A stretch of DNA of 64,000 nt. It comes from Solirubrobacter deserti. Its GTDB lineage: Bacteria > Actinomycetota > Thermoleophilia > Solirubrobacterales > Solirubrobacteraceae. The translations under genes were made by a program, and so were the position numbers. The stretch spans positions 620,001 to 684,000 of the forward strand of contig NZ_QPKJ02000003.1 of assembly GCF_003344625.1 (NCBI RefSeq), written 5' to 3'. This document shows, one piece after another, positions 1 through 64,000 of the stretch. Position 1 is the stretch's first letter; the number at the start of each line of letters is the position of its first letter. The notes beneath the pieces were generated by a model that saw only the letters and a program-made list of their open reading frames with translations, did not search any database and had not been told where the DNA came from.

Positions 1-515
1 AGCCGCAGGCGCTGCTGGTGCTCGAGGGGGCGACGTTCGAGGGGCAGGACTGGGTGAAGGTGCTGCTGCCGACCCGCCCGAACGGCTCCACCGGGTGGGT
101 CCCGCGCGACCGCGTCGCGCTCGGCCGCAGCCGCTACTGGATCACGGTCCGCCTGCGCACGCGGCGCGTCACCGTCTACCGCGACGGCAAGCGCGTACGC
201 TCGTTCCGCGCGGTCATCGGCGCCCGGGCGACGCCGACCCCGCTCGGGCTCGCCGCCATCTACGAGCGCAACCGCCAGCCGAACCCCCGGGTATTCGTCG
301 GTCCATGGGTGCTGTCCCTGACCAGCCTCTCGAACGTCCTCGAGAGCTACGGCGGCGGCCCGGGACGGGTCGCGATCCACGGCCGGTCCGGCGCCAGCCT
401 GCGCGACCCGCTCGGCAGTGCCCGCTCGCACGGCTGCATGCGCGTCAATAACCGCGATGTCCGCTGGCTCGCCACGCGGGTGCCGGCCGGCACGCCGGTG
501 CACGTCAGGCGCTGA
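1..515 (+). CDS. L,D-transpeptidase (YkuD domain), 5' end outside window
   Basis: The reading frame is open to the first base, so the N-terminus is missing. What remains starts with an SH3-like stretch ending in GWVPRDRV and continues into a YkuD L,D-transpeptidase domain. The catalytic signature is complete: IHG followed about 16 residues later by SHGCMR, with the nucleophilic Cys in SHGCMR. These enzymes make 3-3 peptidoglycan cross-links or attach proteins to the wall, outside the membrane. The SH3 part probably binds wall. The gene ends at TGA 513-515, and decayed insertion sequences start directly after it. The family call is firm; the physiological role is not determined by the sequence. 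Confidence 0.9.
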   Translation, partial: PQALLVLEGATFEGQDWVKVLLPTRPNGSTGWVPRDRVALGRSRYWITVRLRTRRVTVYRDGKRVRSFRAVIGARATPTPLGLAAIYERNRQPNPRVFVGPWVLSLTSLSNVLESYGGGPGRVAIHGRSGASLRDPLGSARSHGCMRVNNRDVRWLATRVPAGTPVHVRR

Positions 516-516
516 C

Positions 517-1055
517 GTGCCGGATGGAATGGAATCGACTGACGTGCCACCTCGTACACCGGGCCCGGTCAAACGCCCCAGAGTCAAGTCCCGGGACGTG
601 GTGTAGGAGGCCGTCAAGGTGGGCGACCGCTTCCGAGAGCCGATCGCGGGCCTCGGTGAGGCTGTCGGCGGCAAAGATCAGGCGGCTCAGCGCGCCGAGC
701 GCGCCATGCTGATCCTTGCGCGCCGGCCCGAAGCAGTCCTGGAGGAAATGGACGGTGCAGCGCTGCCAGGCGCAGCCGAGGACCTTGGCGATCGCGGCCT
801 TCAGGCCGGCGCGGGCGTCGCTGATGGCGAGCTGGACGCCGACCAGGGCCGCGAGCGACCAGCCCGCGCAGCAAGCTGGTCAGAACGCCTCGGTCACGTC
901 CTCGCCGACATCGATCGAGAGGATTCGCGGCGGCCGGTCTCGTGGACGCCGTGCGCGATCACCAACGCCTTGTTCACCACCCGGCCGCCGTCGCGACCTT
1001 CTCGATCTTGGCGTCTAGGAAGAGCGCGAGATGCGCAACCCCAGGCTCAGGCAGG
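517..1055 (-). pseudogene. IS256-type (Mutator) transposase remnant
   Basis: Read on the minus strand, the segment gives IS256-family transposase peptides in more than one frame: LFLDAKIEKV near 1015, VVNKALVIAHGVHETGRRE near 950, then GVQLAISDARAGLKAAIAKV and WQRCTVHFLQDCF between about 840 and 735. Stops and frame changes near 890 and 870 break it, and similarity fades past about 600. It is a decayed copy without an intact start. No terminal inverted repeats were recognised. The plus-strand ORFs drawn across this segment are shadows. Confidence 0.8.
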
Positions 1056-1590
1056 TCACCAGCTCTCGACGGAGCGCGCCGTGGCTTTGCACGTAGAGCG
1101 CCTGATCGATCGCCTCGTGCGAGATCCGCATGCTCGATCATCCGGGAACTCAAGCTTGGGCCGTTTCAGAGATCTGCTGCGGGCTCCACGCATCACTTAC
1201 TGGCGGTCCTGACGACGGGGCTTGTTGCGGCCCTTCCATGCCGGTGTCTCCGGCCCACTCGCGGGTGTCCCGTCGGCTCGACGGACCGCTCCGGCCAAGC
1301 GCTCCTGCACGTACTCGCGCAAACGCTCGTTGGGACCAGCTTGGCCGTCTTGGGGCGCCGCGCGATCAGCTCGGCCTTCCACTGCGCCACCGAGGCCCGG
1401 TTCTCGAGCCGGCCGCAGCGCGTCGCGGCATTGCGCCGCAACTCCCACGAGATCGTCGAAGGCGACCTGCCGAGCCACCGGGCGGTTTCGCGGATCCCGA
1501 CGCCTTGCGCCTTCAGGATCGCGGATCTTCTCGCGCTCGACAAACGACACGTAGCGGCCGCTGAGCGGCCGCCCGCGATCACGCCGCACA
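1056..1590 (-). pseudogene. IS30-type transposase remnant
   Basis: Minus-strand translation gives the N-terminal helix-turn-helix region of an IS30 transposase: YVSFVEREKI, then in another frame GIRETARWLGRSPSTISWEL and NAATRCGRLENRA, then back in the first frame LREYVQERLAGAVRR (about 1575 down to 1197). After a stop at 1197-1199 and a small deletion, MRISHEAIDQALYVQS follows at about 1130-1085, which is the next conserved IS30 block. The DDE catalytic part is absent; the sequence passes directly into the IS256-type remnant. At least three disruptions make it non-functional. Confidence 0.8.
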
Positions 1591-1828
1591 CGCTGCGCCG
1601 CGCGTTCGTGACCTTGTCGGCCCGGGCCGGCCGCAGCCCGTCGTGGGTGCAGGCACAGATCGGCCACGCGACATGACCACGATGCAGCGCTACTACATGC
1701 AGGCCTCGCGCTCGGAGATCCGGCCTCGGATCAAGCGCCTGGTGGAGTACCTGCTCGGCGAGGCCGTCATGACCGCCGAGGACGTCGGCGATGCCGGGAT
1801 CGAGCGACTGCTGGATGGGACTCGATGA
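1576..1828 (+). pseudogene. Tyrosine recombinase (integrase) C-terminal remnant
   Basis: The plus strand encodes ITPHTLRRAFVTLSARAG and VQAQIGHAT up to a stop at 1674-1676. The next frame continues with MTTMQRYYMQASRSEIRPRI to a stop at 1826-1828. Together these carry the C-terminal catalytic boxes of a phage-type tyrosine recombinase: Arg in HTLRR, His in IGHAT and the nucleophilic Tyr in QRYYMQ. They are split by one frameshift near 1672. The N-terminal half is missing. The fragment lies about 130 bp from the 3' end of the tRNA-Phe gene, which fits an old tRNA-targeted element. Confidence 0.75.
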
Positions 1829-1931
1829 GCCGAATGACCGGAGATTCACGGCCATTTAGGCACAGGTTCCCGGCCTCCGGCGGTTCTTGTGCCCAAACCC
1901 CCGGGCTCGGAGAACCGCCCTCAGAACGAGA

Positions 1932-1955
1932 AAACCGCCTGCTGGCAGGCGGTTT
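1932..1955 (-). terminator. Rho-independent terminator of tRNA-Phe
   Basis: An 11-bp perfect inverted repeat (AAACCGCCTGC / GCAGGCGGTTT) with a 2-nt loop lies 6 bp past the tRNA 3' end. On the minus strand it is followed by a T-rich run (TTTTCTCGTTCT). This is the clearest intrinsic terminator in the window. Confidence 0.85.
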
Positions 1956-1961
1956 CGGCGA

Positions 1962-2034
1962 TGGCGAGACCCGGACTCGAACCGGGGACACCACGATTTT
2001 CAGTCGTGTGCTCTACCAACTGAGCTATCTCGCC
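1962..2034 (-). tRNA. tRNA-Phe (anticodon GAA)
   Basis: The minus strand folds into a 73-nt cloverleaf. Acceptor arms GGCGAGA/TCTCGCC pair fully with discriminator A, the D-arm is GCTCAGTTGGTAGAGC, the anticodon stem-loop is CACGA-CTGAAAA-TCGTG with anticodon GAA, and the T-arm is CCGGTTCGAGTCCGG. CCA is not encoded. The 3' end faces the integrase and IS remnants, the usual orientation of a tRNA gene used as an attachment site. Confidence 0.97.
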
Positions 2035-2151
2035 GCGGGCGCTTAGGCTAGCGCGTCGTGACGGGCGCAGGGGAAGACCGCGCCGTCGACAGCCTCGCAG
2101 GATCTCCTGCAGTGATTTACGAAAGATTGATCACATGCCGAAATAGGGCCT

Positions 2152-2982
2152 GTGATCGTCGTTCTTGCCGCAGCCATCGCCCTGCTAATCGCGCCTGCCG
2201 CCCACGCCCAGAGCGGCGGGACGGCGGCCCCGACGGCGCGCGGCTTCACGGCCACGCCGCACGTGGTGACCGAGGGGGCGGCGGTGACGTTCGCGTTCAA
2301 TGCGACGCCGAAGGCGCTCACGCGTGTCGACCTGATCGCGCCCGGCAAGCCCGCCGTGCGCGCGAAGCTCGGGCGGGTGAGCGGGAGCGGCGCGGTGAAG
2401 GCGACGTGGACGGCGACGCTCACGCCCGGCCGGTACACGGCGCGGCTCGTGGTGACGGTCCGAAACAGCAAGCAGTACTTCCGGCAGACGCTGACGGTCG
2501 CGCCCAAGGCGCCGCCGACGCCGCCCGCGGCGCTGACGACGTCCGTCGGCTCGAAGATCTTCCCCGTGCAGGGCCCGTACACGTTCGGGGGCGAGCAGTC
2601 GAAGTTCGGCGTCGGCCGCGTCGGGCACACGCACCAGGGCCAGGATCTTGCCGCGGCGGAGGGCACGCCGGTGGCCACGCCGGTCGCCGGCACGGTCCAG
2701 CACGTCGCCTATCAGGCCAGCGGCGCGGGCTACTACGTCGTGATCGCGGGCGTCGATGGCCGCCACTACGTCTTCATGCACCTGCAGGAGAACTCCACCG
2801 TCGTCGCCAAGGACCAGTTGGTCACCGCCGGGCAGCGGATCGCGAACGTGGGCAACACGGGCGGCTCGAGCGGCCCGCACCTGCACTTCGAGATCTGGGT
2901 CAACGGCTGGCGTGCGTCCGCGGCGTCCGCGCCGGTCGACCCGCTCCCCGAGCTGCAGGCCTGGGCGGCTTCAGCGGGCTAG
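2152..2982 (+). CDS. Secreted M23-family metallopeptidase
   Basis: 276 residues with a GTG start. A signal peptide (hydrophobic run ending AHA at about residue 19) is followed by an Ig-like region (about 30-118), a Pro-rich linker and an M23 (LytM-like) domain. The zinc-binding signatures are visible: HQGQD (H161, D165) and HLHFE (H243, H245). Members cut peptidoglycan cross-bridges or activate amidases outside the cell. The N-terminal domain may position it on the wall. The end overlaps the convergent CAP-domain gene by 12 bp. Confidence 0.9.
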   Translation: MIVVLAAAIALLIAPAAHAQSGGTAAPTARGFTATPHVVTEGAAVTFAFNATPKALTRVDLIAPGKPAVRAKLGRVSGSGAVKATWTATLTPGRYTARLVVTVRNSKQYFRQTLTVAPKAPPTPPAALTTSVGSKIFPVQGPYTFGGEQSKFGVGRVGHTHQGQDLAAAEGTPVATPVAGTVQHVAYQASGAGYYVVIAGVDGRHYVFMHLQENSTVVAKDQLVTAGQRIANVGNTGGSSGPHLHFEIWVNGWRASAASAPVDPLPELQAWAASAG

Positions 2983-3378
2983 GTGCAGCACGCGGATCGT
3001 CGTCCCGCCCGCGCGGGCGGCACCGGCGCCGACGTGCGTGTACCGCGGTGAGAGCACGAGCCGCCGGTGCGGCGGGGAGTCCATCCAGGCTCGAACCGCG
3101 TCCGCCGGCGACAACCCGTCGCCGCGCGCGAGTGCTTCACCGAGCGCGCTGAAGCGCCCGCCGTCGACACGGATACGCGCATCGTGCGCGAACCGCCCGC
3201 TCCGCGCCAGCCGGTCCGCGAACCGGTCCGAGGACCGCTCGAGCACCACGCTCGACGCGAGCGGCGGCAATGCACGACGGGCACGTTCGGCGTTGACCGC
3301 GGCGACCGTCGGGTCCAGGGCGGCGAGGGAGAGCAGCAGCGCGGCGGAGGTCATGCCCGGGACCCTCCCGGCGGGCAC
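2971..3378 (-). CDS. CAP-domain (SCP/PR1-like) secreted protein
   Basis: 135 residues. A short hydrophobic N-terminus (SAALLLSLAAL) is followed by a compact CAP domain: VNAERARRALPPL, HDARIRVDGGRF, AVRAWMDSPPHRRLVL and HVGAGAA match the conserved helices and the SPPHR block of the family. CAP proteins are small extracellular proteins of varied function, in bacteria often linked to the envelope. It lies 33 bp downstream of the helicase gene on the same strand and may be read through from it. The domain call is firm; the function is unknown. Confidence 0.82.
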   Translation of the reverse strand: MPAGRVPGMTSAALLLSLAALDPTVAAVNAERARRALPPLASSVVLERSSDRFADRLARSGRFAHDARIRVDGGRFSALGEALARGDGLSPADAVRAWMDSPPHRRLVLSPRYTHVGAGAARAGGTTIRVLHLAR

Positions 3379-3411
3379 TAAGCCACCTGTGAGAGCGCCG
3401 TGAGGGTGTTC

Positions 3412-5664
3412 TCACGCGCCCAGCATGCGCCGCATCAACGCGGCCGAGCCGGCTTTCGACAGCGGCTCGTTCAGGTTCCCGCACTTGGGGGACTGCACGC
3501 AGGACGGGCACCCCGACTCGCACGGGCACTCGCTCACGAGCCGGAAGGCGTCGCCCACCAGGCGCTCGAACGCCTCGTAGCCGCGCCGCGAGATCCCGAT
3601 CCCGCCGGGGTGGCCGTCGTAGATGAAGATCGTCGGCCCGCCCGTCTGCGGGTGGAAGTTCGTCGAGAGCCCGCCGATGTCCCAGCGGTCGCACATCGCC
3701 AGCAGCGGCAGGACCGCGATCTGGGCGTGCTCGGCCGCGTGCAGCGTCCCCACGTCGTCATCTGACAGCTCGTACCAGAGCGCCTGCGTCGCGAACGACG
3801 TCTGCGGGAGGTCCAGAGGAATGAGGTCCATCGCCTCGTGATCGTTCAGCCGCCGCCGCTGGTAGGCCAGCACCTGCTCGCTCACCACCACGCGCCCGAA
3901 GGACAACCGAACGCCGAGCACGGTGCGCGTCGCCAGCACCTCCTCGATCCGCGTGTCGGTCTCGCGCTTGGGCTGCGTGTACCAGTTGCCGTCGAACGGC
4001 CGCACGAACGCGCGCCGGTCCTCGAGCTGCAGGGCCGCGACCTCGAACGACCGCCCGCCGTGCAGGTACACGGCGCCCTGGTGGACCGTCGAGGGCGCCG
4101 GCCCGGCGTCGACCGTGCCGATCACCTCGCCGGTCCCGCCGTCGATCACGGACACGGGATCGAGCCCGGCGGACCGCAGCGACACGTCGCCCGCCGGGTA
4201 CTGGTCCGCGTGCCGGGGAACGAACGTTCCGTCCGGCCGCGCACGCAGCACGCCCTGGCCGACCAGCACCTGCGCGGCCTCCTTCCACTCCGGTCCGAAG
4301 ATCGGCTCGTCCTCGTGCGAGAGCGCGCCCTCGTGCGCGGCGCACACCAGGTGCCCGGCGAACAGCTGCTCGTTGTGGGGATCGAGGATCGCCGCCTCGA
4401 CCGGCCGCTCGAGGAACTCGTCCGGGTGCCGGCAGAAGAACTGGTCGAGCGCGTCCTCACCCGCCACGTATACGGCGAGCCCGCGCCCGCGCCGCCCCGC
4501 GCGCCCCCACATCTGCTTCAGCGACGCCACCGTCCCCGGGAACGTCACGCAGATCGCGGCGTCCAGCGCGCCGATGTCGATGCCGAGCTCCAGCGCGTCC
4601 GTGGCCACCACGCCGATCAGCTCGCCGTCCATCAGCCGCCGCTCCAGCTCGCGCCGCTGCGCGGGCGTGTAGCCCGCGCGGTAGGGCGCGATCCGCTCCG
4701 CGAGCTCCGGGTGGCCGCGCTTGCGCAACTCCACATCGGCGAACTTGGCCATCAGCTCGATGCCCTTGCGCGACTTCATGAACACGATCGTCCGCGCGCC
4801 CTCGATCGCGAGGCTCACGAGCAGGTCCGCGGCCTCGGACAGGGCCGAACGCCGGCGCGCCGTCTCCTCGTCGACCACGGGCGGGTTCCACATCGCGATC
4901 GTGCGCCGCGTGCCGGGTGAGCCGTCGCGATCGACCACCTGCATGCCGTCGAGCCCGGTGAGCCGCGTGGCCAGCTCGCCCGGGTTGGCCACGGTCGCGC
5001 TCGCGAGCAGGAACCGCGGCGCCGTCCCGTAGAACTCGCAGATCCGCCGCAGCCGCCGGATCACGTTCGCGACGTGGGAGCCGAAGACGCCGCGGTACAC
5101 GTGCGCCTCGTCGATCACGACCACCGCCAGCCCGCTGAAGAACCGCTCCCACTGGCGGTGGTTCGGGAGGATGCCGACGTGCAGCATGTCCGGGTTGGTG
5201 AGGATCAGGTTCGCGCGCCGGCGCAGCTCGGCCCGGTGCTCGCGCGGGGTGTCGCCGTCGTAGATCGCCGGCAGCAGCCGCTTGAAGTTGAACGCGTGCA
5301 GCGCCCGCGCCTGGTCCTGTGCGAGCGCCTTGGACGGGTACAGGTACAGCGCCCGCGCCATCGGGGCGGTCGCGAGCGTCTGCAGCGTCGGCAGCTGGAA
5401 GCACAGCGACTTGCCGGACGCCGTGCCCGTGGTGACGATCGTCGGCCCCGCGAACGCGGCGTCCAGCGCCTCGGCCTGGTGGCCCCACAGGAAGTCGACG
5501 CCGCGCCGCTTCAGGGCGGCGACGACGTCCGGGTGCAGATCGGCGGGAATCGGGACCATCGTCCCCTGACGCTCGTGCTGCATCGCCTGCCGCACCAGCC
5601 GGTCGTCGATCCGGCCGGAGCTGAGCAAGCCGTCCCACGGCTCATGATCACGAACGACCCCCAC
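3412..5664 (-). CDS. mrfA: DEAD/DEAH-box helicase with DUF1998, MrfA/Hrq1 type
   Basis: 750 residues. The N-terminal superfamily 2 core has Walker A GTASGKS (80-86) and DEAH (185-188). The helicase C domain carries the ATDALELGIDIGALDAA and WGRAGRRGRG motifs. The C-terminal DUF1998 region ends in a cysteine cluster (C713, C715, C719, C722, C728) that probably binds a metal. This layout matches Bacillus MrfA and yeast Hrq1, 3'-5' helicases involved in repair of mitomycin-type and other crosslink damage. The length is typical. A full set of motifs supports activity; the repair role is inferred from the family. Confidence 0.85.
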   Translation of the reverse strand: MGVVRDHEPWDGLLSSGRIDDRLVRQAMQHERQGTMVPIPADLHPDVVAALKRRGVDFLWGHQAEALDAAFAGPTIVTTGTASGKSLCFQLPTLQTLATAPMARALYLYPSKALAQDQARALHAFNFKRLLPAIYDGDTPREHRAELRRRANLILTNPDMLHVGILPNHRQWERFFSGLAVVVIDEAHVYRGVFGSHVANVIRRLRRICEFYGTAPRFLLASATVANPGELATRLTGLDGMQVVDRDGSPGTRRTIAMWNPPVVDEETARRRSALSEAADLLVSLAIEGARTIVFMKSRKGIELMAKFADVELRKRGHPELAERIAPYRAGYTPAQRRELERRLMDGELIGVVATDALELGIDIGALDAAICVTFPGTVASLKQMWGRAGRRGRGLAVYVAGEDALDQFFCRHPDEFLERPVEAAILDPHNEQLFAGHLVCAAHEGALSHEDEPIFGPEWKEAAQVLVGQGVLRARPDGTFVPRHADQYPAGDVSLRSAGLDPVSVIDGGTGEVIGTVDAGPAPSTVHQGAVYLHGGRSFEVAALQLEDRRAFVRPFDGNWYTQPKRETDTRIEEVLATRTVLGVRLSFGRVVVSEQVLAYQRRRLNDHEAMDLIPLDLPQTSFATQALWYELSDDDVGTLHAAEHAQIAVLPLLAMCDRWDIGGLSTNFHPQTGGPTIFIYDGHPGGIGISRRGYEAFERLVGDAFRLVSECPCESGCPSCVQSPKCGNLNEPLSKAGSAALMRRMLGA

Positions 5665-6274
5665 CCTTCGATCCTAGGCCCGTCTGCCACTGCCGGCCGA
5701 TCGTTTCCAGCAACATGGGGTAAACGATCGCGAGCCGGAACGGTTTGATGGCCGCCAGATAGGCGCGTCCGAACCAGCCCGCTGGCTTGACCAGCACCGC
5801 CATCTGGGCGTTGTGGCCGTCGTCGCTCTCCACCCAGCCGATGTGCAGCAGCCCGTGGACCGTCTTGTTGGCGAGCTCGGCCACCCACTCGTCGCCGGTC
5901 AGGTAGACCGAGTCGAACACCGCTCGCTGCGGCTCGTCGCGGCCCGGCACGGCGGTGATGTCCGGCCCGCGCGGCCCGTCGCGCAGATCGGGCGGGAGCC
6001 GCTCGCGCAGTGACGGCACGCGCCCGTCGGTCCCGCCGCCCTCCTGGTCCCAGCCGAACAGCTTCCCCAGCTGCCAGCGCAGCGCGAACAGCGCCCGGAA
6101 CGCGACCGGGAAGTCGCCAGGCTCGCCACGGGAGACGAACTGCTCGACGAGCCGCGGGAAGTTCTCCTTGCGTCCGGGCGTCGGGAGCGCCCAGACGTCC
6201 TCGAGGTCGAAGTCCGCCGCGAGCGCGTGGATGCGCCACGGGTGGGAGAAGTGCGTGCCGTCGGGAAGCCGCAT
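5648..6274 (-). CDS. DUF2867 family protein
   Basis: 208 residues. The ATG at 6274 is chosen because a strong GGAGGTGA sits just upstream and because the conserved family start (WRIHALAADFDLEDVWALPT) follows shortly after. Other recognisable stretches are HGLLHIGW and the C-terminal FGRAYLAAIKPFRLAIVYP. No catalytic signature is visible, and the family has no settled function. The start codon overlaps that of the divergent TetR gene. Two tandem palindromes just upstream are likely TetR operators, so it is probably the regulator's main target. The C-terminus overlaps the helicase start by 17 bp. Confidence 0.75.
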   Translation of the reverse strand: MRLPDGTHFSHPWRIHALAADFDLEDVWALPTPGRKENFPRLVEQFVSRGEPGDFPVAFRALFALRWQLGKLFGWDQEGGGTDGRVPSLRERLPPDLRDGPRGPDITAVPGRDEPQRAVFDSVYLTGDEWVAELANKTVHGLLHIGWVESDDGHNAQMAVLVKPAGWFGRAYLAAIKPFRLAIVYPMLLETIGRQWQTGLGSKGGGRS

Positions 6275-6851
6275 GCCGTCACCTCCATACAGTGGTGTAC
6301 GGAACGGACCGTACAGTACTGTACGGGCCATCGCAACCCGTGAGGACTGGACCCGCGCCGCGCTCGTCGCGATGGCCGAGAGCGGCGTCGCCGGCGTGGC
6401 CGTCGACCGCCTGACCAAGGCCGTCGGCGCCACCCGCGGCAGCTTCTACTGGCACTTCAAAGATCGCGACGAGCTCGTCCAGGCCGCGCTGCTGCTGTGG
6501 GAGCGCGAGAACACGACCGAGCTGATCCCGGAGGGCGAGGCGGTGCGCGACCCGCAGGCGCGGCTGCGCGCGCTCTTCGCGCGCGTGTACGAGCCGCCCG
6601 CGGACCCGATCGAGGTCGCGCTGGCCAAGGCGGCCGACGATCCGCTGGTGGCGCCCGTGTTCGCCCGCGTGGTCGCTTCGCGGATCGCGTTCTTGCGCAC
6701 CCTCTTCCTCGAGCTGGGCTGCGAGGAAGAGGAGGCCGACTCGCGCGCGTGGCTGGCGTACGGGTTCTACGTCGGCCACCATCAGCTCGGGCCGGTCCCG
6801 GGCCGGCCGGCGGGCCTCGGCCGCATCGTCGAGCTGCTCGGTGGGGCGTAG
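6273..6851 (+). CDS. TetR/AcrR-family transcriptional regulator
   Basis: A TetR N-terminal helix-turn-helix is clear: WTRAALVAMAESGVAGVAV, then GATRGSFYWHFKDRDEL. A ligand-binding domain of about 130 residues follows. The start is uncertain. The only in-frame ATG is at 6273; it adds about 20 residues encoded by the operator palindromes and shares two bases with the divergent DUF2867 start. No in-frame ATG, GTG or TTG lies between the palindromes and the domain, so a non-canonical start is possible. It is likely an autoregulated repressor of DUF2867. Confidence 0.85.
   Translation: MPSPPYSGVRNGPYSTVRAIATREDWTRAALVAMAESGVAGVAVDRLTKAVGATRGSFYWHFKDRDELVQAALLLWERENTTELIPEGEAVRDPQARLRALFARVYEPPADPIEVALAKAADDPLVAPVFARVVASRIAFLRTLFLELGCEEEEADSRAWLAYGFYVGHHQLGPVPGRPAGLGRIVELLGGA
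6285..6302. promoter_or_regulatory. Probable TetR operator, imperfect copy
   Basis: CCATACAGTGGTGTACGG matches 15 of 18 positions of the perfect palindrome that begins 24 bp further on. It lies just before the DUF2867 start codon, so binding would block that gene's promoter. Confidence 0.6.
6309..6326. promoter_or_regulatory. Probable TetR operator, perfect 18-bp palindrome
   Basis: CCGTACAGTACTGTACGG is its own reverse complement. It lies between the DUF2867 start and the conserved part of the adjacent TetR gene. Tandem similar sites 24 bp apart fit binding of two regulator dimers. Confidence 0.7.
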
Positions 6852-6892
6852 ACCCGATCGCCCGGGCGGCCGGAGCGGTCGATACCGCCCTC

Positions 6893-7189
6893 ATGCCCAG
6901 CAAGCTCACCCTGTCCGCGCTCGGCGCGGTCTGCGCCCTCGCCGCTCTTCCCGCGCCCGCCCACGCGACCGACGTCTGCAACGAGGCCGAGAACTCGCAC
7001 CGCGGCGGCTACACCGTCAACGGCGGTCCGGTCGACCCGAACCCGCCCGCGTTCCTGCGCGGCTCGCAGATGCGCGTCGGCAAGGGCGGCGAGGGCCTCG
7101 TCAATGCCGCCCTCCACTCGCCCGCGCTGCGCACGTGCGGCCCCGACGACACCGGTGGCGGCGGCGGGGGTCCCATCTCCGACGTGTGA
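6893..7189 (+). CDS. Small secreted protein of unknown function
   Basis: 98 residues. A signal peptide (KLTLSALGAVCALAALPAP, cleavage after AHA) precedes a mature part with two Cys (in DVCNEAE and RTCGPDD), which could form one disulphide, and a Gly-rich tail (six Gly in a row near the end). No known domain is recognised. It lies 41 bp after the TetR gene and 15 bp before the next gene on the same strand, so the three may be co-transcribed. Confidence 0.6.
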   Translation: MPSKLTLSALGAVCALAALPAPAHATDVCNEAENSHRGGYTVNGGPVDPNPPAFLRGSQMRVGKGGEGLVNAALHSPALRTCGPDDTGGGGGGPISDV

Positions 7190-7204
7190 GCTAGATTCGG
7201 GCGC

Positions 7205-7588
7205 ATGCCGGCCTCGCTGCGCTGCGTCTTCTACGACCCGGACATCGTCGACCCGGGCTCGCGGCTCAACGACATGGCGCTCGAGGCCTGCGCCCGCGCC
7301 GACGTGCAGGTCTTCGCGCTCGCCAACGACGAGGACTCCGTCGAGGTCGGCGGCGAGCGGCACGACGTGGCGACCGAGGACGGCTCGGTCGCGTTCGTCA
7401 TGCGCGCGCTCGGCCTGCAACGCGAGCAGTGCATCGGCGTCGGCGCGGCGCTCGCGGGCGCACCCGTCGGGACGGTGTGGGTGGGCCCGCTCGAGCTCGA
7501 GATCCGCGGCCCGTTCGTGCGCGTCGCCGAGGAGGAGGAGGACCTGCTCTACCAGGCCGTGATCAGCGAACTGGCGCAGCGACGCTGA
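7205..7588 (+). CDS. Hypothetical cytosolic protein, 127 aa
   Basis: The protein starts MPASLRCVFYDPDIVDP and has no signal peptide or membrane segment. It contains a long acidic segment (ANDEDSVEVGGERHDVATED) and an acidic helix near the C-terminus. I do not recognise the family. Codon use is like that of its neighbours. Its last 26 bp overlap the convergent egtD gene. The gene is supported by its tight spacing after the preceding gene and its ATG start. Confidence 0.5.
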   Translation: MPASLRCVFYDPDIVDPGSRLNDMALEACARADVQVFALANDEDSVEVGGERHDVATEDGSVAFVMRALGLQREQCIGVGAALAGAPVGTVWVGPLELEIRGPFVRVAEEEEDLLYQAVISELAQRR

Positions 7589-8546
7589 GCGCGAACAGGT
7601 CCTCCGGGTCGGTCAGGAACGCGCGCGAGCGCAGGCCGGCGGCCGCCAGGTCCGCTTCCAGGCGCCGTGGCGTGAACTTGCAACTGATCTCGGTCCGCAG
7701 CTCCTCGCGGTTGGCGAAGTGCACGGCGCGGTCGAGCTTGCGCACGTTGACCACCATCGGCCGCAGCGCCCGCAGGCGCATCTCGATCCACTCCTGCTCG
7801 CGGTCGTAGAACGCGACGTGCTCGAACGCCTCGAGGTCGAAGTCCGCGTCCAGCTCGCGATTGATCACGGCGAGCATGTTGCGGTTGAACGCGGCGGTGA
7901 CGCCCGCGCTGTCGTTGTAGGCCGCCTCCAGCACCGCAGGGTCCTTCACGAGGTCCGTGCCGAGCAGGAGCGCGTCCTGCGGCCGCAACGCGCGGGCCAG
8001 CCCGCGCAGGAAGCGGCGGCGCGAGCCGGGCGGGAAGTTGCCGATCGTGCCGCCCAGGAACGCGATCACGCGCGGGCCCTCGGCGGGCGGGAGCGCGTCC
8101 AGGTGGCGCTCGAAGTCGCCCACCACGCCGAACACGCGCACGCCGGGGTAGCGCTCCACCAGCATCTCGGCCGACTCGCGCAGGACGACCTCGCTGACGT
8201 CGAACGGCATGTAGCGGTCCAGCGTCCCCGCGTCGCGCATCGCGTCCAGCAGCAACAGCGTCTTGGTCGGGACACCGCTGCCGAGCTCCACGAGCTCGGC
8301 CATGCCGGTCATGTCGACGATGTTCGCCGCCTCGGCCTCGAGGATCGAGCGCTCCGTGCGCGTCGGGTAGTACTCCGGGAGCTTGGTGATCGCCTCGAAC
8401 AGGCGCGAGCCCTCGGTGTCGTAGAAGTGCTTGGGCGGGATCTCCTTGAACGGCCGCGTCAGCCCGTCCAGCACGTCGAACGCGAGCGTGCGTTCGTCCG
8501 CGCCGAGCCGCGACACGATCTGGATGTCCTTGAACGCCGTCTTCAT
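7563..8546 (-). CDS. egtD: L-histidine N-alpha-methyltransferase EgtD
   Basis: 327 residues, the family's usual length. It makes hercynine from histidine with three S-adenosylmethionine, the first step of ergothioneine synthesis. Visible marks are PPKHFYDTEGSRLFEAI, the SAM-binding ELGSGVPTKTLLLLD, FLGGTIGNF, and the C-terminal RTEISCKFT, where E and S sit at the histidine-amine binding positions of the family. The start overlaps the egtB stop by 4 bp (ATGA), so the two are translationally coupled. No egtA, egtC or egtE is present nearby, so the cluster is a minimal two-gene form. Confidence 0.95.
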   Translation of the reverse strand: MKTAFKDIQIVSRLGADERTLAFDVLDGLTRPFKEIPPKHFYDTEGSRLFEAITKLPEYYPTRTERSILEAEAANIVDMTGMAELVELGSGVPTKTLLLLDAMRDAGTLDRYMPFDVSEVVLRESAEMLVERYPGVRVFGVVGDFERHLDALPPAEGPRVIAFLGGTIGNFPPGSRRRFLRGLARALRPQDALLLGTDLVKDPAVLEAAYNDSAGVTAAFNRNMLAVINRELDADFDLEAFEHVAFYDREQEWIEMRLRALRPMVVNVRKLDRAVHFANREELRTEISCKFTPRRLEADLAAAGLRSRAFLTDPEDLFALSVAAPVR

Positions 8547-9604
8547 CGCGCGATCCTCACTCCGGCGAACAGCTGCCGGCGTTCGGGGAGGTCCCAGTTG
8601 CGGAACTGATTTGACGCGACCCGCGGATGCGTCGCGCACGAACCGCCGCGCAGCACCCGATAGTGGTCGCCGAAGAACACTTCGGAGTACTCGCGGTACG
8701 GATGGGCCTTGAAGCCGGGGTAGCCGGTGAAGTGGCTCGACGTCCACTCCCACACGGCCCCGACGCCCTCCAGCCGCGGCGCCGCCTTCTCCCACTCGAC
8801 CTCGGTGGGCAGGCGCGCGTCGTGGGCACGGGCGAACGCCTCGGCCTCGAAGTAGGTGACGTGCATGACGGGGGCGTTGCGCGGCCCGCCGGGGTGCGAG
8901 TCGATCCCCTGCTCGGTGCGCCAGGCCCAGCCCGCGTCCGACCAGAACGCGCGCTCGGTGTAGCCGCCGTTGTCGGCCCACGCCTGCCAGGTGGCGTTGG
9001 TGACCGGCGTACGCCCGATCGTGTAGCGGCCGGTGGAGGCCGTGTGGCGCGGGCGCTCGTTGTCGTACGCGAAGCCCTCGCTGCCGGAGCCCAGCTCGAA
9101 CGGGCCCTCCTCGATCTCGACCGTCTCGAGCCCGCTCCCGTCCACGGCCGGCGGGCCGGTGAACGACGGAGGCGCGATGCCCGCGAGGACCATCGCCTGC
9201 AGCATCGTCTCCGTGTGCTGGAGCTCGTGCCGGATCACGAGCTCGTGCAGCTCACCGCCGTCGCGCACCGGCGCCTCGAGCGCCCGCGCGCGGACCTCGG
9301 CCATGTACTCGCGCAGCGGCTCCCCGCGCAGGAACTCGAGATCGCCGCGCACCGCCCGGGGCGTCTCGAACGCGTCGTAGAGCGCCGCCAGGTCCTCCCG
9401 CAGCAGCTCGCGCCCGCCGACGCGGTGGTTGAGCCACAGGTCCTCATACGCCGCCATGTGCCCGAGATCCCAGCTCAACGGGCTCATGATCGGGCTGGTC
9501 GTCTCGTTCAGCCGGTCCTCGTCGAGGTGCGCCACGAGCGCGAACGTCCGCTCCCGCACCTGCGTCATCACCGTGTGCAGATCGTGCGCCACGAGTTCGA
9601 ACAT
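8543..9604 (-). CDS. egtB: Hercynine oxygenase EgtB (ergothioneine synthesis)
   Basis: 353 residues. An N-terminal DinB-like domain carries the three-histidine iron site (H49 in WDLGHM; H126 and H130 in RHELQH). A C-terminal FGE-sulfatase domain includes GPFELGSG, LPTEVEWEKA, VWEWTSS and RVLRGGS. It joins hercynine to a thiol (gamma-glutamylcysteine or cysteine) with O2. Position 9604 is the longest ATG start; MTQVRERT, 12 residues in, is an alternative. A 27-bp palindrome covers the start codon. Confidence 0.93.
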   Translation of the reverse strand: MFELVAHDLHTVMTQVRERTFALVAHLDEDRLNETTSPIMSPLSWDLGHMAAYEDLWLNHRVGGRELLREDLAALYDAFETPRAVRGDLEFLRGEPLREYMAEVRARALEAPVRDGGELHELVIRHELQHTETMLQAMVLAGIAPPSFTGPPAVDGSGLETVEIEEGPFELGSGSEGFAYDNERPRHTASTGRYTIGRTPVTNATWQAWADNGGYTERAFWSDAGWAWRTEQGIDSHPGGPRNAPVMHVTYFEAEAFARAHDARLPTEVEWEKAAPRLEGVGAVWEWTSSHFTGYPGFKAHPYREYSEVFFGDHYRVLRGGSCATHPRVASNQFRNWDLPERRQLFAGVRIAR

Positions 9605-9623
9605 ACACGGATCGTATGTTCGA
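9597..9623. promoter_or_regulatory. 27-bp inverted repeat over the egtB start
   Basis: Ten-base arms TCGAACATAC and GTATGTTCGA are separated by 7 bp. The ATG of egtB lies within the left arm. The repeat is exact and much longer than chance would easily give, so it is a likely operator for the egtBD pair. The binding protein is unknown. Confidence 0.6.
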
Positions 9624-9641
9624 TTTAGGTCAGCGGGTGAC

Positions 9642-10616
9642 CTAGATCAGGCGTCCGAACCAGCGCAGCGAGAGCCCGCCGGCGGCGATGAGCAGGAAGA
9701 TCGCGCCTCCGGCGAAGAACGCGGTGACCTCTTCCTTCTCGGAGCGCGACGACAGCCGCGTGCCCAAGTTGGCGTAGATCTCCTTGACCTTGTCCGCCTG
9801 GGCGGCCTCGTACTGGCGGCCGCCGGAGACGCGCGCGATCTCCTTGAGCGTCTCGGTGTCCGGCGGGACCTGGACGCGCTGCAGCAGGCCGAACGAGTCG
9901 CGCAGCTCGACCTCGCCGGCGGGCGTGCCGAGCGCGATGGCGTAGATCGGGATGCGCGCGCGGCCGGCCTCGACGGCGACCTCGATCGGGTCGCGCGCGC
10001 CGGACGTGTTCTTGCCGTCCGAGAGCAGGACGATGACCGACGGCAGGCGGCGGACGCCGGTGCCGGCGGCGTCGGGCACGGGCGTGCGGGCGGCGGCGAG
10101 GCCGCGCTCGAGCCCGTCGCCCATCGCGGTGCCGCCCTCGGCCACGAGCTGGTCCAGCGCGCCCTTCATCTGCGCGCGGTCGGTGGTCGGCGCGACGCGC
10201 TGCTCGGCATAGTCGGAGAACGTCACGAGGCCGAGCCGGAACGTCGACGGCACGCGCTCGGTGAGCGTCTTGGCCGCGTCCACGGCGGCGGTCAGGCGGT
10301 CCGGGTTCACGTCCGTGGCGTTCATCGAGCCGCTGATGTCCGTGACCATGATGATGTTCGCCGCGCGCTGCGGCGCGGCGACGGTGCGCTGCGGGCGCGC
10401 GAGGGCGACGACCAGCACCGCCAGCGCGAGCAGGAGCAGCAGCGGCGGGAGGTGGCGGCGCCAGCCGGGCCGGCCGGCGACGAGGTTCGGCAGCAGCGCC
10501 GGGTTGGCCCAGGCGGCGGACTCGCGTGTGCGGCGCCGCTGCAGGGACCCGTAGGCCAGCAGCGCCAGCGGGATCAGGATGAACCCGGCGAGCAGGATCG
10601 GTTCGGCGAAGCTCAC
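9642..10616 (-). CDS. VWA-domain membrane protein (BatA-like)
   Basis: 324 residues: an N-terminal membrane segment (ILLAGFILIPLALLAYG), a second at 57-73, a von Willebrand A domain with intact MIDAS DISGS (93-97), and a C-terminal membrane helix (AFFAGGAIFLLIAAGGLSL). The layout is that of BatA/BatB, usually found with MoxR ATPases and DUF58 proteins. It is the last gene of the htrA-moxR-VWA-DUF58-VWA run and resembles the other VWA gene here (11723-12688) along its length, so the two look like duplicates. Confidence 0.85.
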   Translation of the reverse strand: MSFAEPILLAGFILIPLALLAYGSLQRRRTRESAAWANPALLPNLVAGRPGWRRHLPPLLLLLALAVLVVALARPQRTVAAPQRAANIIMVTDISGSMNATDVNPDRLTAAVDAAKTLTERVPSTFRLGLVTFSDYAEQRVAPTTDRAQMKGALDQLVAEGGTAMGDGLERGLAAARTPVPDAAGTGVRRLPSVIVLLSDGKNTSGARDPIEVAVEAGRARIPIYAIALGTPAGEVELRDSFGLLQRVQVPPDTETLKEIARVSGGRQYEAAQADKVKEIYANLGTRLSSRSEKEEVTAFFAGGAIFLLIAAGGLSLRWFGRLI

Positions 10617-10671
10617 GGCCGCGTCTCCCGGTGGGCGGGCGCAGCGAGGCGCGGCGCGCGGACGGCGGCGC

Positions 10672-11640
10672 TCATCGTCCCGCCGCCCGGTTGACCGCGG
10701 CCGTCCGGCCCGGGTTTCCCGCCTTCAGGGCGGCCTCGCTGCGGCGCAGATGCCCGGCGAGCACGCGCAGCCAGTCGCCGGCGGTGGACAGCACGAGGTG
10801 GTCGGCGCCGGCGCGGCGGATCGCTGTGCGGACCTCGTCGCGCTCGGCCGCGGCGGCCGCCGCGAAGCGCTGGCGGATCTTGCGCCGGCGCGTATCCACG
10901 TGCACCTGGCGGCCCGTCTCCGGGTCCACCAGCCACAGGTCGCCGGCCGGAACGAGCTCCTGCTCGCGCGGGTCGACGATCTCCACGCACAGCACGCCGT
11001 GGCGCGCGCGCAGCTCCTGCAGCGGCGCGGCCCAGTCGCGGTCGCCGCGGAAGTCGCTCACGATCACGACCAACCCGCGCTGCCGGCCGATCGCGGCCGC
11101 GCCCTTGAGCGCCTGGCCGAGCGTCGCGCCGTCGGGCGCTCCGCCGTCGCGGCGCAGCTCCGCCAGCAGGCCGAGCAGCCCGTAACGACCCTGGCGCGGT
11201 CGGATGATGCGCGTGTCCCCGGCGCCGACGCCCATCACGCCGAGCCGGTTCCCGCGCCGGGTGGCGACGTGGCCGATCGCGAGCGCGACGCCCTCCGCGA
11301 CGTCCGCCTTGCGGCGATCCGCGGTGCCGAACTGCATCGACGCGGACACGTCGAGCACCAGCCAGGAGGTCAGCGCGCGCTCGCCCACGTGCACGCGGAC
11401 GTACGGCTCCTGCAGCCGCGCGGTCGCGTTCCAGTCCAGGTGGCGGACGTCGTCGCCCGGGTGGTAGGGGCGGATCATCGCCAGCTCGGTGCCCTGGCCG
11501 GTCTGCGGCGTCAGGTGCTCGCCGGGGATCAGGCTCTCGATCCGCTTCATCACCGCGAGGTCAAGTGAACGCAGGACCGCGGGCGGGACCGGCCCGGGCC
11601 CGGGCTTGTGCGGCGGGCGCTCGTCGGTCACCAGTCGCAC
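10672..11640 (-). CDS. DUF58 domain protein
   Basis: 322 residues. The family core is clear: IRPYHPGDDVRHLDWNATAR, the short VWA-like strand LVLDVSASMQFG, and VVIVSDFRGD. DUF58 proteins are regular partners of MoxR ATPases and VWA proteins and are thought to help assemble or mature protein complexes. It lies between the two VWA genes. It lacks the usual N-terminal membrane pair of longer DUF58 proteins, so it is probably cytosolic. An inverted repeat sits just upstream (11657-11686). Confidence 0.87.
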   Translation of the reverse strand: MRLVTDERPPHKPGPGPVPPAVLRSLDLAVMKRIESLIPGEHLTPQTGQGTELAMIRPYHPGDDVRHLDWNATARLQEPYVRVHVGERALTSWLVLDVSASMQFGTADRRKADVAEGVALAIGHVATRRGNRLGVMGVGAGDTRIIRPRQGRYGLLGLLAELRRDGGAPDGATLGQALKGAAAIGRQRGLVVIVSDFRGDRDWAAPLQELRARHGVLCVEIVDPREQELVPAGDLWLVDPETGRQVHVDTRRRKIRQRFAAAAAAERDEVRTAIRRAGADHLVLSTAGDWLRVLAGHLRRSEAALKAGNPGRTAAVNRAAGR

Positions 11641-11656
11641 GGGATCACCTCACCCC

Positions 11657-11686
11657 GGGAGAATCGCCCTCTAGGCGATTGCTCCC
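11657..11686. repeat. Inverted repeat between the VWA and DUF58 genes
   Basis: GGGAG + AATCGCC pairs with GGCGATT + CTCCC around a CTCTA loop, with one bulged G. No T-run follows on either strand, so it is more likely an RNA-stability or attenuation element within the operon than a full terminator. Confidence 0.4.
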
Positions 11687-11722
11687 AGCGACGCGAGCGC
11701 GCAGCGCGAGTCGTCGCCGACC

Positions 11723-12684
11723 TCATGGCAGTCGCGCTCCCCGCGCGAGGCCGAAGCCGGCGCCGAGCAGCAGCAGGACCAGCGCGCCGCCCGCGAACGC
11801 GGACGTCACCTGCTGCTTCTCCTTGGTCCTGGTGAGCCGCGTGCCGATGTTGCGGTACACGGCGGCGAGCCGGTTCGCGTCGGCGGTGGCGAAGAACTGG
11901 CCGCCCGTGTCGCGCGCGATGTCCTGCAGCGTCAACCGGTCCGGCGGGACGCGGTCGGTGGTCGTCGCGCCCGTGTTCGGGTCGGTGTGCGTGAGCGTGC
12001 CGTCCTGGGTGCCGAGCGCGACGGTGTAGACCGGGATCTTGAACTTCTTGGAGTCCTGCACGACGTCGATCGGGTCGTCCCCGCGGGTGCTCGCGCCGTC
12101 GCCGAGCAGGACGATCGCGCCCGGCAGGCGCCGCGACCCGCCGAGGCCGTCCGGCACGGGCACGCGGGCGGAGTTGAACGCGAGCTTGAGCGCGTCGCCC
12201 ATCGCGGTCGCGCCCGCGACCTGGAGCGACTCGATCGTCGCCTTCACGCGCAGGTGGTCGGTGGTCGGCTCGCTCAGCTGCTGCGCGGTGGAGCCGAAGC
12301 CGATCACGCCGATCCGGAACTCGTCCGGCACCGCGTCCACGAACGTGGTCCCGGCCAGCTGGGCGGCGGACAGGCGGTTCGGCGCGACGTCGGTGGCGAG
12401 CATCGAGCCGCTGGTGTCGAAGACGAGCAGGACGTTGGCCTCGCGCCGCTCGGCGTCGACCGTGCGCTCCGGCCGGGCGAGCGCGACCAGCAGCGCGGCG
12501 AACGCCAGCAGCGCGAACACCGCCGGGACGTGGCGCGTGTAGGAGCGGCCCGCGACCGCGGCCAGGACCGAGACGTTGGTGAACGTGACGGCGTACTTGC
12601 GCCGCCGCCGCTGCATCAGTGCGTAGATCACCGCGACCAGCGGGACCAGCGCCAGCAGGAGCAGCAGGAGCGGCGCCTGGAACG

Positions 12685-12688
<4 letters not shown>
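11723..12688 (-). CDS. VWA-domain membrane protein (BatA-like)
   Basis: 321 residues: a first membrane helix (LLLLLLALVPLVAVIYALM), a second near 55-72, a VWA domain with MIDAS DTSGS (91-95) and TTAMGDAL-type region ATAMGDALKLAF, and a C-terminal helix (GGALVLLLLGAGFGLA). The start overlaps the moxR stop by 4 bp, so the two are coupled. It is close in sequence and layout to the other VWA protein of the run. The two may form a membrane complex served by the MoxR ATPase. Confidence 0.86.
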
Positions 12689-13716
<1,028 letters not shown>

Positions 13717-13726
13717 TGGGAATCTC

Positions 13727-14809
13727 CTAGCGGCAGTTCGCCGTCGCCTGGGTCTCGGGTCGCGTGCCGAGCTGGATGGTCAGGGTACGTTCCTGGCCGC
13801 CGCGCTTGACCACCACTTTGGCCTGTTCACCGGGCTTGCGGGCGGTGACCGCCGAGGAGACGTCCTCGGAGGACTTGATGTCCTTGTTGTCGATCTTGGT
13901 GATCTTGTCGCCCGGCAGCAGGCCGCCCTGGGCGGCGGGTCCGTTCGGGACGACGGAGTCGACGATCGCGCCGTCACGCGCGGGCGGGGTGCCGTTGCGG
14001 ACGCCGAGGTAGGCGCGCTCGACCTTGCCGCCGTTCTGGATCAGCGGCACGACGAACTTGACGGTCGAGACCGGGACGGCGAAGCCGACGCCGCTGTTGG
14101 AGCCGGACCCGGACCGGATCTGGCTGTTGACGCCGATCACGCGGCCGTTGCCGTCGAGCAGCGGGCCGCCGGAGTTGCCGGGGTTGATGGCCGCGTCGGT
14201 CTGGACGGCGTCGGCGATCGGGTAGCAGTTCGGCGAGTCGATCGTGCGGCCGAGGCTCGAGATGATGCCCGTCGTCACGGTGCCCTCGAGGCCGAACGGG
14301 GAGCCGATCGCGATCGCCTGGTCGCCTGGCTCGAGCGTGGTCGAGTCGCCGAGCTCGAGCGGCTTGAGCCCGCCCTTGACGGCGCCCGGGTCGACCTTGA
14401 GCACCGCGAGGTCGCTGGAGGGATCCTGGCCCATCAGCCGCGCGGGGATCGGATTGGGATCGCCGCCGATGACGACCTGGAACTGCGTGGAGCCCTCGAC
14501 GACGTGGTCGTTCGTGACGATGTGGCCCTCGTCGCTGTAGACGAAGCCCGAGCCCGTGCCCGTCTGGCCGGCCTGCACGAACACCACGCCGGGCGAGACC
14601 CGCTTGTAGAGCTCGGAGATGTCGGCGGGCGCGCTGCCGCCGCCCTCGTCGTCGTTGTCGGAGTCGTTGTTCGCAGTGGGAGGCGACGGCGCGGCCGCCG
14701 AGGAGGAGGACGTGGACGCGTCGTCGTCGATGACGCCGCCGACGGCCAGGAGCGCGACCACGGCACCGACCGCGATCGCGCCCGCCAGAAAGGACACGAA
14801 GGAGCGCAT
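13727..14809 (-). CDS. HtrA/DegP-type serine protease with PDZ domain
   Basis: 360 residues. An N-terminal membrane anchor (FLAGAIAVGAVVALLAVGG) and an acidic Ser/Asp-rich linker lead to a trypsin-like domain with the full triad (H102 in TNDHVV, D133 in SSDLAVLK, S213 in NPGNSGGPL) and one PDZ domain (about 265-350). It is probably an extracytoplasmic protease for misfolded proteins. It is divergent from an MprAB-like two-component system 82 bp away. In Mycobacterium tuberculosis the HtrA-like PepD sits next to mprAB and is controlled by it, so a similar link is likely here. Confidence 0.92.
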   Translation of the reverse strand: MRSFVSFLAGAIAVGAVVALLAVGGVIDDDASTSSSSAAAPSPPTANNDSDNDDEGGGSAPADISELYKRVSPGVVFVQAGQTGTGSGFVYSDEGHIVTNDHVVEGSTQFQVVIGGDPNPIPARLMGQDPSSDLAVLKVDPGAVKGGLKPLELGDSTTLEPGDQAIAIGSPFGLEGTVTTGIISSLGRTIDSPNCYPIADAVQTDAAINPGNSGGPLLDGNGRVIGVNSQIRSGSGSNSGVGFAVPVSTVKFVVPLIQNGGKVERAYLGVRNGTPPARDGAIVDSVVPNGPAAQGGLLPGDKITKIDNKDIKSSEDVSSAVTARKPGEQAKVVVKRGGQERTLTIQLGTRPETQATANCR

Positions 14810-14891
14810 AGCCCACGCATGAGAGCGCGACTTCCTAAAGATCGCCTTCTCTTCTGTGATTCTTACGTTGAGAACTGACCTTGGTGGCCCG

Positions 14892-15572
14892 ATGACCCGC
14901 GTTCTGATCGTCGACGATGAACCCGCCGTGCGGAGCGCGCTGGACCGTGCGCTGCGGTTGGACGGGTACGAGGTGACGCTCGCCGAGGACGGGCGCCAGG
15001 CGCTGGACCGGCTCGCGGACACGCGCCAGGATGCGGTGATCCTCGACGTCGCGATGCCGGGCGTGGACGGGCTGGAGGTCTGCCGGCGGCTGCGCGACGC
15101 GGGGGACCGGACGCCCGTGCTGATGCTCACGGCCCGGGACGCGGTGGACGACCGCGTAGCCGGGCTGGACGCGGGCGCCGACGACTACCTGGTCAAGCCC
15201 TTCGCTCTGAAGGAGCTCAAGGCGCGGCTGCGCGCGCTGCTGCGGCGGGCGGACCCCGGCGCCGAGGACGACGGCTCGGTCCTGCGCTTCGCGGATCTGG
15301 TCCTGGACCGGGGCGCGTGGGAGGCGCGGCGGGGCGCGCGGGTCCTGGAGCTGTCGCGGACCGAGTTCCAGTTGCTGGCGCTGTTCATGGAACACCCGAA
15401 GCAGGTGCTCACGCGCTCGCAGATCTTCGAGCGGGTGTGGGGCTACGACTTCGGCTCCTCCTCGAACTCGCTCGGCGTGTACATGGGCTATCTGCGCCGC
15501 AAGACCGAGGAGGGCGGGGAACCGCGCCTGCTGCACACGGTCCGCGGCGTGGGCTACGTGCTGCGGGACTGA
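14892..15572 (+). CDS. OmpR/MprA-family response regulator
   Basis: 226 residues from the ATG at 14892. The receiver domain has acidic pair D8/D9, phospho-acceptor D52 (ILDVAMPG), T80 and K102 (YLVKPF). A winged-helix trans_reg_C domain follows: [20 protein letters not shown] and [12 protein letters not shown]. It is followed by its kinase gene, with only a base between stop and start. The divergent htrA promoter region lies immediately upstream and is its most likely target. Confidence 0.93.
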
Positions 15573-15576
15573 AGTG

Positions 15577-16947
15577 ATGTCCGGGCTGCCGTTGCGCCGT
15601 CGGATGACGGTGGCCGTGGCGATCGCGGTGGCGGTGGCGGTCGCGCTGGCCGCGCTGGTGGCGTATCTGGCCGTGCGCGGCTCGATCCGCGGCGAGGTCG
15701 ACCGGGCGCTCGAGGAGCAGCGGCTGATCCCGTTCCCGCAAGGGTTCGGCGAGGGTCGTGGCGGGCCCTTCGGCCCCGGCGGCCCCGGCGGTCGCTTCCG
15801 GCCGTTGGCGGCGCGCTTCGGCGGGCCGACGCCGTTCATCCAGCTGATCGACGCCGACGAGCTGGTGCGCCCGATCGGCACCGAGCTGGTCGAGATCCCG
15901 GTGCAGGACCGCGCGCGCGACGTGGCCGCGGGCGTCGCCGAGCCGTTCTTCGCCGACGCGGACGTCGCCGGCACGCACACGCGCGTGCTCACGGTCCCGG
16001 CCGGCGACGGGCTGGCCGTCCAGTTCGGGCGCTCGCTGGAGCCCGCCGACTCGGTGCTCGCGCGGCTGCGCCTGATCCTGGTCTTCGTGGTCCTGGGCGG
16101 GATCGCGCTCGCGGTGGCGCTGGGCCGGCTGGTCTCGCGCAACGTCGTCGCCCCGATCGTGCACGTAACCGACGCCGCCCGCCACATCGCGGCCACCGAG
16201 GACCTGGGGCGCCGGATCGACGTCGAGACCCAGGACGAGGTCGGCGAGCTGGCCCAGCACTTCAACGCGATGCTCGCCACGCTCGAGGGCAGCGTCGCCG
16301 CCCAGCGCCAGCTCGTCGCCGACGCCTCGCACGAGCTGCGCACCCCCATCACCTCCCTGCGCACGAACATCGAGGTGCTGGCCGAGTCGGACTCCCTCCC
16401 GGCGGACGAGCGCGCCCGCCTGCTGGCCGACGTCGAGGAGCAGACCACCGAGCTCGGCATGCTCGTCGCCGACCTGATCGAGCTCGCCCGCGGCGACGAA
16501 CCCACGCGTGAGCGCGAGGACGTGCGCCTGGACGAGCTCGTCCGCGACGCCGTCGTCCGCGCCCGCCGCCACGCCCCGGGCATCGAGTTCGACGCCACCG
16601 TCGAACCCGCCGTGCTCGACGGCACCCGCGAGCGCCTCGCTCGCGCCGTCAACAATCTGCTCGACAACGCCGCCAAGCACTCTCCACCGGGTGGCCTCGT
16701 CGAGGTCCACGCCGGCCCGGACGGCGTCCGCGTGCGCGACCACGGCACCGGCATCGACCCCGCCGACCTCCCGCACCTCTTCGACCGCTTCTACCGCGGC
16801 GCCTCCTCCCGCGGGCGCCCCGGCTCCGGCCTCGGCCTGGCGATCGTCCGCCAGGTCGCCGAGCAGCACGGCGGCAGTGTCCACGCCGCCAACGCCCCGG
16901 GTGGCGGCGCCGAGTTCACCCTCACCCTCCCGGCCGACCCAACCTAA
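15577..16947 (+). CDS. Sensor histidine kinase (MprB-like)
   Basis: About 456 residues. TM1 ([20 protein letters not shown]), an extracytoplasmic loop with a Gly/Pro-rich stretch, TM2 ([17 protein letters not shown]), a HAMP domain, HisKA with [14 protein letters not shown], and HATPase_c with [13 protein letters not shown] (N box), DHGTGI and [18 protein letters not shown] (G boxes). A GTG at 15574 is an alternative start. Its stop TAA (16945-16947) lies inside a REP-like palindrome, so the extreme C-terminus may have been set by repeat insertion. Signal unknown; envelope stress is suggested by htrA next door. Confidence 0.93.
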
Positions 16948-16979
16948 AGCAACATCAACGGGTCTGACCCCTTTAGGTT
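16941..16979. repeat. REP-like palindrome, interrupted copy
   Basis: The arms AACCTAAAG and CTTTAGGTT flank a 10-nt insert (CAACATCAAC) plus the core GGGTCTGACCC. It is the same repeat as the perfect copy at the other end of the RAYT gene. It supplies the stop codon of the histidine kinase and lies 42 bp before the RAYT start. Confidence 0.8.
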
Positions 16980-17021
16980 GAGGGCGGGGCGAGAACGAGC
17001 CGCCGACCGCCTACAGCGGGC

Positions 17022-17597
17022 ATGCCTCGTTCGTTGCGTCCCGAGTTGGCCGGAGGGATTCACCACGTGTACGCGCGCGGTGCGGCGAAACAACAGATCT
17101 TCCTAGACGACCTCGATCGTCGCCGCTACCTGTCGCTCCTCGCTCGCGTCACGAACCGGATGGCGTGGCGTTGCTTGGCGTATTGCTTGATGGGCAACCA
17201 CATGCATCTGATGATCGAGACTCCGCAACCGAACCTCGGTCGCGGTATGCAGCGCCTGCAGGGCACGTATGCGCAGGCGTTCAACCTCCGCCATGAGGCG
17301 GCCGGTCACGTCTTCGGCGCGCGTTACGGCTCGACAAGCGTGTTCACGGACCCACAACTGTGGATCACCGCCGCCTACATCGCTCGGAACCCGGTCGAGG
17401 CCGGGTTCTGCGCCGCACCCGACGCGTGGCCCTGGAGCAGCTTCAACGCCATCGTCACGGCGGACTACCCGGCCTGGCTCGACGCTCCACGCCTGCTCTC
17501 GTACTCGCCCAGGCCGGCGGCGATCCGGTTCAGGTCTACCGCGAGTTCGTCGCTGCACAACCTAAAGGGGTCTGACCCCTTTAGGTTGTTGGGATGA
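17022..17597 (+). pseudogene. REP-associated tyrosine transposase (RAYT), probably frameshifted
   Basis: A Y1 transposase of the REP-associated type (IS200-like fold): PRSLRPELAGGIHHVYARG, HUH metal motif in MGNHMHLMIE, catalytic Tyr in GTYAQAFN, and AAYIARNPVEAGF. RAYTs cut single-stranded REP hairpins and are thought to spread them. REP palindromes lie on both sides. Near 17500 the family's expected C-terminal end (LAQAGGDPVQVYREFVAAQ) continues in the +1 frame and stops at TGA 17573-17575 in the REP centre; the annotated frame runs on to 17597. A frameshift is therefore likely. All catalytic residues precede it, so activity may persist. It could be called a CDS. Confidence 0.8.
17557..17589. 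repeat. REP-like palindrome, perfect copy
   Basis: A 33-bp perfect palindrome: 16-base arms ACAACCTAAAGGGGTC and GACCCCTTTAGGTTGT around a single T. It overlaps the end of the RAYT gene and stops 4 bp before the glycerate kinase start codon. As RNA it would form a very stable hairpin covering the place where a ribosome site should be. Confidence 0.88.
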
Positions 17598-18601
17598 GCG
17601 TCGTTCCTGAGCGTCCTGTTCTCGTTGCGCCCGACAAGTTCAAGGGCACGTTCAATGCCGCGCAGGTCGCGGCGGCGATCGGGCGCGGGCTCGAGAAGGC
17701 CGGGCTGATGCCGCCCGACCTGTGTCCCGTGGCCGACGGGGGCGACGGCACGCTGGACGCGCTGCTGCCGCAGCTGGGCGGGGAGCTGATCGCCCGCACG
17801 GTCACCGGGCCGCTCGGGGCGCCGGTGAAGACCGGGTTCGGGCTCATCGAGGACGGCGGGACGGCGATCGTCGAGATGGCGATGGCGTCCGGGCTCGCGC
17901 TCGTCGGCGACAACAAAGACGCGTGGGCCGCGACGACCTACGGCACCGGGGAGCTGATCGCGGCGGCGGCGCAGGCCGGGGCGGCGGTGATCCTGGTGGC
18001 GGTGGGCGGAAGCGCGACGACCGACGGCGGCGCGGGCGCGATCGAGGCGATCGAGGCCGCCGGCGGGATCGGCAGGGCCAAGATCGTGATCCTCACGGAC
18101 GTGCGGACGGTGTGGGAGGACGCGCCGAAGGTCTTCGGGCCCCAGAAGGGCGCTGACCCCGACATGGTCGCCCGGTTGGAGGCGCGGCTGCACGAGCTCG
18201 CTCAGACGCTCCCGAAGGACCCGCGCGGCGTGCCGATGACCGGCGCCGCGGGCGGCCTCAGCGGCGGCCTGTGGGCGAAGTACGGCGCGGCGATCGAACC
18301 GGGCGCCTCCTTCGTGCTCGACGCGCTCGGCTTCGACGGCCGCATGCGCGCCGCGCGGGCGGTCGTGACCGGCGAGGGCAAGCTCGACCAGCAGACGCTG
18401 CAGGGCAAGCTCGTGGGCGAGATCGGCACGCGGACGCGCCAGGCGGGCGTGCCGCTGCACGCGATCGTCGGCCGCGACGAGCTCGACGGCTTCGGCAAGC
18501 GGATGATCGACCTGCAGATGGTTCAGGAGGCGACGAACCTCGAGGAGCTGGAAGCGGCCGGCGAGCGCCTCGGCGAGGCGCTCGCCAGTGGCGAGGCGTG
18601 A
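17594..18601 (+). CDS. Glycerate kinase (GK-II type)
   Basis: 335 residues. It phosphorylates glycerate with ATP, feeding glyoxylate or serine breakdown into glycolysis. Family blocks are present: APDKFKGTFNA at the start, PVADGGDGTLDAL, GGSATTDGGAGA, TGAAGGLSGGL and the C-terminal VTGEGKLDQQT. It is slightly shorter than the usual 370-380. The ATG overlaps the RAYT frame's TGA (ATGA). No Shine-Dalgarno is visible, because the REP palindrome occupies the upstream sequence; expression may depend on read-through or on melting of that hairpin. Confidence 0.9.
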   Translation: MSVVPERPVLVAPDKFKGTFNAAQVAAAIGRGLEKAGLMPPDLCPVADGGDGTLDALLPQLGGELIARTVTGPLGAPVKTGFGLIEDGGTAIVEMAMASGLALVGDNKDAWAATTYGTGELIAAAAQAGAAVILVAVGGSATTDGGAGAIEAIEAAGGIGRAKIVILTDVRTVWEDAPKVFGPQKGADPDMVARLEARLHELAQTLPKDPRGVPMTGAAGGLSGGLWAKYGAAIEPGASFVLDALGFDGRMRAARAVVTGEGKLDQQTLQGKLVGEIGTRTRQAGVPLHAIVGRDELDGFGKRMIDLQMVQEATNLEELEAAGERLGEALASGEA

Positions 18602-19855
18602 CTACGGGTTCGTGGTCGACAGCGTGAAGGTCAGCGTCTTGGCGTAGGTGCCGGTGCGCAGCGGCTCCGTCCGGCCGATCGGCTGGGTGAAGGTGATCGC
18701 GGCGTCGGCGTTGGAGACCGGGCCCGACCAGGCGTTCGGGGCGATCGTCACGCCGAGCGGCGAGGCCAGCGTGAAGGCGCCGTTGGTCAGGTGGCCGGGC
18801 TCGCTCACCGTCAGCGACGCGTCGCCCGCGGTCGAGATGACCTTGGCGGTCGTGCCGGCGGTGTAGACCCGCTCGACGCCCGGGATGAACGGCTCGAAGC
18901 TGGCCGGGGCGCCCATCGTTAGCGACAGCGTGGCGGGCACGGAGCCGCCGACCTGCGCCGGGACGTCCTTCTGCTCACCGCGGCAGCGGCGCGTTTCGGC
19001 GGCGGCGATCGACGCGCCCGTCAGGCCCGGGGCGGCCTTGGCGCCGAGCAGCGTCTCGAGGCGGTCGGCGAAGTTGGTGAACATGCCGTCGACGCCGAGC
19101 TCGAGCATCCGCTGGATGTCCGCGGTGGTGTTGACCGTGTACGGGTGCACGTTCAAGCACGCGGCGTGCGCGAGATCGACGTTCGCCTTGGTCACACCGC
19201 CGAACGACGGGCCGATGCCGACGCCGTACTCACGCACCGCCTGGATGCTGGTCGGGTTCAGCGAACCGAGGAAGACGAGCGGCAGACGCGGGTCCATCGC
19301 GTGGATGGTCTTGAGCGAGTTGGCGTCGAAGGACTGGATCAGCACCTGCCAGTCCGTGACGGCGGACTCGCGCAGGTCGTACTTGTCCAGGAGCGCCAGC
19401 AGCTTGGCCTCCATGTTCTCGCCCGGCTCCGGCTGCTTGGTCTCGATGTAGTAGTTGACCGTCTTGCCGTAGCGCTGGAAGACCTCTTCCATCGTCGGGA
19501 TCTTCTCGCTCACGTATGCGCCGCCGGCGAACTTGCCCCAGTCGCCCGCGCTGCACGTCTTCAGCTGCGCGAGCGTCTTGGAGTCGACGCGACCGGTGCA
19601 GTTCTCGGCCGGCCCGCGCACCGTGCGCGTGAGCGTCTCGTCGTGCATGACGACGAGCACGCCGTCGCTCGTGATCTGGAGGTCCTGCTCGATGTAGTCC
19701 GCACCCAGGGTGAGGGCGTGGTCGTACGCGGCGAACGTGTGCTCCGGACGGGCGTCGGAAGCGCCTCGGTGCGCGATGTTCAGCTGGACCGCCGAAGCCT
19801 GCGCCGGAGCGATGCAGGCGAGGGCCAGCAGCCCGAGGGCCAATGTCTTCTTCAT
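18602..19855 (-). CDS. Secreted glycerophosphodiester phosphodiesterase
   Basis: 417 residues. Signal peptide (TLALGLLALACIAPAQASA), then a GDPD TIM-barrel: IAHRGAS, PEHTFAAYDHAL, GADYIEQDLQITSDGVLVVM, HDETLTRTV and YYIETKQPEPG carry the catalytic His pair and metal-binding acids. The C-terminal 110 residues form a beta-rich domain with a Ca-type or wall-binding look, of unknown role. It would release glycerol-3-phosphate from glycerophosphodiesters outside the cell. The frame stays open far upstream, but the signal peptide fixes the start at 19855. Confidence 0.9.
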   Translation of the reverse strand: MKKTLALGLLALACIAPAQASAVQLNIAHRGASDARPEHTFAAYDHALTLGADYIEQDLQITSDGVLVVMHDETLTRTVRGPAENCTGRVDSKTLAQLKTCSAGDWGKFAGGAYVSEKIPTMEEVFQRYGKTVNYYIETKQPEPGENMEAKLLALLDKYDLRESAVTDWQVLIQSFDANSLKTIHAMDPRLPLVFLGSLNPTSIQAVREYGVGIGPSFGGVTKANVDLAHAACLNVHPYTVNTTADIQRMLELGVDGMFTNFADRLETLLGAKAAPGLTGASIAAAETRRCRGEQKDVPAQVGGSVPATLSLTMGAPASFEPFIPGVERVYTAGTTAKVISTAGDASLTVSEPGHLTNGAFTLASPLGVTIAPNAWSGPVSNADAAITFTQPIGRTEPLRTGTYAKTLTFTLSTTNP

Positions 19856-19860
19856 GGCGC

Positions 19861-19882
19861 GCCAGCCTGTTCGACGGCTGGC
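19861..19882. promoter_or_regulatory. Inverted repeat in the divergent GDPD / repeat-protein promoter
   Basis: Arms GCCAGCC and GGCTGGC separated by 8 bp lie in the 54-bp gap between the two divergent secreted-protein genes. It could be a shared operator; evidence is positional only. Confidence 0.35.
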
Positions 19883-19909
19883 CCGACCGTGTGACCGGAA
19901 GGTGAAGCG

Positions 19910-21472
19910 TTGACGGAACCCCACACTCCGTCCAAGCTGTCGCGCGTGCTGTTCGTCGTACGCGTGGCCGTCACCGGCCTTCTCCTCGCCCTGCTCGCCG
20001 TGCCCGCCGCCCAGGCGCAGGACACCGGCACCTACCGTTCCGGCCCGCTCGACTGGGGCCAGGAGCGCGGCCGGGCCTGGGTGGACTTCAATGCGGACGG
20101 CAAGGCGGACTACTGCCGCCTCGACGCCGCCTCCCGGCCGTTGTGCACGCTCGCGACCGGCCGGGGCTTCGGCACCACGGTCACGGGCGAGCCCGCCGAC
20201 CCGGGCTACCTGGACGACCGCCTGTGGGGGGACGTCGACGGCAACGGCGGCGCGGACTACTGCCGCCGCGTCGGTGACGCGGGCCGAGAAGGCTTCGCCT
20301 GCACGCTGTCCACCGCCTTCACGTTCGTCGGCGCCTCGCAGCTGCTCACCTGGGGCGAGACGAACACCGCCGCGCTCGCGGACGTCACCGGCGACGGCAA
20401 GCGCGACTACTGCCGGTTGACCGCCGACCGTGCGCTGTGCTCGGCGTGGGAGCCGGGCTTCGGGCCCGGGTTCGGCTCGGCCGTGCTCGCCGTCGGGGAC
20501 CTCGCGGGACGCGCATGGGTGGACTTCAATGCCGACGGGCGCGCCGACCTGTGCCGTGTGGCGTCGGGCACGCTGGCGTGCACGCTCTCGACCGGCAGCG
20601 GGTTCGGCGGGACGATCGTCAGCGCCACCGACGACGTCGGCTATCCGGACGGTCGCGCCTTCGTGGACGTCGACGGCGACCGGCGCGCCGACTACTGCCG
20701 CCGTGTCGGCGGCGCGCCGCCGGACACCTACATCCGCTGCACGCTGGCCACGCCCACGGGCTTCGACGGCGCCAACTTCACGTCCGCCCGGATCGAGTGG
20801 GGAGACACGGCCGGCACGGCCTGGGTGGACTTCGACGCCGACGGCGACCGCGACTTCTGCCGGCCGGTCGCGCCCAGCGCCACCAACGCGCAGCTGTTCT
20901 GCACGCTGTGGACGCCGGCCGGCCTCGGCCCGACGATCGTCTCCGGCCCGACCGACGTGGGCTACGCGGACACACGCGCCTGGGTCGACCACAACGGCGA
21001 CGGCCGCGCCGACTACTGCCGCACGATCGGCGGTGGTGCGGACCCCGGGATCTCGTGCACGACCTCGATCGGGACCGCGTTCGGCCCGGTGCCGGAGCCG
21101 GCTCCGCCCGCTCCTCCCGCACCCCCGCCGCCTCCGCCCGCACCGCCCGCGCCGACGCCGAAGACGCGGCTCGTGGTGACGCTCTCCTACGACTACAGCG
21201 TCAAGGGCCGCTGGACGCGGATCACGCGGCTGCAGGTCAAGGGTGTCCCGGCGGGCGCGACGGTCAAGGCGACGTGCCGGAAGGGCTGCTCGCGCAAGTC
21301 CTACTCGGTCAAGAAGCGGGCGCGGGGCACGGCTTCGCTCGACCGGGTCGTGCGCAAGCGGCTGCGGGCCGGGACGAAGGTCCGCGTGGTGGTCTCCCGC
21401 CCCGGCAACCTGGCCGCCATCAAGACGCTCACGATCCGGGCGAGCAAGCGCCCGACGGTGAAGACGGGCTAG
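19910..21472 (+). CDS. Secreted repeat protein with Cys-paired Ca-binding-like repeats
   Basis: 520 residues, TTG start with a good GGAAGGTGA site. Signal peptide (TGLLLALLAVPAAQAQ), then seven repeats of about 55 residues. Each carries a WVDFNADGKADYCR-type loop (Asp/Asn-rich, FG-GAP/VCBS-like) and a second Cys in a CTL motif about 10-20 residues on, suggesting one disulphide per repeat. A Pro/Ala linker near residue 400 leads to a basic beta-domain (TRLVVTLSYDYSVKGRWTRI, two Cys in CRKGC). It is likely a cell-surface or secreted beta-propeller. The ligand is unknown. Confidence 0.72.
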   Translation: MTEPHTPSKLSRVLFVVRVAVTGLLLALLAVPAAQAQDTGTYRSGPLDWGQERGRAWVDFNADGKADYCRLDAASRPLCTLATGRGFGTTVTGEPADPGYLDDRLWGDVDGNGGADYCRRVGDAGREGFACTLSTAFTFVGASQLLTWGETNTAALADVTGDGKRDYCRLTADRALCSAWEPGFGPGFGSAVLAVGDLAGRAWVDFNADGRADLCRVASGTLACTLSTGSGFGGTIVSATDDVGYPDGRAFVDVDGDRRADYCRRVGGAPPDTYIRCTLATPTGFDGANFTSARIEWGDTAGTAWVDFDADGDRDFCRPVAPSATNAQLFCTLWTPAGLGPTIVSGPTDVGYADTRAWVDHNGDGRADYCRTIGGGADPGISCTTSIGTAFGPVPEPAPPAPPAPPPPPPAPPAPTPKTRLVVTLSYDYSVKGRWTRITRLQVKGVPAGATVKATCRKGCSRKSYSVKKRARGTASLDRVVRKRLRAGTKVRVVVSRPGNLAAIKTLTIRASKRPTVKTG

Positions 21473-22242
21473 CCGCCCGCCCGTTCCGCCGAGGCGACGC
21501 CGCGCACCGCCCACGCCAGAAACAGCGCGCCGAGTCCGATCGCGACCCCGAACACGAGCAGGGGCTGGAAGTCGCCACCCGAGATCAGGTCGCGCCCGCC
21601 CTCGATCAGCGGCGTGATCGGGTTCAGGTGCGCGACCGCCTCGATCCAGCCCGCGAGCAGGTCGAGCGGCACGTAGACCGGCGCGAGAAACAGGATCAGG
21701 AATACGGGCAGCTGCATCGCGGGTCCGGCCTGGATCGAGCGGATGCGCATGGCGACGCCCGCGGACCACATCGCGGCCGTGAAGTTCACCAGCAGCGCGA
21801 GCACGACCAGGCCGAACAGGTCGACGCCGTTGCCGTCGATCTGCATGCCGCTGGCCAGCGCGACGACGAACAGCAGCACGCCGACGACAGCCGCCCGGAT
21901 CGTCGCCCCGAGCGTGTAGCCGGCGAGGATGCCGAGCCGGTTCGGCGCGGCCAGCATCAGCCGCCGCGAGAAGCCGTTCTCGAAGTCCGAGGCGATACCG
22001 AACCCGGTGAACACGCCGCCGAACGCGGAGGCCTGCAGCAGCACGAACACGAACTGGAACGCCGTGTAGCCCGACGGGAAGTCGAAGCCGGGCACGTCCC
22101 CGACGCTCGACAGCCCGCCGGCGAACGCGACGAAGAAGAACAGCGGGAAGATCAGCGACGGGAGCAGCAGCTGCGGGTTGGTGGCGACCTTCTTGGTCGA
22201 GCGGTAGGCGATGCCGTACGCCACGTCGAGGAAGCGCCGCAT
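21469..22242 (-). CDS. ABC-2 type transporter permease
   Basis: 257 residues with six predicted membrane spans (first: LLLPSLIFPLFFFVAFAGGL). The ABC-2 region includes ASDFENGFSRRLMLAAPNR and PLDLLAGWIEAVAHLNPITP, typical of DrrB-like exporters. It is the third gene of an ATPase-permease-permease run; its start overlaps the previous stop by one base. The stop codon TAG shares CTAG with the stop of the convergent repeat-protein gene. Substrate unknown; drug or lipid export is the usual role. Confidence 0.88.
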   Translation of the reverse strand: MRRFLDVAYGIAYRSTKKVATNPQLLLPSLIFPLFFFVAFAGGLSSVGDVPGFDFPSGYTAFQFVFVLLQASAFGGVFTGFGIASDFENGFSRRLMLAAPNRLGILAGYTLGATIRAAVVGVLLFVVALASGMQIDGNGVDLFGLVVLALLVNFTAAMWSAGVAMRIRSIQAGPAMQLPVFLILFLAPVYVPLDLLAGWIEAVAHLNPITPLIEGGRDLISGGDFQPLLVFGVAIGLGALFLAWAVRGVASAERAGG

Positions 22243-23018
22243 CAGCGCACCGCCACCCGGGTGCGGAGCGCGGTCGTCGCGCCGAAGACGCCGAGCACCG
22301 CGATCGCCGCCGCAAAGCCGAACCCGAGCGCCAGCTCCCGTGCCTGCCAGCCGAAGATGATCAGCGACCGCAGGCCCTCGAACAGGTAGGAGACCGGGTT
22401 CCAGGTGGCGACGATCCGGAACCAGTCGTGCTCGATCAGGTCCCGCGGAAGCGAGCCCGAGGAGAGGAACAGGAACACGAACAGCAGCGGGAAGACGCCC
22501 TGCACCGCCTCCGGCGAGCCCGTCCGCAGCCCGATGAACGCGCCCAGCCCGGCGAACGCGAGCGCGATCAACAGCGACAGGGCGAGCAGGACGAGCACCC
22601 CGGCGAAGCCCGACGCGAAGTGCAGCCCGGCCGCGAACCCCACGGCGAGATAGATCAGCGTGCTGACGAACGCGATCAGCATCTCGCCGGTGAACAGGCC
22701 GAGCAGCATCGCGGCGCGCTGCATCGGCGTCAGCGCGAGCCGGTTCAGGAACCCGGTCTCGACGTCGCGCGCGACCGAGCTGCCCGCGTTGATGGAGGCG
22801 AACAGCGCGCCCTGGATCATCGGGAACGCGATCGCGAAGTCCAGGTAGCTGTCGGTCGGGAAGCCGGGGATCTCCGTGGCGGCGTCGAGCCCGCTCACGT
22901 TGATGCCCATCATGATCAGCGGGAACAGGATCGGCGGGATCACGAGCGCCGGCTGGCGCAGGACCTTCACCACCGAGCGGCGAGCCATCTCGTAGGTCTG
23001 AAGTGCCAGCTCGTTCAT
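22242..23018 (-). CDS. ABC-2 type transporter permease
   Basis: 258 residues, six predicted spans (ALVIPPILFPLIMMGINVSG, IAFVSTLIYLAVGFAAGLHF, VFPLLFVFLFLSS among them). VARDVETGFLNRLALTPMQR and NPVSYLFEGLRSLI mark the ABC-2 fold. It resembles the downstream permease, so the pair likely forms a heterodimer. The start (ATG 23018) overlaps the ATPase stop by 4 bp. Confidence 0.88.
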   Translation of the reverse strand: MNELALQTYEMARRSVVKVLRQPALVIPPILFPLIMMGINVSGLDAATEIPGFPTDSYLDFAIAFPMIQGALFASINAGSSVARDVETGFLNRLALTPMQRAAMLLGLFTGEMLIAFVSTLIYLAVGFAAGLHFASGFAGVLVLLALSLLIALAFAGLGAFIGLRTGSPEAVQGVFPLLFVFLFLSSGSLPRDLIEHDWFRIVATWNPVSYLFEGLRSLIIFGWQARELALGFGFAAAIAVLGVFGATTALRTRVAVR

Positions 23019-23992
23019 ACGGCGGCCGGCTCCTCGCTCGCCGGAGGGTCCAGCTTGCGGCCCGTCTTGGCCAGGAACACGTCGTCCAGCGACGGCTGGT
23101 GCAGCTGCAGATCGGCGACCGCGAGGTCGGCGGCGTCGAGCGCGCGCACGACCTCGGCGAGGTTCTCGCCGGATTCGAGGCGGACGGCCGCGGCCCCGGG
23201 CGGAGCGGGGACGGCCGACCCGAAGCGGCTGAGCACGCCGGCGACGGCGTCGCGGTCGGCGCGGTCGGCGGGCGTGGCCTCGACGGACGGGCGCCCGATC
23301 TCGGCCTTCAGCGCCTCCGGCGTGCCCTCGGCGACGATCCCGCCCTTGTCGATGATGCCGACGCGATCGGCGAGCACGTCGGCCTCCTCGAGGTACTGCG
23401 TGGTGAGGAAGACGGTCGTGCCGTCCTCGCGGGCGAGGCGGGCGACCTCGTCCCACAGATCCGCGCGGGAGCTCGGGTCCAGGCCGGTCGTCGGCTCGTC
23501 CAGGAACAACACGCGCGGGCGGTGCACGAGCGCGAGCGCGAGATCGAGCCGGCGCTTCATGCCGCCCGAGTAGCCGCCGACCTTGCGGTCCGCGGCGTCC
23601 ATCAGCCCCACGCGCTCGAGCAGCTCGTCGCCGCGCGCGCGGCGCTCGCCCTTCGGGATTCCCTGGAGCGTCGTCTGCAGCCGCATGTGGTCCTGGCCCG
23701 TGAGCAACGGGTCCAGCGCGGCCTCCTGCAGCGCGGCGCCGATCGCGGCGCGCACGGCCGCACCTTCGCGCCGGATGTCGTGGCCGGCGACGCGCGCCGT
23801 CCCGTCCGTGGGCGGCAGCAACGTGGTGAGCATGAGCACGGTCGTGGACTTGCCCGCCCCGTTCGGCCCGAGGAAGCCGTAGATCTCCCCCGGCGCCACC
23901 CGCAGGTGGATGCCGTCCACGGCCCGTGGGCCGTTCTTGAACTCGCGGACCAGACCCTCGACCTCGATGCCCGCGCTGGCAGCTAGCGACAT
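23015..23992 (-). CDS. ABC transporter ATP-binding protein (DrrA-like)
   Basis: 325 residues. Walker A GPNGAGKST, Q-loop in GAALQEAALD, signature YSGGMKRRLD, Walker B RVLFLDEPTTGLD, and switch His region replaced by TTVFLTTQYLEEAD, as in DrrA-type exporters. A C-terminal regulatory extension of about 100 residues follows the nucleotide domain. It powers the two permeases encoded just downstream. The gene starts 131 bp from the divergent gpsA. Confidence 0.92.
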   Translation of the reverse strand: MSLAASAGIEVEGLVREFKNGPRAVDGIHLRVAPGEIYGFLGPNGAGKSTTVLMLTTLLPPTDGTARVAGHDIRREGAAVRAAIGAALQEAALDPLLTGQDHMRLQTTLQGIPKGERRARGDELLERVGLMDAADRKVGGYSGGMKRRLDLALALVHRPRVLFLDEPTTGLDPSSRADLWDEVARLAREDGTTVFLTTQYLEEADVLADRVGIIDKGGIVAEGTPEALKAEIGRPSVEATPADRADRDAVAGVLSRFGSAVPAPPGAAAVRLESGENLAEVVRALDAADLAVADLQLHQPSLDDVFLAKTGRKLDPPASEEPAAV

Positions 23993-24123
23993 ATCGGTAG
24001 CGTACGCCCCGGTTCGTGAGTGATCCGGGAGCCAGCCCCCTGGAAATCCGAGCGCCTGTGAGCCAATATGAATCCAGGCGGGTGGGTCGGTAACGACGCC
24101 GCGTCAGCAGGGTACGTCTCCCT

Positions 24124-25224
24124 GTGCCGGCCCGGCCCCAGATCAATCTCCCCACGCCCGGATCACGACGCGCGATCGTCATCGGCGCCGGTTCCTTCGG
24201 CACGGCGGTCGCCGTGCTGCTCGCGCGCGGCGGCTTCAAGACGACGCTGCAGACCCGCTCCGCCGAGCAGGCCGCCCGGCTCGAGGAGGACCGCGAGAAC
24301 GTCGCGTACCTGCCCGAGGTCCCGCTGCCACGCGAGCTGCGCGTGGAGCCCATGTCGGCGGGCCTCTCGCGCGCGGACTACGTTTTCCTCGGCGTGCCGT
24401 CCAAGGGCATCGCGCAGGTCATCGAGAACCTCAACCGCAGCGGGCTGCCCGCGCGCACGCCCGTGATCTCGATGGCCAAGGGCCTCGTCCCGCCGGACGG
24501 ACTGGCCCCGACAACGCTGCTCAACCAGGTGTGCGGCGTGGACCGGGTCGGCTGCCTCGGCGGTCCCGCCCACGCGCGCGAGATGGTCACCGAGGGCGCG
24601 GCCCTCGTCGCCGCCTCGACCAACGTGCAGGTCTCGGCCGCGGTGGCACAGGTGTTCATGCGCGCGGGCGTCGTGTGCGAGCAGTCCAACGACCCGGTCG
24701 GCGTGGAGCTGAGCGGCATCGCGAAGAACGCGGCCGCGCTGGCTGCGGGCGCGACCGAGGGCCAGGGCCTGAACGCCGCCGGCGCCGCCGCGGGCCACAT
24801 CTTCGCCGAGGTGTGGCGCTACGCCGAGCGCCAGGGCGGCAAGCCCGAGTCGATGATCGGCCTCGCCGGCACGGGTGACCTCGTCGGCACCGCGCTCGCG
24901 CCGCAGTCGCGCAACCGGCGCGCGGGTGAGCTGCTCGGCCAGGGCGTGCCCGCGTCCGAGATCCCGGCGCGCATCGGCCAGGCGGTCGAGGCGCTGGACA
25001 TGGTCCCGCTGCTCGCCACCGCGCTGCGCCGCGCCCACGTCGACGCGCCGGTCACGGCCGCCCTGCACGGCCTGATCTCGGGCGAGCTTCCGCTGGACGA
25101 GTGGGTCGCCCGCGTGCGCACCACGGTGCCTCCGCCGGCGGTCCGCGACTCGGCGTGGCGGCGCGCGATCGCCCGCGTGCGGCGGCGCCAGGTCACCGAG
25201 TCGGTGCTGCGCTCGGACGCGTAG
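24124..25224 (+). CDS. gpsA: Glycerol-3-phosphate dehydrogenase [NAD(P)+]
   Basis: 366 residues, GTG start. N-terminal Rossmann motif IGAGSFGTAVAVLLARGG, then FLGVPSKGI, SMAKGLVPP, GCLGGPAHAREM, GIAKNAAALAAGATEG (catalytic Lys) and GLAGTGDLVGT. It reduces dihydroxyacetone phosphate to sn-glycerol-3-phosphate for phospholipid synthesis. About 30 extra C-terminal residues rich in Arg extend past the usual family end. It abuts the convergent ligase gene without a spare base. Confidence 0.93.
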   Translation: MPARPQINLPTPGSRRAIVIGAGSFGTAVAVLLARGGFKTTLQTRSAEQAARLEEDRENVAYLPEVPLPRELRVEPMSAGLSRADYVFLGVPSKGIAQVIENLNRSGLPARTPVISMAKGLVPPDGLAPTTLLNQVCGVDRVGCLGGPAHAREMVTEGAALVAASTNVQVSAAVAQVFMRAGVVCEQSNDPVGVELSGIAKNAAALAAGATEGQGLNAAGAAAGHIFAEVWRYAERQGGKPESMIGLAGTGDLVGTALAPQSRNRRAGELLGQGVPASEIPARIGQAVEALDMVPLLATALRRAHVDAPVTAALHGLISGELPLDEWVARVRTTVPPPAVRDSAWRRAIARVRRRQVTESVLRSDA

Positions 25225-26169
25225 CTAGGTGCGCAGCTGCGCCATCGAGCACTCCTGCGGGCGCTTGTCGTCACGCCAGCGCACGAGCTTGGTGCCGTGG
25301 CGGATGCGGTCGTTGGAGGTGTGGTCGAAGGTGATCTCGATCACGAGCTCGGGCCGCAGCGCGATCCATTCCAGCTCGCGCGCGTTGTCCCAGCGTGACG
25401 GGTCCCCCTGGCCGCGCTCGCCGGTCTCGTACGGCTTGAGCTTGGCGGGCAGCGTGCGCTTCTCGGCGCGGCTGATGCCGGAGGTGTGGCCGACGGTCTG
25501 CAGATTGCCGTCGTCGTCGTAGAGCCCGAGGATGAGCGAGCCGACCGTGCCCTCCTCCTTGCCGGGCCGCCAGCCCTGGACGACGGCGTCGATCGTCCGC
25601 ACGCGCTTGATCTTCGACATCCCGACGCGCTCGCCGGGCTTGTAGACCGCGTCCTGCTTCTTGGCGATCACGCCCTCGCGGTCGTCCAGCCACAGCTCGG
25701 CCGCCGCCGGGTCGGTGGTGGAGTCGCAGAGCTGGAGCGGGTCGGAGATGAACGCGACCAGCCGATCGCGGCGCTCCCGCTGCGGGAGGGCGAGCAGCGA
25801 CTCGTCGTCGTGCGCCAGCAGGTCGAAGGCGACGAACGTCGTCGGCGTCTGCTCGGCGAGCATGGCGATGCGCGACTCGGCCGGATGGATGCGCTGGCCG
25901 AGCGCGTCGAAGTCCTGGCGCCCGTCGGCGTCGAAGAGCACGATCTCACCGTCGAGGACGTAGCGCCCGGCGGGGAAGGCGAGCTCGGGGAAGTAGCGGC
26001 GCAGCGGCTTCCCGCTGCGCGACTGCAGGTAGACGTCCGCGCCATCCACGAAGGCGATGGCGCGGAATCCGTCCCATTTGGGCTCGTACGCCCAGCCTTC
26101 ACCGACCGGCAGCTTCTTGGCCGGACGAGCGAGCTGGGGGAGCAGAGGTGGCTTGAGTGGCAGCGCCAT
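25225..26169 (-). CDS. ATP-dependent DNA ligase (LigC/LigD-like)
   Basis: 314 residues. Nucleotidyltransferase motif I is EPKWDGFR with adenylated K31; motif III region FVAFDLLAHDD, motif IV EGVIAKK, motif V SKIKRVRTIDAV. The C-terminal OB-fold includes GSLILGLYDDDG and the final WRDDKRPQEC. It is a stand-alone ligase without the polymerase or nuclease domains of full LigD, similar to mycobacterial LigC. It probably acts in backup repair. No ku gene is in view. Confidence 0.9.
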   Translation of the reverse strand: MALPLKPPLLPQLARPAKKLPVGEGWAYEPKWDGFRAIAFVDGADVYLQSRSGKPLRRYFPELAFPAGRYVLDGEIVLFDADGRQDFDALGQRIHPAESRIAMLAEQTPTTFVAFDLLAHDDESLLALPQRERRDRLVAFISDPLQLCDSTTDPAAAELWLDDREGVIAKKQDAVYKPGERVGMSKIKRVRTIDAVVQGWRPGKEEGTVGSLILGLYDDDGNLQTVGHTSGISRAEKRTLPAKLKPYETGERGQGDPSRWDNARELEWIALRPELVIEITFDHTSNDRIRHGTKLVRWRDDKRPQECSMAQLRT

Positions 26170-26187
26170 GGGCGCTGCGAACCTTAC

Positions 26188-26283
26188 TTAGGACAGCGGG
26201 GAGGTCTCGCGGAAACCGGGGCGATCCTCGGCCGCGAAAACCGCACCCACCGCGAAGGCGGCGATGAGAGCGAGAGCGATCAT
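26188..26283 (-). CDS. Possible membrane micro-protein, 31 aa
   Basis: A short ORF starting MIALALIAAFAVGAVFAAED with one hydrophobic helix and a short polar tail. It fills the gap between the ligase and LysR genes. No ribosome site stands out (weak GGGG upstream), and no homology is recognised, so it may be chance. Confidence 0.3.
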   Translation of the reverse strand: MIALALIAAFAVGAVFAAEDRPGFRETSPLS

Positions 26284-26339
26284 GCCCCTAGTATCGGACC
26301 TTGTGCCCCATTGTTGTAGGCTTGATTGACTCTGGGATA

Positions 26340-26356
26340 CATAGGGATCACCTATG
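26340..26356. promoter_or_regulatory. LysR-type box (T-N11-A) over the LysR start
   Basis: Inverted repeat CATAGG-GATCA-CCTATG contains the T-N11-A pattern of LysR operators. Its right arm includes the ATG of the LysR gene, which suggests autoregulation. Confidence 0.5.
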
Positions 26357-27229
26357 AGACTGGAACAGCTCGAGTACTTTCTCGCCGCGGCCGAGCACAA
26401 GAGCTTCTCGGCGGCTGCACACGCGCTGACGATGGCGCAGCCGAGCATGTCGGAGCAGATCCGCCGGCTGGAGGCGGAGCTCGGCGTCCCGCTGTTCATG
26501 CGGGCCGGGCGCGGGGTCGAGCTCACGGACGCCGGGCGGCTGTTCGTGCCGCACGCGGAGCGGGTGTTGGCCGAGGCGCAGGAGGCGGTCGAGTCGGTGC
26601 GCGAGGTCCGCACGCTCGTGAGCGGGACGGTCGCGTTCGGGTTCTTCGGCGGCGCCCACCACTCCGTCCTGGTCGGGCTGATCGCGCGCTTCCGGGCCAA
26701 GTACCCGGACGTCCGCGTGCGGGCGATCGGCCAGAACTCGGCCGAGGTGGCCGACGCGGTGCGCGACGGGCATCTGGAGGCCGGCCTCGTGATCCTGCCG
26801 ATCGAGGACCGCGGGCTGGAGGTGCGGCCGGCCCGCAGCGAGGAGCTGTTCTACATGTCCGCCGACCCCGAGCGCACGCGCGAGCCGATCACGATCGAGC
26901 GGCTCGCGGACGCGCCGTTGATCCTGTATGACGCCCGTTGGGCGGCGCAGGACCCGACCCGCGTGCAGCTGCGGGAGCGGGCGCAGGTGGCCGGCGTGCG
27001 GGTCGAGCCGGTGATCGAGGTCGAATACATGACCGCGGCCTTCGACCTGGCGGCACGGGGGCTCGGCGACACCGTCGGCTTGCCCTCGATGTTGCGTGCC
27101 CGCAAGCTGCACCAGGTGGCGTTCGATCCGCCTCTGTTCGAGACCTACGCGTTCATCACGCGCCGGAATGCTCGTCTGTCCCCCTCCACACGCGCCTTCA
27201 TGGAACTGGCGGAGAAGGCGCTCGCCTGA
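26354..27229 (+). CDS. LysR-family transcriptional regulator
   Basis: 291 residues. N-terminal helix-turn-helix: LEQLEYFLAAAEHKSFSAAA, AQPSMSEQIRRLEAELGVPL. The substrate-binding domain (about 90-290) starts SGTVAFGFFGG. It is 19 bp upstream of the DtxR-type gene, on the same strand, so they may share a transcript. The effector is unknown. A T-N11-A palindrome at its start suggests self-control. The neighbouring 31-codon ORF could be a divergent target but is doubtful. Confidence 0.9.
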   Translation: MRLEQLEYFLAAAEHKSFSAAAHALTMAQPSMSEQIRRLEAELGVPLFMRAGRGVELTDAGRLFVPHAERVLAEAQEAVESVREVRTLVSGTVAFGFFGGAHHSVLVGLIARFRAKYPDVRVRAIGQNSAEVADAVRDGHLEAGLVILPIEDRGLEVRPARSEELFYMSADPERTREPITIERLADAPLILYDARWAAQDPTRVQLRERAQVAGVRVEPVIEVEYMTAAFDLAARGLGDTVGLPSMLRARKLHQVAFDPPLFETYAFITRRNARLSPSTRAFMELAEKALA

Positions 27230-27248
27230 GGCGGATACGATCAACGGC

Positions 27249-27956
27249 ATGGCCGACGCGACCGTTGCCGAAGAGGAATATCTCCAGACCATCTTCTGGC
27301 TCCACGAGGCGGGCCTGCCGATGACGGGCGCGAACGTCGCGCGTGCCATGCAGCTGTCCGCGCCCACCGTGCACGAGATGGTCGGACGCCTGGAGCGCGA
27401 CGGCTACATCACGCGCGGAGCCGACAAGTCGATCTCGTTCACCGACGACGGGCTCGAGCAGGCGCAGCAGGTCGTGCGCCGCCACCGGCTGATCGAGCGC
27501 TTCCTCACCGACGTGCTCAAGATCCCGTGGGACGACGTGCACGAGGAGGCCGAGCGGCTCGAGCATGCGATGTCCCCGAACCTCGAGGCGCGCATGATGG
27601 CCGCGATCGGGGACGCGAAGACGTGCCCACACGGCCATCCGATCGAGCCGGGGACCCGCATCGAGGGCGTCCCGCTCGGGGACTGCGAGGTCGGCGCCAA
27701 GATCACGATCCTGCGCTTCGAGAACGAGGCCGAGGACCTGCTGCACCTGTTCAAGGCCGAGGGCCTGGAGCCGGGGCACGCGGGCGAGATCACCGCGGTC
27801 GACGACGAGCAGGTGACATTCGTGCTCGACGGGCGCGAGGGCTCGTTGACGCGTTCCGTGGCCGAGACCGTCTCGGTGCTCGCCGATCCGTCACCGCCGC
27901 CGCGCATCGCCCTTCCCGAGCAGCTCGTGCTCGGTAAGGAACGCTACGGGCGCTGA
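27249..27956 (+). CDS. DtxR/MntR-family metal-dependent regulator
   Basis: 235 residues. Winged helix (EEEYLQTIFWLHEAG, SAPTVHEMVGRLERDGYI), dimerisation domain with the metal-site segment RRHRLIERFLTDVL and EEAERLEHAMS, the CPHGHPI motif, then an FeoA/SH3-like C-terminal domain. Regulators of this type repress iron or manganese uptake genes when metal is bound. No transporter gene is adjacent, so the targets lie elsewhere. Confidence 0.9.
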   Translation: MADATVAEEEYLQTIFWLHEAGLPMTGANVARAMQLSAPTVHEMVGRLERDGYITRGADKSISFTDDGLEQAQQVVRRHRLIERFLTDVLKIPWDDVHEEAERLEHAMSPNLEARMMAAIGDAKTCPHGHPIEPGTRIEGVPLGDCEVGAKITILRFENEAEDLLHLFKAEGLEPGHAGEITAVDDEQVTFVLDGREGSLTRSVAETVSVLADPSPPPRIALPEQLVLGKERYGR

Positions 27957-28004
27957 TAACGGATCCGACTTGGGAAGTCCGGGGTGCGGGGCCATGGTTC
28001 GAGC

Positions 28005-28343
28005 ATGGCCTTGAACCCCGTGACCACTGACACCTTCACCGCCGAGGTCCTGGAGGCGGACAAGCCCGTCCTCGTCGACTTCTGGGCGACGTGGTGCCCA
28101 CCGTGCCGCGTGATGTCGCCGATCCTCGAAGACATGGCGGGCGAGCGCGACGATCTGAAGATCGTCAGCGTCGATGTCGACGCCGAGCAGGAGCTGGCGG
28201 TCGAGTACGGCGTGCTCGGCATGCCCACCTTCATGCTGTTCCGCGGCGGTGCGCCGATCGCCAACCTCGTGGGCGCGCGCCCACGCAAGCGCCTGGAGTC
28301 AGAGCTCCGCGAGGCGCTCGAGCAGCAGCCGGCCGGCCGGTGA
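28005..28343 (+). CDS. trxA: Thioredoxin
   Basis: 112 residues, ATG at 28005. Thioredoxin fold with redox centre WCPPC (C31, C34), a variant of the standard WCGPC, and the cis-Pro segment GMPTFMLF. It reduces protein disulphides. Pro in place of Gly in the CxxC loop (CPPC) usually raises the redox potential. No signal peptide is present. The last 45 bp overlap the convergent LysR gene. Confidence 0.93.
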   Translation: MALNPVTTDTFTAEVLEADKPVLVDFWATWCPPCRVMSPILEDMAGERDDLKIVSVDVDAEQELAVEYGVLGMPTFMLFRGGAPIANLVGARPRKRLESELREALEQQPAGR

Positions 28344-29159
28344 GGCGCCCGCCGAGGGCGTGAGCAGCGACAGCCGGTGACGCGGCGGGTCGCGCAGATC
28401 CGCCGCACCGACGACCGGGCCGGGCCGCTCCAGCCAGCTCGCCGGCACGAGCCCCACGCCGAGCCCTTCCTTGACCAGGAAGCGGACCGTCGCCGGGTCG
28501 CCGACCTCGAACAGCGGCAGCGGACTGAAGCCGGCGCGCTGGGTCGCCTGCAGGACCGTGTCGCGCAGCGCGGTGCCCGGCTCGGCGAGGATGAACGGGC
28601 GGCCGCGCAGCTCCTCGAGCGCGATGGTCGTGCCCGCGAGCTCGTCGTCGACGGGCAGTGCGGCGCGCAGCGGCTCGTCCGTGAGCGGCGCGACCGTCAC
28701 GCCGGGCGGCGTCCCGGTCAGGGCGAGCACGGCCACGTCGACGGTGCCGGCCTGCGTCAGCGCGACCAGCTCGGCGGCCGATCCCTGTCGCAGCGCGATC
28801 TGGATGTGCGGGTGCTCGTGGTGGAACGCGGCCAGGGCGGCGGGCAACCGCGGCGCGTCGGCGGCGGTCGTGGCGACCCGGACGACGCCGCGGGAGGCGC
28901 CCGTGTGGCGGTCCATGTCGGCGCGCGCCTGAGCGACCTCGCCGAGGATGCGCTCGGCGTGTGCCAGCAGGTCCTCGCCCGCGGCGGTCAGCTCGACACC
29001 CCTGGACGTGCGCCGGAACAGCTGCAGCCCGAGCTCGGCCTCGAGCCGGCGCACCTGCTGCGAGAGCGCCGGCTGGGTGACGTAGAGCGCCTCCGCCGCG
29101 CGCGTGAAGTGCCGGTGGCGCGCGACCGCGGCGAAGTACTCGAGCTGTCTCAGCTCCAC
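28299..29159 (-). CDS. LysR-family transcriptional regulator
   Basis: 286 residues, GTG start inside the last codons of the GH3 gene (10-bp overlap), so translation is coupled. Helix-turn-helix: LRQLEYFAAVARHRHFTRAA and TQPALSQQVRRLEAELGLQL. The effector domain follows from about residue 90 (RGVVRVATTAADAP). The coupling suggests it controls the glucosidase or is expressed with it. Confidence 0.9.
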   Translation of the reverse strand: MELRQLEYFAAVARHRHFTRAAEALYVTQPALSQQVRRLEAELGLQLFRRTSRGVELTAAGEDLLAHAERILGEVAQARADMDRHTGASRGVVRVATTAADAPRLPAALAAFHHEHPHIQIALRQGSAAELVALTQAGTVDVAVLALTGTPPGVTVAPLTDEPLRAALPVDDELAGTTIALEELRGRPFILAEPGTALRDTVLQATQRAGFSPLPLFEVGDPATVRFLVKEGLGVGLVPASWLERPGPVVGAADLRDPPRHRLSLLTPSAGASPAGRLLLERLAEL

Positions 29160-31315
29160 GGGCTCGACAGCTTCAGGTCCGCGACCGAGCGGCCGGCTTC
29201 GAGGACGAACGCGCCGGGCTCGCGCTGCCACGCGCCGTCGGCCCAGTGGTCGAAGGCGCGCGGGGAGAGCGGGACTTCGACGATGACCTCCTCGCCGGCG
29301 TCGGCCTCGACGACCGCGAAGCCGGCGAGCCAGCGCGACGGGCGTTCGATCGCGCTGTCGGGGCGGGAGGCGTAGACCTGGACGACCTCGCGGCCGCGGC
29401 GGGTGCCGGTGTTGGCCAGGCGTACTCGGGTGCCGTCCATCGCGAGGTACTGCCAGCTCGTGTAGCCGAGGCCGTGGCCGAACGGGAACAGCGGCTCGGC
29501 GTCTCCCCGGTAGCCGACCTTCAGGCCCTCGGTGTACTCGAGCACGCCGTCGACCGGCTGCACGCGCGGCAGACCTTCCTCGGTCGCGGGCCAGGTGGTG
29601 GGCAGCCGGCCGCCCGGCTCGGCGGCGCCGAGGATGACGTCGGCGATCGCGTTGCCGGCCTCCTGGCCTGCGAACCAGGTGAGCAGGACGGCGGGTGCCT
29701 GCTGGATCCATGGCATCAGCACGGGCGCGCCCGCGTTGACGACCACGACCGTCTTGGGATTGGCGTCGGTCACGCGCGCGACGAGCTCGTCCTGCGCGCC
29801 CGGCAGCGCGAGCGAGGATCGGTCGAAGCCCTCGCTCTCGACCTCCGCGGTGGTGCCGACGACGAGCACGACCAGGTCCGCGTCACGCGCGAGCGCGACG
29901 GCGTCGTCCATCGCCGTGTCCGGGAACGGCGGGTCGTGGTTGAGCTGGAAGGACGTCACGCCCTCCGCGCGCAGCGCCACGTCGACGGCCTGGTTGGCGG
30001 CGAGCCTGACCGGCACGCCGTGCTGGGGCGGCGCGAACAGCAGCTCGCCGGGGTCGGCGTCGTCGCCGAGCGCGAGCGTCTCGTCGAACGCGATCTCGCC
30101 GTCGAGCGTGAGGGTGAAGCGGCCCGCGCCCGACACGCCGATCACGTGCTCGCCCGCGACCTCGGCCGTGATCGTGGTCCGCAGCTCCACCGTGCGCGGC
30201 TCGCCGAACCAGATGAACTCGCCGGTCTCGCGCTGCTCGGTGCCGTTCAGCGTGACGGACACCTTCGCCACCGGCAGCCGCGTGTGCGCCTTGACCCCTG
30301 GCGCGTACGTGACCTCCGCGTGCGGGAGCGCGGCGCGCAGGCCGTCGAGCGGCGAGACCGCGTACGTGGGGTAGACGGTCGCGCTTCCGCCGCCGAGCGT
30401 CCGCGCCTCGCGCGCGTTCGGGCCAATCACGGCGACGCGGCGCAGCGAGCTGCCGGTGAGGGGGAGCAGCGCGCCGTGGTTGCGCGCGAGCACGAAGCCG
30501 GCGGCCGCGGCCGCGCGCAGCTCGGTGGCGATCTCGGCCTCGGACCAGGGCGTGGCCTCATGCTTCGAGGTCCGTCGCGCGAGCTCGACGAGGCGCCCGA
30601 CGCGCACGTCCACGTCGGGCGGATCCAGCGGCGAGTCCGGGCCGGGCATCGCGAGGTCGACCAGCGCGTCGGCGCTGCGGGTCGCGCCCCAGTCGGACAT
30701 CACGACGCCGGCGTAGCCCCACTCGCCGCGCAGCACGTCCGCGATCAGCGGCGACTCGGTCATCGTCGTCCCGTTCACGCGGTTGTAGGCGGCCATGATC
30801 GCCCACGGGTCGGCGGCCACGATCAGCTCGAACGGCAGCAGGTACAGCTCGCGCAGCACGCGCTCGTCGACGTGGGCGTCCAGCGTGAAGCGCTCGGTCT
30901 CGCTGTCATTGGCGACGAAGTGCTTGACGGTCGCGCCGACGCCCTCCTGCTGCAGCCCGCGCACGAAGGCGACGCCCAGCGCCGCCGTCAGGTACGGGTC
31001 CTCGGAGAAGCACTCGAAATGGCGTCCGCCGTACGGCGTGCGATGCAGATTGACGGTCGGCGCGAGCAGCACGTCCACGCCCTTGCGGCGGCACTCGAAC
31101 GCGAGCAGCCGCGCGACGCGCTCCACCCGCGCGACGTCCCACGTCGCCGCCAGAGCGGTCGGCGCCGGCACGTTCGCGGACGGGGAGCGCTCATCCCAGG
31201 TCTCTCCCCGCACACCCGCCGGGCCGTCGGACACCACGAGCCGCCGCAGGCCCAGCTCCGGCGCCTCCCGCAGCGACCAGAAGTCCGCACCCGTCAGCAG
31301 CCGCGCATCCATCAC
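29150..31315 (-). CDS. GH3-family beta-glucosidase
   Basis: 721 residues. N-terminal GH3 barrel with GPAGVRGETWDE, GGRHFECFSEDPYL, TVKHFVANDSE and VVMSDWGATRS (Asp nucleophile). The C-terminal GH3 domain carries an inserted PA14-like region (about 340-450) and VVLVVGTTAEVESEGFDR. A fibronectin III-like end holds FPFGHGLGYTSW and RGREVVQVY. No signal peptide, so it acts inside the cell, probably on beta-glucosides or beta-xylosides. Its start lies only 8 bp from the divergent HAD gene. Confidence 0.92.
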   Translation of the reverse strand: MMDARLLTGADFWSLREAPELGLRRLVVSDGPAGVRGETWDERSPSANVPAPTALAATWDVARVERVARLLAFECRRKGVDVLLAPTVNLHRTPYGGRHFECFSEDPYLTAALGVAFVRGLQQEGVGATVKHFVANDSETERFTLDAHVDERVLRELYLLPFELIVAADPWAIMAAYNRVNGTTMTESPLIADVLRGEWGYAGVVMSDWGATRSADALVDLAMPGPDSPLDPPDVDVRVGRLVELARRTSKHEATPWSEAEIATELRAAAAAGFVLARNHGALLPLTGSSLRRVAVIGPNAREARTLGGGSATVYPTYAVSPLDGLRAALPHAEVTYAPGVKAHTRLPVAKVSVTLNGTEQRETGEFIWFGEPRTVELRTTITAEVAGEHVIGVSGAGRFTLTLDGEIAFDETLALGDDADPGELLFAPPQHGVPVRLAANQAVDVALRAEGVTSFQLNHDPPFPDTAMDDAVALARDADLVVLVVGTTAEVESEGFDRSSLALPGAQDELVARVTDANPKTVVVVNAGAPVLMPWIQQAPAVLLTWFAGQEAGNAIADVILGAAEPGGRLPTTWPATEEGLPRVQPVDGVLEYTEGLKVGYRGDAEPLFPFGHGLGYTSWQYLAMDGTRVRLANTGTRRGREVVQVYASRPDSAIERPSRWLAGFAVVEADAGEEVIVEVPLSPRAFDHWADGAWQREPGAFVLEAGRSVADLKLSSPWS

Positions 31316-31323
31316 GCGTCAGT

Positions 31324-31971
31324 ATGCAGCTTGTGAAGGCGCTGATCTTCGACGTGTTCGGCACGACGGTCGACTGGCGCGGCAGCATGATCCGGCACTG
31401 CGCGCGGTTCGGGCTCCCGGAACAGGCGGCGGACCTGTGGCGGGCGCAGTACCAGCCGCAGCTGGAGACCGTGCGCAGCGGCGCGCGCCCGTGGGTGAAC
31501 CTCGACGTGCTGCACCGGATCGGGCTTGACCAGGTCTTGAGGGAGCTGGGTAGCGATCTTCCCAACCGCTACCGCGAGACGCTCGTCCGCGCCTGGCACC
31601 GGCTCGACCCGTGGCCGGACGTCGTCGCCGGCCTCACCGCCCTCAAGGAGACCCACATCATCGCGCCCTGCTCGAACGGCCACATCGCCCAGTCCGTGAA
31701 CCTCGCCAAGTACGCGAAGCTGCCGTGGGACGCCATCCTCGGCGCCGAGATCGCGCGCGCGTACAAGCCCGACCCGCGCGTGTACCGGGCCAGCGCCGAC
31801 GCGCTCGGCCTCCCGTACGACGAGGTCTGCATGGTCGCCGCGCACAACGACGACCTGGCCGCGGCGCGCGCGGTCGGCCTGCGCACGGCGTTCGTCCCGC
31901 GCCCGACCGAGGACACGGAGCCGACGAGCGACTGGGACATCGTGGCCGCGACGTTCGGCGAGCTCGCATGA
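31324..31971 (+). CDS. HAD hydrolase, haloacid dehalogenase type II-like
   Basis: 215 residues. HAD motif I FDVFGTTVDW, motif II APCSNGHI, motif III YKPDPRVY, and a variant motif IV VAAHNDDLAAA. The helical cap fits the 2-haloacid dehalogenase (type II) group, though many such proteins are phosphatases. Its stop overlaps the start of the antiporter gene (ATGA). It starts 8 bp from the divergent GH3 gene. Confidence 0.85.
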   Translation: MQLVKALIFDVFGTTVDWRGSMIRHCARFGLPEQAADLWRAQYQPQLETVRSGARPWVNLDVLHRIGLDQVLRELGSDLPNRYRETLVRAWHRLDPWPDVVAGLTALKETHIIAPCSNGHIAQSVNLAKYAKLPWDAILGAEIARAYKPDPRVYRASADALGLPYDEVCMVAAHNDDLAAARAVGLRTAFVPRPTEDTEPTSDWDIVAATFGELA

Positions 31972-33044
31972 AGCATCTGATCGCCGGCTGGGGCACCGTC
32001 ATCGCCTTCCAGCTCTTCGGGGACGACCTGCTCTCGAAGTCCAACTTGGACTCGGTCCCGATCGCGACGCTGTTCCTGGTCTGGCTGCTGGCCGTGATCC
32101 TGTGGTGCGCGTACGGCGTGATCGTCGCCGCCGACCACCTGGCGGAGATGCTCGGCGAGCCGTTCGGCACGCTGATCCTGACGCTGAGCATCGTCGGCAT
32201 CGAGGTGATGCTGATCAGCGCGGTGATGCTCGGCGGCGACGCGCCCACCGTCGGCCGGGACACGATGTTCGCGGTGATGATGATCGTGCTCAACGGCGTG
32301 ATCGGCCTGTCGCTCGTGATCGGCGGCCTCAAGCACCACGAGCAGGACTACAGCCTCCCGGGCGCGTCCGCGTTCCTGAGCGTGATCATTCCGCTGGGCG
32401 TAATCGCGCTGATCCTGCCGTCGGTCACCACCTCGACCGACGCGCCGACGCTGTCGACGACGCAGGCGGTCCTGTTCGCGGCGGCGACGATCGTCCTCTA
32501 CGTCTTCTTCCTGCGCATCCAGACCGGCCGGCACCGCGACCTGTTCATGCACGGCGCGTCCGACGAGCACGAGCCCGAGGAGCTCAACGCGCGCACGATC
32601 GCCAAGTGGGTGGCGCTGCTGCTCGCCGCGGCGCTTCCGATCGTGCTGCTGTCCAAGAGCCTGGACAAGGTCGTCACGGCCGAGATCAAGGCGCTGGGGG
32701 CGCCGATCGCGCTCAGCGGCGTGCTGATCGCGCTGATCGTGTTCACGCCCGAGGGCATCAGTGCGCTCAAGGCGGCCCGCAAGAACCAGCTGCAGCGGAC
32801 GGTGAACCTCTGCCTCGGCGCCTGCCTGTCCACGCTCGGCCTCACGCTTCCCGCCGTCCTGACGATCGGCCTGATCACGGGCGAGCAGGTCATCCTCGGG
32901 CTCGACCCGACCGGGATGGTGCTCGTCGCGCTCACGTTGCTGCTCAGCGTGGTCACCTTCTCCGGCCCGCGCACGACCGTGCTCGAGGGCGCCGTGCACC
33001 TGCTCGTGTTCTTCGTGTACATCGTGCTGGTCTTCTCCCCGTAA
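31968..33044 (+). CDS. Calcium/proton antiporter (ChaA/CaCA family)
   Basis: 358 residues with about 11 membrane spans. Two inverted alpha-repeats with their acidic motifs: LSIVGIEVMLISAVMLGGD in the first half and LIVFTPEGISALKAARKNQ in the second. It probably exports Ca2+ (or Na+) in exchange for H+. It is coupled to the HAD gene and followed 12 bp later by the phosphatase gene, so the run may be one operon. Confidence 0.88.
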   Translation: MKHLIAGWGTVIAFQLFGDDLLSKSNLDSVPIATLFLVWLLAVILWCAYGVIVAADHLAEMLGEPFGTLILTLSIVGIEVMLISAVMLGGDAPTVGRDTMFAVMMIVLNGVIGLSLVIGGLKHHEQDYSLPGASAFLSVIIPLGVIALILPSVTTSTDAPTLSTTQAVLFAAATIVLYVFFLRIQTGRHRDLFMHGASDEHEPEELNARTIAKWVALLLAAALPIVLLSKSLDKVVTAEIKALGAPIALSGVLIALIVFTPEGISALKAARKNQLQRTVNLCLGACLSTLGLTLPAVLTIGLITGEQVILGLDPTGMVLVALTLLLSVVTFSGPRTTVLEGAVHLLVFFVYIVLVFSP

Positions 33045-33056
33045 AGTCTCCGGGCG

Positions 33057-34652
33057 GTGCCGTCCCAGCACGACGAACTGCACAAGCTGCGGGCTCTTCA
33101 GCGCGTCGCCGACGTCGCGCTCGCCTATCTGCCGCTGGACCAGCTGCTCAACGAGCTGCTGGAGCGGATCGCCGAGATCCTGGGCACCGACACGGCCGCG
33201 TTCCTGCTGCTCGACGAGAGCGGCGAGTGGCTCGTCGCGACCGCCGCCAAGGGCATCGAGGAGGAGGTCGAGCAGGGGGTCCGGATCCCGGTCGGCGGCG
33301 GCTTCGCGGGCCGGATCGCGGCGGAGCGGCGCGCGATCTTCATCGAGGACGTCGACCACGCCGACATCCTCAACCCGATCCTGCGCGAGAAGCGCATCCG
33401 CTCGATGCTCGGCGTCCCGCTGTTCGTCGCCGACGTCGTGATCGGCGTGTTGCACGTCGGCACGCTCACGCCGCGGATGTTCGACAGCGCCGACGCCGAC
33501 CTGCTGCAGCTGGCGGCCGACCGCGCCGCGACCGCGATCGAGCGCGCGCGCTCCTTCCACCAGCGCGGCGTGGTGGAGATGCTGCAGCGCAGCCTCGTGC
33601 CGGAAGAGCTGCCGAGCGTGCCCGGCCTGGAGCTCGCCGCGCGCTACCGCCCCGCCGTGCGGCGCGGCGGCATCGGCGGCGACTGGTACGACGCGTTCAC
33701 ACTCGGCCGCGGCGCGATCGCGCTCGTGGTCGGCGACGTGATGGGCCACGGCATCGGCGCCGCGGCCATGATGGCCCAGATGCGCACCGGCCTGCGCGCC
33801 TACGCGCTCGATGGGCACCCACCCGCCGGCGTCGTCGACCGGCTCAACCGGCTGCTGCTCACGCTCGGCCAGCACGAGATGACCACGCTGTCCTACGCGG
33901 TGGTCGACCTCGAGCGCGAGCGGGCGACGCTCGTGAGCGCGGGTCACCTGCCGCCGATCATGCGCGGTCCCGCCGGCGAGACGGTCGTGCTGGCGGTCGA
34001 GGGTGGCCCGCCGCTGGGCGTGTCCGTCGCGGCGACGTTCCCCGAGGCGACGTTCGAGTTCCCGGCCGGAAGCGTCCTGCTGCTCGCGACCGACGGCGCC
34101 GTGGAGGTCCGCGGCGAGGGCGTGGAGGCGGGGCTCGAACGGCTGCGCGCGCTGGTGGAGGTCTCCGACGACCTCAGCGATCTGTGCCTCAACATCGCCG
34201 AGGGCGCGGTGCGGGGCACGGCGGCCGACGACGACGTCGCCGTGCTCGGCGCCCGGCTGGAGCTGCTGCCGGACACGCTGCGCACCACATGGCCCGCAAC
34301 GGCCGACACGCTGCCGACCATGCGCCCGTTGCTGCGCCGCTGGCTGGGGCGCTGGGGTGCGGCCGAGGACGAGATCTACGACATCATCGTGTCCGTGCAG
34401 GAGGCCGCCGCGAACGCCGTCGAGCACGCGTACGCGCCCGGGGACGCCACTTACGAGGTCATCGGGAGCTGCGAGAACGGGCAGATCTGCTTCCAGATCC
34501 GTGACCGCGGAAGCTGGCGCGAGCCACGCGGAACGCATCGCGGGCGCGGAATCTCGATGATGCGGGCCTTGATGGAATCGGTGGACGTAACCCAGGACGA
34601 GGAGGGCACACGCGTGGAGCTGCGGCGGACGCTGGGGCGGGAGGCGGCGTGA
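33057..34652 (+). CDS. GAF-SpoIIE phosphatase-HATPase signalling protein
   Basis: 531 residues, GTG start. GAF sensor (about 25-165), PP2C/SpoIIE phosphatase (about 185-400: GGIGGDWYDAF, VGDVMGHGIGAAAMMAQ, LLATDGAVEV) and an RsbW-like HATPase (about 410-525: VSVQEAAANAVEHAY, GRGISMMRALMESV). One protein thus joins the phosphatase that activates an anti-sigma antagonist with the kinase-type partner. The STAS protein encoded next overlaps by 4 bp. It should control a sigma factor by partner switching. Confidence 0.9.
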   Translation: MPSQHDELHKLRALQRVADVALAYLPLDQLLNELLERIAEILGTDTAAFLLLDESGEWLVATAAKGIEEEVEQGVRIPVGGGFAGRIAAERRAIFIEDVDHADILNPILREKRIRSMLGVPLFVADVVIGVLHVGTLTPRMFDSADADLLQLAADRAATAIERARSFHQRGVVEMLQRSLVPEELPSVPGLELAARYRPAVRRGGIGGDWYDAFTLGRGAIALVVGDVMGHGIGAAAMMAQMRTGLRAYALDGHPPAGVVDRLNRLLLTLGQHEMTTLSYAVVDLERERATLVSAGHLPPIMRGPAGETVVLAVEGGPPLGVSVAATFPEATFEFPAGSVLLLATDGAVEVRGEGVEAGLERLRALVEVSDDLSDLCLNIAEGAVRGTAADDDVAVLGARLELLPDTLRTTWPATADTLPTMRPLLRRWLGRWGAAEDEIYDIIVSVQEAAANAVEHAYAPGDATYEVIGSCENGQICFQIRDRGSWREPRGTHRGRGISMMRALMESVDVTQDEEGTRVELRRTLGREAA

Positions 34653-34987
34653 GCGAGCTTGCGCGCGTGGACGTCGAATGGCACGGCGACTTCCCGGTCG
34701 CCGTCGTGACGGGCGAGATCGATGCCTCCAACGTCGCCGAGGTCGGCGCCGCGGTGCGCGGACTGGTGACCAACCAGTCGTCGGTGCTGGTCGTGGACCT
34801 CACGCCCACGACCTACCTGGACAGCGCCGGCATCAACCTGATGTTCTCGCTCGGGGACGAGCTGCGGTCGCGCCAGCTGTCGCTCAGGCTCGTGATCGCG
34901 CCGGACTCCTCGATCGCCCGCATGCTGAAGATCACGGGGCTCGACAAGACCTACCCGACCTTCCCCACGGTCGAAGCCGCGCTGTAG
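34649..34987 (+). CDS. STAS-domain anti-sigma factor antagonist
   Basis: 112 residues, GTG start coupled to the phosphatase gene (GTGA overlap). STAS fold with the phosphorylation motif TYLDSAGINLMFSLGDEL (Ser in YLDSAG). Unphosphorylated, such proteins bind the anti-sigma kinase and free the sigma factor. The upstream gene supplies both likely regulators. It overlaps the convergent AraC gene by 37 bp. Confidence 0.92.
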   Translation: MSELARVDVEWHGDFPVAVVTGEIDASNVAEVGAAVRGLVTNQSSVLVVDLTPTTYLDSAGINLMFSLGDELRSRQLSLRLVIAPDSSIARMLKITGLDKTYPTFPTVEAAL

Positions 34988-35709
34988 GCGGCGGGCGAGC
35001 GGCCGACGACCGCCTTGAACGCCTTGATGAAGTGCGCCTGGTCGAAGAAGCCGAGGTCGAGCGCCAGGCTTGCCCAGTCCGCTTCGCCGTCCGCCATCCG
35101 CTCGGCGGCTTCGTGCAGGCGGATGCGGTCGAGCACCCACTTCGGCGTGACGCCGACGTACTCGCGGAACAGCCGTTGGAGCGTGCGCTTGGAGTAGCCG
35201 GCGTGCGCGCACAGGTGCTCGACCCGGGTGATCGCCGGGTCGTCCAGCATCGCGCTGTGGAGCGCGACGATCTCGTCGATGCGCGGGTCGTCGGTCCAGC
35301 CGTGCGCGCGCAGCACGTCTTCGATCTCGGCGAACGTTCGCGGCCGCGGGCGGCTGAAGACGGTGTCGGCGAGGATGACCTGGTTCGTCAGCGTGTGCGC
35401 GGGGACGGGGTGGAAGGCGTGGAACCCGCCGGGGCGGAACTTGGTCGCGATCACGCGGCCTGACCCGGTCAGCTCGCGGTCGAAGCGGCCGGTGAAGACG
35501 CCGTGGATCGTCGGCGGGTCCTGAAAGGCGATGTTGACGCTCGGGTGGGTGACGATCTGCGCCGTGTACGGCTCGTCCAGGTCCCACTCGACCATCCAGT
35601 GGCGCTCGACCAGGTGGGCGAGGTCGGCGGACGGCGGCACCCGGGTGAGGCGGTAGTGGCGACCCGCCTCCTCCGGGTTCACGATGCCGCGCCGATCCAC
35701 GTTGAGCAC
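34951..35709 (-). CDS. AraC-family transcriptional regulator
   Basis: 252 residues. The C-terminal double helix-turn-helix is clear: ITRVEHLCAHAGYSKRTLQR, FREYVGVTPKWVLDRIRLH, ALDLGFFDQAHFIKAFKAV. The N-terminal domain (HWMVEWDLDEPYTAQIVTHP) is of the DUF6597/AraC type. It lies 14 bp after the MFS gene on the same strand and may be co-transcribed with it. Confidence 0.88.
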   Translation of the reverse strand: MLNVDRRGIVNPEEAGRHYRLTRVPPSADLAHLVERHWMVEWDLDEPYTAQIVTHPSVNIAFQDPPTIHGVFTGRFDRELTGSGRVIATKFRPGGFHAFHPVPAHTLTNQVILADTVFSRPRPRTFAEIEDVLRAHGWTDDPRIDEIVALHSAMLDDPAITRVEHLCAHAGYSKRTLQRLFREYVGVTPKWVLDRIRLHEAAERMADGEADWASLALDLGFFDQAHFIKAFKAVVGRSPAAYSAASTVGKVG

Positions 35710-35723
35710 GTTCCGAATGTAAC

Positions 35724-37166
35724 TCAGACGCTAGCTTCCGCCACCATCGCCGCGTCGGGCTGGATACGGGGCGCGCGGATGAGGCCCACGACGAGGTTCG
35801 CGATCGCCAGCCCCGCGGCGATCATCATCCCGCGCTCGAACCCCTGCGCCAGCGCGTCGGCCTGGGCGGCGCCGGCCGCGAGCGCGTCGCCGGTGCGGGT
35901 GGTGGCGGCCGTGGAGATGAGCGCGAGGCCGATCGCACCGCCGACCTGGAACGCGGCGGTGATGACGCCCGACGCCGCGCCCGCGTCCTCGTGCGGGACC
36001 TCGGCGACGGCGGCGATCTGGTTGGCCACGCCGACGAGCGGCAGGCCGAGGCCGAAGACGATCAGGCCGGGCAGCAGCGCGCCCGCGTAGCTGGAGTCGG
36101 CGCCCGCCTGGCTGAGCAGGAGCAGGCCCACGGCGCCGACCGTCGTCCCGCCCAGGTAGGCCGAGCGCGTGCCGAAGCGGGTGACGAGCTGCGCGCCGAC
36201 GACGGCGGAGGCGATGGCCGCGATGCCCATCGGGACGAAGTGCGCGCCGGCCTCCAGCGCGGAGTCGCCGTGCACCTGCTGCAGGAACAGCGCGGTGAGG
36301 AAGAACATGCCGAGGAACGCGCCGCCGTTGAGCGCGAGCGCGATCGCGGAGACGCTCAGGCCGCGCACGCGGAACAGGCGCAGCGGGACGAGCGGGTCCT
36401 TGGCGCGCGCCTCGACCGCGACGAACCCCGCGAGCAGCGCGATGCCCGCGGCGAACAGGCTCAGCACCTCCGCGGATCCCCAGCCCGCGGCCTCCGTACG
36501 GATGACCCCGCCCACCACCGCGAGCAGGCCGAGGGTGCCGAGCACGGCGCCGGCGACGTCGAAGCTCGAGTCCGCCTGCACGCGCCGGCTCTCGGTGATG
36601 AACATCGGCGTGGCCGCGATCGCCAGCGCGGCGACCGGCACGTTGACGAAGAAGATCCACTCCCAGCCGAGCGAGTCGACCAGCACGCCGCCGGCGACCA
36701 CGCCGAGCGTGCCGCCGATGCCGGCGAGCGCGCCCCACACGCCGAGCGCGATGTTGCGTTCACGGCCGGCGGGGAACGTGACCGTGAGCAGCGCGAGCGC
36801 CGCCGGGGACAGCAGGGCGGCGCCGACCCCCTGGACCGCGCGAGCGGCGATCAACAGGCCGTCGGAGGTGGCGAAACCGCCGGCCAGCGAGGCGGCCGTG
36901 AAGAGCCCGAGCCCGATCAGGAACAAGCGCCGGCGACCGAGGATGTCGCTCATCCGCCCGCCCAGCAGCAGGAGGCCGCCGAACGCGAGCGTGTAGCCGT
37001 TGACCACCCACTGCAGCCCTTCGGCGCTGAACCCGAGGTCGGTCTGGATGGCCGGGAGCGCGACATTGACGATCGTCACGTCCAGGACGACCATGAATTG
37101 GGCGATGGCCAGCACGGCGAGTGCAAGCCATTTTGCGCGTGAATCATTCTCTTCGTGAACGTTCAT
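35724..37166 (-). CDS. MFS drug exporter, 14-span DHA2 (EmrB/QacA) type
   Basis: 480 residues. Family motifs: FMVVLDVTIVNVALPAIQ (motif D1), GGRMSDILGRRR (motif A), RAVQGVGAALLSPAALALL and GIGGTLGVVAGGVL (motif C). Fourteen spans are predicted. The ATG at 37166 is favoured; a GTG 9 bp upstream is possible. A MarR regulator is divergent with an operator between them. Probably exports toxic organic compounds. Confidence 0.9.
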   Translation of the reverse strand: MNVHEENDSRAKWLALAVLAIAQFMVVLDVTIVNVALPAIQTDLGFSAEGLQWVVNGYTLAFGGLLLLGGRMSDILGRRRLFLIGLGLFTAASLAGGFATSDGLLIAARAVQGVGAALLSPAALALLTVTFPAGRERNIALGVWGALAGIGGTLGVVAGGVLVDSLGWEWIFFVNVPVAALAIAATPMFITESRRVQADSSFDVAGAVLGTLGLLAVVGGVIRTEAAGWGSAEVLSLFAAGIALLAGFVAVEARAKDPLVPLRLFRVRGLSVSAIALALNGGAFLGMFFLTALFLQQVHGDSALEAGAHFVPMGIAAIASAVVGAQLVTRFGTRSAYLGGTTVGAVGLLLLSQAGADSSYAGALLPGLIVFGLGLPLVGVANQIAAVAEVPHEDAGAASGVITAAFQVGGAIGLALISTAATTRTGDALAAGAAQADALAQGFERGMMIAAGLAIANLVVGLIRAPRIQPDAAMVAEASV

Positions 37167-37192
37167 GCGGCGCACCTTACGCCGCTACGATG

Positions 37193-37215
37193 AATGATTC
37201 AAGTCATGAATCATT
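37193..37215. promoter_or_regulatory. MarR operator between the MFS and MarR genes
   Basis: Arms AATGATTC and GAATCATT with a 7-bp spacer. A third half-site GAATCATT lies at 37141-37148 in the MFS N-terminal codons. The AT-rich palindrome stands out in this GC-rich sequence. Confidence 0.6.
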
Positions 37216-37658
37216 TTTCCGAGACTCTACCCTGCGAGGACATGCTGTCCCGCGGAACCCTCAGCCGGTCGGCCCTGCTGCTCGTGAAGCTGGGCAACGA
37301 GATCATGGCCCGCGCCGAGGACCCGCTGGCCGCGATCGGGCTGAGCGGGCGCCAGTACATCGTCCTCGCGGTGCTGAGCGAGGACGCGCCGCCCTCCCAG
37401 CAGGAGCTCGCGGGGCTCTGCGGCCTGTTGCCCGCGCAGATCGTGCCGGTGATCGACGAGCTCGAACGGCGCGGCATGGTCGCCCGTCAGCGCTCGGAGA
37501 CCGACCGGCGACGGTCGGTCGTCACTTTGACGGAGGCCGGCACCGAGGCGTTGCGGCAGGCGGACGCGCTGGGGGACCGGCTCGTCGCCGACCTCGACGA
37601 GGGCGTGCGCCAGGCAGCCGTGGACGCCCTGGCGCGTTCTTACAATACGGCCGGCTGA
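37194..37658 (+). CDS. MarR-family transcriptional regulator
   Basis: 154 residues from the first ATG. The winged helix reads IGLSGRQYIVLAVLSEDAPP, SQQELAGLCGL and DELERRGMVARQRSETDRRR. Three in-frame ATGs (37194, 37206, 37242) are possible. The first two lie inside the palindromic operator; the third, next to GCGAGGA, would leave the operator untranslated and matches normal family length best. It probably represses the divergent MFS exporter and itself. Confidence 0.88.
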   Translation: MIQVMNHFSETLPCEDMLSRGTLSRSALLLVKLGNEIMARAEDPLAAIGLSGRQYIVLAVLSEDAPPSQQELAGLCGLLPAQIVPVIDELERRGMVARQRSETDRRRSVVTLTEAGTEALRQADALGDRLVADLDEGVRQAAVDALARSYNTAG

Positions 37659-37678
37659 GCGGCGCCTACGGTCGTGGA

Positions 37679-38137
37679 ATGACCGTCAAGCCGATTCCCG
37701 AGGGATTTCACACCGTCACGCCCCAGCTCACCGTCGAAGGCGGCGTCGAGGCGCTGGACTTCTACGAGCGCGCGTTCGGCGCGCAGGTCCGGCTCAAGCT
37801 CGTGATGGGCGGCAAGCTCATGCACTCCGAGCTGCAGATCGGCACCTCGATCGTCGGCGTCTCCGACGCCTTCCCGGAGTACGGCTCCGTCGCGCCCAAG
37901 GGTGACGAGCCCGTCCCGGTGGCGCTGATGATCTACACCGAGGACTGCGACGCGCTGCACGACCGGGCGGTGGCGGCGGGCGCGACGTCCGTCACGCCGC
38001 CCAACGACACCTTCCACGGCGACCGCGCGTGTTCGCTGCGCGACCCGTACGGCCACCGCTGGATGATCTGCACGCACATCGAGGACATGGACGAGGCCGA
38101 GCTGCAGCGCCGCACCGAAGAGGCCATGTCGGCCTAG
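37679..38137 (+). CDS. VOC-superfamily (PhnB-like) protein
   Basis: 152 residues. Paired beta-alpha-beta-beta-beta modules: VTPQLTVEGGVEALDFYERA, FHGDRACSLRDPYGHRWMIC. It resembles the PhnB/YdfO subgroup of glyoxalase-like proteins, whose reactions are mostly unknown. It ends in a CTAG shared with the convergent kynU stop. The TGA-free end QRRTEEAMSA is slightly longer than usual. Confidence 0.85.
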   Translation: MTVKPIPEGFHTVTPQLTVEGGVEALDFYERAFGAQVRLKLVMGGKLMHSELQIGTSIVGVSDAFPEYGSVAPKGDEPVPVALMIYTEDCDALHDRAVAAGATSVTPPNDTFHGDRACSLRDPYGHRWMICTHIEDMDEAELQRRTEEAMSA

Positions 38138-39336
38138 GTCACGCGCGAGACGGCCACGTCGATCTCGCGGTGCACCCCGCGCTCGACGAGGTCCCGCAGG
38201 CGTTCGAGCGCGTCGTAGACGTCGACGAAGCGGGTGTAGAGCGGGGCGATGCCGAGCCGGACGGAGTCCGGGCCGCGGAAGTCCGGGATGACGTCGGCGC
38301 GCTCGATCAGCGCCTTGCAGATCGGCCAGGCCTCCTCGTGCCGGAGGGAGACGTGCGAGCCGCGCAGATGCGGCTCGCGCGGCGTCCCGAGCGTGAAGCC
38401 GAGCGCCTGCAGCCACTGGTCGTGCAGCGCGATCAGCAACTCGGTCTGCGCGATCGACTTCTCGCGGATGGCCTCGATACCGGCCTCGGCGGTGATCCGC
38501 GCGCCCTCCTCCACCGCGGCGAGGACGAGGATCGGTGGCGTGCCGGCGAGAAAGCGCGTGATGCCGGGCGCGGGCTCGTACGGGCGCTCCATCTCGAACT
38601 GGCGCGCCTGGCCGAACCAGCCCTGGATCGGCGTGACCAGCGCGTCGGGGTCGCGCGCGTAGAGGAAGCCCGTCGCGCCCGGGCCGGCGTTGAGGTACTT
38701 GTAGGTGCAGCCGACGGCGTAGCGGATCGCGCGCAGGTCCACGGGCAGCGCGCCGGCCGAGTGGCTGAGGTCCCAGATCACCGTGTCCGGGAACGCGGCC
38801 ATGTCGGCGAGCGCCCCGCTGCGGTAGGCGACGTGCGAGAGCACCGTGAGCGCGTCTTCCGGCACGTCGGACGGCTGCGGGCCCAGCAGCGGGTCGACGT
38901 CGAAGATCTCCAGCTCGAGGCCGCGGGCGCGGGCGATGCCCTCGAGCACGTAGCGGTCCGTGGGGAAGTTGTCCTGGTCGGTCGCCAGCTTTCGGAGATG
39001 GGGCTGCGTCTCCAGGATCGCGTTGACGAGCTTGAACAGGTTGACCGTGACGCTGTCGGCGACGAGCACCGTGCCGGGGTCGGCGCCGATCACTTCCGCG
39101 AGCGCGTCGCCCGTGCGGGTGGGCGCGTCGATCCAGTCGTGCCAGCCGCCGACGAGCTCCGAGCCCCACTCGTCGATGACCCGGTGCAGCCGCTCACGCG
39201 TGCCCTTCGGCAGCCGGCCGAGCGAGTTGCCGTCGAGGTAGAGCCTGTGCTCGTCCTCGATCACGAAGCGCTCGCGGAACGCCGCGAGTGGGTCCTTCGC
39301 GTCCAGCGCGAGGGCGTCGGCGCGCGTCACAGCCAT
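38134..39336 (-). CDS. kynU: Kynureninase
   Basis: 400 residues. PLP-dependent cleavage of kynurenine to anthranilate and alanine. Signatures: LDGNSLGRLPKGT, TDQDNFPTDRYV, WDLSHSAGALPVDL, and the PLP-lysine motif CTYKYLNAGPGATGFLY. Its start overlaps the end of the formamidase-like gene by 10 bp. With the aminotransferase and hydrolase upstream it forms a kynurenine-degradation run; the first enzyme, tryptophan dioxygenase, is not in this window. Confidence 0.95.
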   Translation of the reverse strand: MAVTRADALALDAKDPLAAFRERFVIEDEHRLYLDGNSLGRLPKGTRERLHRVIDEWGSELVGGWHDWIDAPTRTGDALAEVIGADPGTVLVADSVTVNLFKLVNAILETQPHLRKLATDQDNFPTDRYVLEGIARARGLELEIFDVDPLLGPQPSDVPEDALTVLSHVAYRSGALADMAAFPDTVIWDLSHSAGALPVDLRAIRYAVGCTYKYLNAGPGATGFLYARDPDALVTPIQGWFGQARQFEMERPYEPAPGITRFLAGTPPILVLAAVEEGARITAEAGIEAIREKSIAQTELLIALHDQWLQALGFTLGTPREPHLRGSHVSLRHEEAWPICKALIERADVIPDFRGPDSVRLGIAPLYTRFVDVYDALERLRDLVERGVHREIDVAVSRVT

Positions 39337-39980
39337 GCCAGCACCGCCTTCCAGAGCGGGTTGTCCGGGTCGATGTGGCCGAAGTGGTCCTCGTCGGGCT
39401 CGACGATCAGCGCTGCGCCGGAGGCGGCGGCGAAGCGCTGTGAGATCTCCACGGGCACGATGTCGTCCTTCCCGCCGTGGGTGAGCAGCGTGGGGACGCC
39501 GAGCGGCAGGCGCTCGATCGGCGAGGCCACCGACGTCGGGTGCTCGCCCAGGAAGCGATCCACGACGCCGTCCGACAATCGCAGCTCGCGCGCCCGGGCC
39601 AGGTCGAGCACGCCGGCCTGGGAGACGACGCCGGTCACCCGCACGCGCGTGGCCGCGTAGGCCGCCAGGTGCCCGCCGGCGCTGTGGCCGATCGTCACGA
39701 CGCGGCTGCGGTCCACGGGCAGGTGCTCGAGGAACTCGATCGCGGCGCAGACGTCGTCGAGCGTCTCCGGCACGCCGCCGCCGTTGCCGAGCCGGCGGTA
39801 CTCGATGTTCCACGCCGCCCACCCGCGCGCGGCCAGGTCGGCGCACAGGTCGTCCATCAGGTCCAGCCCGTACTGGGCCTTCCAGAAGCCGCCGTGGATG
39901 ACCACCGCGACCGGCCCCTCGCCGTACAGCACGCCGTACTGCGAGGGGTCGTCGCCGTACCTATGAAGCTGCGACTCCAA
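39327..39980 (-). CDS. Alpha/beta hydrolase, probable kynurenine formamidase
   Basis: About 217 residues from a TTG at 39980; an upstream ATG at 40019 is possible but lies deep inside the aminotransferase gene. Oxyanion motif VIHGGFW matches the HGGxW of the animal-type kynurenine formamidase group. The nucleophile elbow is IGHSAGGHLA, followed by Asp and His in GGKDDIVP and DHFGHID. Converting N-formylkynurenine to kynurenine would feed kynU next door. Context raises confidence; sequence alone gives only an esterase of this type. Confidence 0.78.
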   Translation of the reverse strand: MESQLHRYGDDPSQYGVLYGEGPVAVVIHGGFWKAQYGLDLMDDLCADLAARGWAAWNIEYRRLGNGGGVPETLDDVCAAIEFLEHLPVDRSRVVTIGHSAGGHLAAYAATRVRVTGVVSQAGVLDLARARELRLSDGVVDRFLGEHPTSVASPIERLPLGVPTLLTHGGKDDIVPVEISQRFAAASGAALIVEPDEDHFGHIDPDNPLWKAVLAWL

Positions 39981-41049
39981 GGCTCTTGAGCGCCTCGGCG
40001 AGCTTGGTGATGCCCTCATCGATCTGCTCCGGCGTGACGCCCGAGTAGGCGAGGCGGAGTGTGTTCGGGCCGCCGCCGAAGTCGGTGCCCTTGACGAACT
40101 GGACCTCGCGCTGGGCCGCGGCCTTCTCGAGCTCGGCCACGTCGACGCCCTCGGGCAGCTCGACCCACATGAAGTAGCCGCCGGACGGGTTGGCGAACGT
40201 CGCGTCGGGGATCTCCCGCTGGAGCGCGTTCACGACCGCGTCCTTGCGCGCCTTCAGGTTCGTCTTGACCGTCTCGATCGCGCCGTCCATCCGCCCGGAG
40301 CGTGCGAACTGGTTCACGATCGACTGCGCGACCATGTTCGGCGAGATGTAGGTGTTGGTGGCGAGCGTCTGGATCTGCTTGATCACGGCCTGCGGCCCGA
40401 CGAGGTAGCCGACGCGGATGCCCGGGCAGACGGTCTTGCTGAACGAGGACGCGTAGACGACGCGGCCGGCGTCGTCCTGGCTGAGCATGGTCGGGATCGA
40501 CTCGCCCTCGAAGCGGATCGCCACGTACGGGTCGTCCTCGAAGATCGTGAAGTCGTGCTCGACCGCGAGCTCCAGCAGCGCCGTGCGCTTCTCGGCCGAG
40601 AGCGTGTAGCCCGCGGGGTTCTGGAAGTTCGGGATGATGTGGGCGAGCTTCGGGTGCACGGCCTCGCCGAGCACCGTCTTGAGCGCGTCGATGCTGATGC
40701 CGTCGGGCTCGAGGTCGACCATGCGCACGTCCGCGCCGCGGCCGCGCAGGTTCAGCAGCGTGCGGTCGTAGGTCGGGTTCTCGACGATCACCGCGTCGCC
40801 CTGCTGCACGAGCAACTCGAACAGGAACGCGTCGGCCTGCATCGAGCCGTTGGTGACGAGCACCTGCTCGACGGCCACGCCGTGCTGCTCGGCGATCCAC
40901 TCGCGCAGCGGCACGTAGCCCACGCTCGTCCCGTACGCCGTCGTCCCGGCGGGGTCGTTCTCGAAGGCGAGTCGGGAGGCCTCTTTGAGGCCCTCCACGT
41001 CGACGATGTCGAGCGACGGCGCCCCACGGGCGAAGGAGATCGTGGCCAT
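39961..41049 (-). CDS. PLP aminotransferase, class I (kynurenine/2-aminoadipate type)
   Basis: 362 residues. Motifs: NGSMQADAFLFELLVQQGD, FQNPAGYTLSAEKR, FEDDPYVAIRFEGE, SSFSKTVCPGIRVGY (PLP Lys), and the final Arg in NTLRLAYSG. The family includes 2-aminoadipate and kynurenine aminotransferases. Being followed by a formamidase-like gene and kynU suggests kynurenine as substrate. It lies 11 bp after the sigma-factor gene on the same strand. Confidence 0.85.
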   Translation of the reverse strand: MATISFARGAPSLDIVDVEGLKEASRLAFENDPAGTTAYGTSVGYVPLREWIAEQHGVAVEQVLVTNGSMQADAFLFELLVQQGDAVIVENPTYDRTLLNLRGRGADVRMVDLEPDGISIDALKTVLGEAVHPKLAHIIPNFQNPAGYTLSAEKRTALLELAVEHDFTIFEDDPYVAIRFEGESIPTMLSQDDAGRVVYASSFSKTVCPGIRVGYLVGPQAVIKQIQTLATNTYISPNMVAQSIVNQFARSGRMDGAIETVKTNLKARKDAVVNALQREIPDATFANPSGGYFMWVELPEGVDVAELEKAAAQREVQFVKGTDFGGGPNTLRLAYSGVTPEQIDEGITKLAEALKSLGVAAS

Positions 41050-41060
41050 AGGCGTGGAGC

Positions 41061-42296
41061 CTAGCGGCGTTTACAGAGCGTGCCGACGCTGATCACGAGC
41101 GGTGCGTCCCGGCGCTGGGCCGCGTACTCGATCTCCGTCGTGCGCGACGGTCGGCCGCGGGCGAGACGGCGGTGGTCGGCCTTGGAGATCTGGTACATCG
41201 CGAGGTGCTCGAGCGCGAGCTTGCCGTCCTGCGTGCGCGGCTGGGCGAGCCCGGCGGCCACCATCCCGGCGGGGCAGCTCACGCGGGCGCTGAGCCGCTT
41301 GAACGTGCGCTGTCGCGCGGGCAGCTCGACCGTCAGCTTCGCGATCGCCACGTCGGGCGGCAGGGCGCTGCCCTTGCGGATCGGTGTGCCGATGAGGGCC
41401 CGGCCGCCGCCCTCCGCGGCCGGAGCGCGGTCGCGCACGACCTCGGTCTGGCCGGCGACCCAGGCCGTCGCGCCGCCCGCGGCGAGCACCGCGCAGCAGC
41501 CTCCGGCCACGACCTTGGTGGCGACGCCGCCGCCACCGCCGAGGCCGGACAACAGACCTCCGAGCGGGCCGAAGCCGATCGGCGGGACCAGCACGCGCAG
41601 GCGGCTGCGCGTGGCCTTCAGGTTCGCGCGGAACTCGGCGCACGCGGAGCACCCGCGGACGTGGCGCAGCGCGTGCTCGGACGGCCGGCGCTTCTCGTCG
41701 TGCGCGACAAGCAGGTCGTCGCGGATGTCGCCGCAGGCGGCGTCGCGCGCCTCAGCGGCGGCGTTGAGCCTGGTGCGGGCGCGCATGACGAGCTGGCGTG
41801 ATGCCTGGGGTGTGATCTCGAGCACGCTCGCGACCTCGTCGTGGGTCAGCCCGTCGAGCTCGCGCATGAGCAGGGCGGCGCGCTGCTGCTCGGGCAGGTC
41901 CGCGAGGTCGTCGATCAGGCCGCGCAACTCGTGGCGGCGGCTGAGCGTCGAGTAGACGTCCTCGCCCGCCGGCACCTGGATCTCGTCGTCGTCATCGTCG
42001 AGCGAGACGGCTCGCGTGCGCCGCAGCTCGTCGATGCAGAGGTTGCGCACGATGCGGTGCAGCCACGGCTTGAGCTCCGCCGGCGCGCGCTCACCGCGGA
42101 GCGCCCGGTGGGCGCGGATGAACGCCTCCTGGACGATGCCCTCCGGGTCGCCCCCGTGGGTGCGCAGCGCGCGGGCGGCGGCGGCGTGCAGGCGCCGCGC
42201 GTGGCGGTCGTGGATCGCCTCGAAGGCGTCCTCCCGCCCCGCGCGGAACAGCCGGACCAGGTGGTCGTCCGAGCGCAGGCGCAGAGCGGGGTTCAC
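41061..42296 (-). CDS. ECF sigma factor fused to zinc-finger anti-sigma and membrane segment
   Basis: 411 residues, GTG start. Sigma region 2 (about 22-95: DPEGIVQEAFIRAHRAL, WLHRIVRNLCIDELRR) and region 4 (about 125-180: LPEQQRAALLMRELDGLTHD) are complete. Then a full ZAS zinc finger (C188, H212, C216, C219), a Gly-rich stretch, one membrane span near 262-285 and about 125 residues outside. A sigma factor and its own anti-sigma in one chain should be membrane-held until released, possibly by proteolysis. The upstream secreted SH3-like gene is 9 bp away. Confidence 0.88.
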   Translation of the reverse strand: MNPALRLRSDDHLVRLFRAGREDAFEAIHDRHARRLHAAAARALRTHGGDPEGIVQEAFIRAHRALRGERAPAELKPWLHRIVRNLCIDELRRTRAVSLDDDDDEIQVPAGEDVYSTLSRRHELRGLIDDLADLPEQQRAALLMRELDGLTHDEVASVLEITPQASRQLVMRARTRLNAAAEARDAACGDIRDDLLVAHDEKRRPSEHALRHVRGCSACAEFRANLKATRSRLRVLVPPIGFGPLGGLLSGLGGGGGVATKVVAGGCCAVLAAGGATAWVAGQTEVVRDRAPAAEGGGRALIGTPIRKGSALPPDVAIAKLTVELPARQRTFKRLSARVSCPAGMVAAGLAQPRTQDGKLALEHLAMYQISKADHRRLARGRPSRTTEIEYAAQRRDAPLVISVGTLCKRR

Positions 42297-42305
42297 CGGC
42301 GGAGC

Positions 42306-42581
42306 CTACCGGCAGAGATCGGCGGTCTTGACCCAACCCTTGCGCTTCGCGTTGCCGCGGGCGTCGCCATAGGCCCACCGGCCGGAAGGGCTGTAGCGGG
42401 TCACGCGGATCTTCTGGTCCTTGAACAGGGTGCCGGTCACGGTCTTGCCGGGCTTGTGCATGACGTAGGTGGACTCGGCGCAGACCGCTCGGACGCCGGT
42501 CTTGTCCGCCGCGACGGCGGGCGTGACGCCGCCGACGGCCAGGGTGGTGGTCAGCAGGAGGGTGGGGAGGATGCGGGTCAT
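42306..42581 (-). CDS. Small secreted SH3-like protein
   Basis: 91 residues. Signal peptide (ILPTLLLTTTLAVGGVTPAVA), then an SH3b-like fold: AVCAESTYVMHKPGKTVTGT, FKDQKIRV and GWVKTADLCR, with Cys at each end that could pair. It may bind peptidoglycan. It precedes the fused sigma factor by 9 bp on the same strand, so it could be part of the signal pathway, but this is inference. Confidence 0.7.
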   Translation of the reverse strand: MTRILPTLLLTTTLAVGGVTPAVAADKTGVRAVCAESTYVMHKPGKTVTGTLFKDQKIRVTRYSPSGRWAYGDARGNAKRKGWVKTADLCR

Positions 42582-42648
42582 GTCGGCGTCACGAGGCGAG
42601 CGGGCGTGATGTGACGGACCTTCCCCCCTCGCGGATATTTTTCGCACC

Positions 42649-43965
42649 GTGGATTTTCTCGATCGTGCCCGCGACGCTGTCACGAGCTGGCGGGAGCCGG
42701 CTCCGTCGCATCCCGCCCTGCAGCCCGACGCCGCGCGGTTCGAGGCCGCCTGGGGCGAGTTCGTCGAGCGCATGGGGACGAGCTATCCGTTCCATCACCC
42801 GCGCTACGCGGGGCAGATGCTCAAGCCGCCGCACCCCGTGGCCATCGCTGCCTACACCGCGGCGCTGCACGTGAACGCCAACAACCATGCGCTGGACGGC
42901 GGGCCGGCGACGTCCGCGATGGAGGTCGAGGTGGTCGCGTGGCTGGCGCGCATGTTCGGCTTCCCGGACGACACGCTCGGGCACCTCACCTCCTCGGGCA
43001 CGATCGCGAACCTCGAAGCGCTGTGGGTGGCGCGTGAGCTGCACCCGGGCAAGGCGGTGGTGTACGGGGCGAACGCGCACTACACGCACTCGCGCATGTG
43101 CGCCGTGCTGGGCGTGACCGGGCTGGAGGCGCCCGCGGACGTGCAGGGACGGATCGACCTGGACGCGGTCGAGGCGCTGTGCCGCGAGGGGCGCGTGGGC
43201 ACCGTGGTGGTGACGGCGGGGACGACCGGGACCGGCACGCTGGACGACGTCGCCCGCGCCGTCACGTTCCGCGAGCAGTACGGCGTGCGCGTGCACGTCG
43301 ACGCGGCCTACGGCGGCTTCTTCGCGCTGCTGGCCGATTCCGGGCTGATCGACGGAGAGCCGTTCCGCGCCATCGCGCGCGCGGACAGCGTGGTGGTGGA
43401 CCCGCACAAACACGGGCTGCAGCCCTACGGGTGCGGCGCGATCCTGTTCCGCGACCCGGGCGTCGGGCGCCTGTACAAGCACGACTCGCCGTACACGTAC
43501 TTCACCTCGGCCGAGCTGCACCTGGGCGAGATCTCGCTGGAGTGCTCGCGCGCGGGCGCCGCGGCGGCGGCGCTGTGGCTGACGCTGCGCTCGCTCGACC
43601 TCGCGCCGATCCTCTCCGCGGGCGTGCGCGCCGCGCGCGCGTGGGCGGAGCTGATCCGCGGCTCGGACGCGCTCACGCTCCACCGCGAGCCCGAGCTCGA
43701 CATCCTCACCTACTTCCCGACGCGGTCGCGCGCGTCGGAGATCGACGCGGCGAGTGAGCAGGTGCTGCAGGCCGGCATGACGGAGGAGGATCCGGTGTTC
43801 CTCTCCACGCTGCGGATCGGCCGTGACGCGTTCGCCGCCGCGCATCCGGACGTCGAGCTCGACGCCGACGGCGCGCGCGTGCTGCGCTCAGTGCTGATGA
43901 AGCCCGAGCACGAGCCGCACGTGCCGTGGCTGCACGAGCGGGTCAGTCGAATCGCGTCACGGTGA
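42649..43965 (+). CDS. PLP-dependent group II amino-acid decarboxylase
   Basis: 438 residues, GTG start. Signatures: NNHALDGGPATSAMEVEVV, HLTSSGTIANLEAL, TAGTTGTGTLDD, VHVDAAYGGFF, and the PLP Lys in VDPHKHGLQPYGCGAIL. The family covers glutamate, tyrosine, tryptophan and aspartate decarboxylases and sphingosine-phosphate lyase relatives. Residues that decide the substrate cannot be read with confidence. It overlaps the convergent delta-60 gene by 23 bp. Confidence 0.88.
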   Translation: MDFLDRARDAVTSWREPAPSHPALQPDAARFEAAWGEFVERMGTSYPFHHPRYAGQMLKPPHPVAIAAYTAALHVNANNHALDGGPATSAMEVEVVAWLARMFGFPDDTLGHLTSSGTIANLEALWVARELHPGKAVVYGANAHYTHSRMCAVLGVTGLEAPADVQGRIDLDAVEALCREGRVGTVVVTAGTTGTGTLDDVARAVTFREQYGVRVHVDAAYGGFFALLADSGLIDGEPFRAIARADSVVVDPHKHGLQPYGCGAILFRDPGVGRLYKHDSPYTYFTSAELHLGEISLECSRAGAAAAALWLTLRSLDLAPILSAGVRAARAWAELIRGSDALTLHREPELDILTYFPTRSRASEIDAASEQVLQAGMTEEDPVFLSTLRIGRDAFAAAHPDVELDADGARVLRSVLMKPEHEPHVPWLHERVSRIASR

Positions 43966-45211
43966 GCGCGAAGCGGCCCGTGTAAGTGGTGCCGTTGATG
44001 CTGCGGACGAGCCGGCCCGGGCCGGCCGCGGAGCCGACGACGACGGCCTTGCTGCCCGCGACGTCGATCGCGTCCAAGCGCGTGAAGACGGGCGTGCCGC
44101 CGGGCGGGGCGCCGAGCACGGGGAAGGTGAGGCCGCCGTTGCCGAAGCGCGCGTCGCGGGCGCCGTTGGCGCGCAGGCGGACGAGCAGCGAGTCGGGCGT
44201 GCGGCCGGTGCCGGCGACGAGGATGCGGCCGGAGCGGTCGCGCACCATCGACGTGACGTGGAGGTCGCGGCCCGAGCGGGAGATCCGCGTGATGCCGTCG
44301 GAGCCGAACGCCGTGTCGAGTGAACCGTCGGCATTCAGGCGGACGACGGCGCCGCGGGCGGTGCCGGCGGCGGTGGTGTCCGTGCCGGCGACGAGCGTCG
44401 TGGTGGCCGAGCCCTGGCGCACGGCCATCGCGCCGACGTCCGGCCCGGTGCCGGAACTGAGCACGTGGGTGACGACGCCGGTGCCGCCCCAGGCGGGGTC
44501 GAGCGTGCCGGCGGCGTTCAGGCGCACGACGGTGAAGGCCGCGGCGCCGGTGGCGACCGTGTAGGTGAGCGTGCCGTCGGGGCGGATCAGCAGGCCCGTC
44601 ACGCGGCCGGTCAGGCCGAGCGCGGGGTTGGCGAAGGCGGGGTCGACCGTGCCGTCGCCGAGCAGGCGCATGATGAACGGCGCGCCGTTGCTCTCGCCCC
44701 CGAGGTAGACGACGCCGTCGCGGTTCATCGTCATCGCGTGCAGGACGGCGTCGTTCGGGCCGCTGAGCACGTACCCCTGGCCGGCGCCGTAGCTCGGGTC
44801 GATCTCACCGCTCGGCAGCAGCCGCAGCGTCACGAAGCGCGTCGAGCCGTCTGCGAGCCGCAACGTGCCGGACGCGACGACGCGCCCGTCCCGCACGGTC
44901 TCGATGCCCTTCACGCCGTCCAGCGACGTGCCCGGCAGCGCCGGGACGACCTGCCCGCGCGTGCCGAACGTGCTGTCCAGCGAGCCGGACGCGCGCAGCT
45001 TGAGCACGACCAGCTGGCCCGCCGCGGACCCGCCCGCGAGCACGCGGTTGCCGGAGATGACCTTGACCGCGAAGCCGACCGCGTCGGCGTCGGTGGCCTT
45101 CAGCGTCACCGTTCCGCGCCGGCCGAAGTCCGTGTCCGGGTCACCGGCAGCGGCGAACGCGGGCGCGGGAAGGGCGAGCAGGAGGGCGAGGGCGAGAAGG
45201 AAGCGGGGCAT
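43943..45211 (-). CDS. Secreted delta-60 repeat protein
   Basis: 422 residues. Signal peptide (LLALALLLALPAPAFA), then six or seven delta-60 repeats of about 55-60 residues, each with an LxxDGSLDxxFGxxG-type motif (for example ADGSLDTAFGSDG). Repeats of this kind form beta-propeller-like folds in secreted actinobacterial proteins. No catalytic residues are seen. A strong GC hairpin lies between it and sucD. Confidence 0.85.
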   Translation of the reverse strand: MPRFLLALALLLALPAPAFAAAGDPDTDFGRRGTVTLKATDADAVGFAVKVISGNRVLAGGSAAGQLVVLKLRASGSLDSTFGTRGQVVPALPGTSLDGVKGIETVRDGRVVASGTLRLADGSTRFVTLRLLPSGEIDPSYGAGQGYVLSGPNDAVLHAMTMNRDGVVYLGGESNGAPFIMRLLGDGTVDPAFANPALGLTGRVTGLLIRPDGTLTYTVATGAAAFTVVRLNAAGTLDPAWGGTGVVTHVLSSGTGPDVGAMAVRQGSATTTLVAGTDTTAAGTARGAVVRLNADGSLDTAFGSDGITRISRSGRDLHVTSMVRDRSGRILVAGTGRTPDSLLVRLRANGARDARFGNGGLTFPVLGAPPGGTPVFTRLDAIDVAGSKAVVVGSAAGPGRLVRSINGTTYTGRFALTVTRFD

Positions 45212-45267
45212 CGTGGAGCGGGGGGGTCTCGGGGGGGCGGCAGCCCCACCGGGCGGTTACAACGCGT

Positions 45268-45294
45268 GGCGGGGGCAAAGGATGCGCCCCCGCC
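45268..45294 (-). terminator. GC hairpin after sucCD
   Basis: Arms GGCGGGGGC and GCCCCCGCC with a 9-nt loop lie in the 96-bp gap downstream of sucD. It lacks a T-run, so termination would be of the weak or Rho-assisted type, or it may protect the 3' end of the RNA. Confidence 0.5.
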
Positions 45295-45307
45295 GCGCCA
45301 GGTGGTT

Positions 45308-46195
45308 CTACGCCGACTTCAGCGAGCCTGCGATCTCGGCCGCGATCTGCGCGACTTCGGTGGGCGTGCGGCCGACGCGGACGCCGTTGGCCTCCAGCGC
45401 CTCCTGCTTGGCCTTGGCGGTGCCGGCGGTGCCGGAGACGATCGCGCCGGCGTGGCCCATCGTCTTACCGGGCGGTGCGGTGAACCCCGCGATGTAGGCG
45501 ACGACCGGCTTGGAGACGTTGGCCTTGATGAACTCGGCCGCCTCCTCCTCGGCGGAGCCGCCGATCTCGCCCGCCATCACGATCAGCTCGGTCTCGGGAT
45601 CGGCCTCGAACTCGGCGATGATGTCGATGAAGCTCGACCCGGGGACCGGGTCGCCGCCGATGCCGACGATGCTCGAGTTGCCGAAGCCGGCCTGGGCCAG
45701 CTCGTTGCCGATCTGGTAGGTCAGCGTGCCGGAGCGGCTCACGACGCCGACGTTGCCCTCGGAGAAGAACGCGGCCGGGATGATGCCGACGTTGGCCTTG
45801 CCCGGCGACAGGATGCCCGGGCAGTTCGGGCCGACCAGGCGCACGTTCGGGTTCTTGGCGAGGTGGTTGTAGACGCGCAGCTCGTCGTGGGCGGGGATGC
45901 CCTCGGTGATCGCGATGATCAGGCTGATGCCGGCGTCCTCGGCCTCGAGGATCGAGTCGGCGGCGAAACGCGGCGGGACGAAGATCATCGCCGTGTTCGC
46001 GCCGGTCTCGCTGACCGCGTCGTGGAACGTGTTGAACACCGGGATGCCCTCGACGTCCTGGCCGCCCTTGCCGGGCGTGACGCCGGAGACGACGTTCGTC
46101 CCGTAGTTGCGGTTGTTGAGCGTGTGGAAGGTGCCCTCACGGCCGGTGATGCCGGAGACGCACAGCTTCGTGTCGTTGGTGACCAGGATCGCCAT
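45308..46195 (-). CDS. sucD: Succinyl-CoA synthetase, alpha subunit
   Basis: 295 residues. CoA-binding start ([20 protein letters not shown]), [33 protein letters not shown] and the phospho-His motif [11 protein letters not shown]. With sucC it makes succinate, ATP (or GTP) and CoA from succinyl-CoA in the TCA cycle. The ATG overlaps the sucC stop by one base (TGATG). Confidence 0.97.
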
Positions 46196-47334
46196 CAGCC
46201 AGCCAGCTCCACGACCTTCTTCGCGGCGCCGAGCATCGTCGCCTCCGTATGGACATTGGGGAGGTTCGCGTCGGCGAGCAGCTGCCGGCCCTCCTTGTCG
46301 TTGGTGCCGTCGAGGCGGACCACGAACGGCACGGTCGGCTTGATCTGGTCGAACGCCTCGATCAGCCCGCGCGCGACCTCGTCGCAGCGCGTGATGCCGC
46401 CGAAGATGTTGAACAGGACGGCGGTGACGTTCGGGTTGGAGAGGATGACTTCGACGGCCTGCGTGATCGCCTCGGCCTTCGATCCGCCGCCCGCGTCGAG
46501 GAAGTTCGCGGGCTGGCCGCCGGCCTGGTCGACGACGTCGAGCGTCGACATCACGAGGCCGGCGCCGTTGCCGAGGATGCCGACGTTGCCGTCGAGCTTG
46601 ACGAACGTGAGCCCGCGCTCGCGCGCCATCCGCTCCTGCTCGTCCTCGGCCGCCGTGTTGCGCAGCGCGGCGTTGTCCGGGTGGCGGAAGAGGCTGTTGC
46701 CGTCGAGCGTGACCTTCGCGTCCAGCGCGGCGACGTTGCGGTCGGCGGTCACGATCAGCGGGTTGACCTCGACCAGCATCGCCTCCTCCTCGACGAAGGC
46801 GGTGTAGAGCTTGGTCAGCAGCGCGCCGAGCGGGCGGACGACGTCGGCGTCCACGCCGGCCTCGTACGCGAGCCGGCGCGCGTGGAAGTCCTGGAAGCCG
46901 AGCAGCGGGTCCACGTGCAGGCGCGCGATGGCCTTCGGGTCCTTCTCCGCCACCTCCTCGATGTCCATGCCGCCCTGGGTGGAGAGCATGACCAGCGGGC
47001 GCTTGGCACTGCGGTCGAAGACGATGCTCGCGTAGTACTCCGCCGCGATCTCGGACGCCGCCTCGATCCACACCTCGTGCACCGTGTGCCCGCGGATGTC
47101 CATCCCGAGGATGTTCTTCGCGTGCTCCTCGGCCTCTTGGCGGTTCTGCGCCACCTTGATGCCGCCGGCCTTCCCGCGGCCGCCGATCTGCACCTGCGCC
47201 TTGACGACGCAGGGATACCCGATCTCGTCGGCCGCCGCGACGGCCTCCTCGACGGTGGTGGCGGGGGCGCCGCTGGGCACCGGCACCCCATGGCGGGCGA
47301 ACAGCTGCTTGCCCTGATATTCGAGTAGGTCCAT
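46195..47334 (-). CDS. sucC: Succinyl-CoA synthetase, beta subunit
   Basis: 379 residues. N-terminal MDLLEYQGKQLFARHGVPVP, ATP-grasp segment YPCVVKAQVQIGGRGKAGG, LVEVNPLIVT, and the C-terminal FNIFGGITRCDEVARGLI that contacts the alpha subunit. Length and motifs are standard. The stomatin-like gene ends 15 bp upstream on the same strand, so sucCD may be transcribed from the nfeD promoter. Confidence 0.97.
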   Translation of the reverse strand: MDLLEYQGKQLFARHGVPVPSGAPATTVEEAVAAADEIGYPCVVKAQVQIGGRGKAGGIKVAQNRQEAEEHAKNILGMDIRGHTVHEVWIEAASEIAAEYYASIVFDRSAKRPLVMLSTQGGMDIEEVAEKDPKAIARLHVDPLLGFQDFHARRLAYEAGVDADVVRPLGALLTKLYTAFVEEEAMLVEVNPLIVTADRNVAALDAKVTLDGNSLFRHPDNAALRNTAAEDEQERMARERGLTFVKLDGNVGILGNGAGLVMSTLDVVDQAGGQPANFLDAGGGSKAEAITQAVEVILSNPNVTAVLFNIFGGITRCDEVARGLIEAFDQIKPTVPFVVRLDGTNDKEGRQLLADANLPNVHTEATMLGAAKKVVELAG

Positions 47335-47349
47335 TGTGCGCGCCGAATG

Positions 47350-48174
47350 TTACGAGCGCGCGTGCTCCGATGGCTGTCCGTTCACAAGTGGTGAGGCTTC
47401 GTTGCCGCGCGGCAGCTCCGGCCGGCCGGCCTCCAGCAGCGGCTTGATGAGGTCCATCGGCAGCGGGAACACGACCGTCGAGTTGTCCTTGCCGATCTCG
47501 CTGATCGTCTGCAGGTAGCGCAGTTGGATCGTCGTCGGGTTCTTCGAGATCACGTCCGCGGCCTCGCCCAGTCGCGCCGCGGCCTGGAACTCGCCCTCGG
47601 CGTTGATGATCTTCGCGCGCCGCTCGCGCTCGGCCTGCGCCTGGCGGGCCATGGCGTGCTGCATCGCCGGGGGGATGCCGACGTCCTTGATCTCGACCGT
47701 GGTCACCTTCACGCCCCACGGCTCGGTCTGCTCGTCGATGATCTTCTGCAGCTCCTCGTTGAGCGTCTCGCGCTCGGCGAGCAGCGAGTCGAGGTCGGCC
47801 TTGCCCAGCACAGACCGCAATGTCGTCTGCGCGATCTGGGACGTCGCCTTCAGGAAGCTCTCGACCTGGACGACGGCGCACTTGGGGTCGACGACGCGGA
47901 AGTAGACGACGGCGTCCACGCGCACCGGGACGTTGTCGTGGGTGATGACGTCCTGCGGCGGGACGTTCAGCGTCACGGTGCGCAGCGAGATGCGCACCAT
48001 CCGGTCGATCGCGGGCACGAGCAGGACCAGGCCCGGGCCCTTGGTGTCGATCACCCGCCCGAGCCGGAACACGACCGCGCGCTCGTACTCGCGCAGCACA
48101 CGCACCGACGCCGCCGCCAGCACGAGCAGCATCGCCAACACGCACACGACGGTCACCAACAGCGCCTCGATCAC
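47350..48174 (-). CDS. SPFH/stomatin-like membrane protein
   Basis: 274 residues, GTG start. One N-terminal membrane span ([20 protein letters not shown]) and a Band 7 domain: [59 protein letters not shown] coiled-coil with [18 protein letters not shown] follows. Such proteins make membrane scaffolds and are normally paired with NfeD, encoded upstream with a 4-bp overlap. Confidence 0.93.
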
Positions 48175-48620
48175 GGGGCCACCTCCCACTCCTCGGCCGG
48201 GCGCACGATCAGCGTCAGGCCGTTCACGTTCTCGACGACCACCGGCAGGCCGCGCGCGAGCGGCGGATCGCCGTCGAGACCCCAACCGCGGGCGCGCCAC
48301 AGCCCGCCGTCCACGAACACGGCGTCCGTGCCGCGCGCCACGCCCACCCGGCCGATCAGGCTGTTGGACGCGCGCATGCGGCGCGTGGCGAGCGCCTTGC
48401 GCACGATCAGCGCGAGCGCGACCGCCCCCGCGAGGCCGACGCCGAGGCCGGCGGAGGCGGCGACCAGCGTGGCCGAGCCGGCGGCGGAGAGCAGCAGCGC
48501 GACACCGGTGGCGAGGGCGAGCACGGCGCTCGCGCCCAGCGCGCCGTGGCTCGGCACGTGGGCTTCCGCCGCCGCGAGCGCGGCGCCCGCGAGCACGAGC
48601 AGGAGGCCGAGCGTGAGCAC
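48171..48620 (-). CDS. NfeD-like protein, short form
   Basis: 149 residues. Four hydrophobic segments ([50 protein letters not shown]) and a C-terminal OB-fold ([27 protein letters not shown]). This is the short NfeD type that lacks the serine-protease half. GTG start with AGGAG at the right distance. It is the first gene of nfeD-stomatin-sucC-sucD. Confidence 0.88.
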
Positions 48621-48687
48621 CTATTTCTCCTGCAGAACAGGTTACTCCCGGCTCGCGCGAATGGAAATGTCATCATGCACGGCCGCG

Positions 48688-49368
48688 ATGCCCCTCCCTA
48701 AAGAAGTCACCTTCGTCACCTTCGATGTCTACGGCACCCTGATCGACTGGGAGACCGGGGTGTACGACGCGTTTGCCAAGGAGGCGGAGAAGGACGGCTA
48801 CACGCTGTCGAAGGAGGAGCTCGTGCCGCTCTTCCTCGAGACCCAGCAGGAGATCAAGGGCGGCTCGTACGAGCTGTACGCGGAGGTCCTTCGCCGGACC
48901 GCCGTCCAGATCTCACGCCAGCTCGGCTGGCCGCTGGAGCCGTCTCGCTCCGGCTTCCTCCCGGCCTCGGTGTCCCGCTGGCCGCCGTTCAAGGAGACCA
49001 GGACCCAGCTCGACCGCTTCGCCAAGAAGTTCGAGCTCGGCCTGATCTCGAACATCGACGACAAGCTGCTCGGTGAGACCCGGCGCTACTTCAAGACGGA
49101 CTTCGACCTCGTGGTCACGGCGCAGCAGGTCCGCTCCTACAAGCCGGACCCCGCGCACTTCAAGGAGGCCGAGCGTCGCATCGGCACCAAGAAGGGCTGG
49201 GTGCACGTCACCTCGTCGTACTACTACGACGTGGAGCCGTGCCTGAAGGCCAAGGTCCCCGTGATCTGGGTCAACCGCAACAAGGAGACCCTCGACGCGT
49301 CGCAGAAGAAGCCGACGGCCGAGGTCAAGACGCTGCTCGAAGCGGCGAAGCTGCTCGGCGTCGCTTGA
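48688..49368 (+). CDS. HAD hydrolase, haloacid dehalogenase type II-like
   Basis: About 226 residues. The ATG at 48688 gives MPLPKEVTFVTFDVYGTLID with motif I; in-frame ATGs at 48661 and 48667 are alternatives. Motif II is LISNIDDK, motif III SYKPDPAHFKEA, and the motif IV region SSYYYDVEPC. The cap size fits the type II dehalogenase group; substrate unknown. It is only distantly like the HAD at 31324. The stop overlaps the next start (TTGA). Confidence 0.85.
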   Translation: MPLPKEVTFVTFDVYGTLIDWETGVYDAFAKEAEKDGYTLSKEELVPLFLETQQEIKGGSYELYAEVLRRTAVQISRQLGWPLEPSRSGFLPASVSRWPPFKETRTQLDRFAKKFELGLISNIDDKLLGETRRYFKTDFDLVVTAQQVRSYKPDPAHFKEAERRIGTKKGWVHVTSSYYYDVEPCLKAKVPVIWVNRNKETLDASQKKPTAEVKTLLEAAKLLGVA

Positions 49369-50126
49369 GAGCAGTCGCCCTTCACGAGGACGTCATCGCC
49401 GTCACCTCCCGCGCGTTCGCGACCGCGAGCGTGTTGGTGCGCAACGGCGGCGAGGCGTTCCTGGTGGACTCGCCCGTGTTCCCGGACGAGCTGGAGATCC
49501 TGCCCGGGATCGCCGCGCAGTCGCAGTTCAACGTCGTCGGGGTGCTGGCCACGCACGCCGACTGGGACCACCTGCTCGGCCGCTACGCGTTCCCGGAGGC
49601 GCCGCTGGGCGCCGCCGAGTCGACCGCCGCGCGGCTGATCAACGAGCCGGGCGCGGCCCAGCGCAAGCTGCGCGACTTCGACGACGAGATGTATGTGGTG
49701 CGCCCTTCCCCGCTGTCCCTGCCGGGCGCGCAGCGGCTGGACACGCCGGGCTACATCGACATCGGCGAGCAGACGCTCGAGGTCCATCCCGCCGACGGGC
49801 ACACCGTGGACGGCATGGCGGTCTGGGTCCCGTGGGCGCGCGTGCTCATCCCCGGCGACTACCTGTCACCGGTCGAGATCCCGATGATCTCCGAGGGCGG
49901 CTCCGTGTCCGCCTACCTGGCGACGCTCAACCGGCTCGAGGAGCTCGTGATCGAGGCCGAGCACGTCGTCCCGGGCCACGGCGGCCCGATCGACGCGCAG
50001 CGCGCGCTCGCGATCCTGCGCGAGGACCGGGCCTATCTCGAAGGCCTGCCGGAAGCGTCGCTGCCGCTGGCGCGGCGGACCAAGGCCCAGCGCGCGATCC
50101 ACGAGAAGAACCTCACACGGATATGA
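49365..50126 (+). CDS. MBL-fold metallo-hydrolase with a variant metal motif
   Basis: 253 residues, TTG start coupled to the HAD gene. Metallo-beta-lactamase fold: FLVDSPVFPDE, ATHADWDHLLGR, ADGHTVDGMAVWV, LIPGDYLSP, EHVVPGHGGPID. The usual H-x-H-x-D-H is here H64-A-D66-W-D68-H69, with Asp replacing the second His. The other ligands are present, so one metal site may be altered. Its substrate is unknown. Confidence 0.85.
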   Translation: MRAVALHEDVIAVTSRAFATASVLVRNGGEAFLVDSPVFPDELEILPGIAAQSQFNVVGVLATHADWDHLLGRYAFPEAPLGAAESTAARLINEPGAAQRKLRDFDDEMYVVRPSPLSLPGAQRLDTPGYIDIGEQTLEVHPADGHTVDGMAVWVPWARVLIPGDYLSPVEIPMISEGGSVSAYLATLNRLEELVIEAEHVVPGHGGPIDAQRALAILREDRAYLEGLPEASLPLARRTKAQRAIHEKNLTRI

Positions 50127-50934
50127 GCGGGACGCCCGCGAGGGCGAGCGCGACGCCGACCCGCTGAACCGGCACGAGCCGCTCGTGCAGGATCAGATAG
50201 GCCAGCGCGACGGTCACGACCGGGAACAGGCCGCCGAGGACCGAGACGAGGCTGAGCAGGCCGCCGGTGGTGGCGATCGCGAACGCGGTGTTCGCTCCCG
50301 TGTCGAGCAGGCCGATCCCGCCGAGCTTCGGGAGCTCGGAGAGCGGCGCGCGGGCGGCGGTGCGCCAGGCGAGCGCGCCGAGCACCACGACGCCGACGAC
50401 CCGTGCCGCCGCGACGCCGCCGAGCGCGTCGTGCTCGGCGGCCGCGTCGAGGCAGATCAGCGCGAGGCCGATGAAGACGGCCGCGATCAGCGCGAGCTGG
50501 ATCGCCCGGCGCGGGTCGATCGCGGTCGTGTGCGCGGGCTCCCGGCTGGCGAGGATCACGCCGGCCAGCGCGAGCGCCATGCCGACCCACTGCAGCGCCC
50601 CGGGGCGCTCGCCGTCGAACACGACGCCCGCGACCACCGGGACGATGCTCGACGTGGCCACGATCGGCGCGATCACGGACATCGTCCCGAGCGCGAGCGA
50701 GCGGTAGAAGCACAGGATCGCGACCGAGCCCACGACGCCCGACAGCGCTCCCGGCAGGAACGCGCCCGAGTCGACGCCGCGGATCGCCAGGATGATCGTG
50801 AGCGCGACCAGCCCGGCCGCCTGGCCGACGAGCGCGACGAGCACCGCGGGGTGGACGCGGCTGGCCCGCCCGGCGAGGAAGTCGGCCGTGCCCCAGAGCA
50901 GGGACGCCAGCAGCGCGGCGGGCGCGCCGCTCAC
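50113..50934 (-). CDS. EamA/DMT-family transporter
   Basis: 273 residues with ten predicted spans in two EamA repeats (ALLASLLWGTADFLAGRASR in the first; GLLDTGANTAFAIATTGGLL in the second). DMT proteins export amino acids, metabolites or nucleotide sugars. GTG start. It overlaps the convergent MBL gene by 14 bp. No neighbour suggests its substrate. Confidence 0.88.
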   Translation of the reverse strand: MSGAPAALLASLLWGTADFLAGRASRVHPAVLVALVGQAAGLVALTIILAIRGVDSGAFLPGALSGVVGSVAILCFYRSLALGTMSVIAPIVATSSIVPVVAGVVFDGERPGALQWVGMALALAGVILASREPAHTTAIDPRRAIQLALIAAVFIGLALICLDAAAEHDALGGVAAARVVGVVVLGALAWRTAARAPLSELPKLGGIGLLDTGANTAFAIATTGGLLSLVSVLGGLFPVVTVALAYLILHERLVPVQRVGVALALAGVPLISV

Positions 50935-51016
50935 GGGCGACGCTCGGCTGGCGGCTCGCGTCGCTGCGAGTACTCGCCCGAAGGGCTCGCACTCGGGCGC
51001 CGAGAGGGTCTGGACC

Positions 51017-52039
51017 TCATGTACTGGCGGCGTCCGCGGCGGCCTTGTAGGTCGGCTGCTCGCGGCGGATCAGGTCGGGGTTGGTGCCCGCCTGGTGGAC
51101 GAGCTCGAGCGTCAGCAGCTGCAGCGCGATCGCGCCCGCGAGCAGCGGGTGGCCTTCGGGCAGCGCGTCGACCGTGACGGTCGGCATGCCGAGCTCGGCG
51201 ACGGCGCGGCGGACGTCGTCGGCGCGCGCGTCGCGCTTGGCCGCGGCGCTCGGGTCGACGCGGATGACGATGATGCCGGTGGTGGCGTCGGCGGCCGGGA
51301 GGTGGCCGTGCAGGACCTTCTCGACGCCGAGCGGGGTGCACGGGACGTGCAGGCCCTCTTCGATCTTGAGGGCGAGCTCGCGCGCGGTGATCTCGTCCAC
51401 GCCGCTGCCGGTGATGACCAGCCGCTCGGCGGACGCGAGCTGCTTGGCCGCGTCGGTGAAGCGGGCGCGGTGCTCGAGCGTGTCGGTGAGCACGCGGGCG
51501 CAGGTGGCGGCGTCGGCGGCGCCGGCGATCGCGGTGAGCGCCAGCAGCGGCGACACATAGCCGACGGTGTGACACCACGACGTGTCCACGAGCGGCGTCG
51601 CGAAGACGATGTCGGGCGCGGTGACGGTGTCGCCGCCGGTCGTGGCGGTGGCGGCCGAGGAGGGCACGATCTCGTCGGGCTTGGCGGTGATGAGGATCGT
51701 GCGGGCGCCGTTGGCGGCGGCCGCGTGCATGGCGGCGAGCGTCGCGGCCGTGCCCGCCTCGTGCGAGATCGCGATGCAGACGCCGCCGGCCTGCGGGTCG
51801 AGCGAGGCCTCGAAGGCGTCGCGCGCCGTCGCCCCCTCGATCAACGCCGCGCCGGCCATGGCCGCATGCTCGGACGTGCCGCAGCCGACGATGACGACGG
51901 GTCCGCCCTCGCGGATCGACTCGGCGGCTTCGAGCGCGGCGGACGAGGTCAGGATCGGCTCCACCAACCCCGGCTCGGCGTAGATCATCTCCTCCATGGC
52001 CCACGGCGGGCCCGTGCGCAGCTCCGGCATGTCGCTCAT
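51017..52039 (-). CDS. SIS-domain protein (sugar isomerase/deglycase-like)
   Basis: 340 residues with two SIS domains: MEEMIYAEPGLVEPILTSS, VIVGCGTSEHAAMAGAALI, ISHEAGTAATLAAM and VITGSGVDEITARELALKIE. It resembles the isomerase half of GlmS and AgaS/FrlB-like proteins acting on amino-sugar phosphates or glycated amino acids. Start ATG at 52039. It is divergent from the MocR gene with operator-like repeats between, so it is that regulator's probable target. Confidence 0.82.
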   Translation of the reverse strand: MSDMPELRTGPPWAMEEMIYAEPGLVEPILTSSAALEAAESIREGGPVVIVGCGTSEHAAMAGAALIEGATARDAFEASLDPQAGGVCIAISHEAGTAATLAAMHAAAANGARTILITAKPDEIVPSSAATATTGGDTVTAPDIVFATPLVDTSWCHTVGYVSPLLALTAIAGAADAATCARVLTDTLEHRARFTDAAKQLASAERLVITGSGVDEITARELALKIEEGLHVPCTPLGVEKVLHGHLPAADATTGIIVIRVDPSAAAKRDARADDVRRAVAELGMPTVTVDALPEGHPLLAGAIALQLLTLELVHQAGTNPDLIRREQPTYKAAADAAST

Positions 52040-52045
52040 GCTCGA

Positions 52046-52108
52046 GACGGTACCGTCCGAGTGGCTCGACCAACAGAGCCACTTCGATGTCGACGAACCG
52101 TGCCACTT
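52046..52108. promoter_or_regulatory. Operator cluster between the SIS and MocR genes
   Basis: A perfect 12-bp palindrome GACGGTACCGTC (52046-52057) is followed by AGTGGCTC (52060-52067), its inverted copy GAGCCACTT (52076-52084) and a direct copy GTGCCACTT (52100-52108), the two direct copies 24 bp apart. Two direct repeats plus one inverted one is the pattern reported for MocR regulators such as PdxR. Confidence 0.5.
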
Positions 52109-53532
52109 TGGAGCTCTTCGCTGCGCTCGACCGCGCCTCGCCCGAGCCGCTGCGCGCTCAGCTGGAGACCGCGATCCGCGCCGCGATCGCCGGCGGCGGT
52201 GCTCCGCCGGGCACGCGCCTGCCCGCCTCACGCGTGCTCGCCGAGGCGCTGCACGTGTCCCGGGGCGTCGTCAGCGAGGCCTACGCCCAGCTCGCCGCCG
52301 AGGGCTGGATCGAGGTCCGCCACGGCGCCGCGCCCGTCGTCCGAACCGAGCCGGCGAACATAAAGAGGGACAGTCCCTCTTTAGGAAACGACCCGGGTGG
52401 CGGGCGTCCGCCGGGGACACCGACGGGTGTTTTCCTAAAGGGGGACAGTCCCTCTTTAGGAAACGTGGGTGCTCCGGCGGCCCGGGTGGATCTGCGTGCG
52501 ACGGCGCCCGATCTGTCGGCGTTCCCACGGCGGGCGTGGGCGGCGGCGCTGCGGCGGGCGCTCGCGGACATGCCGGACGCGGCGCTCGACTACGGCGACC
52601 CGCGTGGGGACGACGAGCTGCGGGCCGAGTTGGCCGCGTACCTCGTGCGCGTGCGCGGCGCGGCGGCGAACGCTGAGGACCTCGTCATCACGTCGGGCTA
52701 CACGCAGGGGTTGTGGCTGGCGTGCCGGGCGCTCGCGCATCGCGGCGCGACGCGGGTGGCGGTTGAGGACCCGTCGCTCGACGACGCCTGGGGGACGATC
52801 CGGTCGGCCGGGTTGGACGTCGTCCCCGTGCCGGTCGACGAGCACGGGATCGACCCGAGCCGGCTCGACGCGGACGCCGTGCTCGTCACGCCCGCGCACC
52901 AGTTCCCGACGGGCGCGGTCCTCAGCCCCGAGCGCCGGCGGGCGCTGCTGGCGTGGGGCGGCATCGTGCTCGAGGACGACTACGACAGCGAGTATCGCTA
53001 CGACCGCGCGCCCGTGGGCACGCTGCAGCGGCTCGCGCCGGACCGGGTCGTGTATCTCGGCACCGCGTCGAAGACGCTCGCGCCCGCGCTGCGGCTCGGG
53101 TGGGTGCTCGCGCCGCCGGAGCTCACGCACGCCATCGCCACCGAGCGCTGGGCCGTCGACAGCGGCGGGCCGGCGATCAACGCCCGCGCGTACGCGCGGT
53201 TGCTCGCGACCGGCGAGGTCGACCGGCACCTGCGGCGTACGCGGCGCGAGTACCGGGAACGCCGCGACGCGCTGGTCGCCGCGCTGACCGAGCGGCTGCC
53301 CGGCTGCCGGATCGACGGGGTCGCCGCCGGGCTCCATCTGCTGCTGCGGCTCCCGGCCGGCACGGACGAGGACGCGGTCGTGCGCCGCCTCGCCGAGCGC
53401 CGCGTGCGCGTCAACGGCCTGAACGCCTACCGGCTCACCGCCCGCGACGAGCCTGCGCTGGTCATCGGCTACGGACGGCTGCCGCAGGCGGCGGTCCCGG
53501 GCGCCGTCGCGGCGCTCGCCCACGCGCTCTAA
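52087..53532 (+). CDS. MocR-type regulator (GntR-aminotransferase fusion) with REP inserts
   Basis: 481 residues. A GntR winged helix (about 15-85: PPGTRLPASRVLAEALHVSR, GVVSEAYAQLAAEGWIEV) is joined to a type-I aminotransferase domain (about 135-480: SGYTQGLWLACRAL, HQFPTGAVLSPERR, LEDDYDSEYRY, GTASKTLAPALRLGW with PLP Lys). The linker at residues 92-126 is encoded largely by two REP-type palindromes, read in frame as RDSPSLGN and KGDSPSLGN. The frame is kept. It probably controls the divergent SIS gene. Confidence 0.88.
   Translation: MSTNRATLELFAALDRASPEPLRAQLETAIRAAIAGGGAPPGTRLPASRVLAEALHVSRGVVSEAYAQLAAEGWIEVRHGAAPVVRTEPANIKRDSPSLGNDPGGGRPPGTPTGVFLKGDSPSLGNVGAPAARVDLRATAPDLSAFPRRAWAAALRRALADMPDAALDYGDPRGDDELRAELAAYLVRVRGAAANAEDLVITSGYTQGLWLACRALAHRGATRVAVEDPSLDDAWGTIRSAGLDVVPVPVDEHGIDPSRLDADAVLVTPAHQFPTGAVLSPERRRALLAWGGIVLEDDYDSEYRYDRAPVGTLQRLAPDRVVYLGTASKTLAPALRLGWVLAPPELTHAIATERWAVDSGGPAINARAYARLLATGEVDRHLRRTRREYRERRDALVAALTERLPGCRIDGVAAGLHLLLRLPAGTDEDAVVRRLAERRVRVNGLNAYRLTARDEPALVIGYGRLPQAAVPGAVAALAHAL
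52361..52383. repeat. REP-like palindrome inside the MocR gene, copy 1
   Basis: Perfect 23-bp palindrome: arms TAAAGAGGGAC and GTCCCTCTTTA around one A. It is followed by GGAAA, the sequence that closes copy 2. It shares the CTTTAGG end with the repeats beside the RAYT gene but has a GACAGTC centre. Confidence 0.82.
52431..52463. repeat. REP-like palindrome inside the MocR gene, copy 2
   Basis: A 33-bp near-perfect palindrome: arms TTTCCTAAAGGGGGAC and GTCCCTCTTTAGGAAA around one A, with a single mismatch. It lies 47 bp after copy 1. The pair resembles a bacterial REP doublet. Confidence 0.82.
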
Positions 53533-53592
53533 GGGCCCGGATCAGGGTGCCGCCTGAAGCCGCCGGCGGCCCGCTCCCGGACCATCGACGGC

Positions 53593-53664
53593 ATGCTCAA
53601 GCACATCACCCTGATCTGCCTGGCGATCGTCGCCGCGCTGGGCGCCGCCAACGCCAACCGCTGA
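53593..53664 (+). CDS. Possible hydrophobic micro-peptide, 23 aa
   Basis: The ORF reads MLKHITLICLAIVAALGAAN plus NR. It is signal-peptide-like and lies in the 153-bp gap before the LuxR gene, on the same strand. No clear ribosome site is seen, so it may be chance or a leader peptide. Confidence 0.25.
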   Translation: MLKHITLICLAIVAALGAANANR

Positions 53665-53685
53665 CACGCTTAGGATGCGCACAAC

Positions 53686-56478
53686 GTGCGCGAGCTGCTC
53701 GAACGCGAGGACGACCTGGCGGAGCTCGACCGGGTCCTGGCCCGTGCCCGCGCGGGCACGGGCCACGCGATCGCGGTCGAGGGGCCGGGCGGGATCGGCA
53801 AGACGAGCCTGCTGACCGCGGCGCGCGCGCAGGGCCGCGACGCCGGGATGCTGATCCTGCACGCGCGCGGCTCGGAGCTCGAGCGCACGTTCCCGTTCGG
53901 CGTTGTACGCCAGCTGTTCGAGCGCGCCGCCGCTGAGGAGCGCCACTTCGCGGGCGCGGCGAGCCTCGCCAAGCCGATCTTCGACCTCGCCGACAACGCC
54001 GACGAGTCCTCCTACGCGCGCCTGCACGGGCTCTACTGGCTGTGCGCGAACCTGGCCGCGGAGCAGCCGCTCGTCGTCTGCGTCGACGACGCGCAGTGGG
54101 CGGACGAGCCGAGCCTCAGCTTCCTCGGCTTCCTTCTGCGCCGGCTCGAGGATCTCCCGGTCGCGCTGCTCGTCGGCACGCGCCCGCGCGCGGAGCAGGA
54201 GTCCGACGTGCTGCGCGCGATCGTGACCGACCCGGCCACGCGCGTGCTCCGCCCCACGGCGCTGAGCGGCGACGCCGTCCGCGAGTGGGTGCGCAAGGCC
54301 GTCGACGATCACGCCGCCGACGGCTTCTGCCGCGCCTGCCACGAGACCACCGGCGGCAACCCGTTCCTCGTGTCCGAGCTCTTGCACGAGGTCACGCACA
54401 AGCGCCTGCGGGCCACCGACGCCGAGGCCGCCGCGGTGCGCGCGCTCGGCCCCGAGGCGATCAGCACCGTCGTCCTGCAGCGCCTCCAGCGGCTTCCGTC
54501 CGACGCGCCCGCGCTCGCCCGGGCGATCGCGATCCTCGGCGAGGGCGCGCGCCCGCCGCTCGCGGCGCAGCTCGCCGGCCTCGATCCGGTCGCCGCCGAG
54601 ACCGCGCTGGACGCGCTCTGCCGCGCCGACGTCATCACCCGCGACGAGGACGACCGGCTCGGCTTCGTGCACCCGATCGTGCTGGCCGCGATCTACCACG
54701 ACCTGCCCGCGGGCGTGCGCCGCGACGGTCACCACCGGGCGGCGCGCCTGCTCGCCGAGCGTGGCGCTGCGCCCGAGGAGATCGCGTCGCACCTCGCGCT
54801 CACCGCCCCGCGGGGTGACGCGTGGGCGGTGCAGGCGCTGCGCGCCGCCGCGCAGCGCGCGTTGATCCTCGGCGACCCCGCAGCCGCGCTCGCCTGCCTG
54901 CAGCGGGCGCTCGAGGAGCCACCGCCCGCAGAGACGCAGGCCGCGGTCCTGCACGAGCTCGCCCGCGCCGAGGCGCAGTCCGGCCGCCCGGACGCCGTCG
55001 AGCACTTCCGCGCCGCGATGGAGCTCGCCGCCGACGCGCACGAGCGCGGCCAGATCGCCGTCGGGCTCGCCCGTGCGCTGAAGTTCCGCGGCGACTCGCC
55101 GGCCGCGGTCGACGTGCTGCGCCAGGCGCTGGCCGAGCTCGACCACGGCCCGCTCGCGGAGGAGCTCGAGCTCGAGCTCGTCTCCTCGGGCTACATCTCG
55201 CTCTCGGCGCGGCCGCTGCTGGCCGCCGAGATCGCCGCGCTCGAGGCGCCGGAGCGCGCCGCCACCCAGCTCGACCGCCTGCATCTGATGGCGAGCGCGT
55301 TCGAGACCGTGATCGCCGCGGGCCCGTGCGAGCGCTCCGCCGAGCTCGCGCGCAAGGCGCTCGGGCCCGAGCAGCCGACCGACGTGAGCGCGGGCGGGCA
55401 CGTGTTCATCAGCGCCGCGGGCGCGCTGATGTTCTCCGAGGGCTACGAGGAGGCCGAGCGCGCCTACGACCAGGCCGTCTCGGACGCCCGGCGGCGCGGC
55501 TCCAGCGTCGGCTTCGCGGCCGCCTCGAGCCTGCGCAGCCTCCTGTACTACCGGTGCGGCCGCCTGTCGGAGGCCGAGGCCGACGCCACCGCGGCGCTCG
55601 ACCTGCGCAACGACGTCCACGGCTCGCAGGGCTATCTCGCGTGCGCGCTCAACGCGCTCGTCTTCACCCGGCTCGAACGCGGGGAGGCCGACCACGAGCT
55701 GCTCGCGCTCGCCGACGACTTCTTCGCCACCCAGCCCACCGAGGACCTCCCCTACAGCCAGGCGATCCACGCCCGCGGCTGGCTGCGCGCGCAGCTCGGG
55801 GACTCCGAAGGCGGGCTGGAGGAGCTGCTGGCGTGCGGCGCGCGCGAGCAGCTGTGGGGCGTGGGGACGCCGCAGATCATCGCGTGGCGCTCGAGCGCCG
55901 CCGAGGTCTGCCTGGCGCTCGGCCGGCTGGAGCAGGGCCGCGCGCTGGCCGACGCCGAGCTCCAGCTCGCCCGGCGGATCGGCGCGCCGCGGGCGATCGG
56001 CGTCGCGCTCCGCGCCGCGGCGCTCGCCGAGTCGGGCGAACGGCGCATCGAGCTGCTCACCGACGCCGTCACCAGCCTCGAGGCGAGTCAGGGCACGCTC
56101 GAGCTGGCACGCGCCCGCGTGGACCTCGGCCGCGCGCTCGTGCGCGCCGGTCGCCGCGACGCCGCGCGCGACCACCTGCGCGGCGGTCAGGAGCTCGCGC
56201 TGCGCTGCGGCGCGAGCCGGCTCGTCGAGCAGGCCCACCGCGAGCTGCTCGCCACGGGCGCGCGTCCGCGCCGCAGCGCCGCCGCGAGCCGCGACGACCT
56301 CACGCCGTCCGAGCGCCGGGTCACCGAGATGGCGGCCGACGGGCTCACCAACCGCGAGATCGCGCAGGCGTTGTTCGTCACCGAGAAGACGGTCGAGACG
56401 CACCTCGGCCGCGCGTTTTCCAAGCTCGGCGTACGCTCCCGCAAGCAGCTCGCCGACGCGCTGGCGGCAGTCGCGTGA
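53686..56478 (+). CDS. Large LuxR-family ATPase regulator (LAL/MalT-like)
   Basis: 930 residues, GTG start. AAA-type ATPase with Walker A GPGGIGKT (33-40) and Walker B LVVCVDDAQWADEPS (about 130), a long TPR-rich middle, and a C-terminal LuxR helix-turn-helix (about 868-925: LTPSERRVTEMAADGLTNRE, TVETHLGRAFSKLGVRSRKQ). Such regulators sense a small molecule and activate nearby or distant genes. It is followed by a small gene and an MFS transporter on the same strand, likely co-transcribed. Confidence 0.92.
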   Translation: MRELLEREDDLAELDRVLARARAGTGHAIAVEGPGGIGKTSLLTAARAQGRDAGMLILHARGSELERTFPFGVVRQLFERAAAEERHFAGAASLAKPIFDLADNADESSYARLHGLYWLCANLAAEQPLVVCVDDAQWADEPSLSFLGFLLRRLEDLPVALLVGTRPRAEQESDVLRAIVTDPATRVLRPTALSGDAVREWVRKAVDDHAADGFCRACHETTGGNPFLVSELLHEVTHKRLRATDAEAAAVRALGPEAISTVVLQRLQRLPSDAPALARAIAILGEGARPPLAAQLAGLDPVAAETALDALCRADVITRDEDDRLGFVHPIVLAAIYHDLPAGVRRDGHHRAARLLAERGAAPEEIASHLALTAPRGDAWAVQALRAAAQRALILGDPAAALACLQRALEEPPPAETQAAVLHELARAEAQSGRPDAVEHFRAAMELAADAHERGQIAVGLARALKFRGDSPAAVDVLRQALAELDHGPLAEELELELVSSGYISLSARPLLAAEIAALEAPERAATQLDRLHLMASAFETVIAAGPCERSAELARKALGPEQPTDVSAGGHVFISAAGALMFSEGYEEAERAYDQAVSDARRRGSSVGFAAASSLRSLLYYRCGRLSEAEADATAALDLRNDVHGSQGYLACALNALVFTRLERGEADHELLALADDFFATQPTEDLPYSQAIHARGWLRAQLGDSEGGLEELLACGAREQLWGVGTPQIIAWRSSAAEVCLALGRLEQGRALADAELQLARRIGAPRAIGVALRAAALAESGERRIELLTDAVTSLEASQGTLELARARVDLGRALVRAGRRDAARDHLRGGQELALRCGASRLVEQAHRELLATGARPRRSAAASRDDLTPSERRVTEMAADGLTNREIAQALFVTEKTVETHLGRAFSKLGVRSRKQLADALAAVA

Positions 56479-56519
56479 ATGACCGCAATCTCTGCGCCCC
56501 GGGCGCGTTACAGCCAACA

Positions 56520-56744
56520 GTGGACACGCACCTCGAGACGATCGACGTGGGCGCGCGGGTGATGGCCAACCAAGCCTTGCCCGAGGGCGTCGCGCAGGGC
56601 GCCAAGGGTCTGGTCGTCGGGCAGGCGGGCTGGATCCAGCGCCGCTGGCGGGTCCGGTTCGACGACGGGCCGACCGTCGACGCGCCGGAGTACGCGCTCG
56701 AGCTGTGCCGTGGCCGCGGGCGCTTCACGCGCGGCGGTCCGTGA
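56520..56744 (+). CDS. Small SH3-like hypothetical protein
   Basis: About 74 residues from the GTG at 56520; a GTG at 56475, overlapping the LuxR stop as GTGA, would give 15 more. It reads VGARVMANQALPEGVAQGAK, WIQRRWRVRFDDG and APEYALELCR, a likely small beta-barrel. No function is known. Its TGA overlaps the MFS start (GTGA). Confidence 0.6.
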   Translation: MDTHLETIDVGARVMANQALPEGVAQGAKGLVVGQAGWIQRRWRVRFDDGPTVDAPEYALELCRGRGRFTRGGP

Positions 56745-57856
56745 GCTTCCGGCGCGACCGCCTGACCTGGGTCGCGTACGCGCTGCTGGCCTGGTTCGCG
56801 TTCCTGCAGGCCGCGCCGGGCCTCGTCGTCCCGTACCTGCGGGACGAGCTCGACATCGGCTACACGACCGGCGGGCTGCACGTGGCCGCGTTCGCGGCGG
56901 GCAGCACCCTCGCGGGGTTGTCCGCGCCGCGGCTGGAGGCCGCGCTCGGCCGCCGCGCGCTGCTCTGGGGCTCCGTCGCGGTGATGATGCTCGGCGTCGC
57001 GGGCCTCGTCGCGGGGCCGGTCGTGGCGGTCACGATCGGCTCGCTGCTCGTCGCCGGCTACGGCGGCGGCCTGCTGCTCGCGACCGACCAGGCGCTGCTC
57101 GCCGACCACCACGGCGAGCAGCGGGCGATCGCCCTGACGGAGGCCAACGTCTGCGCGAGCGCCGCGTACGTGCTGCTCGTCGGCGCGATCGCGCTGCTGG
57201 ACTGGCGCGCCGCGCTGCTGGCCAGCTTCCTCGCGCCGGTGGCGCTGTTCGCCGCCGCCCGCGCGGTGCCGATCACGACCGCTCCGGCGGCTCGCGCCGA
57301 TCACGGCCGGCTGGGCGCGGCGTTCGCCGTGGCGGCGACGATGATGTTCTGCACGGTCGCGGCCGAGTGGTGCCTCACCGCCTGGGGCGCGAGCTTCGCC
57401 GAGGAAGCCGCCGACGTCTCCGCTGACACCGCCGTCGCACTCATGTTCGGCTACTTCGGCGGCGTGCTCGCCGGCCGCGTGACCGGGAGCGCGCTCGCGC
57501 GCCGGCATCCGCCGCCCCGCCTGCTCGCGGCGGCGCTCGTGGTGGCCGCGCTGGGCTTCGCGGTCCTGTGGCCTGCGACGAACCCGGCGCAGGTGTTCGC
57601 CGGGCTGTTCGTGATCGGCGTCGGGCTCGGGAACCTGTTCCCGTTCGCGCTCGCCGTGACCGTCGCGCTCGCGCCCGACCGCGCGGCGCTCGCGTCAGGC
57701 CGCGCCGTGCTGGCCGGCTCGACCGCCGTCCTGCTGGCGCCGCTGACGATCGGCGCGCTCGCGGACGCCACCAGCATCACCGGCGCGCTGCTCGTCGTGC
57801 CGGTGATGCTGGCGCTCGCCGCGCTCGCGCTCTACTGGGTGACCTTGCGGCTGTAG
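56741..57856 (+). CDS. MFS transporter
   Basis: 371 residues, GTG start coupled to the small gene before it. About twelve spans, including VAYALLAWFAFLQAAPGLVV, a motif-A-like stretch (APRLEAALGRRALL) and GVGLGNLFPFALAVTVALAP. It resembles sugar or drug efflux MFS proteins. Its neighbour is a LuxR-type regulator, which may control it. It overlaps the next, convergent gene by 25 bp. Confidence 0.85.
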   Translation: MSFRRDRLTWVAYALLAWFAFLQAAPGLVVPYLRDELDIGYTTGGLHVAAFAAGSTLAGLSAPRLEAALGRRALLWGSVAVMMLGVAGLVAGPVVAVTIGSLLVAGYGGGLLLATDQALLADHHGEQRAIALTEANVCASAAYVLLVGAIALLDWRAALLASFLAPVALFAAARAVPITTAPAARADHGRLGAAFAVAATMMFCTVAAEWCLTAWGASFAEEAADVSADTAVALMFGYFGGVLAGRVTGSALARRHPPPRLLAAALVVAALGFAVLWPATNPAQVFAGLFVIGVGLGNLFPFALAVTVALAPDRAALASGRAVLAGSTAVLLAPLTIGALADATSITGALLVVPVMLALAALALYWVTLRL

Positions 57857-58497
57857 CCGCCGATCTGCAGCGCTTCGAACTGCACCTGGCTGACCTGCGT
57901 GAAGTCCTTGGGCCCGCCGTACCCGGACTGCGCGTCGGCGTGGCAGACGACCCTGACCGTGGTCCACTGGGTCGTCGTGATGTAGCCACGCATCAGTAGG
58001 CGCTGCGGGGTGTCGTCTCCGCCGGTCCACCAGGCTTTGTCGGAGGCCACCTTGTCGCCCCACCCGCCGCCGTTGCCGGTCGGCGCGGCGTAAACCGCGC
58101 AGCTCGCGCCGATCGTGTTCAGGTGATGGGCTTCGGGTCGGTCCGCCCGGGCGCTGACCGTCACCACGTGGTGGGTGTTCGGCGCCAGCGTGAGGATGCC
58201 GACATGCTTGTCGTGCCCTGCGTGCTCGCCGATGAACGCGCCGGGGTGCTCGATGATGCGAGCGAACGACGGGCCGGCGGGGCCGGGTGGCCCGGTCTGG
58301 TTCCAGCTGAGCGGCTTCTCGCCCGGCAGGCAGGAGCGGCCCACCTCCTGCTCGCCGTCCACGATTCGCAGCCTGCCGTCGGCGGTCGTCATGCACGCGG
58401 TGATCGCGCCGTCGGCCGACGGGATCGCCGCGACGGCGCCGCCGGTCAGGCCGAGGGCGAGTACGCCCGCGAGAGCGAGGTGGCGGACGCGGATCAC
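57832..58497 (-). CDS. Secreted protein with a short collagen-like linker
   Basis: 221 residues, GTG start. Signal peptide (HLALAGVLALGLTGGAVA), a Cys-pair segment (ITACMTTADGRLRIV, GRSCLPGEKPLSW), the collagen-like GPPGPAGPS, and a C-terminal beta-rich domain (VGILTLAPNTHHVVTVSARA, SCAVYAAPTG). This 'signal peptide - ACMxxxxGxLRIVD - GPPG' start is common in Gly-repeat surface proteins. It overlaps the upstream secreted-protein gene by 4 bp (GTGA). Function unknown. Confidence 0.72.
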   Translation of the reverse strand: MIRVRHLALAGVLALGLTGGAVAAIPSADGAITACMTTADGRLRIVDGEQEVGRSCLPGEKPLSWNQTGPPGPAGPSFARIIEHPGAFIGEHAGHDKHVGILTLAPNTHHVVTVSARADRPEAHHLNTIGASCAVYAAPTGNGGGWGDKVASDKAWWTGGDDTPQRLLMRGYITTTQWTTVRVVCHADAQSGYGGPKDFTQVSQVQFEALQIGGYSRKVTQ

Positions 58498-58973
58498 GAC
58501 TGCACCTCCACCGAGCCGACCTGGAGGGCCGTCAGCCTGGCGTTCGACAGCGTGAAGTCGCCCTTGCTGGAGATGTCGCCGCCGCACACGAGCTCGAGCG
58601 AGGCGCCGGTGGCGTCCGTGGTCGCGGTGGCCTGCAGCGCCAGCGTGCTGGCGTTGCCGATCCAACTCCCGCTGTCGAGCTTGGTCTGGCTGCCGATGCG
58701 CTTGATGACGAGATCGCACGCCGCCAGCTCCTGCTGCGACGTCTTGCTCATCAGGGTCGCCTTGGCGGAGACGGTGAAGGCGCCGTCGGCCGGCAGCGCG
58801 ATCTTCGCGACGGTCTTGGGCAGCCCGTCGTGCGTGCCGGCCTGGCTGGCGGTGAGGGCCTTGGAGGCGGAGGAGGTTCCGGTGTCCTCGCGCGGCGGGG
58901 CGGCGACCGCGGCGCCGGAGATCCCGACGGCCAGCACGCCGACCAGGGCGAGGGTGGGAAGGCTGATTCGCAT
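58494..58973 (-). CDS. Secreted protein of unknown function, 159 aa
   Basis: Signal peptide (LPTLALVGVLAVGISGAAVA), then a Ser/Thr-rich stretch and a beta-rich domain with two Cys (AACDLVIK, ELVCGGDIS) that could pair. Its C-terminal ARLTALQVGSVEV resembles QFEALQIGGYS of the next protein, so the two mature domains may be related. The genes are coupled by a GTGA overlap and probably act together outside the cell. Confidence 0.68.
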   Translation of the reverse strand: MRISLPTLALVGVLAVGISGAAVAAPPREDTGTSSASKALTASQAGTHDGLPKTVAKIALPADGAFTVSAKATLMSKTSQQELAACDLVIKRIGSQTKLDSGSWIGNASTLALQATATTDATGASLELVCGGDISSKGDFTLSNARLTALQVGSVEVQS

Positions 58974-59068
58974 GGGACGGCATGGTCCGGCGCACGCGCG
59001 CCGTTACATCGGGAGCTCGTCCCTGATCTTTGCCGGGGTGCGGGCAGCCGCTCCCGTCGGGGTGCGGA

Positions 59069-62020
59069 CTACTCGACGAGGTCGAAGCCGCCTGCGAGGA
59101 CGGCGTCCAGGCGGCCCGTCCGCCAGCCGCGGATGGCGTCGCGCACGAGTGGCGTCGGGCGCTCGCGGTAGCGGCGGACGATCGTCGAGCGGCCCTCCTC
59201 CGGCGCGCCGACGACCCGAACGCGCACGCGCCGGCGCTCATAGCCGCCCTTGCCGTCCGGGACCTCCAGCACGTGCATGCCGTCCTCGGGGGCAAGCACC
59301 CGCAGCGCGCCGAAGCCGGAGACGGTCGCTTCGAACGGCTGCTCGGAGACGACCTCGAGCCGCATGCCGCGCTCGTGCGCCCAGGCCCGGTACATGGCGA
59401 CGATCCGCGGCGCGAACTCCGGGTCGCCGTCGACCCTGAGCCCGGCGTCGGCGGGCTCGCCCGCGGCCAGCGCGTCGAGCGCCTCGCCGAGCAGCAGCAG
59501 CCGCTGGGCGGCGCGGCGGACGATCGCGGCCGGCGGCTGCCGCGCACTGCGGACGCGGTTGAGCAGCGACGCGGCGGAGCGCAGGCCGGATTCCATGCGG
59601 TCGCGCAGCTCGATCCCGGCGAGCACGACGCCCCGCCCGTCGTCCTCCCAGAACCCCGGCTCGGCCATCTGCGCCAGCAGCGCGTCCTTGGTCTCGACCT
59701 CGCGCGCCAGCCGCTCGCTGACGTTCGCGAACGTCGCCTCCAGCAGCTCGAGCCCCGGTCCGCCCTCGCGCGCGAGCGTCTTCAGCGTGGTCTCGGCGGG
59801 CGTCGGCACGACCTCCGACGGCGCGTCCGGGTCCTCGAAGGTCACCTTGAGCCCGTCGCGCCCCGCGCGGACGAACAGGAACTGGTCGCCGCTGGGCACG
59901 TCGTGGCCCGCGATGGCCAGCGCGAGCGGCGTCAGGAAGTGGCGCTCGACCGCGCGCTTGAGCGGCCGGGCGCCGAGGTCCGGCGTAAAGCCCTCGCTCA
60001 GCAGGAACTCCAGCGCGGAGTCGTCGAACTCCACCGCCCACTGGCGCGAGCGCAGCCCGCGCCGGGCCAACACGGACTCGAGCTCGGCCGCCAGGATCTC
60101 GCGCATCACGGGCCGCGACAGCGGCCGGAAGACGACCGTGCGATCGATCCGGTTGACGAACTCGCGGCGGAACGTCTTGGTCACCGCCTGCTCGACGCTG
60201 CGCGCGACGAACCCGCCCTGGGCGGGCGAGAACCCGATCCCGGCACCCGTCGGGATCGTGGCCCCCAGATTGGAGGTCATGATGATCACGGCGTGCCGGA
60301 AGTCGGCGGGCGCGCCGTGCGGATCGCTCAGCCGCCCGTCGTCGAACACCTGCAGGAACAGGTCGAAGACGCCGTGGTCGGCCTTCTCGAACTCGTCGAG
60401 CAGGACGACCGAGAACGGCTGCTTGCGGATCGAGGCCACCAGCGACGCGTCCTCGGGCTCGCCGCTGCCCAGCAGCCGCTGCGCGCTGCCGGGGTTCTGG
60501 TACTCGGACAGGTCGATCCGGATCATCCGGTCGCCTGAGCCGAACAGGTACTCGGCCAGCGCCTTGGCGATCTCGGTCTTGCCGGTACCGGTCGGGCCGA
60601 CGAACAGCAGCACGGCGAGCGGCCGCGTCGGGTCCGTCAGCCCCGCCTTGAGCAACGCGATCCGCTCCACCATCAGCTCGACCGCCTCGGGCTGGCCGAC
60701 GACGCGCGCGCTGAAGAAGCGCCGCACCGCGTCCACGTCCAGCCGCGAGCGGTCGTCGAGCATCGCCAGCGGCATGCCGGAGCGTTCAGCGACGCTCTCG
60801 AGCACGTCGTTGATGCCGTACGCGTCGCCGGCGCGCTGGCGCGTCGCCTCCAGCAGCGACAGCACCGACCCGGGCAGCGCGCCCGGCAGGAAGTGGCGCG
60901 CGAGCGCGAGCGCCTCGTCGGCCACCGCCGCGTCGGGCGCCACGGCGCGGACCAGCTCGCGCGCGGCGGACTCGTCCGCGGGCTCGACGCGCAGCGGCTC
61001 GAACGCGGTCCGCACGGCCGGTCGCTCGCGCAGCAGCCGCTCGTAGCCGGCCGGGTCGACCTCGCCCACGATCCGCAGGCGCGCGCCCCCCATCCCCTGC
61101 AGCAGCATGTCGAGGATGCCCGTGCGGCTGTGGCGGTGCGTGCCCGTCCACAGCAGCTCCTCGAAGCGCGGCACGATCCACAGCACCGGCGCATCGTCGA
61201 GCGCCTTGACGATCCGCAGCACCTGTTCCTCGAGCTCGCCGATGAACGTCTGGCCGGCGTTGAGCTCGGTCGCACTCGCCTCGTAGACCGCCCAGCCGCG
61301 CTCGCGCGCGAGGTCCGCGCCGAGCGCGCGCATCCGCACGGTCCGGCCCGAGCCGGGCTCGCCGACGACCAGCACCGAGCGGTCGGCGCCGATCGCTCGC
61401 CGGAGCGCGTCGAGGTCGCGCCCCAAAGCGTCGTCGCCGACGACCCCCGCGTCCAGCGTGCGCGCCGCCTCGCCGCGGTGCAGCCGGCCGGCGCCGCCGA
61501 GGTTCCCGGCCAGCTCCTGCAGCCGCTTGCGGCGCACGAGGTCGGCCCTCACCTGGGGGTCGAGCGCGTCACCGAGCTTGTCCACCAGCGTGAGCAGCTC
61601 GTCGACGCGGTTGTCGCCCGCCGGACTGAGGTCGACCGGCTCGCCGCGGCGCAGCACGAGCGCCCGCAGGTCCGCGAGCGGCGCGGGCTTCAGCCACCCC
61701 TCGCCGACGGCCAGCAGAAGCCGCTGCACGAGCCCGTGACCGGCGCGGCGGTCGAGCGCGCGGAGCAGAAAGCACGCGAACGCGCCGCGCGCGGCCGGGG
61801 CGAGCAGCAGCAGCGAGCCTTCCTCACCGTCGCGCTGCGCGAGCGCCTCGAGCGCGACGCACGCCCGCATCCGCTCGCCGCGCACGAGCGCGAACAGCTC
61901 CTCGTCGCCGGTCGCCGACGCGAGCCGCACGGCCTCCTGGAACTTCGGGTTGAGCAGGAGCGCCGCGGCGCTGCGCTGAGCCTTGGGCAGCGCGCGCAGC
62001 TCCGCGATCAGCTCGTTCAC
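59069..62020 (-). CDS. Clp-type AAA+ ATPase fused to a release-factor-like C-terminus
   Basis: 983 residues. After a helical N-terminus comes a degenerate first ATPase (GEPGSGRT at 220-227 with Arg for Lys; Walker B reads WIVPRFEEL). The second is intact: GPTGTGKT (475-482), VVLLDEFEK (538-546), TSN (582-584), GAR (683-685). The aromatic pore motif (GYVG) is missing; GIGF (594-597) resembles a ClpP-docking loop. Residues from about 745 on resemble peptide-chain release factor 2: coiled-coil with EPGFWEDD, a PCRF domain (MYRAWAHERGMRLEVVSEQP, GALRVLAPEDGMHVLEV) and the final LDAVLAGGFDLV, but no GGQ domain. The start overlaps the M20 stop by 4 bp. Confidence 0.85.
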   Translation of the reverse strand: MNELIAELRALPKAQRSAAALLLNPKFQEAVRLASATGDEELFALVRGERMRACVALEALAQRDGEEGSLLLLAPAARGAFACFLLRALDRRAGHGLVQRLLLAVGEGWLKPAPLADLRALVLRRGEPVDLSPAGDNRVDELLTLVDKLGDALDPQVRADLVRRKRLQELAGNLGGAGRLHRGEAARTLDAGVVGDDALGRDLDALRRAIGADRSVLVVGEPGSGRTVRMRALGADLARERGWAVYEASATELNAGQTFIGELEEQVLRIVKALDDAPVLWIVPRFEELLWTGTHRHSRTGILDMLLQGMGGARLRIVGEVDPAGYERLLRERPAVRTAFEPLRVEPADESAARELVRAVAPDAAVADEALALARHFLPGALPGSVLSLLEATRQRAGDAYGINDVLESVAERSGMPLAMLDDRSRLDVDAVRRFFSARVVGQPEAVELMVERIALLKAGLTDPTRPLAVLLFVGPTGTGKTEIAKALAEYLFGSGDRMIRIDLSEYQNPGSAQRLLGSGEPEDASLVASIRKQPFSVVLLDEFEKADHGVFDLFLQVFDDGRLSDPHGAPADFRHAVIIMTSNLGATIPTGAGIGFSPAQGGFVARSVEQAVTKTFRREFVNRIDRTVVFRPLSRPVMREILAAELESVLARRGLRSRQWAVEFDDSALEFLLSEGFTPDLGARPLKRAVERHFLTPLALAIAGHDVPSGDQFLFVRAGRDGLKVTFEDPDAPSEVVPTPAETTLKTLAREGGPGLELLEATFANVSERLAREVETKDALLAQMAEPGFWEDDGRGVVLAGIELRDRMESGLRSAASLLNRVRSARQPPAAIVRRAAQRLLLLGEALDALAAGEPADAGLRVDGDPEFAPRIVAMYRAWAHERGMRLEVVSEQPFEATVSGFGALRVLAPEDGMHVLEVPDGKGGYERRRVRVRVVGAPEEGRSTIVRRYRERPTPLVRDAIRGWRTGRLDAVLAGGFDLVE

Positions 62021-63327
62021 CGCAGCTTCGCGAGCTCCTCGTAGAGCGCCCGCGCGGCCGCCGCGCCGTGCTCGAGCGCGATGAGCCGGTAGGACTCGTT
62101 GGGCGCGTGCAGCGCGTCGTCCGGGAGGCTGAAGCCGGAGACGATCGTCGGGATGCCGCGGGCGGAGAAGTCAGCCAGGACCGGGATCGTCCCGCCCTCG
62201 CGCACGAGCGCGGGCGCCTTGCCGGTGCTGCGCTCGAACGCTCGCCGCGCCGCCCGCAGGACCGGGTCCTCGGGATCGAACGCGCTCGGGCGCGCCGTGT
62301 CGGCCGAGAACAGCAGCTCCGCGCCCTCGGGCAGCGCCTCGCGCAGCAGGTGCTCGAGGTTGGCGGCGATCTCGTCCGGGTCCTGCCCGCCGACGACCCG
62401 CACCGACAGATCGGCCGACGCGACCGGCACGACGATCGTGCGCGCCTGCCCGCCCTCGATCCGGTGCACGTCCAGCGACGGCTCCGCGGTCGTGCGGACG
62501 TAGAACTCGGCCGCGGCGGTGGCGTCGGCCGGGCGGGCGCCGACGTTGGCCAGCTCGCCCTCGCCGTCGGGCAGCGTCGCCCACGTCTCCACCTCGGCCG
62601 GCGTGGGCGGCCGGATGCCGACGCGCAGCGGCTCGGGCAGCCGGCCGTCGGCGCCTGCGAGCACCGCGCCCAGCGCGCGGTGCAGCGCGTGGAAGGCGTT
62701 CAGCGCCGCGCCACCGTAGATGCCCGAGTGCGCGGTCTGCGTGCCGGTCCGGACCTCGATGTGCGCGAAGACCATGCCGCGCGTGGCGACCGCGAGCGCC
62801 GGCGTGTCGGGGTCGACCATGCCCGCGTCGAACACGACCGCCGCGTCGGCGCCGCGCTCGTCGGCGCGCACCCAGGCGCCGACGTCGTCGGAGCCGGTCT
62901 CCTCGGCGCCCTCGATCAGCACGCGCACGTGCACGCCGAGCTCGTTGGCGCGGGCCAGCTCGCAGGCGACGTGCAGCAGCGGCAGGAAGTTGCCCTTGTC
63001 GTCGGTCGCGCCGCGGGCGTACAGGCGGCCGTCGCGCTCGGTCGGCTCGAACGGGGCCGAGTCCCACAGCGCGAGGTCGCCTGGGTCCTGGACGTCGTAG
63101 TGGCCGTAGATGAGGACGGTCGGCGCGTCCTCGCGGGAGGAGCGCAGCTCGCCGACGACGAGCGGGGCGCCGCCCGCCGTGTCCACCAGCTCGACGGTGC
63201 CGCCCGCGTCCGTCACGCGTTTCGCGGCCCACTCGGCGGCCTCCCGCAGCGCGGCCTCGTCACGCTCGCCGGTGGAGACCGAGGGGATCTTCAGCCACTC
63301 GATGGCCTCGCTCAGCAGGTCAGGCAT
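62017..63327 (-). CDS. M20-family dipeptidase/deacylase
   Basis: 436 residues. Metal-binding and catalytic motifs: LIYGHYDVQDPGD, ARGATDDKGNFLPLL, IEGAEETGSDD, VFDAGMVDPDTPAL, and AHSGIYGGAALNAFHALH for the lid domain. This is the M20A-type (CNDP-like) dipeptidase group. It starts 8 bp inside the end of the carboxylase gene and overlaps the Clp-type gene, so all three are likely one operon. Confidence 0.93.
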   Translation of the reverse strand: MPDLLSEAIEWLKIPSVSTGERDEAALREAAEWAAKRVTDAGGTVELVDTAGGAPLVVGELRSSREDAPTVLIYGHYDVQDPGDLALWDSAPFEPTERDGRLYARGATDDKGNFLPLLHVACELARANELGVHVRVLIEGAEETGSDDVGAWVRADERGADAAVVFDAGMVDPDTPALAVATRGMVFAHIEVRTGTQTAHSGIYGGAALNAFHALHRALGAVLAGADGRLPEPLRVGIRPPTPAEVETWATLPDGEGELANVGARPADATAAAEFYVRTTAEPSLDVHRIEGGQARTIVVPVASADLSVRVVGGQDPDEIAANLEHLLREALPEGAELLFSADTARPSAFDPEDPVLRAARRAFERSTGKAPALVREGGTIPVLADFSARGIPTIVSGFSLPDDALHAPNESYRLIALEHGAAAARALYEELAKLR

Positions 63328-64000
63328 CCTTGATCACCGCCAGCGTGTCGCCGGACTTGACCGCGGCGCCCTCGGAGATCGGCAGCTCGGCGATCGTCCC
63401 GGCCTTGTGGGCCGTGATCTCGTTCTCCATCTTCATCGCCTCGATGATGCAGATCAGCGCGCCCGCCTCGACCTGCGCCCCCGGCTCGACGAGCACCTTG
63501 AAGACGTTGCCCTGCATGGGCGAGGCGAGCGTGTCGCCGCCGCCCCCACCGCCGCTGGACCCCTTGCGCTCGCGCTTCTTCGGAGCGGCCTTGGGCGCGG
63601 CGCCGTTGCTCGCGGCCGCCTCGCCGTGGACGGTGACCTGGAAGCGCTTGCCGGACACCTCGACGACGTAGTCGCGGGCGACGACCTCCGCCTCCTCGGC
63701 GGCCGGCTCCGGCTTGGGCGCCGCCAGCGTCTTCAGCCACTCCTTGTCCTCGATCAGGTCCCGGCACGTCTCGCCCTTGGCCCACTGCTCGGAGGCCATG
63801 ATCGCCTTGTGGAACGGGATCAGCGTGCGCACGCCCTCGATCTCGAACTCCTTCAGCGCGCGGGCCATGCGGCGCGTGGCGCGCTCGCGGTCGGCGTCCC
63901 ACACGATCAGCTTCGCCACCATCGGGTCGTACAGCGGCGTGATCTCGGAGCCGGACAGCACACCGGAGTCCACGCGCACGCCCGGGCCGGACGGCTCCCG
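63320..64000 (-). CDS. Acyl-CoA carboxylase alpha subunit, C-terminal part (gene continues)
   Basis: The frame is open to the window edge, so this is the C-terminal 226 residues. The end of the biotin carboxylase domain (YDPMVAKLIVWDADRERATR, RTLIPFHKAIM) is followed by a linker and a biotin carboxyl carrier domain (ASPMQGNVFKVLVEPGAQVE, EAMKMEN with the biotinylated Lys). Actinobacterial acetyl/propionyl-CoA carboxylases have this fused alpha chain. The beta chain is not in the window. Confidence 0.93.
   Translation of the reverse strand, partial: REPSGPGVRVDSGVLSGSEITPLYDPMVAKLIVWDADRERATRRMARALKEFEIEGVRTLIPFHKAIMASEQWAKGETCRDLIEDKEWLKTLAAPKPEPAAEEAEVVARDYVVEVSGKRFQVTVHGEAAASNGAAPKAAPKKRERKGSSGGGGGGDTLASPMQGNVFKVLVEPGAQVEAGALICIIEAMKMENEITAHKAGTIAELPISEGAAVKSGDTLAVIKDA

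Follow-up and report, generated by a model that had tools for sequence, protein, structure and literature searches.

A third group of double-ring Clp proteins in Actinomycetota, ClpI, includes some members with an LGF loop, according to the report that describes it (PMC10149685). Balon, a relative of aeRF1 without the codon-reading and GGQ motifs, is reported to bind the ribosomal A site independently of mRNA, where it was seen together with EF-Tu (PMC10901736). In RF2, SPF and the 2/4 superdomain serve codon recognition, and in the ArfA-RF2 structures domain 1 of RF2 contacts the L11 stalk (PMC5378476). Here, we describe a gene of Solirubrobacter deserti in which a Clp-type ATPase and a reduced RF2 are one polypeptide. 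Our leading interpretation, which we consider somewhat less likely than not, is that the product is a Clp/HSP100 unfoldase, probably a partner of ClpP, in which a stripped copy of RF2 fused to the second ring brings the machine to ribosomes. The gene was found in the window, the whole stretch of 64,000 nucleotides analyzed, which comes from a genome of 7.55 Mb. It is a single open reading frame of 983 amino acids with a GTG start at 59069..62020; the first-pass annotation of the window had these boundaries right and gave no strand, which is minus for the gene and all of its parts described below.

The C-terminal module combines an RF2 domain 1 with a domain 2/4 fold and lacks domain 3. It comprises a domain-1-like three-helix coiled coil with EPGFWEDD (residues 745-855, 59456..59788), a domain-2-like part from which GGxEA, SPF and HTS have been lost (residues 856-940, 59201..59455) and a domain-4-like tail (residues 945-983, VRRYRERPTPLVRD..RGWRTGRLDAVLAGGFD, 59072..59188). 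On the single full-length protein the Pfam match to PCRF is below threshold (E 0.04, 14.2 bits versus a cutoff of 24), and the RF2 claim is therefore weak from one sequence. Homologues place the RF2 likeness proposed in the first-pass annotation on firm ground: PCRF was found in 77 of 79 homologue C-termini (best 9.7e-13) and NCBIfam prfB in 76 (best 1.8e-15), and the AlphaFold model matches RF2 and RF1 by Foldseek and VIA. A profile search of the PDB gave 41 matches, 39 of them RF2 or RF1 chains and the others with E values of 0.92 and 2.9. The family profile also retrieved a true RF2 in one genome (G178, 7.1e-21).

RF2 is favored over RF1 as the source of the module because of the best E values in the PDB profile search (3.4e-15 for RF2 versus 1.5e-9 for RF1), the NCBIfam prfB counts (the two RF1 models match 53 and 41 of the 79 C-termini) and two RF2-type tryptophans. 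The Trp of PxFW is present in 79/79 family members, 15/15 RF2 and 0/9 RF1 sequences, and that of MYxxW in 79/79, 13/15 and 0/9, respectively. Our own profiles, which are small (15 RF2 and 9 RF1 sequences), preferred RF2 in only 58 of the 79 C-termini, with medians of 25.8 versus 19.7 bits and at most 0.4 and 1.1 for shuffled C-termini; by these same small profiles the module of the window protein falls slightly against RF2 (9.3 versus 10.9 for RF1). The fusion modules group together as a single clade (100/100) in a release factor tree that included 29 of the 79, a tree that is indecisive between RF2 and RF1 because three single clades give one unrooted shape.

We compared the 79 C-termini residue by residue with 15 RF2 and 9 RF1 sequences. 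As the first-pass annotation had proposed, the GGQ domain is cut out, which is evident from the structure matches and from the GVH-to-IRxY spacing: 34 in the window protein and 33-63 in the modules measured (73 of 79), versus 125-126 in the 14 RF2 sequences measured. Five GGQ strings occur among the 79 C-termini, none within a GGQ domain. At the corresponding alignment columns, none of the 79 family members has SPF, the GG of the GGxEA motif or the Thr of the HTS motif, each of which is found in 15/15 RF2 sequences. Elsewhere in the C-termini SPF occurs once, GGxEA-like strings twice and HTS never; the SPF string and one GGxEA-like string lie at other places, and the second GGxEA-like string, in locus L106, is close to the alpha5 region without aligning to it. 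The Arg of GVHR and the Arg of DHR, invariant in RF1 and RF2, are replaced across the family. In RF2, the alpha5 tip and HTS serve stop-codon and decoding-center reading. Because the reading elements and the GGQ domain are lost, the module is neither a codon reader of a known type nor a peptide-release enzyme. At the same time, fold residues are kept (the Trp of PxFW, MY..WA, SG, E.G.H, R.Y, the D of KD and the G..D of LDGDLD), and the module is under strong constraint.

The ribosome is the favored target of the RF2 remnant, if only tentatively, because domain 1 and the superdomain keep the RF2 arrangement and Balon still binds the A site. The remnant would serve as a targeting domain that reaches the ribosome without codon reading, with domain 1 placed on the L11 stalk side. 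A somewhat less probable alternative is that the RF2 fold has been reused as a general protein-protein interaction domain that recruits a non-ribosomal substrate or adaptor, with ribosome binding gone. The loss is selective for decoding-side invariants while the core is kept, as expected if the module binds another partner, and new residues are conserved, namely VRRYRE.PSPLVRD..RGWRTGR (with the RRYRE, PSPLVRD and RGWRTGR elements) in the module and DR and R in domain 1. The mean net charge points the same way (about -3 for the module versus -19 for RF2 minus domain 3), and the probability of a new protein partner comes close to that of the ribosome. However, the entire arrangement of domains 1 and 2/4 is preserved throughout a deep clade, beyond the needs of a neutral scaffold, and Balon lost such motifs yet binds the A site (PMC10901736). 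The RF2-derived tail may contact the ribosome in another manner or bind a different partner. The first-pass annotation had further suggested that the protein could recognize stalled ribosomes or nascent chains and hand them to ClpP. The Clp double ring, first ring without catalytic residues, ClpP-type loop and GGQ-less RF2-like tail on which that suggestion drew are all present, but the residues with which RF2 engages the stop codon and decoding center are lost. Moreover, the nascent chain exits the 50S subunit far from the A site, so its handover to ClpP is no natural consequence of A-site docking.

The Clp part of the fusion contains two Clp-type tandem AAA modules, with Pfam matches of the full protein to AAA_2 (2.1e-39) and ClpB_D2-small (4.4e-14). 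The first ring, D1 (residues 176-400, 60821..61495), was delimited by structure matches to ClpC, ClpA and ClpB and by motifs, and these motifs predict that it is hydrolysis-dead. The changes reported in the first-pass annotation were borne out: the Walker A motif is GEPGSGRT, with Lys changed to Arg (61340..61363), and LWIVPRF stands at the Walker B position, where hhhhDE is expected (61163..61183). Among 102 sequences, the Walker A residue is Arg in 27, Lys in 74 and not readable in one, and an acidic-Glu pair at the Walker B position occurs in 0/102. The D1 pore loop, TFIG (61238..61249), keeps its aromatic residue, as do the Y/F/W-x-G loops of 96 of the 102 sequences. The second ring with its small domain, D2 (residues 401-713, 59882..60820; Pfam, with a VIA match to ClpB NBD2), is intact, as had been claimed, with GPTGTGKT (60575..60598), LLDE, the Arg finger and sensor 2 all found. 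Its pore region is rebuilt (60455..60505), and a GYVG-type motif there occurs in 0/102 sequences. Walker A and B are therefore altered in D1 and intact in D2, an aromatic pore loop is found in D1 and none in D2, and the reported absence of the GYVG tyrosine holds for ring 2 alone. We rejected identification as an anti-phage defense ATPase, as the main PADLOC matches, to DolB and PDC-M37B, do not extend beyond the shared AAA_2 core of D2 (residues 428-586).

The GIGF loop of D2 had been described as a retained ClpP-docking loop, and it does occupy the ClpP-loop position (60209..60259). At this position xGF is found in 100 of the 102 sequences and [ILV]GF in 94; residues 593-601 of this loop are the sole stretch of the model with pLDDT below 50. 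The best Foldseek match of the model is a ClpC-ClpP model. ClpA residues 169-749 span model residues 174-731 in the structure match, so the protein has no long ClpB-type M domain. A family-specific beta-hairpin, PxGDQFLFV...VxFxDPDA, and linker (59801..59896) lead from D2 to the RF2 module. At the other end of the protein, residues 1-175 form an all-helical domain (61496..62020; AlphaFold secondary structure and Pfam). Clp_N is absent among the 25 of 33 Pfam families listed for the full protein, and the N-terminal domain of one homologue has a weak likeness to HEAT_2 (P0060, E 4.6e-4, below cutoff). A simple hydropathy criterion assigned a hydrophobic N-terminal helix to 40 of the 67 loci (of 80) with a usable gene; this criterion is rough, and several of the 27 loci scored without the helix, which include Solirubrobacter, fall just below the threshold. 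Many family members therefore look membrane-anchored, whereas the Solirubrobacter members do not.

Partnership with ClpP is suggested by the xGF loop in 100/102 sequences, the Foldseek match to ClpC-ClpP and the presence of ClpP in 22/22 sampled genomes with the fusion gene, which is permissive for a ClpP complex, and in the S. deserti genome itself. The latter has three full-length ClpP matches, two above the family cut-off and one just under, and a fourth ClpP split into two matches (C93:444955, C378:4204, C200:383031 and C36:13206-14365). In the mechanism we propose, ring 1 would hold the substrate by its aromatic loops without hydrolysis, ring 2 would hydrolyze ATP, and the xGF loop would dock ClpP. 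An improbable alternative is a chaperone or hibernation-type factor that associates with the ribosome and works without ClpP. Its ATPase ring would remodel a protein bound to the ribosome or strip it off, and the xGF loop would be vestigial or contact a different partner. Ring 2, the sole ring expected to hydrolyze, lacks the pore tyrosine (0/102), which places ordinary threading in doubt. In ClpC, the C-terminal end after ring 2 is the ClpP-facing end, so an RF2 module that follows ring 2 might crowd ClpP. The N-terminal helix of membrane type, scored in 40 of the 67 loci with a usable gene, also fits a factor of this kind. Yet xGF persists in 100/102 sequences across deep divergence, which speaks for selection on ClpP docking; the loop is absent from ClpB, which does not engage ClpP. 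Returning to the ClpP-partnered reading, its most specific form, possible but less secure than the general one, is that a codon-blind, catalysis-dead RF2 docks an AAA+ protease on the ribosome, a protease that is membrane-anchored in many lineages and divides grip and hydrolysis between its rings. Such a protein could have arisen when a copy of the RF2 gene was joined to the second ring and then lost its GGQ domain and stop-codon reading. The resulting machine, probably membrane-anchored in many species, would remove or degrade a protein located at the ribosome.

A scan of genome contigs confirmed 127 of 214 candidate stretches, of which the best 80 were retained; 74 of these were assigned to 13 phyla and six were left unassigned. 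Most records are metagenome-assembled, with isolates in Solirubrobacter, Lysobacter and Inquilinus. The S. deserti locus among them (L031) is identical to the window protein over 280 C-terminal residues. In a first genome search, three of five genomes of the same genus had a full-length relative at 63-83% identity. Occurrence within the class is sporadic, with matches in 6 of 299 genomes, a count that includes the genome itself, one genome of the same species, the true RF2 of G178 and a 216-aa remnant; the family of a Lysobacter genome had matches in 22 of 198 genomes, that genome counted. One could also suppose that the RF2-Clp chimera is dead or in decay, or that it stems from faulty assembly. 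This idea could draw on the missing catalytic residues of D1, the missing GGQ domain and the related genome G022, which has only the 216-aa module remnant, but it is very improbable, given open frames, strong conservation, identical architecture in the homologues of more than 800 residues examined and orthologues in named Solirubrobacter, Lysobacter and Inquilinus isolates, and recurrence of the architecture rules out an artefact of assembly.

The 216-aa frame of G022 (L148, G022:C72:4000-16000, 5400-6047 minus), from another genus of the same family, has an RF2-like module and no detectable Clp part within 12 kb, and is either what is left of a decayed copy or a module that stands on its own. 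No convincing free-standing module was noticed among the best 120 of 161 profile-search proteins; many of these 120 are pieces labelled ClpC or with D2 domains, and many lie on short contigs. A plasmid search gave 14 records at 1e-60, none spanning 80% of the query, and the annotated ones among the 10 of 14 listed are ClpB or ClpC. Of the 22 sampled genomes that carry the fusion gene, 21 also have a separate prfB above cut-off, which indicates that the fusion is no replacement for RF2. The prfB model also matched a frame of 669-1294 aa in 17 of the 22 (E 3.7e-9 to 4.5e-4), taken on length to be the fusion gene. In Planctomycetota, one RF2 gene (L131, G069:C43:4106-5137) has one in-frame TGA, which we take to be possibly the known RF2 autoregulatory frameshift site.

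In the window, the GTG start of the fusion gene and the TGA stop of an upstream M20 peptidase (dipeptidase-like) gene (62017-63327, minus) share the sequence GTGA. The M20 gene that the first-pass annotation had described as coupled is indeed adjacent here, but of the 80 loci examined only the three from Solirubrobacter have this arrangement. When the neighbor genes of the 80 loci were grouped by similarity, M20 and biotin-carboxylase genes recurred only in L031-L033, and we therefore rejected a conserved operon partner as the key to function. Clusters 3-9, 11-13 and 17-19 represent Lysobacter-type loci (one also with L107), clusters 1, 2 and 10 are, judged from example sequences, opposite-strand or frame-shifted frames over the fusion gene itself, and each of clusters 14-16, 20, 26 and 27 covers 4 to 7 loci, at scattered positions or on different strands. 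No translation-related conserved neighbor was found in the clusters inspected for the 80 loci. Directly downstream in the window are genes for two small proteins with signal-peptide-like starts (58494-58973 and the next frame to about 57832, minus).

NCBI and JGI label such proteins ClpC, AAA family ATPase or PCRF domain-containing protein, and labels of the first two kinds hide their function. We found neither a published description of nor experimental work on a Clp-RF2 fusion in the openly licensed literature, outside which most subscription papers lie. The architecture is thus present in databases by automatic labelling and, as far as our searches reach, appears to be undescribed. The fusion in distant bacterial groups suggests an unrecognized link between the ribosome and protein degradation. 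If our reading is true, this would be, to our knowledge, the first Clp unfoldase with a targeting arm derived from a translation factor, a dedicated ribosome-directed Clp machine, of scattered occurrence in about 13 bacterial phyla, whose single polypeptide combines surveillance of ribosomes with proteolysis. It also represents a second evolutionary route, beside Balon, in which the body of a release factor is kept and its reading and cutting functions are removed. The split between an aromatic pore loop in ring 1 and hydrolysis motifs in ring 2 could provide a test case for the mechanism of double-ring unfoldases.

Among known systems, ClpC and ClpA, class I Clp/HSP100 unfoldases with ClpP as partner, give the best whole-model structural matches and share the two AAA rings, the D2 ATPase motifs and the xGF loop. 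The fusion differs from them in a ring 1 without Walker B, a ring 2 without the pore tyrosine, the absence of Clp_N among the Pfam families listed, the RF2-derived C-terminus and a frequent membrane-type N-terminal helix. ClpI is likewise a double-ring Clp of Actinomycetota with an LGF loop in some members, but its ATPase modules are intact and its M-domain is of ClpC length; a word search of the main text gave no match for "release factor", "Solirubrobacter" or "Thermoleophilia" (PMC10149685), and we rejected membership in ClpI on the basis that the D1 motifs of the fusion are not intact. With RF2 (PrfB), the fusion shares the fold and order of domain 1 and the domain 2/4 superdomain; it lacks GGQ domain 3, SPF, the GGxEA tip and HTS, and it is joined to a Clp ring. 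Balon is not known to have an ATPase ring. As reported, it too is a release-factor relative that lost the codon-reading and GGQ motifs, but it belongs to the archaeo-eukaryotic RF1 family and not to that of RF2 (PMC10901736). The ArfA-RF2 structures likewise employ RF2 without codon reading, with domain 1 on the L11 stalk, but use a full RF2 whose GGQ serves peptide release, and no Clp (PMC5378476).
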